In this document: positions 1 to 54,067 of the stretch, piece after piece | Position numbering within the stretch: position 1 is the first letter of the stretch | Layout: the number at the start of each line of letters is the position of its first letter | Source of the DNA: Caryophanales bacterium | GTDB taxonomy: Bacteria; Bacillota_I; Bacilli_A; RF39; UBA660 | Direction: 5' to 3' | Assembly: GCA_016282375.1 (NCBI GenBank) | Contig: JAEEKI010000015.1 | Span: 1-54,067 of the forward strand | Length of the DNA: 54,067 bases | Position numbers and translations under genes: made by a program | Notes under the pieces: generated by a model | The model's input: the letters and a program-made list of their open reading frames with translations, nothing else | Told to the model about the DNA's origin: nothing | Database searches by the model: none

Positions 1-125
1 CTGAATGCTATGTGGGCGACCTGTTATGTCAGGTGAGCTTCAACGGTTATGTCCGCTGTAGCGATAACTCTACGGGCGAGGTCTGTGACTTTGATCCGCT
101 TGGCCATGCCTATTGTGTGTCGTAG
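1..125 (+). CDS. C-terminal end of a modular surface protein (5' truncated)
   Basis: Only the last 40 codons are in the window, read from base 3 to the TAG at 123-125. The peptide has the pattern CYVGDLLC...GYVRCSD...GHAYC. It aligns closely with the last residues of the large surface protein ending at 50073, which reads CNVGNLYC...GFVRCSD...GHAYC. This is therefore the C-terminal cysteine module of the same family, probably exported. The segment is far richer in G+C than the genes around it, and most codons end in C or T. Its downstream flank also matches the flank after 50073. I infer a shared, possibly exchanged or diversified, 3' cassette. Function is unknown. Confidence 0.75.
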   Translation, partial: ECYVGDLLCQVSFNGYVRCSDNSTGEVCDFDPLGHAYCVS

Positions 126-170
126 GCTTAGTTGTCATCTGTGGGCGTGCTCGAATATCTTAATATCTTG

Positions 171-206
171 AATCTAATTTTGCTTTAAGTGAAATTAGAT
201 TTTTTT
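171..206 (+). terminator. Intrinsic terminator after the first surface-protein gene
   Basis: AATCTAATTT (171-180) pairs perfectly with AAATTAGATT (192-201) across an 11-base loop. A run of T follows at 200-206. The left arm is part of the element also found after the surface gene ending at 50073. Confidence 0.8.
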
Positions 207-241
207 ATGGTCAACATATTGTTAAAATAGAGTAATTTTTC

Positions 242-270
242 TTTACAAATATAGTTTTCAAATTTATAAT
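242..270 (+). promoter_or_regulatory. Sigma-A-type promoter of lon
   Basis: TTTACA (242-247) and a perfect TATAAT (265-270) are separated by 17 bases. Transcription should start near 277, just before the GGAGG site at 286-290 and the ATG at 297. I saw no clear CIRCE or tandem CtsR operator here. Confidence 0.75.
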
Positions 271-296
271 AAAACTTATATTTTTGGAGGCGTAGT

Positions 297-2555
297 ATGA
301 CTAATTACATACCTGTTTTTATCCTAAATGAACTAGTAATCCTTCCAAATCAAGAGATTAAAATTGATTTAAATAATGACGTTAGTAAAAAAGTAATTAA
401 AGAAGCTAGTAAAAATGATGAAAGTAAGGTATTAGTTATTGCTCCGAAGAATTCTATCGAAAATGAGCCATCTTTAAAAGATTTTCCTAAAGTGGGTGTA
501 ACCGCTAAAATTAAGAGTAAATTAGAACTTTCTAATGGTAATTTAAGAATTGTTTTAAGAGGCTTAAAAAGAGTAGCAATTGAAAAATATTATCAAAATA
601 AGTCGACGGGTATTTTGAAATGTTCTTATGAAGAAGTAGAATTACCAGAACTTGATTATGTTCAAGAAATGGCTGTAAAAAGGCGTTTAATTTCTTTGAC
701 AGAACAATATATTAGTATTAGTCCTAATGTATCTAATAGTATTCTCCAAAACTTAAAAGAGGATGTAGAACTTAATCATTTAACGGATGTGATAACTTCC
801 TTTATGCCTTTTAACTTTATTAAAAAGACTGATTACATGGAATGTATTAATCCTTTAAAGAGAGCTGAAAGATTAATAGATGATTTATTAAATGAAATAA
901 GTATTAGTAATGTTGATAAAGACTTGGATGAAAAACTACAAGAATCTTTAGAAAAGGGCCAAAGAGAATACATTCTTAAAGAAAAATTAAAAGAAATTAA
1001 TAGTGAACTTGGTAATGATCGCTCTAATGAAGTTAATGAATTAAATGATATTGTTAATGGTTTAAAAATTAATCGTAATACGAAAAATAAGTTATTATCC
1101 GAAATTCGTAAATATGCTATATCTTCTGAGTATAGTCCTGAAAGTGCTTTATTAAAAAATTATATTGATACGGTAATTAATCTACCATGGAATCGTCGTA
1201 GCGTTGAAAATGATGATGCAGAAAGCATTACGAAAGCCTTAAATGAAAGCCATTATGGATTAACGGAAATTAAGGAAAGAATTGCTGAGTACGCTACTTT
1301 AAAAAGAAATAGTGAAAATGTTGCATCACCTATTATTTGTTTAGTAGGTCCTCCTGGCGTAGGTAAGACATCAATTGCGATGGCAATTGCTAATTGCTTA
1401 AACCGGAAGTTTTATAAAATTAGTGTTGGGGGATTAAATGACTCAACTGAACTAATTGGTTCACGTAAAACATACTTAGGTGCTATGCCAGGTAAAATAA
1501 TGCAAGCCATTATGAAGTGTGATGTTAAAAATCCTTTAATATTAATTGATGAAGTAGATAAATTAGTTAAAGATTATAAGGGAGATCCGGCAGCGACATT
1601 ATTAGAGATTCTTGATGAGAGCCAAAATAAATTTTTTGTTGATAATTATATTGAAGAACCATTTGATTTATCGGAAGTATTGTTTATTTTAACGGCTAAT
1701 GAAATTGATAAAATACCTAATACTTTATTAGATCGCATGGAAATAATAACAATAGATAGTTATTCGGTTTATGAAAAGATAGATATTGCTAAAAATTATC
1801 TATTGAAAGCTATCTTTGAAGAATATAATGTTAATTTTAAAGTTTCTAAAGAGGTTTTGGAATATATTGTTACTAAATATACAAAAGAACCTGGTGTAAG
1901 AGAATTAAAAAGAATCTTAGAAAAATTAGTTCGTAAAACTTTTGTTTATGAAAGTGGTATGAAAAGTATTACCATTAATTTAGCTAATAAGTATTTAGGT
2001 AAAGAAATAGTTAATTACTTACCAAAGATTAGAGATTATGGCATTGCTAATACTTTAGCATATACTACATTAGGGGGGCTAACATCCCATGTTGAAGTAT
2101 CAAAGTATCCTGGTAATGGAAAATTAACTATTACGGGTAATACAGGAGATATTTTAAAAGAAAGTGTTGAAGTAGTTAAATCCTTTTTGACAAGTGATTA
2201 TGAAATAGATACGAATAGTTTTAATATTCATGTTCATTTTATGGCAGGATCACTAAAAAAAGATGGACCATCAGCGGGTGTATCTGTTGCTGTTGCCATG
2301 TTATCATTATTTGAAAAAAAATTAGTTGATGGTGATATAGCTTTTACGGGGGAGATTACTTTAAAAGGGGAAATCTTACCTGTCGGGGGTATTAAAGAAA
2401 AATTAATTGCGGCCGCAAGCGAAGGAATAAAAACAATCTTTATTCCTAAAGCTAATGAGATGGATTTAATTGATATTCCGGAAAATGTTTTTAATCTTGT
2501 AACGATTAAGTTAGTAAGTGATTTTACCGAAATCTATGATTTTCTTTTCCGTTAA
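297..2555 (+). CDS. lon: ATP-dependent Lon protease
   Basis: Lon is a cytosolic hexameric AAA+ serine protease that degrades misfolded and regulatory proteins. The 752-residue product has the usual order: a Lon N-terminal substrate-binding domain (about 1-190), a helical linker, an AAA+ module and a C-terminal protease domain. The Walker A motif GPPGVGKTS lies near residue 350, with a Walker B at LILIDEVDK. The proteolytic dyad is the Ser in KDGPSAGV (about S659) and the Lys in GGIKEKL (about K700). Length is close to the usual 770-800. It has its own promoter and stands apart from the surface gene upstream. No heat-shock operator was recognised. Confidence 0.97.
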   Translation: MTNYIPVFILNELVILPNQEIKIDLNNDVSKKVIKEASKNDESKVLVIAPKNSIENEPSLKDFPKVGVTAKIKSKLELSNGNLRIVLRGLKRVAIEKYYQNKSTGILKCSYEEVELPELDYVQEMAVKRRLISLTEQYISISPNVSNSILQNLKEDVELNHLTDVITSFMPFNFIKKTDYMECINPLKRAERLIDDLLNEISISNVDKDLDEKLQESLEKGQREYILKEKLKEINSELGNDRSNEVNELNDIVNGLKINRNTKNKLLSEIRKYAISSEYSPESALLKNYIDTVINLPWNRRSVENDDAESITKALNESHYGLTEIKERIAEYATLKRNSENVASPIICLVGPPGVGKTSIAMAIANCLNRKFYKISVGGLNDSTELIGSRKTYLGAMPGKIMQAIMKCDVKNPLILIDEVDKLVKDYKGDPAATLLEILDESQNKFFVDNYIEEPFDLSEVLFILTANEIDKIPNTLLDRMEIITIDSYSVYEKIDIAKNYLLKAIFEEYNVNFKVSKEVLEYIVTKYTKEPGVRELKRILEKLVRKTFVYESGMKSITINLANKYLGKEIVNYLPKIRDYGIANTLAYTTLGGLTSHVEVSKYPGNGKLTITGNTGDILKESVEVVKSFLTSDYEIDTNSFNIHVHFMAGSLKKDGPSAGVSVAVAMLSLFEKKLVDGDIAFTGEITLKGEILPVGGIKEKLIAAASEGIKTIFIPKANEMDLIDIPENVFNLVTIKLVSDFTEIYDFLFR

Positions 2556-2558
2556 TTA

Positions 2559-2567
2559 TGATATAAT
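2559..2567 (+). promoter_or_regulatory. Extended -10 promoter for the hydrolase-murF-ddl operon
   Basis: TGATATAAT is an extended -10 element with a perfect TATAAT at 2562-2567, placed about 35 bases before the ATG at 2602. No good -35 box is visible, which is usual for extended -10 promoters. Confidence 0.5.
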
Positions 2568-2601
2568 TAAAATGCAATTTAAGATAAAGGAATGAGTTGT
2601 A

Positions 2602-3321
2602 ATGAATTTAAAAGATATTAATTATCTGGATTATGGTACTAATAAAAAAGGAACGATTGTTCTTTTGCATGGCTGGGGTCAAAATATTGAAATGATGGAT
2701 ATGTTGGGAAGACCTTTTGCTGATGATTTTCGTATTATTGTTTTAGATTTACCAGGTTTTGGCAAAACACCAGAACCAAAAGAACCTTGGTCAGTTAGCG
2801 ATTACACTAATATGTTACATGAATTATTAGCAAGTTTGAAAGTTAAAAATCCGATATTAATCGGTCATTCCTTCGGAGGAAGGATTGCCATTTGTTATGC
2901 ATCACAGTATGAGACAGACAAGGTCGTATTATTATCTAGTCCTTTTAGACCTACGAAAAAGAAAACTTCCTTTAAAACTAAGTTTTATAAATTTATTAAA
3001 AAGATTAAAATACTAAAACCACTTGCCGAGTATTTAAAAAAGAAGTGGGGTTCTGCTGATTACTTAGCGGCTAGTGAAATAAATCGGGGTACTTTAGTCA
3101 AAGTTGTCAATGAAGATTTGACTTCTAATGCTGAAAAGATTCAATGTCCAGTATTACTGATATATGGAAGTAAAGATGTTGATGTGCCAATTACGGAAGC
3201 ACAAAAATTAGAACAAATTATTCCTGATGCTGGTTTAGTTACTTATGAAAATGCCCATCATTATGCTTATTTAGAAAGATTAAGTCAAACACTATCAATA
3301 TTAAATAATTTCTTTGAATAA
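2602..3321 (+). CDS. Alpha/beta hydrolase
   Basis: This cytosolic alpha/beta-hydrolase-fold enzyme has 239 residues and no signal peptide. It shows the oxyanion-hole region HGWGQN near the N-terminus and the nucleophile elbow GHSFGG around residue 87. The acid is in the YGSKDVDVP segment near 195, and the catalytic His is in the NAHHYAYLE segment near 220, so the triad appears complete. The substrate cannot be read from sequence. It is co-directional with murF, which starts 12 bases downstream, so the two are probably co-transcribed. A cell-envelope role is possible but only by association. Confidence 0.85.
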   Translation: MNLKDINYLDYGTNKKGTIVLLHGWGQNIEMMDMLGRPFADDFRIIVLDLPGFGKTPEPKEPWSVSDYTNMLHELLASLKVKNPILIGHSFGGRIAICYASQYETDKVVLLSSPFRPTKKKTSFKTKFYKFIKKIKILKPLAEYLKKKWGSADYLAASEINRGTLVKVVNEDLTSNAEKIQCPVLLIYGSKDVDVPITEAQKLEQIIPDAGLVTYENAHHYAYLERLSQTLSILNNFFE

Positions 3322-3332
3322 GGAGGAGTCAT

Positions 3333-4913
3333 ATGAAAATATTGTTTATCTTTTTATTTATTAATGCTTTATTTGTTTTTACATCATTATTTGAATTGCA
3401 AATGCTTCAACAAAACAGTTATAATGAAAATAATTTCTTTAGTAAATTTATGATTGGTAATATTAAAAGTGATTATCAAGCTTATGCTTTAAAAGTCCTT
3501 TTTGCTATTTGTTTATTTTTGTTTTATAACTTTTCAAAATTAATAGCTTTTTTCTACTTTTTTATTATAACGATTTTATTAATTAAGGCATATGATGATT
3601 TTCATAAACATAACAATAAATTACCATTAAAATTTACTAAAAGAATGATTAGAATAATGGTATTTGATTATTTAGTATATGCTATCTTAGAATTATTATT
3701 AATGCGCTGTCGATTAACTTATTGTTTGGGTATTTTATTGTTGTTTATTACATTTAATTTTGTTATTTTAATCATTATTGTATGGTTATTAAAACCAGTA
3801 GAGAAGATGGTCTTTAATCACTATAAGAAAAATGCTTTAGATAAGTTAGCGAAGATGAATGATTTAAGAATCATTGGTATAACCGGATCTTTTGGTAAGA
3901 CGAGTACTAAGATGATTTTAAATACCATTTTACAAACAACTTATAAAGGATTTTATACCCCAAATTCCTTTAATACGCCAAATGGTTTATTAATGACAAT
4001 TAATCAAGAATCATCAATATTTAATGAATATTTTATTGCTGAAATGGGAGCAAAAAAACCTGGAGAAATTAAAGAACTTACGGATTTGGTTCATCCAAAA
4101 TATGGTATTTTAACTTCAATTGGGGAAGCTCATTTAGAAACTTTTAAATCTATTGATAATATATGTAAAACCAAATTTGAATTAATCGAGGGTTTACCTT
4201 CGGATGGCATTGCTATTTTAAATAAAGATGATAAGTATATGACATCTTATCATTTAAAAAATAATTGTCAAGTAATTTGGATTGGTATTGAAAATGATGC
4301 CGATGTTATGGCTAAAAATATTAAAATTACTAATAGGGGAACTAATTTTGATATTACTTTTAAAAATTCTAAATCAAAAATAAAAGTAAGTACTATTTTA
4401 CTTGGTAATAAAAATGTATATAATATTTTAGCCTCAGTGGCTCTTGCTAAAGAGTTAGGTGTTAGTAAAGAAAATATTATTCGGGGGGTTAAGAATATTG
4501 CTCCAATTAATCATCGTTTAGAGATTAAAGAATATCAAAATATTACGATTATTGATGATTCCTTTAATTCTAATCCAAAGGGAGCTAAAAACGCTTTAGA
4601 CGTTCTTGATTTAATGGAAGGTCAAAAGTATATAATTACTCCTGGTATGGTTGAAATGGGTGAGGAAGAAGAAAAACTTAATAAAGAGTTTGGTAAACAA
4701 ATTGCTGATGTTTGTGATAAAGTTTTCTTAGTAGGACCTAAGCAAACCAAACCAATCTATAATGGCTTAATTAGTAAAAAATATGATAAAGATAATATTG
4801 TGGTAGTTACTTCTTTTAAAGAGGGCTATAATAAGGCCATGGAAATGGCTAAGAATAATAAAACAACCATTTTAATTGAAAATGACTTACCAGATAGTTA
4901 TATGGAGGAATAA
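3333..4913 (+). CDS. murF: MurF-type Mur ligase with an N-terminal membrane domain
   Basis: MurF adds D-Ala-D-Ala to UDP-MurNAc-tripeptide, the last cytosolic step of peptidoglycan precursor synthesis. The catalytic part (about residues 175-526) carries the ATP-binding motif GSFGKTST, then the central region AEMGAKKPGEI and HRLEI...DDSFNSNP, typical of Mur ligases. Unlike soluble MurF (about 450 residues), the first 160 residues hold about four to five hydrophobic helices, ending in the arginine/lysine-bearing WLLKPVEKM. The enzyme would therefore sit on the membrane. The ddl gene, which makes its D-Ala-D-Ala substrate, begins three bases after its stop, supporting the assignment. The SD is AAGGAGG. 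Confidence 0.88.
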   Translation: MKILFIFLFINALFVFTSLFELQMLQQNSYNENNFFSKFMIGNIKSDYQAYALKVLFAICLFLFYNFSKLIAFFYFFIITILLIKAYDDFHKHNNKLPLKFTKRMIRIMVFDYLVYAILELLLMRCRLTYCLGILLLFITFNFVILIIIVWLLKPVEKMVFNHYKKNALDKLAKMNDLRIIGITGSFGKTSTKMILNTILQTTYKGFYTPNSFNTPNGLLMTINQESSIFNEYFIAEMGAKKPGEIKELTDLVHPKYGILTSIGEAHLETFKSIDNICKTKFELIEGLPSDGIAILNKDDKYMTSYHLKNNCQVIWIGIENDADVMAKNIKITNRGTNFDITFKNSKSKIKVSTILLGNKNVYNILASVALAKELGVSKENIIRGVKNIAPINHRLEIKEYQNITIIDDSFNSNPKGAKNALDVLDLMEGQKYIITPGMVEMGEEEEKLNKEFGKQIADVCDKVFLVGPKQTKPIYNGLISKKYDKDNIVVVTSFKEGYNKAMEMAKNNKTTILIENDLPDSYMEE

Positions 4914-4915
4914 AA

Positions 4916-6082
4916 ATGAAGATTAATGTAGGTGTACTATATGGTGGTAATTCCACTGAACATGAAATTAGTATTATTAGTGCTGTCCAAGCAATGAATA
5001 ATATGGATACGGAAAAATATGAAATCGTACCTATTTATTTAACGAAGGATAGTAGGATGTATACATCTTCAAAATTACTTGATATGGACGTATACAAAGA
5101 TTTAAAGAAAATTGGAGAAGTAGCAACGGAAGTAATATTACTTAAAAAAGATAATGATTATGTTCTAATGAAAAATAAATTTCCATTTTCAACGGTTAAA
5201 AAAATTGATATTGCTTTTCCCATTATGCATGGTTATAACACAGAAGATGGTTCAATAGCTGGTTATCTAGAAGTTTTAGGTATTCCGTATTGTGAAAGTG
5301 ATATTTATGCTTCTGTTATTGGTCAAGATAAGATTTATCAAAAACAAGTTTTAAAAGAAAATGGTATTCCTGTAGTAGATTATACTTATTTTTATGAAAG
5401 TGATTATTTAAAAGATGAAGCATCAGTAATTAAAAAGGTTGAGAAACTAGAATATCCTGTGATTGTTAAACCTGCCAGACAAGGTAGTAGTGTAGGTATC
5501 AATATTGCTAAGAATAAAAAAGAATTAGAAAGCGCTATTAATGAAGCCCTTAATTATGATGAAAAGATTTTGGTTGAAAAAGTAGTTGAAAACCTATGTG
5601 AACTTAATTGCTCTGTTTTAGGAGATAACTCTAATTATGAGGCTAGTCCAATTGAGCAAGTTTATGGATCTGATGAGATTTTATCTTATAAAGATAAATA
5701 TATGTCTAATGGATCAAAAGGTGGAAGTAAGGGTATGGCTTCGACTGGTCGAAAAATACCAGCAGATATTCCTAGTAGTATTACTAAAAAAATCGAAGAA
5801 ATATCTATTAATGCTTGTCGGGCATTAAATACTAATGGAGTAGTAAGAATAGATTATTTAATGGACAAAAAGACCAATAAAGTATATTTAAATGAACTTA
5901 ATATTGTCCCAGGTTCTTTATCATTCTATCTATGGAATGCTAAAGATGTTAACTATAAAAAACTGCTTACAAAGATTATTGATTGCGGTATTAAAAGATA
6001 TCGTGATAAGTCTAAAAAACTATCATCATTTGAAACAAATGTTTTGGCAACCTTTAATGGCGCCAAAGGTGTAAAGAAATAA
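4916..6082 (+). CDS. ddl: D-alanine--D-alanine ligase
   Basis: Ddl joins two D-alanines with ATP to supply the dipeptide used by MurF just upstream. The 388-residue ATP-grasp protein opens with VGVLYGGNSTEHEIS, the family's N-terminal signature. It continues with FPIMHGYNTEDGSIAGYLE, the glycine-rich loop PARQGSSVGI, and a metal-binding end in LNELNIVPGSL. The usual HG..GEDG is here HGYNTEDG, a small departure. The SD is GGAGGA and the gene is coupled to murF. A terminator follows, ending the operon. Confidence 0.95.
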   Translation: MKINVGVLYGGNSTEHEISIISAVQAMNNMDTEKYEIVPIYLTKDSRMYTSSKLLDMDVYKDLKKIGEVATEVILLKKDNDYVLMKNKFPFSTVKKIDIAFPIMHGYNTEDGSIAGYLEVLGIPYCESDIYASVIGQDKIYQKQVLKENGIPVVDYTYFYESDYLKDEASVIKKVEKLEYPVIVKPARQGSSVGINIAKNKKELESAINEALNYDEKILVEKVVENLCELNCSVLGDNSNYEASPIEQVYGSDEILSYKDKYMSNGSKGGSKGMASTGRKIPADIPSSITKKIEEISINACRALNTNGVVRIDYLMDKKTNKVYLNELNIVPGSLSFYLWNAKDVNYKKLLTKIIDCGIKRYRDKSKKLSSFETNVLATFNGAKGVKK

Positions 6083-6083
6083 G

Positions 6084-6109
6084 ACTCAGTAAAAAAACTG
6101 AGTTTTTTA
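6084..6109 (+). terminator. Terminator after ddl
   Basis: ACTCAGT (6084-6090) pairs with ACTGAGT (6097-6103) across an A-rich loop and is followed by six T. It closes the hydrolase-murF-ddl operon. Confidence 0.9.
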
Positions 6110-6161
6110 TTTTAATTAATTTTAAGATATGTTATAATTACGACGTATAGTAGGAGATAAC

Positions 6162-8426
6162 ATGAAAAGACAAAATACTATCATGATAATAATCACAATA
6201 ATATTTTTTTTATCATTAGTAGTTTTTGCAACCTATGCATTTTTTTCAACAGGTAATTTAAACGTTATCAATGTAGCTGCGACCAACGTATTAACTGAAC
6301 GAAATAATATGGTATTTGATGTTGTAGGGGGAGATATGTCCCTTAATATGTCGTTAGATAAAATGATGGAAGGAACTGCTGATAATTATCATGCTGCGGT
6401 TATGAACAATACAACATTAACCGTAAATTTTACTGCAAATACTCCGTATAGTGTGATTTGTACATATGATATTGTGTATGAATGGACAAGTAGTGATAAG
6501 TATACTGCTCATAGTCCATATGTTACAGATTACGAATTTACAGTTCAAGCATATCAAACATATGTAGCAAATACAATTCATGGAACCGATACAATTAGTA
6601 ATGAAACGGATTTATCTACTTTATCATATAGTAATAATAAAGTAACGGTCGTAAGTGGTGCTCAAATTTCAGGAACAGGTAGTACGACTAGTACGGCCGT
6701 ATGGAATTTAATAAGTCGGGTTTATAATGTTTATGCTGAGCAACCTGCTTTAGAGGGTAAAAATTTTTCTGGCAATTTTAAAGTTGCCAATGTCTCTTGC
6801 GTAGCAGGAGAAGTACAAACTACTGTCATAGCAAGTGGTGCTATTAATGAAAATATATCTTGGACATTAGATGATAATGGTCATTTAAAAATAACAGGTA
6901 CCGGATCAATGCCAAATTATAGTTATTCGTCAGCCCAGCCATGGAATAATTATCGAAGTTCTATTGAAAGTATAGAAGTTGATAACGGTATTACTTCGAT
7001 TGGTGAGTCTAATTTTGATAGTTTAAGTAACGCAAAATCAGTAACTATCCCAAATACGATAACGGCAATTGGCGATGGTGCTTTTGCTAGTACAGGCCTA
7101 ACATCGATAACCATTCCAGATACCGTAACTTCTTTAGGAGCCGATGTTTTTCAAAACTGCATAAATTTAACCAATGTTACTTTGCCAAACTCAATTACTT
7201 CAATTCCCACGCGAGCATTTGAGCATACAGGTTTGACATCGATAACTATTCCTGATACAGTTACTTCTATTGGCGCTAATGCTTTTAGTTATACGCGTTT
7301 TGCCTCAATAACTATTCCTGATTCTGTTACTTCTATAGACAGCTATGCTTTTTCTGATTGTAGTTTAACTTCTATCACCATTCCAAATAGTGTCACATCG
7401 ATTGGTAATGATGCTTTTAAGAGTTGTTATTTATTAACCAGTGCTACATTGCCGGATACTTTAACAACAATACCTAAGGAAATTTTTTATTTCTGTCGCA
7501 GTTTAACTAGTTTTACTATTTCTAACTATGTTACGGCAATTGGCGATGGTGCTTTTGCTTATAGTGGATTAACTTCCATCACCATTCCAAATAGTGTAAC
7601 CTCTATTGGTAGTAATGCTTTTCAAAGTACAGAACTAACTTCCATCACCATTCCAAATAGTGTAACTTCTTTAGGTAGTCGGGTCTTGATGGGGTGTAAT
7701 AACTTAACTAGTGCTACATTGCCAAGTACTTTAACAAAAATACCTGCATATACGTTTACCGGCTGTGGTAATTTGACAAACTATACCATTCCTAGTAATA
7801 TAACTTCAATTGGTGGTAGTGCATTTAGTGGTACCGGTTTAACATCTATGACTATCCCAGATACTGTAACCTCTATTGGTGATAGTTTGTTTGATCGCTG
7901 TTATAATTTAACCAGTGCGACTTTTCCAAATTTTTTTACATCAATTCCCGATAGTACATTTGAAGGTTGTAGGAGTTTAACAAACTATACAGTTCCAAGT
8001 AATATAACTTCTATAGGTAATAATGCTTTTTCGCAAAGCGGATTAACTTCGATAACTATTCCCAATACGGTAACTTCTATTGGTAAACATGTATTTTCGT
8101 ATTGTGCTGACTTAACCAGCGTTACACTCCCAGACACAATCACGTCAATTAAAGATTATGCTTTTTATGATTCAGGCCTAACATCGATAACCATTCCAAA
8201 TACTGTAACTTCTATAGGTAATTCTGCTTTTTCTGATACAGGCCTAACATCAATAACCATTCCAAATACTGTAACATCGATTGGTAATAATGCTTTTAGT
8301 TATTCTTCTTCATTATCCGCAGTAACATATAAAGGTAATACATATACAACTAAATCGGGATTTACGTCAGCATATGGAGGAACATTAGGAACAAATGCGT
8401 TTAGGGGTACAGCATTAGGAACGTAA
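6162..8426 (+). CDS. BspA-like leucine-rich-repeat surface protein
   Basis: A predicted exported or membrane-anchored protein of 754 residues. The N-terminus has a hydrophobic helix (about 7-29) ending in FATYAFFSTGN, like SipW-dependent or TasA-like signal regions. Residues about 35-220 form a domain with the signature CTYDIVYEW. The same domain appears in the proteins starting at 27748 and 53644. From about residue 240 a repeat array begins: roughly 20 BspA-type (LRR_5) repeats of the form LTSITIPNTVTSIGxxAF. BspA-like proteins are surface adhesins in other bacteria. No LPXTG or C-terminal anchor is seen, so the N-terminal helix probably holds it. SD is TAGGAG; TATAAT lies at 6133-6138. Confidence 0.85.
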   Translation: MKRQNTIMIIITIIFFLSLVVFATYAFFSTGNLNVINVAATNVLTERNNMVFDVVGGDMSLNMSLDKMMEGTADNYHAAVMNNTTLTVNFTANTPYSVICTYDIVYEWTSSDKYTAHSPYVTDYEFTVQAYQTYVANTIHGTDTISNETDLSTLSYSNNKVTVVSGAQISGTGSTTSTAVWNLISRVYNVYAEQPALEGKNFSGNFKVANVSCVAGEVQTTVIASGAINENISWTLDDNGHLKITGTGSMPNYSYSSAQPWNNYRSSIESIEVDNGITSIGESNFDSLSNAKSVTIPNTITAIGDGAFASTGLTSITIPDTVTSLGADVFQNCINLTNVTLPNSITSIPTRAFEHTGLTSITIPDTVTSIGANAFSYTRFASITIPDSVTSIDSYAFSDCSLTSITIPNSVTSIGNDAFKSCYLLTSATLPDTLTTIPKEIFYFCRSLTSFTISNYVTAIGDGAFAYSGLTSITIPNSVTSIGSNAFQSTELTSITIPNSVTSLGSRVLMGCNNLTSATLPSTLTKIPAYTFTGCGNLTNYTIPSNITSIGGSAFSGTGLTSMTIPDTVTSIGDSLFDRCYNLTSATFPNFFTSIPDSTFEGCRSLTNYTVPSNITSIGNNAFSQSGLTSITIPNTVTSIGKHVFSYCADLTSVTLPDTITSIKDYAFYDSGLTSITIPNTVTSIGNSAFSDTGLTSITIPNTVTSIGNNAFSYSSSLSAVTYKGNTYTTKSGFTSAYGGTLGTNAFRGTALGT
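7030..8320 (+). repeat. Tandem leucine-rich-repeat coding array
   Basis: About 20 in-frame repeats of roughly 66-72 bases encode units such as TSITIPNTVTSIG. Some neighbouring units, for example around 8180-8290, are nearly identical at the DNA level. That would allow slippage or recombination to change copy number. Confidence 0.8.
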
Positions 8427-8451
8427 TGTAGTCGCATTTAGAATATAAAAT

Positions 8452-8478
8452 GGGTATAGAAAAATACCCGTTTTTTTT
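8452..8478 (+). terminator. Terminator after the LRR surface gene
   Basis: GGGTAT (8452-8457) pairs with ATACCC (8464-8469), followed by G and eight T. It separates the surface gene from the ATPase-like cluster. Confidence 0.85.
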
Positions 8479-8500
8479 ATGTTTATTTTGCTTCAATCAA

Positions 8501-8530
8501 TTGACTATTATACTGCTTTTTTGATACAAT
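8501..8530 (+). promoter_or_regulatory. Promoter of the ATPase-like cluster
   Basis: TTGACT (8501-8506) and TACAAT (8525-8530) lie 18 bases apart. Transcription should begin near 8537 and could cover the whole run of closely spaced genes to 22268. I see no convincing terminator inside that run. Confidence 0.75.
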
Positions 8531-8557
8531 GATATATGAGTAAGATAGGTGATAATT

Positions 8558-11500
8558 TTGAAAAACAAATCATTGTTTGCCTTAATAGTTGTAAGTTTTT
8601 TACTATTCTTTGGGCTTATTTTTTCTGTTTATAGAATTACAACTAAAAAAGCAGAAACTTTCTATGCGGATGGATATATTAGTTTGAGTGATTTTGAATC
8701 TTCTGAAAAGGTTTATTTTGCTAAGGGAACTAATTATAAGAGAGGCTATAGTAAGCAAGTTATTTTTAAAGATACGGAAAATGTTAAGCAAGAGGTCTCA
8801 AAATATTCATTTGTCTTTTATGATAATAAATCCATTAATTATTTAACTGATGGTGTATTAATGGATTTGGATGGTATTAGCGAAAATTTTATTCCTTACT
8901 ATAACATTAAAAGCAATTACTTAATTGAATATAAAGATGGTAAATATGTTATTGATGGTAAAAATAAAGACGTTATTTTAAATAACTTTATTGGTAGAAT
9001 TAATGATCAGAAATATGTTGTAGCTGGTAATAATCTAAAATTAAAAGTTAGTAGTTCGGAAGAATTAATATCTGGCTATTATTTTGAACTTAATTTTGGC
9101 GAAGGGAATTTGGTTAAGATTGATAATACTGATATAAGTATTGAAACCGCGAGCGATGAATGCTATATCATGGTGGGTGACAATGTCAAATTAGATTTAA
9201 GCGAAAAGAATATTTACTATAAAGATGAAGTAAAGGCTAATTTAGCAGAAATCATTATTGATAATGACAGTAACATTGATATTCAATATCAAGAAAAACC
9301 TGATACTGGTGAAGAACCTGGTGAAGGTGGTGAAAATGGAAATGGCAACGGTGATGGCAATGAAGTTAAGCCAACACCAATAGAGTATGAAACGGAATAT
9401 CATACAGAAACAGTTATTGAATACAAGAATGTGCCATTTGTGGAAGTAATAAATAGTGATAGTAATTCACATCAAATATCTTTGGATTTCCGAGTAATCG
9501 ATCAAAATTCTTTAATAACGGGAACGGTTAAAGTTCGTTACACGAATATTAAAACTGGATATACAGAAGTAAGAGAATATAGTGAATATCAAGGAATTAT
9601 TAATTATATTATTGATAATTTACCAAGCAATAGTGAATTCTTAATTAGCATATATGCTTCATATGTTAGAAATGATAATATTTATACTGATTATCGGATG
9701 TTCCAAAGAATCTATACAACTAAAACACTAGGTGTAACCCTTGCTAAAGATTATGTTACTTCATCCGAAGCGTCTTATAAAGTTTCTTTTGATAGTGATG
9801 CTGGCTATGAATCTGTAACTGTTACTTTATATGATCGTTCAGGTCATAGCGTAGATAGTAAAGTAGTTAATCGTTCAGCATCTGGTTCTTATGTGATATT
9901 TGATAATTTAAATAGTGATGAAAAGTATAGCGTAGTAGTTGAGCAATTCAATTATGGTAATTTTGTATATAACTCTGATGATTATATTGAAAGTGTAGTT
10001 ACGACTTTAAAGAAAAATCCATTTAAGTCTGCCGGTATAGTAGTACCAGATCCAATTGCAATTATTAATAAAAAAGATTATACTGTTAAATTTAGTCTTG
10101 GGGAAATTGATGATGTTAATAATTCAATTCAAAAGGTTATATATAATGTTTATAATGATGAAGATGATTCACTAGTGGATTCATTTGAAAAAGACAATAT
10201 AACTGATGAAGAAATTGTTATTGGCGATAAGATTAAAGCCTATATTGATGGTGTTGCTCAAACGTATTATTATACGGCAACGATTACTATTCAAGATAAT
10301 GAAAAATTAATCGATTATACAACCAATAAGAGTAACAAATTTAATATTGAAGCTAAAATTAGTCCGACATTATCATTTGAATTAGAGGACTTAACGGCAA
10401 ATACAGCACGAGGTTTATTTATCATTAGCGACGTTGATAATACAATTGATACGACTAAGCCTGTATCTGTGGAATATACTGACAGCTTAGGTAATAAGAA
10501 CACCAAACCTCTTCAATATAAAACATGTCCAGCTGGTCATAGTTCAACAACTAAATGCGTAGAGATGTATATTGATACGCTTAATAGTGATGATATTTAT
10601 ACTGTTGGATTGATGGCTTATGTTGATACAAAAGATGAAGACATTACACCAGGAAACACTTTGGTAGGGGCTATTAAATTAAATACCGAAAAAGCTGATA
10701 TTGTTCTTACAGATATATCGGCTCGTGATTTAGAGATTGAGGAAGCATCTACAAAGATGTTTGAGGTAAATGTCCAATTATTATTAGATAGTTCAACTAG
10801 TGAAACAGTCAAAGATAACATGTCTGGCTTTGATATTATTCTTTATGAAGGCGCCGATTATACAGGAACATACTTAGCAACAATGCATGTCAGTGGTAAT
10901 AGTGAAATTGTTAATAATTATTTTGACAATCCTAAGACATTAACTTTAAGTGATTTCAATTTAACTATTGATGATCTTCGGACAATGCATATGACACAAG
11001 GTACGCAAATGACTAAACGTTATACCATTCGTCTTACAAATGGTGTAAGCGGCAGTGATTACGTTGAATTTAGACCAAGTATGTTTACTTTTGAAATTAA
11101 TCCCGCTTTACTTGATATTTTAAATGGTAATTGTTCTATTGAAGTTACACCTATTGCCAATGCTAGCTTACCAAATAATGAAAAAATACCAAATTTATAT
11201 GATGATACAATCGTGGGTTTAAAAGTAACACCAACCTTTAGCAACAAGTCATATGCTCGAAAGATTAATTTCTACATTGTAGATGTTACTAGTAATGTAA
11301 ATAATTATGAATTAGTCGAAGGACATTATGCTCGTGCTTCTTTCAATCTGGACTTATTAGAAACAAGTACTATTCCTGAGTATAAGTTTTATATGAGTGA
11401 TGAGAGCCTATATGTTAATAATGCTCAATATTTAAGAAGAGGAAGAGTATATAGAGTGTTATATACTGTCGAGTTAGATTTAAATAAAGATGGTATTACG

Positions 11501-14500
11501 GATATTGTTTATCCATTCTCTGACACTGATGTTGGTACTCCGGAACCAGTTGTATCTGATTTTGTTCAAATTCCTAAACAAAATCCTTCGGTTATGGCCT
11601 TCCCATGGGAAAGTGATAGTACTTCAATAACTTATAAGTATTATGCTGATGATCCTGATAATGCCCTTGGTAATGACTTTGATGTATTCTATAAAGTAGG
11701 GGCAAATACTAAGAAAGGCGAGAAAATAGAATGTGTTAATTCTACGGGAGCAACTAGTTATACATCCAATTACTCATGCGTAAGATTCAATGATTTAGTA
11801 ACTGGCGATGATTATGAAATTGTAGTTAAGCCTACCTTAATCGCTAGTGAAGCAGCTGATAATATGGGCATTAATCATTACATATTTGAAGGTACTAATA
11901 GTCTAAGTGCTTTAAGTTATGAAATTATCAAAGAGGGTAGTCAACCAAAATATGATAATATCTTGGCTTTAAGAATAAGTGATACAGATGATAATAATAA
12001 GCATTTAAATACCATTGCTTATTATACAGTGGAGTTGAGCCTTAGTGGTCAAAACAAGAAGTTCAAAATCGATAATATTAATAATAGTGAATCTACAAGT
12101 CCAATTAGTTCTAATATAATTAATTATAAAGATGCTAATAATGATATCACATGGAGAACTAGCGATAGCGATACTTCTTTAAGAAAAACAGCTTATGTTA
12201 GTTCATGTGAAGGGGATACAGGAACTTGCGTATATATTGATTATTCAAAATTATATCTATCCGATAAATTTAAAAACTATTTTATGCCTTTTAAAAATCA
12301 AACTATTACTGTTTCTTTAAGTGCTACATATGATAGTGGTGTTGTTGGTTATAGAGTTAAACAAGCTCAAAATAAATATGCTATTCAAGTAGTTGCTAGT
12401 GATAGTATTGTCTTTAAAAATGAAATCATTAATAATAAGTACTTTATTTTAAATAACAATAACGTTGGTAATAATAGCATAGTTTTCAGCGATTCTGCGT
12501 TATCGGCTGCTTATCTATATGATGCAGCTCAAAATGGTTTTGTAGATGATCAATCAAGCGATAGAACACCTGGAAGTGGTAGTCTATACTTTATTAACTC
12601 TATATATTCTAATCTTACAACTAATCAAAATCGTAACTTTGTAAATCTTGATTATCGCGTTAATCATCAAGGAATTTTGGTTAATTTGGGTACTGCACCT
12701 GGTGTAACTGTGCCAATAGTTGTTAAGGAATTAGCTGCTTCTAGTGTGGGTACAGATGTTGATTTTAGTTTCAGTAGAATTGTTCCATCTCTAAATATTT
12801 CTCTTACTTCACCAACTTTAAATGGGGTTAAACTTAATATGAGTTTATCTGGTGTAACGTCAGATGAAATATTTACGGAAAATGGTAAAAAGTATGTTTA
12901 TCTAGAGTTATTTGATGATACTGAAACCAATATTAAAAATCTACGCATTAATATGAATGAGTTAACTGAACAAACTGGTACGGTTAATAATAATCAATAT
13001 GTTATTACTGGTGACTGGGATGATAGTGCTTATGCTAGATATAAATTTGATTTAGTATCTGTAAAGGTCAATAATACTAAAGTTGATACTAATGTATATT
13101 CATATGATTATAAGACAGGTACAATTGTCTTTAAGAGTGCTGAAAATGGTGGTATGAATATTTCCAATGGTACGTCTATTACAGTTAATTATCGAGTTGT
13201 AATAGATAATTTAATTCATAATAGTGATTATCATATTAAGGCATATGTTAAGATGAGCAGTGCATCTGATAAGGTATATCTTGCAGGTAATAATGGCACT
13301 TATCAAACTTTAAATCATGCCTTTAAAACAAAAAATACTGATCAAGTAAGTGTTCAAAATGCTAACTTTGATGTTGAATCTGACTTAGATTATGCTACAA
13401 GAAGATTAATAACAAGATATAATGTGGATGACATCGTTGGTATTGATAATTTTGTTTATGAAATTTGTAATAGTAATAATCTTTGCGTTGATGTAACTCA
13501 ATATGCAACTTGTGTTGATGATTATAATCATTTTGATGGTTCATGTTTTACTAAAGAAACTGGATATTATAATACACTTGTTAAACATGACATTAGTATT
13601 CATGAGAACTATGATTTCCAATTTAATACGACATATACTTTGAAAATAAAGGCTATGGTAACGGAAAATAATACGCAAAATACTTATGATATCTATAGTT
13701 CAGATTTGATGGTTAGAGCGCTTACAATGCCTACATTACAAGTTGTAAAGAAGAGCCATTTTGATGCTAATAATCAACCGTATTTACAATTTGATGTAAC
13801 ATTTTATGATCCTGATCGTGTTGTAAGTATTCCAACGGATGGTGTATCTGCTGGTACATATTCATATTATTTAGCAACTGGTCCTGGAAAAGTTCAAATT
13901 CAAAATACTGGTCATATCGAAGAAATAGTGAAGAATAACCATGTTTATACAGCAAATATAAATTATGATAATCTTAACACTTTAACAGAATACTATTTGA
14001 TTGTTAATTATAATACGCATGCTAATAATAAAGATGGCTTAGTTAATGAATCTTTCTCAATTCCATATTTAATTTATACGCTTGATGATAATGGTATTAG
14101 TATAGGTAAACTTGAGTATCAAGCTACTAAAATGCAAACTATTTTGAAATTTGGTTATGCAACGAATATTTTACAAGAAAAAATACTTGATAGTAATAAT
14201 CAATTAATTGATGATCCTAATCAAGAAGCTTATGTAGCTGGTATTAATTATTCAATTACCAGAAAAAGTGGTGATAACCAATTTAGGATGGATGGCGAAA
14301 TTATTTTCAGTGATAGTAGCCATATTGATATTAAAGAAGATGATTCATCACTTGGTGATAAATATTATCAATTGACAATTAATCACGGTGTTGATGATAC
14401 CTATTCAACGGGATATCCTGTTACAGCTGGTTATAACATTATCTTTAGGTTCTATATCGGGGGAAATGTTGCTAGTGCTTTAAATACTAGTGAGTTATGT

Positions 14501-14599
14501 TCTGAGAATAACGTTTCCAATTATTGGGATGAAGTAAACAATAAGTGTTATATTCTAGATTCAAAACAATATAATGCTGATACAATTTATGGAGGATAG
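8558..14599 (+). CDS. Giant membrane-anchored surface protein of the ATPase-like cluster
   Basis: About 2,013 residues from a TTG start at 8558. AGGTGAT sits at its usual distance upstream, and the GTG at 8549 lies inside that SD. A single N-terminal membrane helix (about 8-30) is followed by a beta-rich domain to about 240 and an acidic Gly/Asn/Glu linker near 247-275. Beyond that is a long series of Fn3/Ig-like beta domains, with repeated phrases such as YTTKTLGVTL and NLNSDEKYSVVV. No C-terminal anchor or catalytic motif was found, so most of the chain should lie outside the cell as a fibre. The plan matches the 452-residue protein encoded next, and the two genes are 6 bases apart. The role is unknown; adhesion or force transmission is my inference from the linked ATPase genes. 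Confidence 0.8.
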   Translation: MKNKSLFALIVVSFLLFFGLIFSVYRITTKKAETFYADGYISLSDFESSEKVYFAKGTNYKRGYSKQVIFKDTENVKQEVSKYSFVFYDNKSINYLTDGVLMDLDGISENFIPYYNIKSNYLIEYKDGKYVIDGKNKDVILNNFIGRINDQKYVVAGNNLKLKVSSSEELISGYYFELNFGEGNLVKIDNTDISIETASDECYIMVGDNVKLDLSEKNIYYKDEVKANLAEIIIDNDSNIDIQYQEKPDTGEEPGEGGENGNGNGDGNEVKPTPIEYETEYHTETVIEYKNVPFVEVINSDSNSHQISLDFRVIDQNSLITGTVKVRYTNIKTGYTEVREYSEYQGIINYIIDNLPSNSEFLISIYASYVRNDNIYTDYRMFQRIYTTKTLGVTLAKDYVTSSEASYKVSFDSDAGYESVTVTLYDRSGHSVDSKVVNRSASGSYVIFDNLNSDEKYSVVVEQFNYGNFVYNSDDYIESVVTTLKKNPFKSAGIVVPDPIAIINKKDYTVKFSLGEIDDVNNSIQKVIYNVYNDEDDSLVDSFEKDNITDEEIVIGDKIKAYIDGVAQTYYYTATITIQDNEKLIDYTTNKSNKFNIEAKISPTLSFELEDLTANTARGLFIISDVDNTIDTTKPVSVEYTDSLGNKNTKPLQYKTCPAGHSSTTKCVEMYIDTLNSDDIYTVGLMAYVDTKDEDITPGNTLVGAIKLNTEKADIVLTDISARDLEIEEASTKMFEVNVQLLLDSSTSETVKDNMSGFDIILYEGADYTGTYLATMHVSGNSEIVNNYFDNPKTLTLSDFNLTIDDLRTMHMTQGTQMTKRYTIRLTNGVSGSDYVEFRPSMFTFEINPALLDILNGNCSIEVTPIANASLPNNEKIPNLYDDTIVGLKVTPTFSNKSYARKINFYIVDVTSNVNNYELVEGHYARASFNLDLLETSTIPEYKFYMSDESLYVNNAQYLRRGRVYRVLYTVELDLNKDGITDIVYPFSDTDVGTPEPVVSDFVQIPKQNPSVMAFPWESDSTSITYKYYADDPDNALGNDFDVFYKVGANTKKGEKIECVNSTGATSYTSNYSCVRFNDLVTGDDYEIVVKPTLIASEAADNMGINHYIFEGTNSLSALSYEIIKEGSQPKYDNILALRISDTDDNNKHLNTIAYYTVELSLSGQNKKFKIDNINNSESTSPISSNIINYKDANNDITWRTSDSDTSLRKTAYVSSCEGDTGTCVYIDYSKLYLSDKFKNYFMPFKNQTITVSLSATYDSGVVGYRVKQAQNKYAIQVVASDSIVFKNEIINNKYFILNNNNVGNNSIVFSDSALSAAYLYDAAQNGFVDDQSSDRTPGSGSLYFINSIYSNLTTNQNRNFVNLDYRVNHQGILVNLGTAPGVTVPIVVKELAASSVGTDVDFSFSRIVPSLNISLTSPTLNGVKLNMSLSGVTSDEIFTENGKKYVYLELFDDTETNIKNLRINMNELTEQTGTVNNNQYVITGDWDDSAYARYKFDLVSVKVNNTKVDTNVYSYDYKTGTIVFKSAENGGMNISNGTSITVNYRVVIDNLIHNSDYHIKAYVKMSSASDKVYLAGNNGTYQTLNHAFKTKNTDQVSVQNANFDVESDLDYATRRLITRYNVDDIVGIDNFVYEICNSNNLCVDVTQYATCVDDYNHFDGSCFTKETGYYNTLVKHDISIHENYDFQFNTTYTLKIKAMVTENNTQNTYDIYSSDLMVRALTMPTLQVVKKSHFDANNQPYLQFDVTFYDPDRVVSIPTDGVSAGTYSYYLATGPGKVQIQNTGHIEEIVKNNHVYTANINYDNLNTLTEYYLIVNYNTHANNKDGLVNESFSIPYLIYTLDDNGISIGKLEYQATKMQTILKFGYATNILQEKILDSNNQLIDDPNQEAYVAGINYSITRKSGDNQFRMDGEIIFSDSSHIDIKEDDSSLGDKYYQLTINHGVDDTYSTGYPVTAGYNIIFRFYIGGNVASALNTSELCSENNVSNYWDEVNNKCYILDSKQYNADTIYGG

Positions 14600-14605
14600 G
14601 GTAAT

Positions 14606-16227
<1,622 letters not shown>

Positions 16228-16230
16228 AAT

Positions 16231-16983
16231 ATGGAAGTAATTGTTCTAATAATCATTATTTCTTTATTGACATTAATATTGTTTCTGGCTTTAAAAAAGT
16301 TGATTGACAATTTAACTAATGACAGTAAAGAATACTACTTTCGTAAGGTTCAAGATTATGATGAAAAACTATTTGAAAAAGAGCAACAACTTAATAATCT
16401 TGAATCTTCAGAAGAAAGTATAGAAGAAGAGGAAGAGGAAAATAGGGAATATACTAGTCGGAGAACGGACATTGATAAAGATTTTTTATCAACAATAAAT
16501 AATACGGAATATGAAACCACGAATGCCTTAAAAATAGCCAATCGGGTTGATGAAATATTTCAAGTTGATGAAGAAAAAGTTATCAAAGATTTTGTGGCTA
16601 AGTGTAAATTTAATAAGAACTATAAGATTTATGAAAATCTCCAAGCTCGTTTTAGTCCTAATTTGATTTATAAACTAAAAATGTTAAATAGGGATGGTCA
16701 AATAAAGGCTATTGGTAAGATGCTCAGTGATGAGGAATATGAAGTTTTTACGGCTTATGTTACCACTAGAAAATTTAAGTTAGATAAGTTCTTATTGGAT
16801 TTAGATTCGGTTGTTAAGAATAACCAACCGGAAATTGAAGTAATCGTAGGCAATCGTTCAAAAAATTACGATTACATATCTCCATATATTAAAACCACTT
16901 ATAGCGAAGATGTATATAAGGGAATAATAATTAAATATCAAGATCGTATATACGATTATAGTATAAATGAAAGGGATGTATAG
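16231..16983 (+). CDS. b-delta fusion-like stator subunit
   Basis: A 250-residue protein. Residues 3-25 form one membrane helix, as in subunit b. An acidic stretch with a run of Glu follows (about 60-72), then a helical region about 95-195. The C-terminal part IEVIVGNRSK...YKGIIIKYQDRIYDYSI resembles the C-terminal beta hairpin of subunit delta (typical pattern GG..I..GD.V.D.S). It sits between c and alpha, where b and delta lie in normal atp operons. I therefore read it as a b-delta fusion that ties F1 to the membrane. Direct similarity is weak, so position carries much of the case. Confidence 0.65.
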   Translation: MEVIVLIIIISLLTLILFLALKKLIDNLTNDSKEYYFRKVQDYDEKLFEKEQQLNNLESSEESIEEEEEENREYTSRRTDIDKDFLSTINNTEYETTNALKIANRVDEIFQVDEEKVIKDFVAKCKFNKNYKIYENLQARFSPNLIYKLKMLNRDGQIKAIGKMLSDEEYEVFTAYVTTRKFKLDKFLLDLDSVVKNNQPEIEVIVGNRSKNYDYISPYIKTTYSEDVYKGIIIKYQDRIYDYSINERDV

Positions 16984-16984
16984 T

Positions 16985-19904
<2,920 letters not shown>

Positions 19905-19912
<8 letters not shown>

Positions 19913-20423
19913 GTTGAAAGAGGTTCTAAATAGTTATTTATACTTTGGTGTAGTTTTTGCTATCTTTTTAGTCTTTCTTGCTTATGTAATTTTATTCATA
20001 AGTGGTAAGAAAAAAAGAAAGTCTTATTATCTATTTGGACTTCTTATTGACTTTAATAATGAACAAATATTAGCTTTATCACTCATTATTATTAACTACT
20101 TATTATTGGTTTATACTTTATTATTTAAAGTTAGATTATCGGCAGCATTTACTTTAATTAGTTTGCTATCAATACTAGTAGCATTTGCGATTATTAATCG
20201 CTTTAGTTATGTGTTAATTAACGGGGTAATTAATTTGGTTAATGTTGGTATGATATATTTAGCTAATTTAATTAATACTTTGCGTTTAGAAAATGCCGGA
20301 TCTTCATATTATATATTACAGATTTTAATCAACGCTTTTGGTGTTTTATTTTTTACTTTTACATCCATAAAGTTTTTTAGAAATATTCAGGGAAAGGAGT
20401 ATCAACGTGAAAAAAATTCATAA
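19905..20423 (+). CDS. Five-helix membrane protein of the ATPase-like cluster
   Basis: A 172-residue protein with about five membrane helices (near 11-33, 56-75, 79-97, 102-122 and 133-157) and a basic cytosolic loop (KKKRKS) after the first. It occupies the gap left by the absence of a recognisable subunit a. I do not find the subunit-a signature (R-L-x-x-N with a following Glu). One Arg (R99) lies between the third and fourth hydrophobic stretches. It could be a stator or scaffold that replaced subunit a, or an unrelated anchor. The gene overlaps both neighbours by a few bases, so it belongs to the operon. Confidence 0.6.
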
Positions 20424-21123
20424 TTTTATTCAAAAAAATTATATTGCTTGTACCGTTTTAGGTGTGGCTTTATTAGTGATTCTTGCTTCCCTTATTACGA
20501 TAGGTATTATTCGAGGTAATCGTCATAAAATTGTGACATCTAAGGATACTTTGAATTTGTATCAATATAATGGCTCTCTAAAAAATACTTTTACAGGTAA
20601 AGTGGTTTATGGGGATGATATGATTACTAGTCTTACAAGTGATACTTCGCTAGTGGATAGTGTTATGTATTATGCTGATAGTTCAAAGATAATTATTCCC
20701 TTTAAAAGTAAAATAGTATTTTATTATCGGGATAATTTAGCATATAGTTTACCTAAATATAGTACTTTGGAAAGCAAAAAAGATATTAAAACATTAAATT
20801 GTGATGGAACAGAGCAAAATGTCGATAGTTTTATTATTTATGATGGTGTTGATACTTATATCCTTCCTGATAAGAGTATTTTAACTCTTGATGGGGATAA
20901 GATTGAACTAAGTGCTTTAAGTTATATTATTGCTAATCGCGGTTCATTAACATACTATGATTATGATAAAGATGCTCTAGTTATCAAAGAGAATATTAAA
21001 GTAGCTAATTTACATATGAATAATGCTGATTTTGATTTATATAACGATGTTGTTGTTTATAATAATAAAACGCTTATTATAGGCAATGATATTGATAATT
21101 ATCCGGTTTATAAGGAGGATTAA
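20407..21123 (+). CDS. Membrane-anchored surface protein, third ectodomain subunit
   Basis: A 238-residue protein from a GTG start preceded by GGAAAGGAG. It has one N-terminal membrane helix (about 15-36) and a beta-rich extracellular domain of about 195 residues. This matches the first two parts (anchor plus beta domain) of the proteins at 8558 and 14606, without their linker and Fn3-like tails. I treat it as the minimal member of the trio. No enzyme motif is visible. Its place between the five-helix protein and gamma argues that it is part of the same complex. Confidence 0.7.
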   Translation: MKKIHNFIQKNYIACTVLGVALLVILASLITIGIIRGNRHKIVTSKDTLNLYQYNGSLKNTFTGKVVYGDDMITSLTSDTSLVDSVMYYADSSKIIIPFKSKIVFYYRDNLAYSLPKYSTLESKKDIKTLNCDGTEQNVDSFIIYDGVDTYILPDKSILTLDGDKIELSALSYIIANRGSLTYYDYDKDALVIKENIKVANLHMNNADFDLYNDVVVYNNKTLIIGNDIDNYPVYKED

Positions 21124-21125
21124 AA

Positions 21126-21467
21126 ATGGAAAAAGACTATGTTGGTAAAACAATTAAAACAGAAAATGGCGAAGTATTTGTTGTCCTTGGCCAAGTTAAA
21201 TATAAAAATATTCAATGTGTCTATGCCATGAAAACGACGAATGATGATAGTGAAGGAGAAAAACGCTTTTTCCAAATAACGAATGGTGAAAAGAAGCAAT
21301 TAGTAGCGGTCGAGAGTAAAAAAATGGTTGATACATTACTTGATATTATGTTTAAAGAAAATATGAAAACCAAAAAGCCTCGGAAGATTAAAGATAATGA
21401 AAGCATAACGGATTATTTTGCTTATTTAGATGATTATTATAAGACTAGGGTAAATACCGTTTTGTAG
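21126..21467 (+). CDS. Small cytosolic protein of the ATPase-like cluster
   Basis: A 113-residue soluble protein with a strong SD (AAGGAGG). Its first 75 residues look like a compact beta domain (KTIKTENGEVFVVLGQ), vaguely like DUF1292 proteins, and the rest is basic and helical. I do not recognise it. Tight packing between the third ectodomain gene and gamma suggests that it binds the cytosolic part of the complex. Confidence 0.6.
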   Translation: MEKDYVGKTIKTENGEVFVVLGQVKYKNIQCVYAMKTTNDDSEGEKRFFQITNGEKKQLVAVESKKMVDTLLDIMFKENMKTKKPRKIKDNESITDYFAYLDDYYKTRVNTVL

Positions 21468-21476
21468 GAGGTTTGT

Positions 21477-22268
21477 ATGCGGAATATTAAACCAATCGTC
21501 CAAGTTATGAACCTGTTTTCTTTAGTAAGAATCAATGCTGCTAAAACGCGAGTTGAAGAGTTTGGTATTACGAGTTCGGTTTTAACAAAGATTATATCTT
21601 CGATTATGTATAACAATAATATTGTTTTAGACAAGAATACGATTATACCTGATCCTGAAAAACCTGTTTTAAATATTTATATTGCTTCTGACTTTGGTTT
21701 TTGTTCAACTTATAATCAAGTTGTATCTAACAAAATTAAAGAAACAAAAGATGATTATAAAATAATTGTCGGTAAAAAGATTACATATAATGATGATAAA
21801 GTAGTATTACGATTATCTAAAGAGAACTTCTATAGTGATTTACCAACGATTAAAGATTTTTTAGTTAAGGCAGTTAATAATCGCGATTATCGTGAGATTA
21901 ATATTTATTATAATCATTATTATAACTTTTCACGTAGTGATTTTACTAAATTACAAGTTTTTCCTGTAGAATATAAAGAAGAGTATAAAGAAGACGTCGA
22001 CTTTCTTGTTGAGACAGATATTACTAGTTTTATTAATAATTTAATTGCTTATTATGTTTGTTATCAATTAGAGATTTGTGAAATATTTTCTTGGGCTTCT
22101 GAAAACGTTATTCGTAATACTATGACTTCTGAGTCATTAAAGAAAATTGATGAGTTAGAGGCCATTGATAGAGTAAAGGCCATAAGAAAACAACGGGAAA
22201 AAAGTTTGAAGAAAAATATCGAGAATTCAAAGAAAGTTTTATTTACAAATACGGAAGATGATATTTGA
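21477..22268 (+). CDS. F1-ATPase gamma subunit-like protein (central shaft)
   Basis: A 263-residue protein, slightly shorter than normal gamma (about 285). The central motif IASDFGFCSTYN corresponds to the conserved gamma segment xxSDRGLCGxxN. The C-terminal helix begins SENVIRNTMTSES, like the SEHxxRMxAMxxA helix of gamma. The N-terminal helix is present but divergent (VQVMNLFSLVRINAAKTRV). In F1 this subunit is the rotor shaft inside the alpha-beta ring and rests on c and epsilon. Here the gene is last in the cluster, not between alpha and beta. It ends at the promoter of the next gene. Confidence 0.8.
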   Translation: MRNIKPIVQVMNLFSLVRINAAKTRVEEFGITSSVLTKIISSIMYNNNIVLDKNTIIPDPEKPVLNIYIASDFGFCSTYNQVVSNKIKETKDDYKIIVGKKITYNDDKVVLRLSKENFYSDLPTIKDFLVKAVNNRDYREINIYYNHYYNFSRSDFTKLQVFPVEYKEEYKEDVDFLVETDITSFINNLIAYYVCYQLEICEIFSWASENVIRNTMTSESLKKIDELEAIDRVKAIRKQREKSLKKNIENSKKVLFTNTEDDI

Positions 22269-22293
22269 CAAAGAAAGGGTAATATTATAAAAT
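22265..22293 (+). promoter_or_regulatory. Promoter of the Flp-type pilin gene
   Basis: TTGACA (22265-22270), overlapping the gamma stop codon, lies 17 bases from TAAAAT (22288-22293). The pilin ATG is at 22314, so the pilin is likely transcribed separately from the ATPase-like cluster. Confidence 0.6.
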
Positions 22294-22313
22294 TAAAATG
22301 GAGTTAGGTATAT

Positions 22314-22502
22314 ATGAATAAAAAAGGTCAAGCACTAGTGGAATATATTTTAATTGTAGCTCTTCTTAGTGTGATTGTTATTGGCTTAGTAAACTATTTT
22401 GGTGGCTATTTAAAAGATGTTATTACCAAGTCTTCTTGTTCAATGCTTGGTCAAGAATATGTTGCAGGTGATAAACCTGGCGAAGGATCTTGCTCAGAAT
22501 AA
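22314..22502 (+). CDS. Flp/Tad-type prepilin
   Basis: A 62-residue type IVb (Flp) pilin precursor. The very short leader MNKKG is followed by QALVEYILIVALLS, the classic prepilin peptidase site with Glu at +5 and a hydrophobic assembly helix. The remaining 30 residues carry two cysteines and a Gly-rich end. It is the likely major subunit for the Tad machinery at 29002-33463, about 7 kb away. It has its own promoter and terminator, which fits the high expression expected of a pilin. Confidence 0.85.
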   Translation: MNKKGQALVEYILIVALLSVIVIGLVNYFGGYLKDVITKSSCSMLGQEYVAGDKPGEGSCSE

Positions 22503-22510
22503 TTGTTTAT

Positions 22511-22533
22511 AACAAGGGTGACCTTGTTTTTTT
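22511..22533 (+). terminator. Terminator after the pilin gene
   Basis: AACAAGG (22511-22517) pairs with CCTTGTT (22522-22528) over a 4-base loop, followed by T residues. Confidence 0.85.
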
Positions 22534-22553
22534 GTTAATCAATTTTGGTAAAG

Positions 22554-22582
22554 TTGAATTATTTTATCTAATTTGATAAAAT
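22554..22582 (+). promoter_or_regulatory. Promoter of the ireB-ruvX operon
   Basis: TTGAAT (22554-22559) is 17 bases from TAAAAT (22577-22582). The ATG of ireB is at 22614 behind GAAGGAA. Confidence 0.6.
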
Positions 22583-22613
22583 AAGATAGTACTTTTGGAA
22601 GAAGGAAAAAGTT

Positions 22614-22859
22614 ATGGTAGATAATACAACCGTTTTTGATGTTAATATATTAAGACAAGAGTTAATTATGATGACAATTAATGAAGTTTTTCTTTCGCTT
22701 GAAAAAAATGGTTATAATCCGGCGAATCAATTAATTGGTTATCTATTGACAAATGATGTTAGTTATATTACTTCCAAAGATGATGCTCGTAAGAAGATTA
22801 GTAAATTTTCTCGCGAAGAGATATTGATGGCTATCATAAATGGGTATATGGGACGATGA
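22614..22859 (+). CDS. ireB: IreB family regulatory phosphoprotein (UPF0297, YrzL)
   Basis: An 81-residue small cytosolic protein. In enterococci IreB is a target of the Ser/Thr kinase IreK and affects cephalosporin tolerance. Family features are visible: the TVFDV start, the segment EVFLSLEKNGYNPANQLIGYLL, and a C-terminal IINGYMGR. It overlaps ruvX by four bases. The ireB-ruvX-yrzB-mltG order is that of Bacillus and many other Firmicutes. Confidence 0.95.
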   Translation: MVDNTTVFDVNILRQELIMMTINEVFLSLEKNGYNPANQLIGYLLTNDVSYITSKDDARKKISKFSREEILMAIINGYMGR

Positions 22860-23272
22860 AGAGATATTTAGGTTTGGATTTAGGAACTAAAACTTTAGGA
22901 GTGGCAATTACCGATCGTTCTAATACGATTATTTTTCCTCATACAACGATTCGTTTTGCTCGCGAAAATTATGATGAAGCAATTGAAAAATTAGCTCCTA
23001 TTATTGAAAAAGAGGGCATTACGGATGTAGCTATTGGGTTACCAATTAATATGGATGGTTCTTTAGGGTATGCGACCGAAAGAACTAAAAATTTTATTCC
23101 AAAAATTGAGGCTTTGGGAGTAAAGGTTTATACTGTCGATGAAAGATTGACCTCCGTAGAGGCAGAAAGAATCCTTCACGATAATAATTTGAAATCAAAA
23201 GAATTTAAAGATCGGGTTGATATGGAAGCTGCAGTTTTGATTTTAGAGAGTTATCTAAGGAGTATTTCATAG
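22856..23272 (+). CDS. ruvX: RuvX/YqgF family Holliday junction resolvase-like nuclease
   Basis: A 138-residue RNase H-fold protein. It has the first acidic strand LGLDLGTKTLGVAITD, the second at IGLPINMDGS and the third in DERLTSVEAERIL. In other bacteria YqgF acts on 16S pre-rRNA 5' ends and is called a putative Holliday junction resolvase. Length and motifs are standard. It overlaps ireB by four bases, and yrzB starts one base after its stop. Confidence 0.95.
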   Translation: MKRYLGLDLGTKTLGVAITDRSNTIIFPHTTIRFARENYDEAIEKLAPIIEKEGITDVAIGLPINMDGSLGYATERTKNFIPKIEALGVKVYTVDERLTSVEAERILHDNNLKSKEFKDRVDMEAAVLILESYLRSIS

Positions 23273-23548
23273 ATGGAAAAAGAAAGTAAAATTGTTTTAA
23301 TAGATGAAAATGGTGAGTCAAAAGAGTATCATATCCTTTTGACTTTTACAACGAAAGAAAATGATAATTTATATGTTATATATACTGATAATACTTTAGA
23401 TGATGATGGTTTTGTCATTACTTATGCTGGTATTTATCATGAAAATAATGGTAAACAAACTTTATTACCAGTAGAAACAGACGAAGAATGGGCATTAATT
23501 GATAAAATGCTTTTAAAGTTGGAAAAAGAGGATAAAGATGAAGAATAA
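23273..23548 (+). CDS. yrzB: DUF1292 family protein (YrzB-like)
   Basis: A 91-residue acidic cytosolic protein with the DUF1292 pattern: LIDENGESKEYHILLTF, YVIYTD, then YAGIY and PVETDEEWALIDKML. Function is not known in any organism I can name. It is coupled at both ends: its start directly follows ruvX and it overlaps mltG by 11 bases. The context matches Bacillus yrzB. Confidence 0.9.
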   Translation: MEKESKIVLIDENGESKEYHILLTFTTKENDNLYVIYTDNTLDDDGFVITYAGIYHENNGKQTLLPVETDEEWALIDKMLLKLEKEDKDEE

Positions 23549-24584
23549 AAAAGTTTTGGGTTTTTCAGGGGTTTTAATTGCCATTGTGATTGGAGTTGTT
23601 ATCTATGGCTTTATGTCATTGAAGCCAGTTAGTAAATCACCTTCGGAAGTAACTTTTAGTGTTCAACCTAACACTAGTAAGATAGATATTGTTAAAAATC
23701 TTAAAAAGGCGGGCCTTATTCGTAGTGAGATAATTACTTTAGCTTATGTCTTTTTTCAACCTAATATTAATTTACAAGCTGGAGATTACACTATTAATAA
23801 GTCATCTTCGACGATGGATATTATTAATCAAATAGCCGATGGTCGGATTATTGATGTCGTACCAACTGTTAGAGTGACTTTTGTAGAGGGCAAACGCTTA
23901 GTTGACTATGCTGAATTAATAGGTAATTATTTTGATGTAACAGCTGAGGAATTTATTGAAAAAACTTCAGATAAAGAGTTTTTAAAAGAACTTATTGATG
24001 ATTATTGGTTTTTAGATGAATCCATCTTAAATGAAGAAATATATTATCCTTTGGAGGGTTACCTAGCTCCGGATACATATGAGTTTTATCAAAATTCTTC
24101 GGTTGAACAAATCGTTCGTAAGTTATTAAGTTCTTTAGATAAAAAACTATCTCCTTTAAAAGATGATATTCAAGAAAATGGTACTAGTGTTCATGAATTA
24201 TTAACGATTGCTTCGATTATTGAAAAAGAGGCAATTAACAAAAATGATCGTGCAAAAGTAAGTCAAGTAATTTATACTAGATTAGAAAAAAAGATGTCTT
24301 TAGGAATGGATGTAACGACTTATTATGGAGCTAAAAAAGATATGAAAGAATATCTTACTTGGGCAGAGACTAGAGAGAAAAATGCTTATAATACGCGAAA
24401 TACAGATTTTATAGGCTTACCAGTTAGCAGTATTTGTAATCCTTCGATGGAAAGCATTAATGCTGCATTAAATCCCAGTGACACAGAGTATGTTTATTTT
24501 GTAGCCGATGTTGATACAGGCGAGGTTTTCTTTTTCAATACATACGATGAGTTTGCCGAAAAGAAAACAGAATTAGGATTATAG
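23538..24584 (+). CDS. mltG: Endolytic murein transglycosylase MltG
   Basis: A membrane-anchored lytic transglycosylase that cuts nascent glycan strands outside the membrane. The 348-residue product has one N-terminal helix (about 6-26), a LysM-like lobe and the YceG catalytic domain. The catalytic Glu lies in IASIIEKEA (about residue 235), followed by LGMDVTTYYG and NTRNTDFIGLPVSSICNPS. Length is typical. The SD GAGGATAAAG precedes an ATG inside the end of yrzB. Confidence 0.95.
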   Translation: MKNKKVLGFSGVLIAIVIGVVIYGFMSLKPVSKSPSEVTFSVQPNTSKIDIVKNLKKAGLIRSEIITLAYVFFQPNINLQAGDYTINKSSSTMDIINQIADGRIIDVVPTVRVTFVEGKRLVDYAELIGNYFDVTAEEFIEKTSDKEFLKELIDDYWFLDESILNEEIYYPLEGYLAPDTYEFYQNSSVEQIVRKLLSSLDKKLSPLKDDIQENGTSVHELLTIASIIEKEAINKNDRAKVSQVIYTRLEKKMSLGMDVTTYYGAKKDMKEYLTWAETREKNAYNTRNTDFIGLPVSSICNPSMESINAALNPSDTEYVYFVADVDTGEVFFFNTYDEFAEKKTELGL

Positions 24585-24592
24585 GTGATATC

Positions 24593-25186
24593 ATGAGAGA
24601 AAAATTATTAGAAATGGAACAGTACGCAATTGAGAAAAATGTTCCGATTATTGAAAAACAATCTATTGCTTTTATAATGAATTATATTAAAGAGCATAAT
24701 ATTAAAAATATTTTAGAAATTGGTAGTGCAATTGGTTACTCAACGATTTTGATGGCTAGTGCTAAAGAAGATGTTTATGTTACAACCATTGAAAGAGATG
24801 AAACTCGTTATATGGAATGTCTTAAGAATGTTAAGGCTTGTGACATGGATAAAAAAATTAATGTTGTCTATCAAGATGCTTTAGAGGTTAATCTTTCAAA
24901 TGATTTAAAGTTTGATTTAATCTTTATCGATGCTGCGAAAGGTCAATATACAAAGTTTTTTGAAAAATTTAAATATTTCTTAAATGAAGGGGGAGCGATT
25001 ATTACCGATAATATTAATTTTCATGGTTATGTAGGTCATAGTGATGAACTAGAAAATGGTAATTTGAAGAGTTTAGTGGTTAAAATCGAAGGATATATAG
25101 ATTTTCTTAAAAATAACGATGAATTTGATACGGAATTTATTAATATCGGTGATGGTCTTTCTATAAGTGTACGTCATGAAAAATAA
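24593..25186 (+). CDS. trmR: SAM-dependent O-methyltransferase, TrmR-like (tRNA U34)
   Basis: A 197-residue class I methyltransferase of the COMT/YrrM family. SAM-binding motif I is ILEIGSAIGYSTILMA, followed by the acidic strand TIERDE and the metal-site segment DLIFIDAAKGQY. In Bacillus YrrM (TrmR) methylates 5-hydroxyuridine at tRNA position 34 to 5-methoxyuridine. The two U32-family genes that follow are in the place of trhP1 and trhP2, which make that hydroxyuridine. Context therefore supports TrmR strongly. The SD is AGGTGAT. Confidence 0.85.
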   Translation: MREKLLEMEQYAIEKNVPIIEKQSIAFIMNYIKEHNIKNILEIGSAIGYSTILMASAKEDVYVTTIERDETRYMECLKNVKACDMDKKINVVYQDALEVNLSNDLKFDLIFIDAAKGQYTKFFEKFKYFLNEGGAIITDNINFHGYVGHSDELENGNLKSLVVKIEGYIDFLKNNDEFDTEFINIGDGLSISVRHEK

Positions 25187-25952
25187 GGTTTTATTTACAG
25201 TTACTAATTTAGATATTATACCTAAACTTAAAGGATTAAACATTGAAAAATTTGTTTATCCTTTATCTTTTTTTTGTGTGGGAATTCCTCATACTTTTAC
25301 GATTGATCAAATAACTGAGGAAAATGCGTATTTATTTATTAATCGTATTTTGAATACTAAGGATATGGATAAGTTAGCTGAAATATTGCATCATCTTCCG
25401 CATAACATCAAAGGTATTATTTTTGATGATGTTGGTTTAATCGAAGTATGTAAAGATTTAAAATTAGAAAAGATTTTATATTTATCACATTTTAATACTA
25501 ATTATGAATCTATTAATTATTATTTTGACTATGTTGATGATGTTATTGTTTCCACTGATATTACAGAAGAAGAGATTGATAAAATTATATCTAAAACAAC
25601 TAAAAAGATAAGTTTATTTGTTTTTGGCTTAGTTCCTTCTTTATATTCCAGAAGAACACTTTTAACTTCTTATGCTAAACATTATGATATTAAGACGAAA
25701 GAAACTAAGAATTTACATATTAATGATAAAAAATTTATTGGTATTGAAAACGAATTTGGCATGATGATGTATCATTATCCATATTATAATGGTTTAAGAC
25801 TTCTAAAAAAGGACGTTCATTACTTTTTCTATTATCCTATTTTATTAGATGATGATAAAGTCTTGGAAGTAGCTCAAAATAAATTTGATATCGTAGAAAA
25901 TGATGAAGGTTTCTTAGATACGAAAACTATCTATAAGGTTAAAAATAATTAG
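25176..25952 (+). CDS. Divergent U32-family-like protein (YrrN/TrhP1 position)
   Basis: About 258 residues from ATG 25176, which overlaps the end of the methyltransferase gene; the GTG at 25167 is less likely. It lies where Bacillus has yrrN (trhP1), one half of the tRNA 5-hydroxyuridine system. It shows a TIM-barrel-like alternation (IKGIIFDDVGLIEVC, KILYLSHFNTNYES, DDVIVSTDITEEEI) seen in U32 proteins, and a segment LFVFGLVPSLYSRR. It lacks the conserved cysteine cluster of the downstream paralogue and is shorter than YrrN (about 309). The name rests mostly on position. Confidence 0.65.
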   Translation: MKNKVLFTVTNLDIIPKLKGLNIEKFVYPLSFFCVGIPHTFTIDQITEENAYLFINRILNTKDMDKLAEILHHLPHNIKGIIFDDVGLIEVCKDLKLEKILYLSHFNTNYESINYYFDYVDDVIVSTDITEEEIDKIISKTTKKISLFVFGLVPSLYSRRTLLTSYAKHYDIKTKETKNLHINDKKFIGIENEFGMMMYHYPYYNGLRLLKKDVHYFFYYPILLDDDKVLEVAQNKFDIVENDEGFLDTKTIYKVKNN

Positions 25953-25966
25953 AAAGGGGGATAAAC

Positions 25967-27142
25967 ATGGTAGAATTATTAGCTCCCGCAGGGGATAAAG
26001 AAAGATTAGAATTTGCTCTTAAATATGGTGCCGATGCAGTTTATTTTGGCGGTAAAGACTTTTCTTTAAGAGCCAATGCTAAGAATTTTTCTTGGGAAGA
26101 TATTGAATATGCAACTAAGTATGCTCATAAATTGAAGAAAAAAGTTTATGTAACAGTGAATATTGTCTTTCATAACGATGATTTACATGGTTTAGAAGAC
26201 TACTTAAAGTTTTTAGGTAAAGTAGGCGTTGATGGCATTATAGCAAGTGATATTTTAGTGCTTAAAAAGATTCAAGAATTAGGAATTAGGACTAAAGTTA
26301 TTTTATCGACACAAGCTAGTGTTTTAAATCATTATGCTGCGAAGTTTTATCAATCTTTAGGTGTTAATCAAATTGTGATGGCTAGAGAGGCAATGCAAGA
26401 AGATATTACCAAGATAAAGAAAGAAACTGGTTTAGAAATTGAATGCTTTGTGCATGGTGCGATGTGTACTTCCATATCTGGTAAATGTATTATGTCTAAT
26501 TATATGACAAATCGGGATTCAAATCGGGGAGGATGTGCCCAAATATGTCGTTGGGTCTTTAATGAAGAAGATGAATATCCTTTTACGATGACTCCGAAAG
26601 ATTTGAATTTTATTGATTACATTGATGAAATGATTGCTTCTGGTGTTAACACTTTTAAAGTTGAGGGACGAATGCGTTCTATTTACTATATAGCTACCGT
26701 GATTTTATGCTATCGTAGGGTGATAGATAAACTTTTAAATCATACCTTAACCGAAGAAGACAAGTCATATTATTTAAAAGTATTAAATCGCGTTGCTAAT
26801 CGAGAAAGTGCTCCGCAGTTTTTTGCTAAAATGCCTGATTATCAAGATCAATACTATAATCTTCGTGATGAAGAAAGTAATCAAGATTTTCTTGGCATTG
26901 TAAAAGAATTTGATCAAGAAAAAATGCTAGCAACAATCGAGGAACGTAATCTCTTTAAAAAAGGTGATGAAGTAGAGTTTATTGGCCCGGATACCGAAAC
27001 TTTTAGTGATACTATAACGGAAATATACGATGAAGAACGTAATTTGTTAGAAATGGCTAATAAACCCCAAATGATTATTAAAATTAAAGTTCATCAAGAG
27101 GTTAAACCCGGTGATTTAATGCGCGTCAAGTTTGATAAATAA
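25967..27142 (+). CDS. U32 family protein, TrhP-like tRNA hydroxylation protein
   Basis: A 391-residue member of peptidase family U32, probably equivalent to Bacillus YrrO (TrhP2), which helps make 5-hydroxyuridine at tRNA position 34. It opens with ELLAPAGDKERLEFALKYGA, the usual start of the family. It also has the signature ECFVHGAMCTSISGKCIMS with NRDSNRGGCAQICRW, holding the cysteines thought to bind an iron-sulfur cluster. A beta-barrel C-terminal domain follows. SD AAAGGGGG is strong. Older annotations would call it a collagenase-like protease. Confidence 0.9.
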   Translation: MVELLAPAGDKERLEFALKYGADAVYFGGKDFSLRANAKNFSWEDIEYATKYAHKLKKKVYVTVNIVFHNDDLHGLEDYLKFLGKVGVDGIIASDILVLKKIQELGIRTKVILSTQASVLNHYAAKFYQSLGVNQIVMAREAMQEDITKIKKETGLEIECFVHGAMCTSISGKCIMSNYMTNRDSNRGGCAQICRWVFNEEDEYPFTMTPKDLNFIDYIDEMIASGVNTFKVEGRMRSIYYIATVILCYRRVIDKLLNHTLTEEDKSYYLKVLNRVANRESAPQFFAKMPDYQDQYYNLRDEESNQDFLGIVKEFDQEKMLATIEERNLFKKGDEVEFIGPDTETFSDTITEIYDEERNLLEMANKPQMIIKIKVHQEVKPGDLMRVKFDK

Positions 27143-27146
27143 AAAG

Positions 27147-27175
27147 TTGACAATAGCATATAATTATTGTATACT
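27147..27175 (+). promoter_or_regulatory. Promoter of greA
   Basis: A perfect TTGACA (27147-27152) and TATACT (27170-27175) are 17 bases apart. This gives greA a separate strong promoter after the upstream operon. Confidence 0.8.
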
Positions 27176-27207
27176 TTCATAGTATTAAAAAAGGGAGATG
27201 AAATAAC

Positions 27208-27675
27208 ATGAAAAAAGAAAACAACTTAATCCTTACTGCTGAAGGATATTTGAAATTAGAAGAAGAATTAAATGAATTAAAACTTGTTAGACGTCCACAA
27301 ATAATTCAAGCTATTAAAGATGCTCGTGCACAAGGTGATTTATCTGAAAACGCTGATTATGATGCAGCTCGTAATGAACAAGCACAAATTGAGGCAAAAA
27401 TAAAAGAACTTGAATATCGTCTTGAACATAGTGAAATTGCTACTAATGCTGAAAAAGGTGCAATTTGTGTAGGGTCTACTGTTACAGTTAAAGATGATGA
27501 TGGTGATGAAGACACTTATACATTAGTTGGTTCAATCGAAGCTGATTCATTTAATAATAAAATTAGTAACGAATCACCTTTAGGAATGGCTCTTATTGGT
27601 CATAAAGAAGGCGACGATGTGAATGTTGAATCACCAAATGGTACTTATTCACTTCGAATCGTTAAAGTTTGTTAA
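27208..27675 (+). CDS. greA: Transcription elongation factor GreA
   Basis: GreA rescues backtracked RNA polymerase by stimulating transcript cleavage. The 155-residue protein has the N-terminal coiled coil carrying the acidic tip motif DARAQGDLSENADYDAAR, and a C-terminal FKBP-like domain ending SPNGTYSLRIVKV. Length and motifs are standard. SD AAAGGGAG; a terminator follows at 27685. Confidence 0.97.
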   Translation: MKKENNLILTAEGYLKLEEELNELKLVRRPQIIQAIKDARAQGDLSENADYDAARNEQAQIEAKIKELEYRLEHSEIATNAEKGAICVGSTVTVKDDDGDEDTYTLVGSIEADSFNNKISNESPLGMALIGHKEGDDVNVESPNGTYSLRIVKVC

Positions 27676-27684
27676 GTAAGTATA

Positions 27685-27711
27685 AAAACAACCAAAACTG
27701 GTTGTTTTTTT
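27685..27711 (+). terminator. Terminator after greA
   Basis: ACAACC (27688-27693) pairs with GGTTGT (27700-27705), followed by a T run to 27711. Confidence 0.9.
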
Positions 27712-27747
27712 GACGATTTTATTATAAGATAAGATATAGGTGATAGT

Positions 27748-28902
27748 ATGAAGAAAACAACAGTTTATTTAATTATTACAATTGTTTTTTTCTTGGCTGT
27801 CATTATTTATGCCAGTTATGCAGCAATTACTTCGATTGTTAGGGTAGGAAACAAAGTAAATATCTATGCTGCCATTGGTAATGGCTTAACATTTACGGTT
27901 AATCGTAATGGGGTGTTAAATACTTTTATTGATTTTAGTTCTATGCAAGAGGGTAGTACCAATACCGTAGTAGGCACAGCTAATACTAATTTAAATGTTG
28001 TTTTAGCGACTGATGATTATCGTTCTGGATGCTGTACCTATGATATTATTTGGGAATGGACATCAACAAGCAATACCAAAAATCAATATAAAAAGACCAC
28101 AGGAGCAACGGAGGAATATGTTTTAGTTGGTTATCAAAATGATACGGCGTATTCTTATAAAGGTCAAGTAACACCAACTTTATCATCTACAATGTCGCCA
28201 GTGGTAACTTTTTCTACGCAACTTCCCGATTATAATGCCTCATCCTTATCAACAGTCGTTTATAGTGGACAAATATGTAATAAATCAAGTCTTGATAACA
28301 AAGTTGCATATAATGTTAATCAATATTGGAATTTTGAAACTAAGTTTTATAATTTAACGTTAAATCAAGATGCTTTTCAAGGTGCATCTTTTGTGGGAAA
28401 AGTACGTATTGGTAATGTATCTTGTAGTGGTGGAAATGTTTATGGTTATCCAACATCGAAGGTTTATTGGTTTGCTTCAACATACCTTTATCCAGGAAAT
28501 GTTCCTTTTGTTACATATTCAACAGCAGCAGGAGTTGGAGAACCTGTTTATATAGTTTCTGAATATTTGAATCACTATGTTTGTGGAACAGATGGTACTC
28601 ATGAAATATGTTTATTGCAACCATATACGAAATATGGTCTAAGTGGGCATACAGTGAATAGTGGTTTTACGGATGCGCAACAAGCAAATGCAGAACAAGC
28701 CCTTTCTCAGGCCTTTGAGAATGCGGGAATAAGTGCTGATATGTGTAACACTGATTCAAGTGAAGTTTCTTGTTTGAACGATGGTAATTTAGTCAGGGCT
28801 TCTATTTCCTATGACGGAACTATCCTTGTATATGCCAATGGTAAAACATGTTGGGTCCAAGCTGATGGTAAGGCTAAGTGTCAAGATAATGTCGTTAATT
28901 AG
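27748..28902 (+). CDS. Modular surface protein with CTYDIxWEW and C-terminal cysteine modules
   Basis: A 384-residue exported or membrane-anchored protein with an N-terminal helix (about 6-28). The first domain (to about 230) has the signature CTYDIIWEW, also found in the proteins at 6162 and 53644. The last 130 residues are the module HEICLLQPYTKYGLSGHT...FTDAQQANAEQAL...CWVQADGKAKC. It is shared with the proteins at 42386, 44263 and 47806. It thus links the two halves of the surface family. It lies just upstream of the Tad cluster but is separated by a terminator. A pilus-tip or adhesin role is possible but unproven. SD AGGTGAT. Confidence 0.78.
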   Translation: MKKTTVYLIITIVFFLAVIIYASYAAITSIVRVGNKVNIYAAIGNGLTFTVNRNGVLNTFIDFSSMQEGSTNTVVGTANTNLNVVLATDDYRSGCCTYDIIWEWTSTSNTKNQYKKTTGATEEYVLVGYQNDTAYSYKGQVTPTLSSTMSPVVTFSTQLPDYNASSLSTVVYSGQICNKSSLDNKVAYNVNQYWNFETKFYNLTLNQDAFQGASFVGKVRIGNVSCSGGNVYGYPTSKVYWFASTYLYPGNVPFVTYSTAAGVGEPVYIVSEYLNHYVCGTDGTHEICLLQPYTKYGLSGHTVNSGFTDAQQANAEQALSQAFENAGISADMCNTDSSEVSCLNDGNLVRASISYDGTILVYANGKTCWVQADGKAKCQDNVVN

Positions 28903-28936
28903 TTTAAATGTTGTAGCTAGTACGTTTTTTATGAAC

Positions 28937-28966
28937 AAGAAAGATGAAAAATCTTTCTTTTTTTTG
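28937..28966 (+). terminator. Terminator between surface protein and Tad cluster
   Basis: AAGAAAGAT (28937-28945) pairs with ATCTTTCTT (28951-28959) and runs into T8. A near copy of this hairpin lies at 50190. Confidence 0.9.
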
Positions 28967-29001
28967 TGATTTATTTTATAATGATAATAGGGAAGATGGT
29001 T

Positions 29002-29307
29002 ATGAATAAGAAGGGACAGGCCTTAGTAGAGTTTATTATTATATTACCTGTTTTTTTAATGCTAATTTTAGCTGTTTTTGATTATGTAAAAATAATGCAA
29101 ACAAAAATGAGTTTAGAATCCGCCATCGAAGAAATTACCCTTGATCAAAATACTCAGTTAGATAGTGATTTAGTTCTTAAGACAGAAAGCGTTGATGGTA
29201 TAAAAACATATACGTTATCTAAAAAAGTAGATATAACCTCCCCGGTACTTAGTGCTATTATATCCGATACCTATAATGTTAAAGTAACAAGGAGTATTCA
29301 TGAATAA
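29002..29307 (+). CDS. tadE: TadE-like pseudopilin
   Basis: About 101 residues from ATG 29002; an upstream ATG at 28966 has no SD and would break the short leader. The start MNKKGQALVEFIIILPVFLM is a type IV prepilin-like site (cleavage after Gly, Glu at +5) fused to a TadE-type hydrophobic helix. It is nearly identical in its first nine residues to the Flp pilin at 22314. TadE-like proteins are minor pseudopilins needed for Tad pilus assembly. The next gene overlaps its end by eight bases. Confidence 0.85.
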   Translation: MNKKGQALVEFIIILPVFLMLILAVFDYVKIMQTKMSLESAIEEITLDQNTQLDSDLVLKTESVDGIKTYTLSKKVDITSPVLSAIISDTYNVKVTRSIHE

Positions 29308-29677
29308 TAGACATGGACAAGTCTTAATTACTTTTGTACTTATGATACCCTTAATCCTACTTTTGATGGGAGTAGTTATTGAACTTGGGATGATTAGTTA
29401 TAATAAGATAAGATTAAATTCTCTTACTAAGTCGATTATTGCATCATGTATTGAAAACCCTGAAAAAAATGATATAATTAATTTATATAATAAAAATGGT
29501 ATTGAAAGTGATTTTGAGATATCAACTGATGATGGTTTAGAGATTAGTTTTACTTACCATATAGACAGTTTTTTAGGTAATTTAATTGGGAAAGATGATT
29601 ATCAAATTAAAGTCGATATTATTGGTAAGAAGAATGATGGAAAGATTACTTATTCGAAGGGGCTAAAAAATGAATAG
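29300..29677 (+). CDS. Second TadE/TadF-like pseudopilin
   Basis: A 125-residue protein with a short leader ending in HG, then QVLITFVLMIPLILLLMG, a TadE/TadF-like helix, and a small soluble domain. The residue at +5 after the predicted cleavage site is Thr, not the usual Glu, so processing or assembly may differ. It overlaps both the preceding TadE gene and the following ATPase gene, which places it inside the Tad operon. Confidence 0.75.
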   Translation: MNNRHGQVLITFVLMIPLILLLMGVVIELGMISYNKIRLNSLTKSIIASCIENPEKNDIINLYNKNGIESDFEISTDDGLEISFTYHIDSFLGNLIGKDDYQIKVDIIGKKNDGKITYSKGLKNE

Positions 29678-30437
29678 TGTGAAAGGAAAAAGCATTTGTA
29701 TATTTTCAGCTAAAGGTGGAGTTGGCAAAAGTGTTATGGCTGTTAATTTAGCTGGCGTTTTTTCACGTCTGGAAAAAAAAGTCCTAATTGTCGACTTAGA
29801 TTTAACTGGAGGAGCCATTGCTACTTATTTAAATAAACCTTTTGAGAAAAGCATTATGAACTTTACTGAAGATTATGCCAATAATCATTATCAATCTATT
29901 AGGGACTATGTTACACATTATAATGATTCAATTGACTTTTTAGCAGCTTGTAAAGACCCAAGACAGGGTACCAGAATATCAGCTTCCTATATTGAAGTAG
30001 TATTAGAAAAGGCTACGAATGAATATGACATTGTTATTGTGGATACTAATCACGTCTTAAGTGAGTTTAATGTAACATTATTAGACAAATGTGATGAAAT
30101 ATTACTTGTGGTGTCTAATGATTTAATGGATTTAAAAAATATGCGTAATTTGATTCATATTTTTAAAGATGCTGAAAAGACCAATTATAAAGTCGTTTTA
30201 AATAATTCAATTAATCCATATAAGAAGTATTATTCAATGTACGATGTTAAGAGTATGATTAAAGCTAACATTGATTATTATATTGATGCGGCCTTTTTCT
30301 TAAGGACAATGGATAATTATGTGTCTGATGGGACTATTTTAACTTTAGAGAATAAAATGCCAAAGATTTATCCCAAAGTGTATAAAGCCTTCTTAGCGAT
30401 ATGTAATGATTTAATGGAGGATGAAGATGACAAATAA
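29670..30437 (+). CDS. TadZ/CpaE-like MinD-family ATPase
   Basis: A 255-residue cytosolic ParA/MinD-type ATPase. The deviant Walker A motif is AKGGVGKSVMAVNLAG near residue 15; the acidic partner segments are IVDLDLTGG and IVIVDTNHV. In Tad systems TadZ/CpaE localises the pilus machinery at the membrane. Here the protein lacks the N-terminal receiver-like domain of longer CpaE proteins. It lies directly before the secretion ATPase, which overlaps its end. Confidence 0.85.
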   Translation: MNSVKGKSICIFSAKGGVGKSVMAVNLAGVFSRLEKKVLIVDLDLTGGAIATYLNKPFEKSIMNFTEDYANNHYQSIRDYVTHYNDSIDFLAACKDPRQGTRISASYIEVVLEKATNEYDIVIVDTNHVLSEFNVTLLDKCDEILLVVSNDLMDLKNMRNLIHIFKDAEKTNYKVVLNNSINPYKKYYSMYDVKSMIKANIDYYIDAAFFLRTMDNYVSDGTILTLENKMPKIYPKVYKAFLAICNDLMEDEDDK

Positions 30438-31749
30438 TTTACGAAGCATGTTTGAGTATGCTGATAATTATGAAAAAATTAATTCCATTAATGATTATGA
30501 TGTCTTTCAAGACAAAGAATTACTTGATCAATTAAGAACGAAAATCGTGGAGAATATTATCGATGCTAATATATCTGATCAAGAAGATTTAAATGACTAT
30601 ATTAATGATGAAATTAATCGAACAATCGAGGGTTATGATTTATCTAATTTAGAAAGAAATCATTTATATACCTTAATTGATAATGAAATAAATGGTTATG
30701 GACCTTTAACCGAATTATTAAAGGATAATAATATTACCGAAATAATGGTTAATTCTCCGAAAGAGATTTATATTGAAATTGATGGTAATTTAATTAAAGA
30801 TGAAAGTGTCTCATTTATTAATAATGAGCATATTGTCAGGACTATTCAAAGGTTAATTGAGCCAATGGGTAGAACGATTGATTCGAATAGTCCCATGGTT
30901 GATTCACGTTTAAAGGATGGTTCACGTATTAATGCCGTTATACCACCTTTATCAACTAAGGGACCGGTTATTACGATTCGTAAGTTTGCTCCTTCGATGA
31001 ATCATATCGAAGAGTTAATTAGGGTTGGTACTTTAACACCCCAAATGGCTGAATTCTTGGAAGCCGCTGTAAAAGCTAAATTAAATATCATTGTTTGCGG
31101 TGGTACTGGTTCGGGTAAAACAACTTTATTAAATGTTTTAAGTAGTTTTATTAGTGAAAGTGAAAGAATTGTTACTATCGAGGATGCTGCCGAACTAAAA
31201 TTAAAACAACCGCATGTTATTGGTTTGGAAACAAGAACTACTAATTATGAAAAAAGTGGTGAAATTACGATTCGTGATTTAGTTCGTAACTCTTTACGGA
31301 TGCGTCCAGATCGGATTATTGTCGGTGAAGTAAGAGGCAAGGAAGCATTCGACATGCTACAAGCCATGAATACCGGTCATGAAGGTAGTTTAACAACACT
31401 TCATGCTAATGGTGGTATGGATGCTTTACATCGTCTTGAAACGATGGTTTTAATGGCTAATATTGATTTACCTGTTAAGGCTGTTCGTGAGTATATCGAA
31501 GGTGCTATTAACATCGTTATTAATATTGAAAGACTAACTGATGGTAAAAGAAAAATAACTTCGATCAGTGAAGTTGTAGGTTTTAAGGGTGATGAAATTG
31601 AATTACAACCTATCTTTACTTTTGAAAGATTAGGTTTGACTTCGAAAGGTGAAGTACATGGTCAGTTTGTCAGAATGCTTGGTAAGCCAAAATGTTTAAA
31701 TAAGATTGTCTCTTTTGGTTATAAAGATGTCGGAAAAATATTTGAATAG
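30427..31749 (+). CDS. tadA: Tad pilus assembly ATPase (TadA/CpaF)
   Basis: A hexameric type II/IV secretion ATPase that powers Tad pilus extension. ATG 30427 is six bases after GGAGG and is preferred over ATG 30421, which abuts it. The 440-residue product has the N-terminal helical domain and the typical NNITEIMVN and IRKFAPSMN segments. Walker A is [13 protein letters not shown] (near residue 225). It also has the Asp box TIEDAAEL, and Walker B with [26 protein letters not shown]. All catalytic motifs are intact. Confidence 0.95.
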
Positions 31750-31760
31750 AAAGGAATAGT

Positions 31761-32768
31761 ATGGATAAACTAGTAGTTAAAACATTGATACGACAACTAA
31801 CATTAAGTGGTATTTTTGTAATACTAGTTTTTCTTTTTGCTAAAATCTTTTTTTCTGTTCAAAGTGAACGAAGGATATCTTCCTTTTCAATGGAAACAAA
31901 GAATAATGAAGATTTATCCTTTATTGATATGATTACCCATTTTATTAAGAAATTTATTAAAAAGTTGGCTAGACTATTGAGTAAATCTGTTTTCTTAACA
32001 AGATATGGTGATGCTTTATCTAAAAAACTATTGTATGCTAATACTAACATTGATGGCCTACATTTAATAGCGATTAAATTATTAGTGACGGTATTAATGC
32101 AATGTATATATTTATTTACTTTAATATTAGATACAAATACTTTTTCAATGGGTAGTTTTTTACTACTTTCCGTGTTATCTTTTATGCTTTTGGATATCTT
32201 AGTTATTATTCTTTATAAGCAAGAAAAGAAACTTATCGAGGAACAATTATTACAAGCCATTGTTATTATGAATAGTGCTTTTAAAAGCGGTAAAAATATT
32301 ACGGAAGCAATAATGATTGTAAAAAAAGAATTACCTAGTCCGATTAAGGATGAATTTGAAATTATATATAAAGATATTAGTTATGGCCTTTCTTTGGATG
32401 ATGCTTTTTCTCGGCTATATAATCGGATTAAACTAGAGGAAGCTAAATATATTACAGCTTCGTTATCGTTACTAAGTAAAACGGGTGGTAATATTGTAAC
32501 GGTTTTTAATATGATTGAAAAGAATTTTTATAATCGTTTAAAAATTCGTAATGAACTAGGGGCTCTAACAGCATCAAGTAAATTTTTATATCGTTTATTA
32601 ATTGTCATGCCTTTTGTTTTTATTTTCGTTATTGTAGCATTAAGTCCTGATTATTTTAGTCCTTTATTAGAGGAAAGTGCGGGTCATTTAATTATCTTTA
32701 TTATGGTTTTGTTATACAGTTTGTATCTTGTAGTAATAAAAAAGATTATGAAGGTGAATGAAGTATGA
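31761..32768 (+). CDS. tadB: Tad pilus assembly membrane protein TadB
   Basis: A 335-residue polytopic protein of the GspF/TadB family. Membrane helices lie near 13-31, 95-115 and 120-140, with a pair near the C-terminus. The cytosolic T2SSF domain (about 160-290) includes LQAIVIMNSAFKSGKNITEA and YKDISYGLSLDDAFSRL. TadB pairs with TadC as the inner-membrane platform driven by TadA. SD AAAGGAAT; it overlaps tadC by four bases. Confidence 0.85.
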   Translation: MDKLVVKTLIRQLTLSGIFVILVFLFAKIFFSVQSERRISSFSMETKNNEDLSFIDMITHFIKKFIKKLARLLSKSVFLTRYGDALSKKLLYANTNIDGLHLIAIKLLVTVLMQCIYLFTLILDTNTFSMGSFLLLSVLSFMLLDILVIILYKQEKKLIEEQLLQAIVIMNSAFKSGKNITEAIMIVKKELPSPIKDEFEIIYKDISYGLSLDDAFSRLYNRIKLEEAKYITASLSLLSKTGGNIVTVFNMIEKNFYNRLKIRNELGALTASSKFLYRLLIVMPFVFIFVIVALSPDYFSPLLEESAGHLIIFIMVLLYSLYLVVIKKIMKVNEV

Positions 32769-33463
32769 GTAATGATATCCTGGTAAAAAAAATCTTTTCT
32801 CGTAATGAGATTCAAAAAATAAATAATAAGATTTTAATGTTAGGTCCTAAGACAAAACTCAATGTGTATCATTACTTAAATTTAAAATTGATTGTGATGA
32901 TTTTAACATTTTGTTTGTTGCTGTTTACTAGATATGGATATTTTCTTGCTCCAGTTGTAACGGTGGTTCTATATTTTATCTATGATTATTTTTGTTTAAC
33001 TATGCCAATTAAAAAAAGGGCCAACATATTAGAGCATGATGCTATTTTCTTTTTTGAAGTATTGGCTTTAACTTTGCAAAGTGAAAGTAATCTGAAATTA
33101 TGTATTGAAACTGCTTGTAATGCTATTGATAGTGAAATGTCTGCTGAAATGAAGGAGGTTTTAAAGGAAGTTAAACTTGGTAAGTCATTAACGGAGGCTC
33201 TTGAGGATCTACGTTTAAGAATGCCGGCGAAGACTGTTAATAATGTTATTTTAAATTTAATTGAAACTAGTGAATATGGCAACTCTATTATCGATGCATT
33301 GAATAATCAAATAGAGTATATTACTGATAAAAGAATATTAGAGATAAAAGGTCAAATTAATAAAATGCCTACGAAAATATCAGTTATTTCTGTTTGCATC
33401 TTTGTTCCATTAATATTACTTTTGATAATTGGTCCAGTTTTAATTAATTATTTATTTAAATAA
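32765..33463 (+). CDS. tadC: Tad pilus assembly membrane protein TadC
   Basis: A 232-residue membrane protein of the same T2SSF family. Two helices lie near 40-75 and one at the C-terminus. The cytosolic domain has FFFEVLALTLQSESNLKLCIETA and LGKSLTEALEDLRLRMP. It is the usual partner of TadB and ends the Tad operon, followed by a terminator. No prepilin peptidase, secretin or CpaB lies here; the lack of a secretin fits a one-membrane cell. Confidence 0.85.
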   Translation: MSNDILVKKIFSRNEIQKINNKILMLGPKTKLNVYHYLNLKLIVMILTFCLLLFTRYGYFLAPVVTVVLYFIYDYFCLTMPIKKRANILEHDAIFFFEVLALTLQSESNLKLCIETACNAIDSEMSAEMKEVLKEVKLGKSLTEALEDLRLRMPAKTVNNVILNLIETSEYGNSIIDALNNQIEYITDKRILEIKGQINKMPTKISVISVCIFVPLILLLIIGPVLINYLFK

Positions 33464-33485
33464 AGCATCATTTGATGCTTTTTTA
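33463..33485 (+). terminator. Terminator after the Tad operon
   Basis: AAGCATCA (33463-33470) and TGATGCTT (33473-33480) form an 8-bp stem with a very short loop, followed by T residues. Confidence 0.85.
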
Positions 33486-33526
33486 TTGTTTTAAAAAAAG
33501 ATTTATGATATATTTTACATAGTGTT

Positions 33527-33600
33527 GCTGATTTAGTTTAGTGGTAAAACGGAAGCATGGTAAGCTTCAGAGGACTGTTCAATTCAGTCATTCAGCACCA
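33527..33600 (+). tRNA. tRNA-Thr (anticodon GGT)
   Basis: A full cloverleaf can be drawn. The acceptor GCTGATT pairs with ATTCAGC (one T-T mismatch). The D stem is GTTT/AAAC with GG in the loop. The anticodon stem is GAAGC/GCTTC with loop ATGGTAA, giving anticodon GGT after the invariant T33. The T stem is GACTG/CAGTC with loop TTCAATT. Discriminator A is followed by an encoded CCA. It lies alone between two terminators. Confidence 0.9.
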
Positions 33601-33610
33601 GAGTGATAGT

Positions 33611-33637
33611 AACTAACTAGGAATAGTTAGTTTTTTT
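33611..33637 (+). terminator. Terminator after tRNA-Thr
   Basis: AACTAACT (33611-33618) pairs with AGTTAGTT (33625-33632) and ends in a run of T. Confidence 0.85.
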
Positions 33638-33712
33638 GTACTGCCTTTTTTATTGTTTTTATACAAGGGATTATGTTACAATGATATTGAAAAAATAACG
33701 GAGGTAGTAAGA

Positions 33713-34234
33713 ATGAATAATTTTGTTATAGCTCAAATATTTGGTATTTTAGGTATTATATTTAGTGTTGTATCAATGCAAATGAAAACTAAGAAGAATA
33801 TCATGATTATGCTATTATGTTTGAATTTAGCATCTGCTTTAAACTTTCTCTTTTTAAATAGTATATCGGGTAGTTTAGTTTGCTTTTTTGCTGTTTTTGA
33901 AACCTTTATTAATTATCTGTATGATTCGAAAGGTAAGAAAGTACCTATTTATATGATAGCCTTTTATGTAGTAGTTAACTTAGCTTTAGGTTTCTATTCA
34001 TATAAGGGATTACTTGATTTGATACCAGTGGCTTGTGCATTAATATATTGTGCTACAGTATGTACAAAGAAAGAAACCAATATTCGAAAAGAAATGTTTG
34101 CTAATCAAACCTTATGGTTAATTTATGACCTTATAGTTAAAGCATATATGTTCAGTATATCAAATATATTAACGCTTATATCAATTGTAATATCAATGAT
34201 TAGATTTGATTATTGTAAGGAGATGAAAAAATGA
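33713..34234 (+). CDS. YgjV-family membrane protein
   Basis: A 173-residue inner-membrane protein with about six short helices. I chose ATG 33713 because GGAGG lies just upstream; an in-frame ATG 60 bases earlier has no SD and would add a non-hydrophobic tail. The segments IFGILGIIFSVVSMQMKTKK and LNFLFLN resemble the YgjV (Imp-YgjV) family, small membrane proteins of unknown role. The end overlaps the acetyltransferase gene by four bases, suggesting co-translation. Confidence 0.7.
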   Translation: MNNFVIAQIFGILGIIFSVVSMQMKTKKNIMIMLLCLNLASALNFLFLNSISGSLVCFFAVFETFINYLYDSKGKKVPIYMIAFYVVVNLALGFYSYKGLLDLIPVACALIYCATVCTKKETNIRKEMFANQTLWLIYDLIVKAYMFSISNILTLISIVISMIRFDYCKEMKK

Positions 34235-34923
34235 TAGAAAAGGAAAGTTATGAAGTAAATTTGGAAGATATTGTTTGCCGAAGGGCAAAAAGGACGGATA
34301 ATATGGCAGAGATTGCCACGTTAATTTATCAAACCGATCCTTATATTTATCCATATTGGTTTGAAAATAGTGTTGATAAAGCCATAGCGTTTTTAAGTGA
34401 TAAAATACTTATGCCAGGATTTATTTTCAATTATGAAAATATCTATGTGGCTGAAGATAAAAGCAATAAGAAAATTATTGGTTTAGTTGTAGCATTAGAT
34501 CCTAGCGTTAATTTAGAATTTGATTATACGCCATATATCAATATTAATGAAAATCATAAGAAAGCAATCGAAGCTTATGTATTTGAATGTATACACGATG
34601 TCATGAACAATGATGCAATGTATATAATGAATTGTGCTGTTTTAGAGGAATGCAGAGGTAGAAGAATTGGTACAAAGTTATTAGGTCATTTCATAAGTAA
34701 TATGGAAAGAGCCGGCTTTGATAATTATCGGTTAGACTGTCTTTTACATAACTTAAGAGCTAAAAACCTATACCACAGTTTAGGATTTAAAGAAATGGAA
34801 GAAGTAAAAGGTTTTGCAGGATACGTTGATGGAACGGTAGATGTTGTAGTCTTTAAGAGACATAAGGGTGATTATTTACCTGATGAATTCCAAACTGAAG
34901 AAAAATACGTTGGTATCAATTAA
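34231..34923 (+). CDS. GNAT family N-acetyltransferase
   Basis: A 230-residue cytosolic protein of the GNAT fold. The acetyl-CoA-binding motif is visible as VLEECRGRRIGTKLLGHF (R/Q-x-x-G-x-G type), followed by NLRAKNLYHSLGFKEME, the usual fourth motif. The N-terminus REAT-like region (CRRAKRTDNMAEIA) is typical. The substrate cannot be told. The gene overlaps the YgjV-like gene; a terminator follows. Confidence 0.88.
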   Translation: MIEKESYEVNLEDIVCRRAKRTDNMAEIATLIYQTDPYIYPYWFENSVDKAIAFLSDKILMPGFIFNYENIYVAEDKSNKKIIGLVVALDPSVNLEFDYTPYININENHKKAIEAYVFECIHDVMNNDAMYIMNCAVLEECRGRRIGTKLLGHFISNMERAGFDNYRLDCLLHNLRAKNLYHSLGFKEMEEVKGFAGYVDGTVDVVVFKRHKGDYLPDEFQTEEKYVGIN

Positions 34924-34935
34924 TACTAAAATGAA

Positions 34936-34961
34936 AATCAATCTCAATGATTGATTTTTTT
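34936..34961 (+). terminator. Terminator after the acetyltransferase gene
   Basis: AATCAATC (34936-34943) pairs with GATTGATT (34949-34956), then a T run. Confidence 0.88.
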
Positions 34962-34975
34962 ATGTGATAAAAAAA

Positions 34976-35004
34976 GTTACAAAAAAGTAATTATATGGTA
35001 TACT
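34976..35004 (+). promoter_or_regulatory. Promoter of the 35036 gene
   Basis: GTTACA (34976-34981) and TATACT (34999-35004) are 17 bases apart, with a TG at 34996-34997 forming an extended -10. The ATG is at 35036 behind GCGAGGG. Confidence 0.6.
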
Positions 35005-35035
35005 ATTTCTAATTTATTAGAAAGCGAGGGATTTC

Positions 35036-35815
35036 ATGGAAATCTTAGATAAAGATACGCAAAAAATAGCTGTTGAAAAAGTATTGAGAGAAATGAAAGA
35101 TACGGCAAAGATAATTAACGGTTGGAATGCGTCTTGGTATGAACAATGTTTAGATGCTTATTGTCCAGCTTTATATCGTACACCAATGCTAGAAGTTGAG
35201 GAATTAGAAATGAGATATGATAGTCAATATCTTTTAGCTAATGTATATCACCCAGAAACAAGGATTGGTGAACCACTAAAAAAAGTTACTCTTGAAGATG
35301 AAAATCAAAGAAAATATGACGTTGAGTTTGGTAGAGTAGATTGGGTTGGAATGAAATCTAATAAATCTTCGAGAAACTTTTCATTTCATAATAATGGTTT
35401 AATTGAGTTTTCTAAATGGCTTGTAAAAGGTCACAAAAATAGTGTTAAGGTTGATTATTCGGCATCTTTTAACGTATTAAATAATGATTTCGGATTAATA
35501 ATTTTCTCTAATCAAGAGGGTGGATTTTACAACGTTACACTTCAAAATAATTCAATTGTTTTAAAACATAGTGATGTAGAAATAACATATGATTTAGTTT
35601 CTGCTACTAGATCGGTAATCATTTCTAGTGAGACTGATATTGATGCTGATGAAGTTGAAAAAGAAATAATTGATATGGTTAAAATGATTAAAGGTGAATT
35701 ACCTTTACCAGGCTTAATTGAAAGAATTAATTTTTGTTTAAAAATAATTGATAATAGGGATATTATGTTTAGTAATGACGTTGCCACATTAAGGCGTCTT
35801 TTACCGAATAAATAA
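35036..35815 (+). CDS. Protein of unknown function (259 residues)
   Basis: I do not recognise this protein. It is soluble, with no signal peptide or membrane helix. The first 50 residues are helical (TQKIAVEKVLREMKDTAKII) and end in a Trp/Tyr/Cys-rich stretch (GWNASWYEQCLDAYC). The middle is beta-rich, and the last 60 residues are helical. It is followed 21 bases later by another unknown soluble protein, and both lie between a promoter and a terminator, so they form a two-gene operon. Confidence 0.75.
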   Translation: MEILDKDTQKIAVEKVLREMKDTAKIINGWNASWYEQCLDAYCPALYRTPMLEVEELEMRYDSQYLLANVYHPETRIGEPLKKVTLEDENQRKYDVEFGRVDWVGMKSNKSSRNFSFHNNGLIEFSKWLVKGHKNSVKVDYSASFNVLNNDFGLIIFSNQEGGFYNVTLQNNSIVLKHSDVEITYDLVSATRSVIISSETDIDADEVEKEIIDMVKMIKGELPLPGLIERINFCLKIIDNRDIMFSNDVATLRRLLPNK

Positions 35816-35836
35816 TTATTAGGGAGGTTTTGGATT

Positions 35837-36916
35837 ATGAAAAGATATAATGTTACGAATTTATTTGTTGTAGAAGTACATACAATAGAGGGTCCAGAGT
35901 ATTTTATTTGTAAGTATAATGTACTTAATGACACTTATAATGAATTTTTTACTAATGAAAGGATTTATGTTAAAAAGAATCAAAATGTGATGCCTCTTTC
36001 AACATATTATCCAGAAGGTTCCGTTATTAAGGGACAATTAATGGTTGATAAAAGAGAAATACTAGGTAAGTATTTAGAGATTAATGATAAGTCTAAGCAA
36101 CAAGAATACAATTCACTAGAAGTCGTTAATTCCTTAAATGAGGCAACAACTAATTTTTTTGCTGGTGACGGTAGTTGGTCTAGTGCTTGTTTTACTCGTC
36201 TAAATGAATTATCTATGGTTTATTTACCATGTAATTTGAATGATGATCTTTGGCTAGCTAGAATGTTACTTAAAAATCAAAAACTAAATCTTGAATTATA
36301 TCAAGTATTAGAATATGTTAAGACATCAGCTTATTTTGCCGAGAAGAAGCATGAATATGCTCAAAGAATTGTTGCTTGGCAGATTGATTGGATACTTAAT
36401 GGTGGCGAGAATTGGATTACGGATGAGCAATATGGTAATGATTTTATTATGTATTCACCAGATTGTGATAAAGGCATTCGTGCTGGCGTATTAAAAACAC
36501 TTAAAGTTATTGGCATCGATGAAAGTGAAATAGAGGAAGGTATTGAAAAAAATGCTGCCAAATGGCGTGATAAAGCTATGAAATTAGCCTTTAATAATAT
36601 CTATTCACCCATTTTTTACGATTTTAACCCTGATTATAATGATGAGAAAAACGAAAAGTATTCTGAAGAACTTGAGGAACCATTACCAGAAGTTGATCCT
36701 TTATTAGAAAAGAATTGGTTAACCATGCGCAAATATGAATACTTTCAAGAACATAAAGAATCAGTGGAGCGTTATGGTTCAGTTGAGCCTGAAATGAAAA
36801 TGACGAAAAATGAAGCTGATAATGTTAATGCAACACTTACCAAACTACATAACGAACGTATGTATCAAATATTAGAGTATCGTCGTAATCGTAAAGCCAA
36901 TCGTCAAAAGCGTTAA
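35837..36916 (+). CDS. Protein of unknown function (359 residues)
   Basis: Not recognised. It is a soluble protein with three visible parts. The N-terminal beta region (about 1-80) includes EGPEYFICKYNV. The central helical region (about 90-250) is Trp-rich (IVAWQIDWILNGGENWI). The C-terminal tail (about 270-359) is charged, very acidic at first and then basic (EYRRNRKANRQKR), which could bind nucleic acid. SD AGGGAGG is strong. It shares an operon with the preceding unknown gene. Confidence 0.75.
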   Translation: MKRYNVTNLFVVEVHTIEGPEYFICKYNVLNDTYNEFFTNERIYVKKNQNVMPLSTYYPEGSVIKGQLMVDKREILGKYLEINDKSKQQEYNSLEVVNSLNEATTNFFAGDGSWSSACFTRLNELSMVYLPCNLNDDLWLARMLLKNQKLNLELYQVLEYVKTSAYFAEKKHEYAQRIVAWQIDWILNGGENWITDEQYGNDFIMYSPDCDKGIRAGVLKTLKVIGIDESEIEEGIEKNAAKWRDKAMKLAFNNIYSPIFYDFNPDYNDEKNEKYSEELEEPLPEVDPLLEKNWLTMRKYEYFQEHKESVERYGSVEPEMKMTKNEADNVNATLTKLHNERMYQILEYRRNRKANRQKR

Positions 36917-36931
36917 TAATGCTAAGGTACA

Positions 36932-36962
36932 AAACATAGTAATTATTTTACTATGTTTTTTT
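36932..36962 (+). terminator. Terminator before ispH
   Basis: AAACATAGTAA (36932-36942) pairs with TTACTATGTTT (36948-36958), followed by T. An extended -10 (TGATATAAT, TATAAT at 36967-36972) for ispH begins right after. Confidence 0.88.
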
Positions 36963-36991
36963 ATGATATAATGGATAAGTAGGTGATAATA

Positions 36992-37855
36992 GTGAAAGTG
37001 ATAATTGGTAAAACAGCAGGCTTTTGTTTTGGTGTTAAAAGAGCTGTTGATACTAGTTTGTCATTACCATTAAATAAACAAAAGAAAATATATTGTTTAG
37101 GAGAACTTGTTCATAATAAAGAAGTTATTCAAACCATGGAAGCTAAAGGTATTAAAGTAATTGAAAATATTGATGATATTAAAGATACTAACAGTGTTTT
37201 AATTATTCGGGCGCATGGTGTAGATAAAAAGATTCATGACAAAGCCTTAAATAAAGGTTTCGAAGTCATTGATTTAACTTGTCCTTTTGTAGCTAAAATT
37301 CATGATGTTGCTGATGAATATCAAAAACAAGGTTATTATGTTTTTTTAATTGGTAATAAGTCACATCCCGAAATACTCGGTACTTCTAGTTATTGTGGTA
37401 AGAATTATTCTATTATCGAAGAGGAAGCAGATATTCCTGATGCAATTCAATCATCATTGAAAATGAAGATTAAGAATTTATTAATTATTGTTCAAACTAC
37501 TTTTAGTAAATTAAAGTTTAGGAAAATGGAAGCCATTATAAGAAAACAACTAGGTAATAAAATTAATATTATCACCAAGGATACTATTTGTATGGCTACG
37601 GAAGAAAGACAAAAAGAGACTGATGAATTATCTCAAAAAGTTGATTTAATGATTATCATTGGTGGTAAGAATAGTTCCAATACGAGTAAATTATATGAAA
37701 TAGCTAAAAAAAATACTCAAGCTATATTAATCGAAACTAGTAGGGAATTAGATATGGATTATGTTCAAGAATATCAAACGATAGGTATTATGGCTGGAGC
37801 ATCAACACCTCAAGATAGTATTGATGATGTTGTTAATAAATTAAAAATGATATAA
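36992..37855 (+). CDS. ispH: 4-hydroxy-3-methylbut-2-enyl diphosphate reductase
   Basis: IspH (LytB) makes IPP and DMAPP in the last step of the MEP pathway with a 4Fe-4S cluster. The cluster cysteines are seen in KTAGFCFGVKRA at the N-terminus, LTCPFV in the middle and TICMATEERQ later. Active-site motifs RAHGVDKK, HPEILG and GGKNSSNTSKL are present. The product has about 287 residues from GTG 36992, six bases after AGGTGAT; the GTG at 36983 is within the SD. It has its own extended -10 promoter. Confidence 0.96.
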   Translation: MKVIIGKTAGFCFGVKRAVDTSLSLPLNKQKKIYCLGELVHNKEVIQTMEAKGIKVIENIDDIKDTNSVLIIRAHGVDKKIHDKALNKGFEVIDLTCPFVAKIHDVADEYQKQGYYVFLIGNKSHPEILGTSSYCGKNYSIIEEEADIPDAIQSSLKMKIKNLLIIVQTTFSKLKFRKMEAIIRKQLGNKINIITKDTICMATEERQKETDELSQKVDLMIIIGGKNSSNTSKLYEIAKKNTQAILIETSRELDMDYVQEYQTIGIMAGASTPQDSIDDVVNKLKMI

Positions 37856-37873
37856 TAATTAAGGAGATGTACG

Positions 37874-38587
37874 ATGGAAAGTAAAAAGTATAATTATGTA
37901 TCTACAGCCATTAGAGAAGTGATGAATAACATCGAAGAATTTGTTATTCCCGAGAATAGAGAAGCTATTGAGTATTTATGGGATAAGAATATTTTAACGA
38001 CTCAAACCAATAATTACAATAATACGACTTCTTTTATCTGTATTGGCGATTTGTCCGAGGAAAATGAAACTATCTTTTGGGATGCTTTTAATTCCAGAAT
38101 CTTGAATTATGATAAACGGGAACCCGTAATGGGGGCTGTATATGGAGGTAAAGGGATTGAAATACCGGTAGTACCTGGTTCTGGTAATACTTTTGATTAT
38201 TTTAAGCCTTTTATTGATAGAATGGTTTTTCAAGATGTGCAAAAAGATGGTTATATGACAGTACCTGAGTTTTTTATTAAATATACTGATTGTTGGGAAA
38301 TGGTCAGTAATCCTGATTATCGTTTAGTACCTAAACCTAAAATGGAAGAATACGAGAATAAAGATGATTATTTTAAAGCTTATGACCAATATATATCTTC
38401 TCAAGTGCCACCACGTCGCATAAGAGTCTTTGCTGAAGAAAAGATGGCTAAATCACTAGAAGATTATCTCAAAGAATATGGTTTTAGTGATTGTTATGAT
38501 CCTGAAGAGCAAAAAATATATTATCATCCGCGGTTACTCGAAGGTCATTTACGATATAAAGAGTACCAACAATCTTTACGAAAGTAA
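37874..38587 (+). CDS. Protein of unknown function (237 residues)
   Basis: I do not recognise it. A soluble protein starting behind AAGGAGATG. It begins with a helical region (ESKKYNYVSTAIREVMNNIEE). A central glycine-rich stretch follows (AVYGGKGIEIPVVPGSGN), then a C-terminal helical region with PPRRIRVF and two Tyr-rich segments. It follows ispH by 18 bases and may share its transcript. hisS control elements begin just after its stop. Confidence 0.72.
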   Translation: MESKKYNYVSTAIREVMNNIEEFVIPENREAIEYLWDKNILTTQTNNYNNTTSFICIGDLSEENETIFWDAFNSRILNYDKREPVMGAVYGGKGIEIPVVPGSGNTFDYFKPFIDRMVFQDVQKDGYMTVPEFFIKYTDCWEMVSNPDYRLVPKPKMEEYENKDDYFKAYDQYISSQVPPRRIRVFAEEKMAKSLEDYLKEYGFSDCYDPEEQKIYYHPRLLEGHLRYKEYQQSLRK

Positions 38588-38598
38588 TGGTTATTAAA

Positions 38599-38627
38599 TT
38601 GACATTATTATTAAATTATGATAGCAT
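38599..38627 (+). promoter_or_regulatory. Promoter of the his leader and hisS
   Basis: A perfect TTGACA (38599-38604) is 17 bases from TAGCAT (38622-38627). A TG one base upstream (38619-38620) gives an extended -10. Start should be near 38634, so the leader RNA begins almost at the SD of the leader peptide. Confidence 0.75.
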
Positions 38628-38649
38628 TTTTTTGGAAGGAAGTATTATT

Positions 38650-38709
38650 ATGAAAGAATTTAGTTTAGTCCATCATCATAGTAATATGCACTTGTTATTG
38701 CAATTTTAA
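38650..38709 (+). CDS. Histidine leader peptide of hisS
   Basis: A 19-codon ORF, too short for usual gene finders, reads MKEFSLVHHHSNMHLLLQF and ends with TAA. It has a strong SD (GGAAGGAAG at 38633-38641) and a promoter just upstream. Three consecutive CAT codons (38671-38679) and a CAC (38689-38691) give four His codons in 19. It lies directly before histidyl-tRNA synthetase and a strong terminator. I infer that ribosome stalling on His codons when charged tRNA-His is scarce controls read-through into hisS. Confidence 0.82.
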   Translation: MKEFSLVHHHSNMHLLLQF

Positions 38710-38795
38710 ATTTGCATGTACAAGTGCTATTTTGAGTGCTTGTACATAGTCATATAAAAGATGCTATTACAAGTACTGTAATAGCATTTTTATTT
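38688..38795 (+). promoter_or_regulatory. Attenuator of hisS with alternative hairpins
   Basis: Four pairing segments can be drawn. Segment 1 GCACTTGT (38688-38695) pairs with segment 2 ACAAGTGC (38720-38727). Segment 2 can instead pair as ATGTACAAG (38716-38724) with CTTGTACAT (38739-38747). Segment 3 GTGCTTGTA (38736-38744) can pair with TACAAGTAC (38768-38776), which lies in the terminator's left arm and loop. The terminator itself is ATGCTATTACA/TGTAATAGCAT. A ribosome stalled at the CAT triplet (38671-38679) would leave segment 1 free. Then 1:2 forms, 3 is free to block the terminator, and hisS is expressed. This logic is inference from pairing. Confidence 0.7.
38761..38795 (+). terminator. 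Leader terminator upstream of hisS
   Basis: An 11-bp perfect stem, ATGCTATTACA (38761-38771) with TGTAATAGCAT (38777-38787), and TTTTATTTT after it. It stands only 19 bases before the hisS start codon, so it can only make sense as a conditional terminator. Confidence 0.88.
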
Positions 38796-38813
38796 TAGAA
38801 AGGATGGAAAAAA

Positions 38814-40106
38814 ATGAAAATACAAAATGTTAAGGGTGGTTATGATTTTTTACCACAAAAACAAAGAATACGTAATTATATCACAGATACATTAAGAAAG
38901 GTATTTGAAGAATATGGTTATAATTCTATTGAGACACCAATTCTTTGTTATTATGATATTTTAAGTGATAAGTATGATGAAAATAGCGATATCTTAAAAG
39001 AAATATATCAACTTAGTGATCAAGGAGAGAGAAAACTAGGATTGAGATATGATTTAACAGTCCCTTTTGCGAAGTTTATTGCTTTGAATAAAAACAGTAT
39101 TAATATGCCTTTTAAAAGATATGAAATTAATAAAGTTTTTAGAGATGGTCCAGTTAAATTGGGACGTGATCGTGAATTTACGCAATGTGATGTCGATGTA
39201 GTGGGTCTAGATGGTCAACTTATTGAAACAGAGCTAATTACTTTATACCTTGAAGGTTTTAAAAGATTAGGTATTGAGATTTATGTTAAATACAATAGCC
39301 GCAAGTTTATGAATGGTCTTTTGATAGAAAGTGGTATCTCTGATAATTTATTGTCCTTGGCGACAACTATTATTGATAAAAAAGATAAATTAAGTGCTGA
39401 AGAATTTGAAAAAGAATTATTAGATATTGGTCTTACTAAAAAACAAATTGATTTTATTTTAAAGAATTTTAATTTATCTTTAAAAGAATTACAAGAAGTT
39501 TATAAAGAAACAAATAATGAATTATTAAAAAATGGCTTACAAGAATTAACTAATCTTCAAGATAATTTATCGAAACTGGGCATTGAAAATGATTGTCATT
39601 TTGATCCAACTCTAGCTCGTGGTCAAAACTATTATACTGGTAATGTTTTTGAAGTTTATGATAAAAAGCAAGTCTTAACTTGTAGTCTTGGGGGCGGCGG
39701 CCGTTACGATAATATTATTACTAACTTTATTAATGATGGACAAAGTTATCCAACCGTAGGTATTAGTTTTGGTTTATCACCAATTTATGAAATATTAAAA
39801 GATTCACCAAAGTTTAATATGGAAAGTTTAATTAAAATCTATATTGTGCCAATGAATACAGAAATCGAAGCTATTAAATTAGCTAATGAATTTCGTAAAT
39901 TAGGTATTAATACGGAAATTGAAATGAAAAGAAAAAAGGTTGGCAAAGCTTTAGACTATGCCAATCGTGAAAATATTCCGTTTGTTATTGTTCTAGGTGA
40001 AGATGAACTTAAACAAAAGTCTTTTACTTTAAAGAGTATGAATACTAGCGAACAAATTAGTGTTAGTTTTGATAATCTAGCTGTAGTTAAAGATATCGTA
40101 GGGTAG
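38814..40106 (+). CDS. hisS: Histidyl-tRNA synthetase
   Basis: Class II synthetase that charges tRNA-His. The 430-residue product starts VKGGYDFLPQ and has motif 2 in RYDLTVPFAKFIA with FKRYEINKVFRDGP. The histidine-specific segments are LARGQNYYTGNVFEVY and SLGGGGRYDN, with motif 3 at VGISFGL. A C-terminal anticodon-binding domain follows (VPMNTEIEAIKLANEFRKLG). Length is normal. SD AAAGGAT. Expression is likely controlled by the leader peptide and attenuator upstream. Confidence 0.97.
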   Translation: MKIQNVKGGYDFLPQKQRIRNYITDTLRKVFEEYGYNSIETPILCYYDILSDKYDENSDILKEIYQLSDQGERKLGLRYDLTVPFAKFIALNKNSINMPFKRYEINKVFRDGPVKLGRDREFTQCDVDVVGLDGQLIETELITLYLEGFKRLGIEIYVKYNSRKFMNGLLIESGISDNLLSLATTIIDKKDKLSAEEFEKELLDIGLTKKQIDFILKNFNLSLKELQEVYKETNNELLKNGLQELTNLQDNLSKLGIENDCHFDPTLARGQNYYTGNVFEVYDKKQVLTCSLGGGGRYDNIITNFINDGQSYPTVGISFGLSPIYEILKDSPKFNMESLIKIYIVPMNTEIEAIKLANEFRKLGINTEIEMKRKKVGKALDYANRENIPFVIVLGEDELKQKSFTLKSMNTSEQISVSFDNLAVVKDIVG

Positions 40107-40640
40107 ATGAATGTGAAAGAATTGAATAAGAAGGAAAAAATATGCTTGCTTTTGTTCATCTTTGTTATCAGTGGGGTATTTGGTTTTCTTTATGAATTAC
40201 TCTTTTATCGTATTGATTTAGGTTATTTTGTTAAAAGAGGTTCTACTTTTGGGCCATGGATTCCTATATATGGTTTTGGTGGAGTATTAATTACCATTTT
40301 GACATATCGTTTTTCTAAAAAAACACTATTAGTCTTTTTAACTAGTATGGGAATATCAGGTGTTTTAGAGTATGCTACTGGTTATATTTTAGATTGTTAT
40401 TTTCATCTTCGTTTATGGAATTATAATACGGAAATTTGGAATTTTGGGAATATAAATGGATATGTTTGCTTAAGATCAGTTTTGTTTTTTGGTTTATCAG
40501 GTATCTTTTTAGTTAAAGTCATTATTCCTTTGATTAAAAAATATTTAGTACCAAAAAAATATTCTTTGGTAACATCAATCATTTTTGGTAGTTTATTTAT
40601 GCTAGATATACTTATTTTTTTGATAATTGGATATAACTGA
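40107..40640 (+). CDS. CmpB-like putative ABC-transporter permease family membrane protein
   Basis: A 177-residue membrane protein with about five helices. It shows the family pattern of PF06541 (putative ABC-transporter, CmpB type): SGVFGFLYELLFYRI near the start, RGSTFGPWIPIYGFGG, and LRLWNYNTEIWNFGNINGYVCL. The family is common in gut Firmicutes but its transport role is not established, and no ABC ATPase lies nearby. Its ATG follows the hisS stop directly (GTG 40113 is an alternative start). The terminator stem overlaps its stop codon. Confidence 0.78.
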   Translation: MNVKELNKKEKICLLLFIFVISGVFGFLYELLFYRIDLGYFVKRGSTFGPWIPIYGFGGVLITILTYRFSKKTLLVFLTSMGISGVLEYATGYILDCYFHLRLWNYNTEIWNFGNINGYVCLRSVLFFGLSGIFLVKVIIPLIKKYLVPKKYSLVTSIIFGSLFMLDILIFLIIGYN

Positions 40641-40659
40641 CAGTTATATCTTTTTTTTT
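40630..40659 (+). terminator. Terminator overlapping the end of the CmpB-like gene
   Basis: GATATAACT (40630-40638) pairs with AGTTATATC (40642-40650) across GAC, followed by at least eight T. The stop codon (40638-40640) is inside the hairpin. Confidence 0.88.
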
Positions 40660-40695
40660 ATAATAAGTATGATATACTTTTATAGTAGGAGATTT

Positions 40696-41298
40696 ATGAA
40701 AAGATTTGTCAAAAGAATTTTTATTTTGTTTTTATTAGCAATTGCTTTCATTTTTATCATAAGTTTATTTGTTAAATTAAAAACGTTTAAATATATTCAT
40801 CAAACTATTCCTAGTAGTAAGAACTATGATTATATTATTGTCCTTGGTTCTTCGGTTTATAATGGTAAACCACGAGCTATTCTAGAGGAAAGGTTAAATA
40901 CAGCGATTAAGTTGTATAATAAAAAAGTGGCTACGAAGATTTTGATGACGGGTGATCATCAAAATGATGATTATAATGAAGTTGATGCAATGAAAGATTA
41001 CGCTATTGAAAATGGCGTTGATGAAGATGATATTATTTTAGACCATTTGGGTATTTCTACATATGATAGTATCTATCGCGCTCGTAATATTTTTCAGATT
41101 AAAAAGGCCATTATTGTTAGTCAACAATATCATTTATATCGGGCAGTTTATATAGCCCGGGGGTTAGGTATTGATGCCTGTGGAGTTTATGCTCCGATGA
41201 AAAATGATGGCTTACAAATTGAACGAGAAATTAGGGAAATATTTGCTCGTGATAAGGACTATTTCCAAACGTTATTTAAAATTCGTTCAGGAATTTAA
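40696..41298 (+). CDS. YdcF/SanA family (DUF218) membrane-anchored protein
   Basis: About 200 residues from ATG 40696, which follows TAGGAG; an ORF extension to 40627 would run through the upstream terminator. One N-terminal helix (about 5-24) is followed by a DUF218 domain. Family motifs are DYIIVLGSSVYNGKP, AILEERLNTAIKLY, ILMTGDH, EVDAMKDYAIENGVD and LGISTYDSIYRAR, then VSQQYHLYRAVYIARGLG. Relatives such as SanA affect envelope integrity in E. coli, but the reaction is unknown. Confidence 0.85.
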   Translation: MKRFVKRIFILFLLAIAFIFIISLFVKLKTFKYIHQTIPSSKNYDYIIVLGSSVYNGKPRAILEERLNTAIKLYNKKVATKILMTGDHQNDDYNEVDAMKDYAIENGVDEDDIILDHLGISTYDSIYRARNIFQIKKAIIVSQQYHLYRAVYIARGLGIDACGVYAPMKNDGLQIEREIREIFARDKDYFQTLFKIRSGI

Positions 41299-41328
41299 TA
41301 AAAATTAGTAGTATTATGAAAAGAATAA

Positions 41329-41337
41329 TGCTATAAT
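41329..41337 (+). promoter_or_regulatory. Extended -10 promoter of the XRE regulator
   Basis: TGCTATAAT includes a perfect TATAAT (41332-41337) with an upstream TG. It lies 27 bases before the ATG at 41364. Confidence 0.5.
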
Positions 41338-41363
41338 ATGATTATAATTGGAAGGGTATAGAG

Positions 41364-42263
41364 ATGAAAATAGGAAAGAAGATTAAGAAATATCGTTTAG
41401 CTGAAGGTTTAACGCAAACTAAGTTGGGGGAAATACTTAATGTAACACCAGGTCGTATATCTAAATGGGAAAATAATGCTATTGTTCCCAGTGATGAGGA
41501 ATTACAAAAACTATGTAAGGCTCTAAAAATTGACAAGAGTGATATTGTTCCGGAGAAAGTTAAAGAAGCAAAGACTCCGGAGGGACCTAAAAAGGTTGGT
41601 TTAAGTCCTACGAAACAAAGTTATTTAAAGAGTATTTCTTATGCCATTGAAATCATTACTAAGATTGTGAGAATTTTAGTCTATGTTGGTTTAGGAGCAT
41701 TAATAGTTTGCATTTTATGTATACCAATGTTCTTTAGTGCTTTTGATATTAATGGCCATACTATTACTGTTAAAGGTTTAGATGAGAAGATAGAATTAAT
41801 TAATGAAGGCGAAACCTCTTATATTGTCAAAATGGGGGAAGATGAGCGTTTAGTTGATTTAGAAATTAGTACGAAGAAAATTGATGATGTCTTAAATAAT
41901 TATTCTAAGACAAGAGTTATGTGTATTGCAGAAATTTCTTGTATTATAAGTGGCGTTACCTTGCTACTACTTAGTTATATTTTATTTAGTATTGAGCATA
42001 TTGCTAAGAATGTCTATAATGGAGAAGCCTTTACAATGGAAAATGCTTCATCCCTTCGTAATATTGGTTATTTAATGATTGCAGTCATTGTAGTACCGTT
42101 CTTATCAGGAATTGTACCTAATGCTATTTTAGATACTAATTTTGGAGAAAATATTGGTTATGCAAATATTGTTGAAATTCTCATAGTATTTGCCTTATCT
42201 TATATATGCGAATATGGTAGTATTTTGGCTAGCAAAACCGATATTACTTTATACGATAAATAG
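41364..42263 (+). CDS. XRE-family regulator fused to a membrane domain
   Basis: A 299-residue protein. The first 65 residues are a Cro/C1-type helix-turn-helix (IKKYRLAEGLTQTKLGEIL, then VTPGRISKWENN). After a Lys/Pro linker come about four membrane helices (near 98-120, 185-208, 228-250 and 268-285). The helices are in a DUF2975-like arrangement, with a 60-residue loop after the first. Membrane-tethered XRE regulators usually sense envelope conditions; the ligand and targets are unknown. It is monocistronic, with a terminator after it and the surface-protein gene at 42386 next downstream. Confidence 0.82.
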   Translation: MKIGKKIKKYRLAEGLTQTKLGEILNVTPGRISKWENNAIVPSDEELQKLCKALKIDKSDIVPEKVKEAKTPEGPKKVGLSPTKQSYLKSISYAIEIITKIVRILVYVGLGALIVCILCIPMFFSAFDINGHTITVKGLDEKIELINEGETSYIVKMGEDERLVDLEISTKKIDDVLNNYSKTRVMCIAEISCIISGVTLLLLSYILFSIEHIAKNVYNGEAFTMENASSLRNIGYLMIAVIVVPFLSGIVPNAILDTNFGENIGYANIVEILIVFALSYICEYGSILASKTDITLYDK

Positions 42264-42270
42264 AATAATA

Positions 42271-42304
42271 AAACCTCGATTAAATTTAATTGAGGTTTTT
42301 TTTG
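42271..42304 (+). terminator. Terminator after the XRE membrane regulator
   Basis: AAACCTC (42271-42277) pairs with GAGGTTT (42292-42298), with further A/T pairing inside, followed by T8. Confidence 0.85.
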
Positions 42305-42385
42305 CAAAAAATTATATTTGTTTTATTACCTTTTGTGGTATAATGATTATTGTAAAATAAAGAGTATAAATAATAGGTGATAAAT

Positions 42386-44149
42386 ATGAAAAGAAAGAAG
42401 AAAAGTGTTTTAATTTTTGTGTTTACTTTTGTCTTTGTGGCATTGATTTCGATGACCATCATGACTTCGAGAGCTACTTTTTATAAAGCAGGATCAAGAA
42501 CTATTTTGCAATCGGGAAATGTAACTACATATTCTATTGCTAATTGGTTAATTGATAATGCACCCAAATCAGGAACAGATAATGTAACCAATAGTTCGTG
42601 GGTTTTAACGTCTGATCATACGGGTGAATGGCGTTATGCGGGTAAGAATCCAGATAATTATGTATCATTTAATGGTGAATTATGGAGGATTATTGGTATT
42701 ATGCCTAATACAGAATATTGTACCGGAACATTTGGTTCGGCGACTGAATGTAGTACCACTAAAACAGGGAATTTATTAAAAATTGTTCGTAATAGTGTTT
42801 TGAATAGTTATAGGAATATGCAATTTGACAACAAGTATTTTGTAGGTTCGACATCATCTCCGGAGGCATCTAATGACTGGAGCGATAGTACTTTAATGTT
42901 TTATTTAAACGGAGGTTATTATTTAACAACAGGATATGATATTGATAATAATGCGTTACATACAAGTTATTCAATAACTAATAATATTGTATATGATCAT
43001 AATGATAAACCTATTTCTAGTGTGATTGATAGTTATTTGACTTCATCGTTGCCAGTTGCATTATCCTCATATACTGGTTTTTATGATTATGGTGATGGTT
43101 TTGAACAAGAATCAACAGATGTATATTCTAATATCAGAAGTGACTATTTACCAAGAATAGCTACAGTAAAGTGGAGTTTATATGGTACAGATTCACAAAG
43201 TAATACTCCATCGGCATGGTATGATATTGAACGAAATATTAATAATGCTGGTAGTATTTTTTCCAATTCTGAATTACCAGAAAACAGGCCGGCATATTGG
43301 TATGGAAAGATTGGCTTAATGTATCCAAGTGATTATGGTTATGCAACCAATGGAGGTACAACTTATAATAGAACTGCTTGCTTGTCTTACCAAACTGAGG
43401 GATGGAATTCTGGCAGTTATAAAACAGATTGTGCATTGAACGATTGGTTACTATTTGAGGGGGTTACTTCAGCATCTCCTGGAAATTTAGGACAAACTCA
43501 ATATACGATAAGTCCTTTTTTAGAGTATGGATCTACTGTAAATGTGGTATCATCAACAGGAAAGATAAATAACGTTTTAGCATCTACTAGTACGTCATAT
43601 GTCAGGCCAGTTTTGTATTTGAAGCCGGATACAACATATCGTGGTGGATCAGGAACATGGGATGATCCTTATCGAATTGATGGTCCAACAAGTTATTGGT
43701 TTGATGGTTCTGAAGTTAATTATACATTCCCTAATTATGGTGGTACTCTTCAATCAGATTTAAATAATATTACAAAATATGCATACATTGGCCAAGATAG
43801 CAGTAAATATTATGTATGTGCAAAGGATTCAAGTGGTAAAAGTTTATGTTTGTCACAGCCATATACGCAATATGGATTATCTGACCATACAATAGGAAAT
43901 ATTTTTACTTCTGATCAATCTGAATTTGCTAAAATGGTATTGTTTCGGGTGTTTAGTGATGCTGGTTTTTCAATTGATTACAGTAATGATTGCAGTTCTT
44001 ATGAACAGTTTGTTGCTTGCGATAACGATGATGTTCAATGTGAAATTAGTATTTTAGGATATATATCCTGTCAAGGAGGCTGGAGTTCTTCAACGACGTA
44101 TGGTCAGTGCTGGATTAATAGTGATGGTTCCGCTCATTGTGGAGATTAA
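42386..44149 (+). CDS. Modular surface protein with WRIIG (DUF6273-like) and C-terminal cysteine modules
   Basis: About 587 residues from ATG 42386, behind AGGTGAT. One N-terminal helix (about 8-30) acts as signal or anchor. The main domain (about 45-420) has FNGELWRIIGIMPN, WSDSTLMFYLNGG, WYGKIGLMYPSDYGYAT and a VRPVLYLKPD-type segment. This plan is seen in many gut Firmicutes surface proteins and resembles DUF6273 or C-type-lectin-like folds. The last 130 residues are the shared module LCLSQPYTQYGLSDHT...CWINSDGSAHC. Unlike its two paralogues downstream, it lacks the SGSGNISADVNISGC domain. It is probably an adhesin; function is unproven. Confidence 0.8.
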   Translation: MKRKKKSVLIFVFTFVFVALISMTIMTSRATFYKAGSRTILQSGNVTTYSIANWLIDNAPKSGTDNVTNSSWVLTSDHTGEWRYAGKNPDNYVSFNGELWRIIGIMPNTEYCTGTFGSATECSTTKTGNLLKIVRNSVLNSYRNMQFDNKYFVGSTSSPEASNDWSDSTLMFYLNGGYYLTTGYDIDNNALHTSYSITNNIVYDHNDKPISSVIDSYLTSSLPVALSSYTGFYDYGDGFEQESTDVYSNIRSDYLPRIATVKWSLYGTDSQSNTPSAWYDIERNINNAGSIFSNSELPENRPAYWYGKIGLMYPSDYGYATNGGTTYNRTACLSYQTEGWNSGSYKTDCALNDWLLFEGVTSASPGNLGQTQYTISPFLEYGSTVNVVSSTGKINNVLASTSTSYVRPVLYLKPDTTYRGGSGTWDDPYRIDGPTSYWFDGSEVNYTFPNYGGTLQSDLNNITKYAYIGQDSSKYYVCAKDSSGKSLCLSQPYTQYGLSDHTIGNIFTSDQSEFAKMVLFRVFSDAGFSIDYSNDCSSYEQFVACDNDDVQCEISILGYISCQGGWSSSTTYGQCWINSDGSAHCGD

Positions 44150-44179
44150 TACTGCATAGTGCATTGTACTTGTAAACCG

Positions 44180-44211
44180 CATAAATGATATTTTCATTTA
44201 TGTGTTTTTTT
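44180..44211 (+). terminator. Terminator after the 42386 surface gene
   Basis: CATAAATGA (44180-44188) pairs with TCATTTATG (44194-44202), then TG and seven T (44205-44211). The T run directly precedes TATAAT (44214-44219), the -10 of the next surface gene. Confidence 0.85.
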
Positions 44212-46479
44212 GATATAATTATGATATAAGTAGATTAACGTATTAATGTGGAGGGATATAGCTTGAGAAGAATATTGTTATATGTAATTGTCATGATGCT
44301 TGCTTTATGTACATATTTATCTGTATCTTATGCTTATTATAGTATTACTCCATCTGGATCAGGCAATATTTCGGCTGATGTTAATATTTCTGGTTGTGTT
44401 TCTATACAAGTAAGTAATGTAATAAATATCAGTGGTGATTATGCAATCCCTGTTAGTGATACTAAAGCTTTAAGTAGTAATAATTATCGCACAGAATTTA
44501 CTTTATATAATCGATGTAATACGACGCAAGAAGTACAAGTAGCCTTTGCACCAGGCGCTGCGAATACCATGCCCTCGAGAGTTCTAGAGTATGCTGTATA
44601 TGAACAAGGTGGTACAGCACCGACTGCAGGTTCACCCTTTTTAACAAATGCTATAAAATTGGCACCATCAGTAATTAGTGATGTAGCAACGATGACGGGA
44701 GATACGGTGTCTGTAGGGTATTTACTTGACAACACATTTACTGTGGCAGCCAATTCCTCAAAATCCTATTATGCATATCTATGGATAACTAAAGATGAAG
44801 GTGGACTTTCTAACACAGCTATCAATAAAGTAGTCAAAATGCATTTGGTATTAGGGAATACTGGGGAACTTACGAATTCGGTTACTCTTATTGACTATAT
44901 AGCTAATGCTGCGCCAAGAAGTGGAACTGATGCTGTCACAAATAGTCAATGGATTCTAGCTTCAGATCATATAGGTGAGTGGCGATTTGCTGGTAAAAAC
45001 CCAAATAACTATATATTATTTAATGGTGAATTATGGCGAATTATTGGTGTTATGCCTAATATGGAGTATTGTACGAGAGCTTATGGTAGTGAAAGTGAGT
45101 GTTCGACGACAAAAACGGGCAGTTTAGTCAAAATTATTAGAAATGATTCTTTGGGCACTTTTTCCTTTGATTATAAAGCTGGAGGGGTTGGAACTTCGCA
45201 AATTGCTTCTGGCTCAAACGATTGGACTGATAGTCAGTTAATGTTAATGTTAAATGGGACTAATTATTTAACAACCGGCTATGATGCAAATGGTAATCAA
45301 TTGCATACAACCTATACAATAACAAATAATGTTGTAAGTGGACGTGGGTATATTTATTATAATGCAACATATAGTTATTTGGATGGTAATGGAACGACTG
45401 TATATAAGCCTACGCCAGCAACACCACCGAGTACTTATACAGCGACAGAGGCTACTTTACCTAGTAAAATATCGTCAACAGCATTATCACAAATAGCTAC
45501 GGTAAAATGGGATTTATATGGAGCTAGTTCATATACAACAGATTCCTCAGGTTCTGCCGAAGCATGGTATAACAAAGAAAGAAATATAAATAATTCAGGA
45601 AGTGTTTATAATGTGACAACGTCTGGACGTGAAAAAAGAGCCGTGTATTGGTACGGTAAAGTTGGATTAATGTCTATTAGTGATTATGGCTTTGCTACTA
45701 ATGGCGGCAGTACGTATTCTAGAGCGACATGTTTAGCATACCGAATGTCTTCGTGGGATAATGCTACTTATAAAACCAATTGTGCCGCAAATAGTTATTT
45801 ATTGTATACCGGTGTAACTGATACAGATCCTGGCTCTTCTAGCGTTAGACAATGGACTTTGAATCCATATTCTAGTTATAATTATAGGGAGTTTTATATT
45901 AGTATAGGTAATATTGCATATGCCAGTACTAGTACTGATTATTATGATGTTCGTCCTACTTTATATTTGAAACCTGAAATGATTTATCAAAGTGGGACAG
46001 GAACATGGAATAATCCATATCAAATAAGCGCTCCAACTGGATATTGGATGGCTTCTGGTGTTTATGCATTTCCAGCTTATGGTGGAACAATGCAATCAAG
46101 TGGGCAAGATACTCAAAGTAATTTTTACATTAAACAGGATAGTAGTAAATATAACGTATGTGCTTCAGATCAGGGTCATGAAGTATGTTTTTCTCAACCA
46201 TATTCGCAATATGGACTTACTGGGCATACACCACCTACTGATATGAGTAATACGTTTACAAGTGCGCAACAAGCAAGTTTAAAACAAGCAATATATCAAG
46301 CCTTTGTGGATGCTGGGATGAATATTGATATAAATAATAACTGTGGCTCTTATGATTATGCAGCTGGTTGTAGTGTAGGCAGTCTATCTTGTGATATACG
46401 TCTTTCTGGTGCAATAAGTTGTTATCAAAATTCACTTTCTTGTAGTTTAGGGTATGATGGTAACGTTACTTGTTCGTAA
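44204..46479 (+). repeat. First copy of duplicated surface-gene unit
   Basis: This stretch (promoter, leader and gene) is a diverged copy of 47745-50073. The region around the start and the first 700 bases is nearly identical in both, including the -10 with its T tract and GTGGAGGGATATAGC. Later parts differ more, and the 3' ends are unrelated at the DNA level. Confidence 0.85.
44263..46479 (+). CDS. Modular surface protein with TasA-like, WRIIG and C-terminal cysteine modules
   Basis: About 738 residues from TTG 44263. The paralogue at 47806 has GTG at the same place and the same GGAGGGA before it, which decides the start over GTG 44248. A signal helix ends in YLSVSYAYYSITPSGSGN, like SipW-processed TasA/camelysin proteins. 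A beta domain (about 30-205) follows, then the WRIIG domain with FNGELWRIIGVMPN, WTDSQLMLMLNG and WYGKVGLMSISDYGFAT. The C-terminal module has VCFSQPYSQYGLTGHT and FTSAQQASLKQAIYQAF. Predicted surface adhesin. Unlike its paralogue it has an AT-rich 3' end. Confidence 0.8.
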   Translation: MRRILLYVIVMMLALCTYLSVSYAYYSITPSGSGNISADVNISGCVSIQVSNVINISGDYAIPVSDTKALSSNNYRTEFTLYNRCNTTQEVQVAFAPGAANTMPSRVLEYAVYEQGGTAPTAGSPFLTNAIKLAPSVISDVATMTGDTVSVGYLLDNTFTVAANSSKSYYAYLWITKDEGGLSNTAINKVVKMHLVLGNTGELTNSVTLIDYIANAAPRSGTDAVTNSQWILASDHIGEWRFAGKNPNNYILFNGELWRIIGVMPNMEYCTRAYGSESECSTTKTGSLVKIIRNDSLGTFSFDYKAGGVGTSQIASGSNDWTDSQLMLMLNGTNYLTTGYDANGNQLHTTYTITNNVVSGRGYIYYNATYSYLDGNGTTVYKPTPATPPSTYTATEATLPSKISSTALSQIATVKWDLYGASSYTTDSSGSAEAWYNKERNINNSGSVYNVTTSGREKRAVYWYGKVGLMSISDYGFATNGGSTYSRATCLAYRMSSWDNATYKTNCAANSYLLYTGVTDTDPGSSSVRQWTLNPYSSYNYREFYISIGNIAYASTSTDYYDVRPTLYLKPEMIYQSGTGTWNNPYQISAPTGYWMASGVYAFPAYGGTMQSSGQDTQSNFYIKQDSSKYNVCASDQGHEVCFSQPYSQYGLTGHTPPTDMSNTFTSAQQASLKQAIYQAFVDAGMNIDINNNCGSYDYAAGCSVGSLSCDIRLSGAISCYQNSLSCSLGYDGNVTCS

Positions 46480-46513
46480 TTATATGGTTATAATGTAGTA
46501 ATATCTAAATAAT

Positions 46514-46534
46514 AAAGCAATACTTGCTTTTTTA
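46514..46534 (+). terminator. Terminator after the 44263 surface gene
   Basis: AAAGCAA (46514-46520) pairs with TTGCTTT (46524-46530) around a 3-base loop, and T residues continue. Confidence 0.8.
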
Positions 46535-46539
46535 TATTA

Positions 46540-46569
46540 TTGCAATTAATGGTTTAAGAGTGCTATAAT
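46540..46569 (+). promoter_or_regulatory. Promoter of mscL
   Basis: TTGCAA (46540-46545) and a perfect TATAAT (46564-46569) are 18 bases apart, with TG at 46561-46562 forming an extended -10. Confidence 0.7.
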
Positions 46570-46590
46570 CATTTATGAAAGGAATACATT

Positions 46591-47025
46591 ATGGAAGAAA
46601 AAAGTAAAGTAAAGGATTTAAAAGGTAAAGGAAAGGGTTTTATTGCTGAATTTAAGACATTTATCTTAAGAGGTAATGTCATGGATATGGCAGTAGGTGT
46701 TATTATCGGTGGCGCATTTGCTAGCATTGTTAATGCCTTAACGGAAGATATTATTAATCCACTTATTAATGGTATTGGTGGTACTGAAGTAGCCGGTGAA
46801 CTTAAGATTTATGGTGGTCAAGTCATTAAATATGGTGATTTTATTACAGCTATTATTAACTTCATTATTATGGCTTTTATCCTATTTATGATTCTTAAGA
46901 CGGTTAATAAACTAATGGAAATTGGTCATAAGAAAGAGGAAGAGAAACCTGCAGAACCAGTAGTATCTGAAGAAGTTAAATTATTAAGAGAAATTAACGA
47001 AACATTAAAAAAACAAAAAAAGTAA
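46591..47025 (+). CDS. mscL: Large-conductance mechanosensitive channel
   Basis: MscL opens under membrane tension to release solutes on osmotic downshock. The 144-residue protein has the first helix FILRGNVMDMAVGVIIGGAFASIVNAL, with the conserved small-residue constriction. A periplasmic-type loop follows, then the second helix FITAIINFIIMAFILFMILK and a C-terminal charged bundle (EEVKLLREINETLKK). Length and motifs are standard. It stands alone with promoter and terminator between two surface-protein genes. Confidence 0.96.
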   Translation: MEEKSKVKDLKGKGKGFIAEFKTFILRGNVMDMAVGVIIGGAFASIVNALTEDIINPLINGIGGTEVAGELKIYGGQVIKYGDFITAIINFIIMAFILFMILKTVNKLMEIGHKKEEEKPAEPVVSEEVKLLREINETLKKQKK

Positions 47026-47048
47026 TCTATTTCATAGGTTATTTTTTT
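47023..47048 (+). terminator. Terminator after mscL
   Basis: TAATCTAT (47023-47030, including the stop codon) pairs with ATAGGTTA (47034-47041, one G-U) and runs into T7. Confidence 0.8.
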
Positions 47049-47082
47049 ATGTAGTGATATACTTATAAAGTAGGGTGACAAT

Positions 47083-47694
47083 ATGGCTATTTTGTTTATG
47101 ATATTAGAAATTATAGGAACTATTGCTTTTACTATTTCCGGTAATCTTATTGCTATTGAGAAAAAAATGGATATTTTAGGTATTATGATCCTAGGAGTTA
47201 TTACTTCTTTTGGTGGAGGAATTATGCGTGATCTTCTTATTGGCATTACACCTCCTAGTATCTTTTTAAAACCATACTATGTTTTGACTTCTTTAATTGT
47301 TTCTTTAATGGTCTTTTTGGTTTATAAATATCACTTACCATTTTCTCATAAAAACTTATTATTAGTTATGGATTCTGTTGGTTTAGGTATCTTTACTGGT
47401 TTAGGATGTAGTGTCGCTTTTCAAATGGGTTATAATGGTTTTTTTATTACAGTTTTTCTTGGCATTATCACTGCTGTAGGTGGTGGAGTTATTCGTGATG
47501 TCTTAGCAGGTAGTAAGCCCTATATTCTTGTAAAAGATTTTTATGCATGTGCTTCCATTATCGGTGCTATTATTTGTTTTGCCATTAGTCGGGTAGCAGA
47601 TATTACTTTTGCTGTTTTGATATCTGTTATCGTAGTAGTTTGTCTTAGAATCATAGCAACTTTTTTTCATTGGAATTTACCAAAGATTAGATAA
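47083..47694 (+). CDS. TRIC-type cation channel family protein (UPF0126)
   Basis: A 203-residue membrane protein with seven short helices arranged as two repeats plus one. The repeat signature appears twice: VITSFGGGIMRDLLIG and IITAVGGGVIRDVLAG. This is the bacterial TRIC/UPF0126 (YadS, YicG) family. Related channels conduct monovalent cations; some relatives are linked to glycine uptake. SD is TAGGGTGAC. Its neighbour mscL is another ion-handling channel, which may be coincidence. Confidence 0.9.
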   Translation: MAILFMILEIIGTIAFTISGNLIAIEKKMDILGIMILGVITSFGGGIMRDLLIGITPPSIFLKPYYVLTSLIVSLMVFLVYKYHLPFSHKNLLLVMDSVGLGIFTGLGCSVAFQMGYNGFFITVFLGIITAVGGGVIRDVLAGSKPYILVKDFYACASIIGAIICFAISRVADITFAVLISVIVVVCLRIIATFFHWNLPKIR

Positions 47695-47744
47695 AAACTA
47701 TACATTTTTTGGGGGCAAAGTAAATTAAATACTATTTTTCTTTT

Positions 47745-50073
47745 CTTTTTTTTGATATAATTTATGTTATGAGTAGATTAGTGTATTAAAGTGGAGGGAT
47801 ATAGCGTGAGAAGAATATTGTTATATGTAATTGTCATGATGCTTGCTTTATGTACATATTTATCTATATCTTATGCTTACTATAGCATTACTCCATCTGG
47901 ATCAGGTAATATTTCGGCTGATGTTAATATTTCTGGTTGTGTCTCTTTACAGGTAAGTAATACTATAAATATCAGTGGTGATTATGCAATCCCTGTTAAT
48001 GATGCTAAAGCTTTAAGTAGTAATAATTATCGAACTGAATTTACCTTATATAATCGATGTGATACAGCGCAAGAAGTACAATTAGCATTTGCACCAGGCG
48101 CTGCGAATACCATGCCTTCGAAATTGTTAGAGTATGTTGTATATGAACAAGGTAGTGCGGCTCCGACAGCAGGAACGGCACTGTTAACAAATGGTATAGA
48201 ATTAGCACCATCAGTAATTAGCGATGTAGCAACGATGACCGGAGATACAGTTTCTACAGGATATTTACTTGACAACACATTTGCCGTGGCAGCCAATTCC
48301 TCAAAATCCTATTATGCATATCTATGGATAAATAAAGATGAAGGTGGAACATCTAACACAGCTATCAATAAAGTAGTTAAAATGCATTTGGTATTAGGAA
48401 ATACTGGGGAGCTTACGAATACAACTACTTTGGCTGGTTATCTTGTTAATACTGCGCCAAGAAGTGGAACTGATACAATAACAAGTAAGGCATGGATGTT
48501 AACAGAAGACCATCCAGGTGAATGGCGATTTGCTGGTAAAAACCCAAATAACTATATATTATTTAATAATGAATTATGGCGAATAATTGGTATTATGCCT
48601 AATATGGAGTATTGTACGGGAACGTATGGTAATGCAAGTGAATGTTCGACGACAAAAACGGGTAGTTTAATTAAAATAATTCGCAATGATTCTTTGGGCG
48701 CTTTTTCCTTTGATTATAAGGCTTCAGGGGTTGGAACTTCATCAAGCTCTTATGGTTCTAACGATTGGACTGATAGTCAGTTAATGTTAATGTTAAATGG
48801 GACTAATTATCTAAAAACGGGATATAGTGCTGCTGGAACTCAGTTACATACCGCTTATACGATAACAAATAATGTTGTAAGTGGACGTGGGTATAATTAT
48901 TATAATGCAACATATAGTTACTTGGATGGTAATGGTACGACTGTATATAAGCCTACCCAAGCAACAGCTAGTGCTTATACGGCGACAGAGGCTACCTTAC
49001 CTAGTAAAATATCATCAACAGCATTATCACAAATTGCCACGGTAAAATGGAATTTGTATGGAACAGGTTCATATTCGACAGCGGCCGAGGGTTCTGCCGA
49101 AGCATGGTATAACAAAGAAAGAAATATAAATAATTCAGGAAGTGTTTATAACATGACAACGTCTGGACGAGAAAAAAGAGCCGTATATTGGTATGGTAAA
49201 GTAGGATTAATGTCTATTAGTGATTATGGCTTTGCTACTTATGGTAGTGGTGGTAGTTCATACACTAGAGCTACATGTCTAGGAATTCAGATTAATTCGT
49301 GGAGTAGTAGTTCTTACAAAACTAATTGTGCAGCGAATAGTTATTTGTGGTATACCGGTGTAACTGATACAGCTCCTGGCTCTTCTGGAGTTATTCAATG
49401 GACTTTGAATCCTCTTTCTAGTTATGCATATAGGGAGTTTTATATTAATAGTACAGGTAATATTTCATATAACAGTACTAGTACTGCTACTTATAATGTT
49501 CGTCCTGTTGTATATTTAAAGAGCGATGTAACGTATCATGGTGGGACAGGAACATGGAATGATCCATATCGAATTGATGGCTTACCATCATATTGGTTTG
49601 CACTATCAACATGGAATGAGAATACCGGACAATATGAACCTTCATATACACATCCAAATTATGGAGGAACATTACAAAGTAGTGGAACAGCAACAGGACA
49701 TAATATATATATTGGCCAAGATAGTAGTAAATATTATGCATGTGCAACTATTCAGGGCCATGAAATATGTTTAAGTCAACCATATACGCAATATGGATTA
49801 AGTGGACATACATTAAATAGTAATTTTACCAGTGCCCAACAAGCAAGTGCCAAACAAGCAATCTATCAAGCCTTTATCGATGCAGGAATCACAGTCGATA
49901 TAGGTGATTGCAGCACTTCCGGCTACATCGCTCGCTGCAATGTGGGCAACCTCTACTGTGGAGTGTACCCCGGTGGTTTTGTCCGCTGCAGCGATAGCAT
50001 TATTAACGGGTACTGTGATGTCGATGTCTCTGGTCATGCTTACTGTGCTTACTACGCTTCCCTTGAAGTTTAG
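47745..50073 (+). repeat. Second copy of duplicated surface-gene unit
   Basis: Paralogous to 44204-46479. It shares the T-tract and TATAAT (47756-47761), the leader and long stretches of the coding part. It differs in ending with a GC-rich tail that instead resembles the tail at the window start. Confidence 0.85.
47806..50073 (+). CDS. Modular surface protein with GC-rich variable C-terminal tail
   Basis: About 755 residues from GTG 47806 behind GGAGGGA. The order of parts equals the 44263 paralogue: SipW/TasA-like signal region (SISYAYYSITPSGSGN), beta domain, WRIIG domain (FNNELWRIIGIMPN, WYGKVGLMSISDYGFAT), then the module ICLSQPYTQYGLSGHT and FTSAQQASAKQAIYQAF. The last 55 codons (from about 49890) turn sharply GC-rich and use mostly NNC or NNT codons. 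They encode paired cysteine hairpins (CNVGNLYC, GFVRCSD, GYCDVDVSGHAYC). That tail matches the truncated gene at the window start. Probably an adhesin with a diversified tip; the mechanism is not shown here. Confidence 0.8.
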   Translation: MRRILLYVIVMMLALCTYLSISYAYYSITPSGSGNISADVNISGCVSLQVSNTINISGDYAIPVNDAKALSSNNYRTEFTLYNRCDTAQEVQLAFAPGAANTMPSKLLEYVVYEQGSAAPTAGTALLTNGIELAPSVISDVATMTGDTVSTGYLLDNTFAVAANSSKSYYAYLWINKDEGGTSNTAINKVVKMHLVLGNTGELTNTTTLAGYLVNTAPRSGTDTITSKAWMLTEDHPGEWRFAGKNPNNYILFNNELWRIIGIMPNMEYCTGTYGNASECSTTKTGSLIKIIRNDSLGAFSFDYKASGVGTSSSSYGSNDWTDSQLMLMLNGTNYLKTGYSAAGTQLHTAYTITNNVVSGRGYNYYNATYSYLDGNGTTVYKPTQATASAYTATEATLPSKISSTALSQIATVKWNLYGTGSYSTAAEGSAEAWYNKERNINNSGSVYNMTTSGREKRAVYWYGKVGLMSISDYGFATYGSGGSSYTRATCLGIQINSWSSSSYKTNCAANSYLWYTGVTDTAPGSSGVIQWTLNPLSSYAYREFYINSTGNISYNSTSTATYNVRPVVYLKSDVTYHGGTGTWNDPYRIDGLPSYWFALSTWNENTGQYEPSYTHPNYGGTLQSSGTATGHNIYIGQDSSKYYACATIQGHEICLSQPYTQYGLSGHTLNSNFTSAQQASAKQAIYQAFIDAGITVDIGDCSTSGYIARCNVGNLYCGVYPGGFVRCSDSIINGYCDVDVSGHAYCAYYASLEV

Positions 50074-50143
50074 TGTCTGATCGTCCCAGCGTTCTTCCGA
50101 GTATCTTAATATCTTTAATCTAATTTTGCCATTAGGCAAAATT
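49880..50143 (+). repeat. GC-rich 3' tail and flank shared with the window start
   Basis: The coding tail (about 49880-50073) and a flank (CGAGTATCTTAATATCTTTA at 50098-50117, then ATCTAATTTTGC) match the tail and flank at about 3-182. After it lies a perfect hairpin, AATTTTGCC (50122-50130) with GGCAAAATT (50135-50143), loop ATTA, not followed by T. Such a hairpin would fit the downstream element of a diversity-generating retroelement target, but could also be something else. Confidence 0.6.
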
Positions 50144-50189
50144 GAAGGCCTTTAGGCGAGTGAAATGTAGGCACATAAATATAATTATG

Positions 50190-50216
50190 AAGAAAGATGA
50201 AAGTCTTTCTTTTTTA
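50190..50216 (+). terminator. Terminator after the 47806 surface gene
   Basis: AAGAAAGA (50190-50197) pairs with TCTTTCTT (50204-50211), then T. It is a near copy of the terminator at 28937, after another surface gene of the family. Confidence 0.82.
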
Positions 50217-50266
50217 GTTGTAAATAAAGTATTTTTAAAAATTTTTTTTTGTGTTAAAATGTAGGT

Positions 50267-50899
50267 ATGAATATCATTTTAGGTAGTTATGAAATTCCGG
50301 TTAAGATTATTTATAAAAATAATCGTAATATTTATTTCCGTTTTGATGAAAATGGTGTTTTAGTAGTGACATGTCCTAGAAATACCTTAAATGATGAAAT
50401 AGCTAGTCTAATATCCAAGAATGAGGCTTCTTTACTTAAGATGTATGAACGTCATTTATCTTTGATGAAGTATAACGAGGAATTTTGGTACTTAGGAAAA
50501 AGATACGATATTATTTATGAGGACAATGTCGAAGAGGCATATATCAAGGAAGATTATCTTTATACTAAAAATAATGAGATGATAGCGTCTTTTTTAGAAA
50601 ATGAAATTCAAAAAGTTTTCGAGGAAGAAATTGCTATCTGTCGGAAATGTTTTAATAACTTACCTGAATTTAAATTAAAGACTAGAAAAATGAAAACTCG
50701 TTGGGGTGTTTGTAATCGTCGAGATAAGACTATTACTTTAAATACAGAGTTGATTAAGAAAAAAGTTGATTTGATTGATTATGTTATTATTCATGAAATG
50801 GCACACTTTTATGAAGGTAATCATTCCAAAAAGTTTTGGGCTATTGTGGAACAAGCTTGTCCAAATTATAAACTCAGGAGGTCGGAACTTAGAAAATGA
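50267..50899 (+). CDS. YgjP-like M48-type metallopeptidase (DUF45)
   Basis: A 210-residue cytosolic protein of the YgjP/SprT-like family. The zinc site HEMAHF (HExxH) lies near residue 175, with the third ligand likely in GNHSKKFW. The preceding KTRWGVCNRRDKTITLN segment is the family hallmark. Proteins of this family are often found near restriction or repair genes but their substrate is unknown. The start at 50267 has no strong SD. It overlaps the methyltransferase gene by four bases. Confidence 0.88.
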   Translation: MNIILGSYEIPVKIIYKNNRNIYFRFDENGVLVVTCPRNTLNDEIASLISKNEASLLKMYERHLSLMKYNEEFWYLGKRYDIIYEDNVEEAYIKEDYLYTKNNEMIASFLENEIQKVFEEEIAICRKCFNNLPEFKLKTRKMKTRWGVCNRRDKTITLNTELIKKKVDLIDYVIIHEMAHFYEGNHSKKFWAIVEQACPNYKLRRSELRK

Positions 50900-51615
50900 A
50901 AATAAGTAGTATTAATAATGCCAAAGTCGTATACTGGGCGAAATTAAAAATGAAAAAATATCGGGATATTGAGCACTTATTTATCGTGGAAAATGAACAT
51001 CTGGTCGAAGAGGCTATTAAAAAAGGTATTGTCATAGAAATTATTACGACTGATAAGTATGAATCATCATATCCAACTTATGAAGTAACTCCTGAGATTA
51101 TGAAGAGAATATCTTCCTTAATTGCGCCGCCAAAAGTAATGGCTGTTTGTAAACATATTGTGCCTAGTGATATATCAGGTAATGTATTATTACTAGATCG
51201 TATTCAAGATCCAGGTAATTTAGGAACCATTATTCGTAGTGCTGTAGCCTTTGGTTTTAAAACGATTATCGTTAGTAATGATACCGTAGATTATTATAAT
51301 GATAAAGTAATTCGTAGTAGTGAGGGTATGTTATTTAATATTAATATTATTCGCAGTAATTTATTAGATATGATTGAATTATTACGTAGTAAGGAGTATT
51401 CTATTTTGGGAACTGATGTTCGCGAAGGGTACGATTTACGAAATTTAAAAAAAGAAAAGTTAGCTATTATTATTGGTAATGAAGGCCAAGGCATGAATAT
51501 TGATTTACAACATGTATGTGATGGGTTTATTAATATCCCTATGAGTAAAAATTGCGAAAGTTTAAATGCTGCGGTAGCGGCTTCGATTATCATGTATGAG
51601 GTCTTTCATGAATAA
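50896..51615 (+). CDS. TrmH/SpoU family RNA 2'-O-methyltransferase
   Basis: A 239-residue SPOUT methyltransferase that should methylate a ribose 2'-OH in rRNA or tRNA. The N-terminal substrate-binding domain (KYRDIEHLFIVENEHLVEEA) is followed by the knotted SAM domain. Motif 1 is LLLDRIQDPGNLGTIIRSA, motif 2 is IIIGNEGQGM and motif 3 is IPMSKNCESLNAAVAASI. The exact target cannot be told. It overlaps rimM by eight bases, making a translation-related operon with rimM and trmD. Confidence 0.93.
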   Translation: MKISSINNAKVVYWAKLKMKKYRDIEHLFIVENEHLVEEAIKKGIVIEIITTDKYESSYPTYEVTPEIMKRISSLIAPPKVMAVCKHIVPSDISGNVLLLDRIQDPGNLGTIIRSAVAFGFKTIIVSNDTVDYYNDKVIRSSEGMLFNINIIRSNLLDMIELLRSKEYSILGTDVREGYDLRNLKKEKLAIIIGNEGQGMNIDLQHVCDGFINIPMSKNCESLNAAVAASIIMYEVFHE

Positions 51616-52087
51616 TTTAGTTTGGGTTGGGTCATCTGCAGGTCCGGTTGGTTTAAAAGGAGAAATTAAAATTATCACGGACATTAATCATCAAGATAAA
51701 ATATTTAAAGTAAATAATAAATTATGGATTAATAATGTTAGTTATATTATTAAAACAGTAAGAGAATTTAAACATAATTATATTGTTTCTTTTGAACAAT
51801 TCGATGATATTAATCAGATAGATTTATTACTTCATCAAGATATCTTTATGAATAAGGAAGATATTGGTTTAGATAAGAACGAGTTTTTATTTTCTGAAAT
51901 TATTAACTTTGCTATTATTGACAATCAAAAAAAGATTGGTGTAGTCAAAGAAATATTATTGAATAAGAAAGATTATTTTATTAAAGATGGTAGTTTAATC
52001 ATTCCGATGATTGATAAGTATTTCGTTAATGTTGATTTAGATAATAAAATAATAAATGTGCAAAACACTCAGGAGTTGATACCGTGA
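51608..52087 (+). CDS. rimM: Ribosome maturation factor RimM
   Basis: About 159 residues from ATG 51608, six bases after GAGG; the in-frame ATG at 51596 lacks an SD. RimM helps assemble the 30S head by binding S19. The N-terminal segment VWVGSSAGPVGLKGEIKI is the usual start (normally G-x-HGxxGE; here the His is Pro-Val). The PRC-barrel C-terminal domain ends IPMIDKYFVNVDLDNKIINV. trmD follows, as in most bacteria. Confidence 0.93.
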   Translation: MNNLVWVGSSAGPVGLKGEIKIITDINHQDKIFKVNNKLWINNVSYIIKTVREFKHNYIVSFEQFDDINQIDLLLHQDIFMNKEDIGLDKNEFLFSEIINFAIIDNQKKIGVVKEILLNKKDYFIKDGSLIIPMIDKYFVNVDLDNKIINVQNTQELIP

Positions 52088-52758
52088 AAATTGATATATT
52101 GTCGTTGTTTCCTAAAATGTTTGATGGCTTTTTAAACGAGTCCATTATCAAAAGAGCTATTGGTAATGACAAAGTTACTATTAATATCATAGATTTCCGT
52201 CAATATACTAAACTTAATAATAATCAAGTAGATGATACAGCTTATGGTGGTGGGTCAGGTATGGTTATCATGTGTGACCCTATTGTAAGTGCTCTAAAGG
52301 AGATTAAACAAGCAGATAGTCATACTATACTATTAGATCCTAAAGGCTCTTTATATAGTCAAAAAAAGGCTCGAGAATTGACTAATTATAAGCATTTGAT
52401 TTTGATATGTGGTCATTACGAAGGTATTGATGAAAGAATTAAACATTACGTTGATGAAGTAATCTGCATTGGCGATTATATTTTGACGGGTGGCGAGCTT
52501 GCTTCGATGATTATCGCTGATAGTGTAGTAAGATTATTACCTGGTGTTATTACTGAATCTTCGTTAGATAGTGAATCCTTTAATGAAGGACTATTAGATT
52601 ATCCAGTCTATACTAAACCACGTGTATATGATGGTTATGAAGTACCTGATGTCTTAACATCTGGTGATCATAAAAAGATAGCCGAATATCGTAAGCAAGA
52701 ATCGATTAGATTAACAAAAGAAAATCGTCCTGATTTGTGGGAGAAATATCATGAATAA
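52084..52758 (+). CDS. trmD: tRNA (guanine-N1)-methyltransferase
   Basis: TrmD makes m1G37 in tRNAs and prevents frameshifting. The 224-residue protein starts from GTG and opens IDILSLFPKMFDGFLNESI. It has the trefoil-knot motifs DTAYGGGSGMVIMCDP, LICGHYEGIDERI and CIGDYILTGGELA, and ends in the C-terminal domain (KPRVYDGYEVPDVLTSGDH). Standard in length and motifs. It overlaps rimM by four bases and the next unknown gene by eight. rplS, often next, is not found here. Confidence 0.97.
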   Translation: MKIDILSLFPKMFDGFLNESIIKRAIGNDKVTINIIDFRQYTKLNNNQVDDTAYGGGSGMVIMCDPIVSALKEIKQADSHTILLDPKGSLYSQKKARELTNYKHLILICGHYEGIDERIKHYVDEVICIGDYILTGGELASMIIADSVVRLLPGVITESSLDSESFNEGLLDYPVYTKPRVYDGYEVPDVLTSGDHKKIAEYRKQESIRLTKENRPDLWEKYHE

Positions 52759-53173
52759 ACATCTGCTTTCCCTAGTAGAGAATAAAAAGAAGGTTATTAG
52801 TATTGAAAAAAACTTTTCCTATTCTTTTGATGTTAAAAAGAAAATTGAAAAGATTGATGTTAGTCGTATCAATATTTATGACAAAGATATGATGAGTAAT
52901 TATGCTAGTTATAAATTGGAAAAAAAGTTTAAGAAATTAGTATCCTTAGTTAGGGAACAACTAGATAGTGATGATAGCGAAGATTCCTGCATGGAATGTT
53001 TAGGAATGATTTCTAAATATGAAGATATGTTAGCAAATGAGTATAAGCATTATTTGAAAGTGCAAAAATATAAAGAATTTATTACCAAGGTTACTCTTTT
53101 AAGAGATTATGTGGAAGCTCAAATAGTTGCTTTAAATCAGGAATTAGAATATAATGTAAAGGGTGGTCGGTAA
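52751..53173 (+). CDS. Small helical protein of unknown function after trmD
   Basis: A 140-residue soluble protein, strongly helical and charged, with two cysteines in one stretch (EDSCMECLGM). It begins inside the end of trmD and its stop overlaps the next start (TAATG). Tight coupling suggests it is part of the same operon. I do not recognise a family. A coiled-coil scaffold is possible but unsupported. Confidence 0.68.
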   Translation: MNKHLLSLVENKKKVISIEKNFSYSFDVKKKIEKIDVSRINIYDKDMMSNYASYKLEKKFKKLVSLVREQLDSDDSEDSCMECLGMISKYEDMLANEYKHYLKVQKYKEFITKVTLLRDYVEAQIVALNQELEYNVKGGR

Positions 53174-53562
53174 TGGTTAAAAATAGACAATTAGATGCAG
53201 CTTTTGATGATTATGAAAAATTAGGAATAGATCCAGATGAAATAATGATGATTCCTCAGGATGTATGGGCGGAATCTCAAGGACTAGATCTAGATGATGT
53301 AATGGCTTATGAAGAAGTTGATTTAGATGAATGCAAAGCACGATTAACTGATATTTCTTCAGAAATTGATGCTTTAAAAAGGACTATTGAAGAAATAAAT
53401 AGAGATCTTTTTACGGCGAGAGATTATACATTTAAAAAAAATTTGCGAAGCGATAAAGATAAAGCTTATGCCAAAATAAATAGTTTAAGATTAGAATATC
53501 GAAAAACTCTAGATGAGTTAAAAAACTTAAGAACCAAAATAAATAAACAAAGGGGTCGATAA
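53173..53562 (+). CDS. Small acidic coiled-coil protein of unknown function
   Basis: A 129-residue soluble protein. The first 55 residues are acidic (DPDEIMMIPQDVWAE, DLDDVMAYEEVDLDE). The rest is a long heptad-rich helix (ARLTDISSEIDALKRTIEEI to KTLDELKNLRTKI) with a basic end. It overlaps the preceding gene by one base. I do not recognise it. It is the last gene before a terminator. Confidence 0.68.
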   Translation: MVKNRQLDAAFDDYEKLGIDPDEIMMIPQDVWAESQGLDLDDVMAYEEVDLDECKARLTDISSEIDALKRTIEEINRDLFTARDYTFKKNLRSDKDKAYAKINSLRLEYRKTLDELKNLRTKINKQRGR

Positions 53563-53591
53563 ACAAGTATTTTCTAAATATTTGTTTTTTT
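53561..53591 (+). terminator. Terminator after the trmD operon
   Basis: CAAGTATTT and AAATATTTG pair (one G-U) across a 3-base loop and are followed by T residues. Confidence 0.8.
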
Positions 53592-53596
53592 ATTTG

Positions 53597-53625
53597 TTGA
53601 ATATCTTAACAGATTATTATAGAAT
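53597..53625 (+). promoter_or_regulatory. Promoter of the last surface gene
   Basis: TTGAAT (53597-53602) and TAGAAT (53620-53625) are 17 bases apart, just before TAGGAG and the ATG at 53644. Confidence 0.65.
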
Positions 53626-53643
53626 TATAATAGGAGTTAAAAT

Positions 53644-54067
53644 ATGAAAGCAGAAAGAAAACATAAAAAAGCAGTTAGTATTACTCTTTATATTATCGTA
53701 TTATTATTACTTTTAATTGGTGGTACTTATGCTATAGTCCAAAATATTTCATATAATACAGAAAATGTAGTAGCCTCATTGGGAAGTAGACCGGTATTTA
53801 CCTCAACATCAACAAATTCAATTGTAATGGAGGATATTCCTTTTATACCAGAAGTATCTACGGAAGAGTATGAGATAGATAATGCTACAGAGAATATTAC
53901 AGTTACTTTATCCACCAATTATGATATAAGTACGACATGTACATATGACATTGTATGGGAATGGGATACAGATGCTGATCAATATACTAAGACAACCGGT
54001 GCTACAAAAGAGTTTACAGTGTCTGGCGTTTCTAGTGATGGCAAAAGATTTAATGAAGTTCAATTAA
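53644..54067 (+). CDS. N-terminal part of a surface protein with the CTYDIVWEW domain (3' truncated)
   Basis: At least 141 residues, running off the window end. A basic start (MKAERKHKK) leads to a hydrophobic helix (about 10-28) ending GGTYAIVQNISYNT, a SipW/TasA-like signal or anchor. The following domain contains CTYDIVWEWDTD and YTKTTGATKEFTV. It matches the proteins at 6162 and 27748, the latter sharing the phrase YKKTTGATEEYV. The C-terminal modules lie outside the window. Expected to be at the surface. Confidence 0.8.
   Translation, partial: MKAERKHKKAVSITLYIIVLLLLLIGGTYAIVQNISYNTENVVASLGSRPVFTSTSTNSIVMEDIPFIPEVSTEEYEIDNATENITVTLSTNYDISTTCTYDIVWEWDTDADQYTKTTGATKEFTVSGVSSDGKRFNEVQL

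Follow-up and report, generated by a model that had tools for sequence, protein, structure and literature searches.

A conserved F1-derived ATPase module joined to surface fibre proteins and apparently uncoupled from ion transport

Background

F-type ATPases are textbook ion-coupled rotary machines. N-type ATPases are additional F-type operons of unusual gene order found beside a normal one, and their c rings keep the carboxylates.

The closest described systems that do surface work are the type 2 and type 3 F1-like ATPases of mycoplasmas, which drive surface machinery (PMC11864180, PMC12994834). Both types are mycoplasma-specific and lack b, c and a subunits (PMC3369863), their clusters contain neither a c ring nor b-delta (PMC3369863, PMC11864180), and their alpha subunit lacks the N-terminal helix that binds delta in the stator (PMC11864180, PMC12994834). 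The type 2 G1-ATPase of Mycoplasma mobile is the gliding motor of a wall-less cell, and its GliD protein has been proposed to be a derivative of a b-delta fusion (PMC11864180). The type 3 F1-like X0 system (MMCAP2_0575-0581) is associated with the antibody-capturing and antibody-cleaving MIB-MIP system and consists of extra, non-canonical alpha, beta, gamma and epsilon subunits beside membrane and surface proteins, among them a 12-TM protein (protein 1), protein 2 and protein 5. A different precedent comes from the V-ATPase with Ac45 and the (pro)renin receptor, in which the c ring encloses single-pass luminal proteins that rotate with it (PMC7414150).

Here we describe an F1-like cluster that can be compared with each of these systems. 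It lies in a stretch of 54,067 nucleotides (contig JAEEKI010000015.1, assembly GCA_016282375.1), called the window below, from a Caryophanales bacterium with a draft genome of 1.08 Mb in 24 contigs (85% complete, GC 30%). The small genome and the genes it carries suggest an uncultured bacterium of the gut, within class Bacilli. No published description of such a module was found in the open-access literature.

Gene cluster and surroundings

Positions 8558-22268 hold eleven co-directional genes on the plus strand in one block, with intergenic gaps of -17 to +17 bp and the order GIANT-MED-c-bdelta-alpha-beta-epsilon-TM5-SMALL-113-aa protein-gamma. ORF mapping places every gene described in a first-pass annotation on this one strand and at the positions first noted. 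The features are as follows.

8447-8474, terminator-like stem preceding the cluster
8501..8530, plus strand, promoter-like site TTGACT-18-TACAAT, TG-extended, 10/12 matches, upstream of and adjacent to GIANT
8558..14599, plus strand, GIANT, single-pass ectodomain protein of about 2,013 aa with an N-terminal TM helix, an all-beta membrane-proximal domain (MPD), a Gly-containing linker and a long FN3-like fibre
14606..15964, plus strand, MED, single-pass ectodomain protein of 452 aa and short GIANT paralogue (AlphaFold2 pLDDT 79.6)
15982..16227, plus strand, c-like ring subunit of 81 aa with Ala at the position of the ion-binding Glu (PF00137, E 2.6e-6; HHalign to canonical c 97%)
16231..16983, plus strand, b-delta-like stator of 250 aa with an N-terminal TM helix and a delta-type C-terminal motif (HHalign 82% against the canonical delta C-terminus and 19% against b)
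16967..18304, plus strand, alpha subunit, 445 aa (PF00006, E about 9.5e-67)
18304..19656, plus strand, catalytic beta subunit, 450 aa, with catalytic motifs (PF00006, E 3.9e-64)
19646..19912, plus strand, short epsilon-like subunit of 88 aa, beta-sandwich part only, in a conserved place after beta (HHalign to the canonical epsilon N-terminal domain 22%, weak)
19905..20423, plus strand, TM5, polytopic membrane protein of 172 aa, candidate degenerate subunit a that lacks the essential Arg (AlphaFold2 pLDDT 80.7; Foldseek; alignment)
20407..21123, plus strand, SMALL, single-pass ectodomain protein of 238 aa, joined with TM5 into one protein at a Lachnospiraceae locus and probably at another
21126..21467, plus strand, soluble protein of 113 aa without Pfam match, found only in the genus of the window
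21477..22268, plus strand, gamma subunit (central shaft), 263 aa (PF00231, E 1.5e-22; HHalign to canonical gamma 99.6%)
22511..22528, plus strand, terminator-like stem-loop after the cluster

Pfam recognises c, alpha, beta and gamma, and the remaining seven genes have no match above the cut-off. The start of GIANT was placed at TTG 8558 because relatives begin with MKNKS there; the frame is also open from GTG 8549. The promoter-like and terminator-like elements are weak support, since both scans gave results near shuffle expectation, and the number of promoter-like sites of the 10/12 type in the region is at that expectation.

The genes near the cluster include a Mur ligase, a D-Ala-D-Ala ligase, IreB and a YceG/MltG-family protein, and the host should therefore make peptidoglycan. 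Directly upstream of the operon, with the terminator-like stem between, a BspA-type LRR_5 surface protein of 754 aa is encoded (6162-8426); this gene is absent from the equivalent place in the nearest congener (G002, locus L032). A Flp/Fap pilin-like protein of 62 aa (22314-22502) begins 45 bp past gamma and ahead of the terminator-like stem; it has its own promoter-like site with 11/12 matches and is possibly part of the machine. SpoIVA adjoins GIANT in three congeners (L033, L034 and L036, with Pfam run on L036 only), which suggests that these streamlined bacteria sporulate.

Catalytic core and stator

The nucleotide-binding and catalytic motifs are intact in alpha and beta, as first read from the sequence: Walker A, the catalytic Glu and the arginine finger of the F1 core are all present, and alpha retains GDKKTGKT and the arginine-finger motif SVSRLG. 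The b and delta parts of a peripheral stalk appear to be combined in the b-delta-like protein, judged by its delta motif.

Alpha carries a very long low-complexity C-terminal extension of K/E/P-rich repeats in L035 (4888-9138, open frame of 1,416 aa), L052 (845 aa) and L055 (829 aa). Split genes occur in other loci, namely beta in two ORFs (L037, 4812-6161), GIANT (L033, 10749-16759) and both alpha and beta (L077, 9956-13528), and are possibly pseudogenes or assembly errors.

The c-like subunit and TM5

The loss of the ion-conducting residue from c is the strongest point of the case. The first-pass annotation had named a ring subunit, and the c-type identity holds; the missing carboxylate had been overlooked. 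When 31 module sequences are aligned with 17 canonical ones, the ion-binding column has E in 16/17 canonical c subunits, while in the module it has A (14), S (10), T (5), F (1) or M (1) and a carboxylate in 0/31. Helix 2 as a whole has an acidic residue in 0/31 module sequences. The loop acid remains conserved (30 E and 1 D), which indicates that the alignment is in register. Lachnospiraceae c sequences outside the seed set likewise have no acid at the ion-binding position. Among solved chains, the nearest to the module protein are c subunits of F-type enzymes, with A-E-T in the aligned helix 2. Judged from these alignments, the module c keeps the c-type fold but has lost the ion-binding Glu.

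A separate canonical atp operon had been proposed as a search target, together with the concern that this cluster might be the only F-type ATPase of its genome, served by a conventional subunit a elsewhere. This concern was not borne out: a single alpha/beta pair is encoded in the window genome, and PF00119 (subunit a) was not found in it (at 85% completeness) or in 18 further family genomes carrying the module. A match to subunit a in G037 lies on a contig (L211, G037:C25) that probably comes from a contaminating code-4 contig in the bin, because the match has three in-frame TGA codons and the contig lacks long table-11 ORFs.

By sequence, TM5 has no match to canonical subunit a (HHalign 0.8%), and no Arg is conserved in its 17 aligned rows, compared with 15/15 in canonical subunit a. 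The AlphaFold2 model predicts a TM helix, a short helix, two helices and two helices of 30 residues, an order that we take to be that of subunit a. When this model was searched with Foldseek, chains of 9jc2 ranked 1, 4 and 14 with TM-scores of 0.51, 0.48 and 0.44, at E values of 1.1-3.9 that are not significant. According to the PDB sequence table, 9jc2 contains subunit a of Bacillus PS3, and the chain counts fit three copies. The predicted fold is thus suggestive, though not significantly so, of a relic of subunit a. The five-helix membrane protein of the earlier reading is therefore present, and on its predicted fold it is possibly a degenerate subunit a and not an unrelated protein.

Surface proteins

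GIANT, MED and SMALL each have an N-terminal TM helix. In the AlphaFold2 model of MED, a TM helix (6-37) is followed by a beta MPD (40-207), a disordered linker (213-264) and two FN3-like domains, and Foldseek matches these C-terminal domains to fibronectin FN3 with E about 1e-6. The TM helix, MPD and linker are common to GIANT and MED (HHalign probability 96.7% over 194 columns), and the FN3-like part of MED matches the start of the GIANT fibre (81.7%). GIANT gave sub-threshold matches only in Pfam. SMALL is weakly similar to GIANT and MED (HHalign 40% and 69%).

SMALL lies close to TM5 in more than gene order. In L073 a single protein of 405 aa is a fusion of TM5 and SMALL. In L225 a SMALL match of 400 aa follows epsilon and a separate TM5 is absent; the TM5 part has no profile match, and judged by its length the protein is probably the same fusion.

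In two Lachnospiraceae loci the region between the MPD and the FN3 domains carries G-X-Y runs (L072 GIANT 269-316; L073 GIANT and MED), with 16 and 33 repeats in the linkers of the two GIANTs. These repeats are suggestive of collagen-like trimers and hence of trimeric fibres. The second giants of relatives have GLUG and ALK-type Gly-rich domains, which we take to be typical of surface proteins. The second giant of L216 (3-6281, minus strand), for instance, has a GLUG motif as well as the ALK/LTK glycine-rich domain in two stretches (PF12810, E 3e-42). A PHROGs search gave no match.

Conservation and distribution

Among 60 relatives, module-type alpha/beta pairs were found in five congeners, in one further family member (G026) and in G037 of another family, and alpha/beta are absent altogether from most of the sampled family members. 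Four congeners without alpha/beta have different genes beside IreB/RuvX, which is the site of the module in the window. A family-wide search gave matches in 25/291 genomes; the c subunits and scores mark two of these (L062 and L063) as canonical, so that the module occurs in about 23/291 genomes of the family; it was found in 2/392 genomes of a phylum sample and 4/299 genomes of a Lachnospiraceae-type family. In a scan of named genomes, relatives whose alpha is 51-63% identical turned up in Erysipelotrichaceae, other Bacilli, Lachnospiraceae, Clostridia and MAGs of Coriobacteriales. This rarity and patchiness fits an accessory trait and equally a dispensable one.

A seed set supplied the profiles of GIANT, MED and SMALL, which were then applied to loci outside it (L214-L218 and L223-L225). 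The block GIANT-MED-c-bdelta-alpha-(gamma)-beta-epsilon-TM5-SMALL was recovered there, in many cases followed by a second giant; contig ends truncate some of these loci, and no SMALL turned up at L214. Since the block is kept outside the profile seeds, a chance arrangement is ruled out. The proposed linkage of ectodomain and ATPase genes thus extends to distant relatives, where they still adjoin each other.

Three larger genomes of 2.1-3.1 Mb (G323, G324 and G327) carry a canonical F-ATPase set with subunit a besides the module. The module is therefore a separate system there and does not replace the canonical enzyme.

Comparison with known ATPases

In quick trees, module alpha and beta each form one strongly supported clade (SH-aLRT 100 without L038) apart from types 2 and 3, in a sister-like placement. 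In the alpha tree the module groups with both mycoplasma types (SH-aLRT 90), in the beta tree with type 3 (97); the branches that meet there are long. Module gamma matches type 3 gamma with 90% in HHalign. L038, from another family (f2), is the most divergent member, has a long branch near the mycoplasma types in both trees and is a possible intermediate.

Proteins 1 (12-TM), 2 and 5 of types 2/3 have no counterpart in the module (HHalign probabilities below 9%). HHalign gave no signal that c or TM5 gave rise to the mycoplasma 12-TM protein, or b-delta to GliD or protein 2. The MIP serine peptidase (PF01732) was found in 0/22 module genomes while both mycoplasma control genomes were positive, and the cluster proteins of the window have no Pfam match to MIB. 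Because proteins 1, 2 and 5 are unpartnered, and types 2/3 have no b, c or a, the module is not a member of these types.

The module and the type 3 system have in common the non-canonical F1 genes beside membrane and surface proteins, neighbouring positions in the alpha and beta trees and a patchy distribution. They differ in that type 3 has its 12-TM protein, protein 2 and protein 5 without c or b-delta, and the module has c, b-delta, TM5 and FN3 giants without MIP. Like the module, the type 2 motor is F1-derived and thought to drive surface machinery. Unlike the module it has no c; the membrane-anchored b-delta of the module has no detectable homology to GliD, and module beta does not have the long N-terminal addition seen in type 2. 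On the F1 side the module may work like types 2 and 3, and a common F1 ancestor is possible.

With the canonical F1Fo-ATPase the module shares alpha, beta, gamma, c, b-delta, probably an a-like part and conserved catalytic motifs; it differs in the missing c Glu, the missing subunit a Arg, the gene order and the added ectodomain genes. Like the N-type operons, the module is an F-type operon of unusual order that can occur in addition to a normal one; its alpha and beta fall outside the alternative (N-like) F-type group in the trees. The V-ATPase precedent for ectodomain proteins inside a c ring is an analogy only; that enzyme is V-type and proton-pumping, and its proteins have type I topology.

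Proposed mechanism and alternatives

We judge it probable that the module works as an F-type rotary ATPase which no longer transports ions and instead drives FN3 fibres at the surface, most likely for adhesion or gliding. An alpha3 beta3 gamma epsilon head would combine with a ring of the c-like subunit, a b-delta stator and TM5 in an a-like role into a complete F-type rotary ATPase, whose ATP hydrolysis would be expected to rotate gamma, as F-type enzymes do. With the c carboxylate gone and no conserved Arg replacing that of subunit a, the module would move no ions; as the stator and the c-like rotor are kept without an ion site, the remaining plausible output is mechanical. Torque or strain might then cross the membrane to the surface proteins of the same operon. 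The TM5-SMALL fusion and the gene order tie SMALL to TM5 and so to the stator side. GIANT and MED would be candidate driven elements, a long and a short FN3 fibre of common ancestry on a shared MPD and flexible linker. What the sequences show directly is the set of genes and how it is conserved, the hydrolytic motifs, the lost c carboxylate, the lack of a canonical subunit a, the domains of the proteins and the closeness of SMALL to TM5; ring formation, rotation, the division of the ectodomain proteins between rotor and stator, and the purpose are inferred from these.

Such a machine would move, extend or mechanically load adhesive fibres outside the cell wall. FN3 fibres and GLUG-type partners point to adhesion or surface movement, and the likeliest use would be to adhere dynamically to host mucus or particles or to glide on them. 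Of the roles first suggested, moving or presenting something outside the cell may hold. Cleavage finds no support: no MIP-type peptidase was found in 22 module genomes while both mycoplasma controls matched, and no protease domain was found in the ectodomain proteins of the window.

A more specific form of this mechanism is offered tentatively. In these walled bacteria the c-like ring might serve as a pure torque-transmitting bearing that holds the TM helices of GIANT and/or MED, either within it or attached to it; ATP hydrolysis would then spin or crank the FN3 fibres independently of ions.

F1 relatives also power type III and flagellar export, and ATP hydrolysis could accordingly power secretion or passage through the wall, with the giant adhesins as co-transcribed cargo and not as moving parts. 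Giant surface proteins encoded alongside an ATPase are in keeping with this. Against export stand the retained gamma, b-delta and c, which make up both rotor and stator; no channel-forming component was found, and one or two loci have a TM5-SMALL fusion. A special exporter also seems unneeded, because the N-terminal TM helices of GIANT, MED and SMALL are expected to insert via Sec. We regard export as unlikely.

A mostly static complex, a regulator or anchor in which ATP turnover switches adhesin conformation on and off without continuous motion, has a parallel in a model for mycoplasma type 3 (PMC12994834). The disordered linkers may limit torque transfer beyond the MPD, which speaks for such a switch. 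Retention of the full rotor and stator set, on the other hand, suggests that rotation matters, and a static complex appears decidedly unlikely.

An ordinary but fast-evolving ion-pumping F-ATPase with an unusual ion site, placed beside surface genes by chance, is highly unlikely. It would account for c, gamma and b-delta being recognisably F-type and for the module being the only rotary ATPase in streamlined family members. It conflicts with helix 2 of c being without an acidic residue in 31/31 and TM5 without a conserved Arg, with the complete canonical F-ATPase that coexists in larger genomes, with the lack of any alpha/beta in most sampled family relatives and with ectodomain genes that travel with the module.

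Membership in the mycoplasma type 2/3 F1-like X0 systems, MIB-MIP included, is favoured by the tree placements and the gamma match, is largely refuted by the unpartnered X0 proteins, the lack of PF01732 and the lack of c and b-delta in those types (PMC3369863, PMC11864180), with long-branch attraction possible in the trees, and seems barely credible. What the earlier reading said of mycoplasmas thus stands for the kinship of alpha and beta, with that caveat, and for the lack of a c ring in their clusters; it does not extend to membership.

Conclusions

The first-pass observation is borne out, and the case for it is stronger than first stated. The module appears to be an F1-derived ATPase repurposed for surface work, conserved, widely scattered, joined to surface fibres and apparently ion-uncoupled. 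The ion-uncoupled F1-derived machines found in the literature belong to wall-less mycoplasmas only and have membrane sectors resembling nothing else. The module spans several classes of walled gut bacteria and keeps c, b-delta and perhaps a, with the ion path dropped. It could represent an intermediate stage on the way from ATP synthase to surface motor, and it makes torque transfer across the membrane a testable question. If rotation of the fibres is real, this would be a categorically new machine. For uncultured gut lineages that mostly lack an F-ATPase, the module may represent an ATP-driven system of adhesion or motility.

Follow-up and report, generated by a model that had tools for sequence, protein, structure and literature searches.

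The window, a stretch of 54,067 nucleotides from a Caryophanales bacterium, carries near its right-hand end a long gene for a surface protein whose last codons differ sharply in composition from the rest of the reading frame. The features of this gene, of its relatives within the window and of a homologous locus in another genus of the same family (contig C98 of genome G250) are collected in Table 1.

Table 1. Features of the target genes in the window and of the homologous locus G250:C98.
Sequence	Feature	Position	Strand	Remarks
Window	Target gene, 760 aa: signal peptide, DUF6273-like/C-lectin-like middle, C-terminal GHEICLSQPYTQYGL domain, variable tail	47791..50073	+	GTG starts at 47791 or 47806
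Window	Conserved upstream part of the domain	49825..49902	+	Helix SAKQAIYQAFIDAGI; low GC
Window	Variable repeat (VR)	49903..50073	+	GC-rich NNY-codon tail
Window	Six-cysteine core	49909..50046	+	Spacing 8-6-9-8-9, as encoded by the G250 template
Window	Post-stop stretch in the position of an IMH	50074..50104	+	GC-rich, ends in TATC; several lineage-specific versions among copies
Window	Near-invariant flank CTTAATATCTTTAATCTAATTTTGC	50105..50129	+	Common to all variable copies of the genome
Window	9-bp hairpin, 4-nt loop	50122..50143	+	AATTTTGCC-ATTA-GGCAAAATT
Window	Second VR-bearing gene, 3' end only	3..125	+	Cut by contig end
Window	Same near-invariant flank, 3' of the 3-125 fragment	159..183	+
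Window	Longer imperfect hairpin, then T run (terminator-like)	171..206	+	Replaces the 4-nt-loop hairpin; from sequence
Window	Tandem paralogue	44248..46479	+	Same domain, AT-rich tail, without VR flank
G250:C98	Target ORF ending in the same domain	2224-2862
G250:C98	Template (TR)	about 3077-3246
G250:C98	Avd homologue	3564-3887		PF22296 E=2e-9 and NF033474 6e-10, scores under the curated Pfam and NCBIfam cut-offs; phrog_3206 'Avd protein of DGR' 6e-12
G250:C98	Start of the reverse transcriptase (RT)	3871 to contig end		phrog_1423 E=3e-18

A GC-rich tail and its flank

The 57 codons of the tail (49903-50073) have a GC content of 51.5% and a GC3 of 54%, compared with 36.3% and 21% for the remainder of the gene and an overall GC of 30.2% for the window. 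Of 5390 segments of 171 bp, just three reach this GC content, all of them at the position of the tail. NNY codons make up 91% of the tail and NNC codons 48%, the latter accounting for 8% of the gene body. The preliminary description, which had reported a GC-rich NNY tail here and the same tail on the truncated gene at the start of the window, is thus borne out on both points, positions 3-125 having a GC content of 52%. The tail of the tandem paralogue (46330-46479; GC 35%, GC3 12%) retains the cysteine frame, and this gene has the domain without belonging to the diversified copies. Sequence searches of the window protein against solved structures and Pfam gave no match. Its middle domain at 49380-49560 (VRPVVYLKSD), labelled DUF6273/C-lectin type by resemblance to a retroelement target in G002 that is itself a weak DUF6273 hit, corresponds to the site of variation in relatives and is here AT-rich, with no signs of a VR.

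A shared flank after both tails and a hairpin after the window gene had also been described. The 25-bp flank CTTAATATCTTNAATCTAATTTTGC occurs exactly twice in the window, where none would be expected by chance, and the 9-bp hairpin with its four-base loop is present after the window gene. In diversity-generating retroelements (DGRs), the target hairpin lies just 3' of the VR and consists of a 7-10 bp stem with a 4-nt loop of the form 5'-GRNA (Guo 2011, PMC3240598). The window copy has the stem but the loop ATTA instead of GRNA. At least six copies elsewhere in the same genome form a perfect 9-10 bp stem, AATTTTGCC-GATA/GACA-GGCAAAATT, and these loops appear to agree with the GRNA loop of DGR targets (PMC3240598); in about eight copies the hairpin is decayed. 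The G250 target has a comparable hairpin after its VR (ATCTTTGC-GATA-GCAAAGAT, 8-bp stem), which does not follow the G250 TR. Some copies, in which a T run follows (e.g., 171-206), could be read as terminators; the window copy has no T run and does not fit this reading.

A dispersed family of tails

The tail belongs to a genome-wide pattern. In the assembly to which the window belongs (G000; 1.08 Mb in 24 contigs, 85% complete and broken at VR repeats), which probably represents a small bacterium of the rumen, 32 matches to the tail stretch were found in about 25 paralogous genes with homologous C-termini. All paralogues carry KYYACATIQGHEICLSQPYTQYGL...ASAKQAIYQAFIDAGI followed by the six-cysteine tail. 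About 19 of the tails, at scattered loci, are variable and GC-rich, each followed by one flank that is near-invariant across 27 columns; the intervening post-stop stretch differs among copies in a lineage-specific, not adenine-specific, manner. Six other tails, including that of the tandem paralogue, are AT-rich, and five of the six lack the flank.

Most proteins of the family are 370-406 aa long and carry a signal peptide, the two in the window reaching 740-760 aa, with a DUF6273/C-lectin-like middle in both. The N-termini of most targets may be those of SipW/TasA-camelysin-like secreted fibre proteins, which are characterized by TYAYF(S/A)TG after an N-terminal signal and by recurring paralogues, and the gene with the TasA-like N-terminus is present in about 40 copies in 1.08 Mb. 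The target at locus L002 gave no hit of note in Pfam or NCBIfam. Of all contig ends, 14 of 48 lie inside the tail gene family, so that loss of a repeat-bounded contig with TR and RT would be expected.

Among 386 genomes of the family, eight gave a match to a profile of the tail (A1); in the six besides G000 and G002, the match extends little beyond the tail. A DNA search with the tail in 60 relatives returned no true copy outside G000, and viral contigs contained neither a relative of the tail domain nor an exact copy of the flank.

Adenine-directed variation

Variation was measured over the 19 GC-rich copies of the genome, a column being counted as varying when its minor fraction was at least 0.25. 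Within the tail, 89% of the columns with an adenine majority vary, compared with 24% for C, 29% for G and 35% for T (A versus other columns, p=2.8e-8; A versus T, p=2.6e-5; the copies are related, so these column p-values are descriptive). The upstream coding flank of the same genes shows no adenine asymmetry (p=0.1). Variation at codon positions 1, 2 and 3 is 0.28, 0.28 and 0.19 in the tail, and 0.13, 0.11 and 0.27 upstream. A strand-specific pattern with fixed third bases reads as the product of mutagenic retrohoming from an AAY-rich template, which drift and protein selection would not be expected to give. DGRs are recognized by a VR that closes a coding gene and varies at adenines, and such a VR was found in this family.

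Differences are also seen at the C, G and T columns, in about 20% of copies, in line with the earlier remark that some third-base differences are not explained by adenine mutagenesis. These differences are attributed to the exchange of finished copies and to the reshuffling of flank versions and internal alleles between loci. Two loci of the genome that differ in their flanks have an identical VR across an assembly break (129 and 121 bp), alleles such as GCCTCTGGT and CCGCTTGGC are paired with differing post-stop stretches, and identical VR halves are also present in G401. Some copies of the window's genome have, to judge from these arrangements, been exchanged between loci without mutation. 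In G401, the locus pairs C21/C31 and C23/C26 (L142-L145) carry, at contig ends, VRs that are nearly identical and flanks that differ, as in G000, and may likewise reflect the copying of finished VRs between loci.

A homologous locus with template, Avd and reverse transcriptase

At the G250 locus, a target with its VR, a TR, an Avd gene and the start of an RT gene follow one another in this order. In an alignment of 161 bp, the VR differs from the TR at 22 positions, and 19 of these (19/22) are TR adenines. The template encodes CNVNSESVNCNASDFNCNVNSNGNVNCNDNGAGSNCNVNSDGSVNC, with a cysteine spacing of 8-6-9-8-9 that is the same as in 11 tails of the window's genome. Furthermore, the AAN codons of this template coincide with the hypervariable residues of the G000 tails (mean 2.33 versus 0.98 bits, p=4.7e-6; versus non-cysteine residues only, p=3.6e-5). 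At the DNA level, G000 sites aligned with G250 TR adenines vary at 0.39 versus 0.09-0.17 at others (p=7e-10), and the difference persists when cysteine codons are left out and only codon positions 1 and 2 are counted (p=4e-6). In addition, of the 34 sites that distinguish two VRs of G201, 24 (24/34) are adenines in the G250 TR. The second VR gene of G201 (L141, contig C7, 7724-8583) has a frame broken just upstream of the conserved domain, its VR being intact.

Search for the reverse transcriptase and template

Searches of the 85% complete G000 assembly with the RVT_1 family and with a DGR RT protein from the same genus gave no match, and no template stands apart from the genes in this assembly, broken as it is at repeats, every match to the tail core lying in a gene end. 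The search for RT and template in the rest of the genome, proposed in the preliminary description, thus found neither in this incomplete assembly; in the other genus, VR, TR, Avd and the start of an RT stand together. G201, which is 96% complete, contains the VRs, with no template and no evident DGR RT.

RTs are present in four of nine genomes of the same genus. The four genomes G002, G005, G008 and G009 contain canonical DGRs in which TR and VR differ almost only at TR adenines, and their targets are of the C-lectin type. The DGRs of the genus and family (L061, L062, L064, L067-L069) belong to the same lineage and share with the system described here a VR at the gene end and differences specific to TR adenines, together with a small Avd-like ORF and an RT of 350-370 aa; Avd was found in the same genus at L064, as at G250:C98. 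Their VRs lie in DUF6273-type/C-lectin domains, whereas that of the window protein lies in an extra tail beyond an AT-rich middle domain outside the variation. Upstream of Avd, many DGRs of the family (L062, L064, L159, L160) have a conserved ORF of about 125-145 aa (xxSGxFYxxxDxDAxILxYL...), an unnamed accessory gene.

Several candidates for the missing element were rejected. The DGR of MAG Tb.RUG.7 (G098:C29) comes with a separate TR/VR pair, which lies in a pilin-like gene and bears no relation to the tail. This bin looks mixed, since its ligA is only 69% identical to that of G000 and its tail contig L086 is 85-90% identical to G000 copies. On L086, rpsB-tsf sits between two copies of the gene with the TasA-like N-terminus; rpsB-tsf itself gave no match in G000. 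Beside the DGR of G098:C29, a short DinD/BRO-like reading frame is repeated several times (L093, 3585-6842), and at one point in each repeat stands a palindrome, perfect or nearly so, that differs from repeat to repeat (GTCGGCGCCGAC, CCCGGGGTTGGG, GTCCAGATGGAC, GCCAACGTTGGC), as if the stems covary. RTs in G401, G282 and G201 were set aside, as none adjoins a template for the tail.

Origin of the variation

The tail is very probably the VR of a DGR target family, its 3' ends replaced by cDNA that an adenine-misincorporating RT makes from an AAY-rich template. This rests on the adenine-directed variation in about 19 copies, on the G250 locus with its TR/VR pair, Avd and RT start, and on the placement of the template's AAY codons on the variable residues of G000; the suggestion of a retroelement-diversified tail in the preliminary description is thereby supported. 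Under this mechanism, an AAY-rich template RNA would be reverse-transcribed by the DGR RT with errors at adenines, and the cDNA would replace the 3' end of many target genes, recognized by the features that follow each stop codon: the GC-rich stretch, the near-invariant flank and the hairpin. Codons without mutable adenines would keep the cysteines, the glycines and every second strand residue fixed, and the alternating AAY residues would vary. Because V, C and S stand between the AAY codons of the template, each strand would have a variable face and a constant cysteine face. RT and template would act, or would recently have acted, in trans on all copies of the genome, from within the unassembled 15%.

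It is possible, although unlikely, that the tails are a relic, diversified by an ancestral DGR whose RT has been lost, so that the copies now only drift and recombine. The lack of RT and template in the assemblies of G000 and of the nearly complete G201 would fit such a history, as would the decayed hairpins in part of the copies and the six AT-rich tails, five without flank. However, the AAY-derived, GC-rich pattern is still crisp in an AT-rich genome (NNC 48% versus 8%), the flank is near-invariant across all variable copies, and an absent TR/RT contig is expected where 14 of 48 contig ends fall in the gene family.

Ordinary gene conversion or cassette exchange among paralogues, creating as well as spreading the variety without retroelement mutagenesis, is improbable. 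Exchange does occur, as the identical VRs at two loci with different flanks, the alleles with different post-stop stretches and the identical VR halves in G401 indicate, and to this extent the alternative raised in the preliminary description stands. As the sole source of variety it is refuted by the adenine pattern, because conversion spreads variants but is not a source of variation that falls on the A columns of one strand and leaves third bases fixed, and it gives no account of a TR/VR pair beside Avd and RT. Positive selection alone on a cysteine-framework binding domain, in the manner of conotoxins, is very improbable: the fixed Cys/Gly frame with varied residues in between is what it would produce, but it would leave third positions freest, as they are upstream, whereas in the tail third positions vary least, and variation is higher at A than at T columns.

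Fold of the tail domain

An AF2 model built from four sequences of the window and its relatives predicts a helix and six strands (mean pLDDT 80), the helix lying on an antiparallel sheet. With this model, no Foldseek match had an E value under 0.03 and no VIA-align match exceeded Z 5.6, and the tail domain had no hit in Pfam. No C-type lectin appears among the listed structure matches, an outcome that neither excludes one nor proves the fold to be new; the polo-box and cystatin-like matches are too weak to mean a relation. The domain is thus apparently, on the model, a non-lectin six-cysteine scaffold.

Comparison with known systems and significance

The DGR of Bordetella phage BPP-1 (mtd/avd/brt; PMC3240598) shares with the family described here a C-terminal NNY VR with adenine-directed differences, a GC-rich end with a downstream 4-nt-loop hairpin (GRNA in many G000 copies) and, as seen in G250, Avd and RT beside the target. 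Unlike BPP-1, the window's genome has many dispersed targets, a six-cysteine domain that is not evidently a C-type lectin, and an RT and template not found in its 85% complete assembly. One DGR can serve several remote VRs, as in Treponema denticola (PMC4891356), in Trichodesmium (PMC8867640) and in a survey (PMC6642488). Remote VRs are common to these systems and the present one, which differs in carrying about 19 VR copies of one family in 1.08 Mb. In the largest survey, annotated VR regions were systematically C-type lectin folds, a fold described there as near-universal among DGR targets, and the survey's own search would miss remote targets (PMC8144416). New in relation to known DGRs are thus about 19 target domains per genome and an apparently non-lectin six-cysteine scaffold.

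The balance of probability is modestly in favor of a DGR lineage whose variable domain is small, with six cysteines and a helix-plus-beta-sheet fold instead of a C-type lectin, and which acts in trans on about twenty dispersed surface-fibre genes, giving the bacterium a coat with an antibody-like variable domain. Because the targets are secreted surface proteins, their likely use is as a repertoire of binding specificities. The case offers a different scaffold, in which cysteines hold strictly alternating mutable residues, and illustrates the number of remote targets that a single lineage may have. Compact and new, the scaffold would add to the range of natural frames able to tolerate massive variation, and it would place a surface repertoire in a host-associated, small-genome bacterium, invisible to surveys tied to the RT neighborhood.
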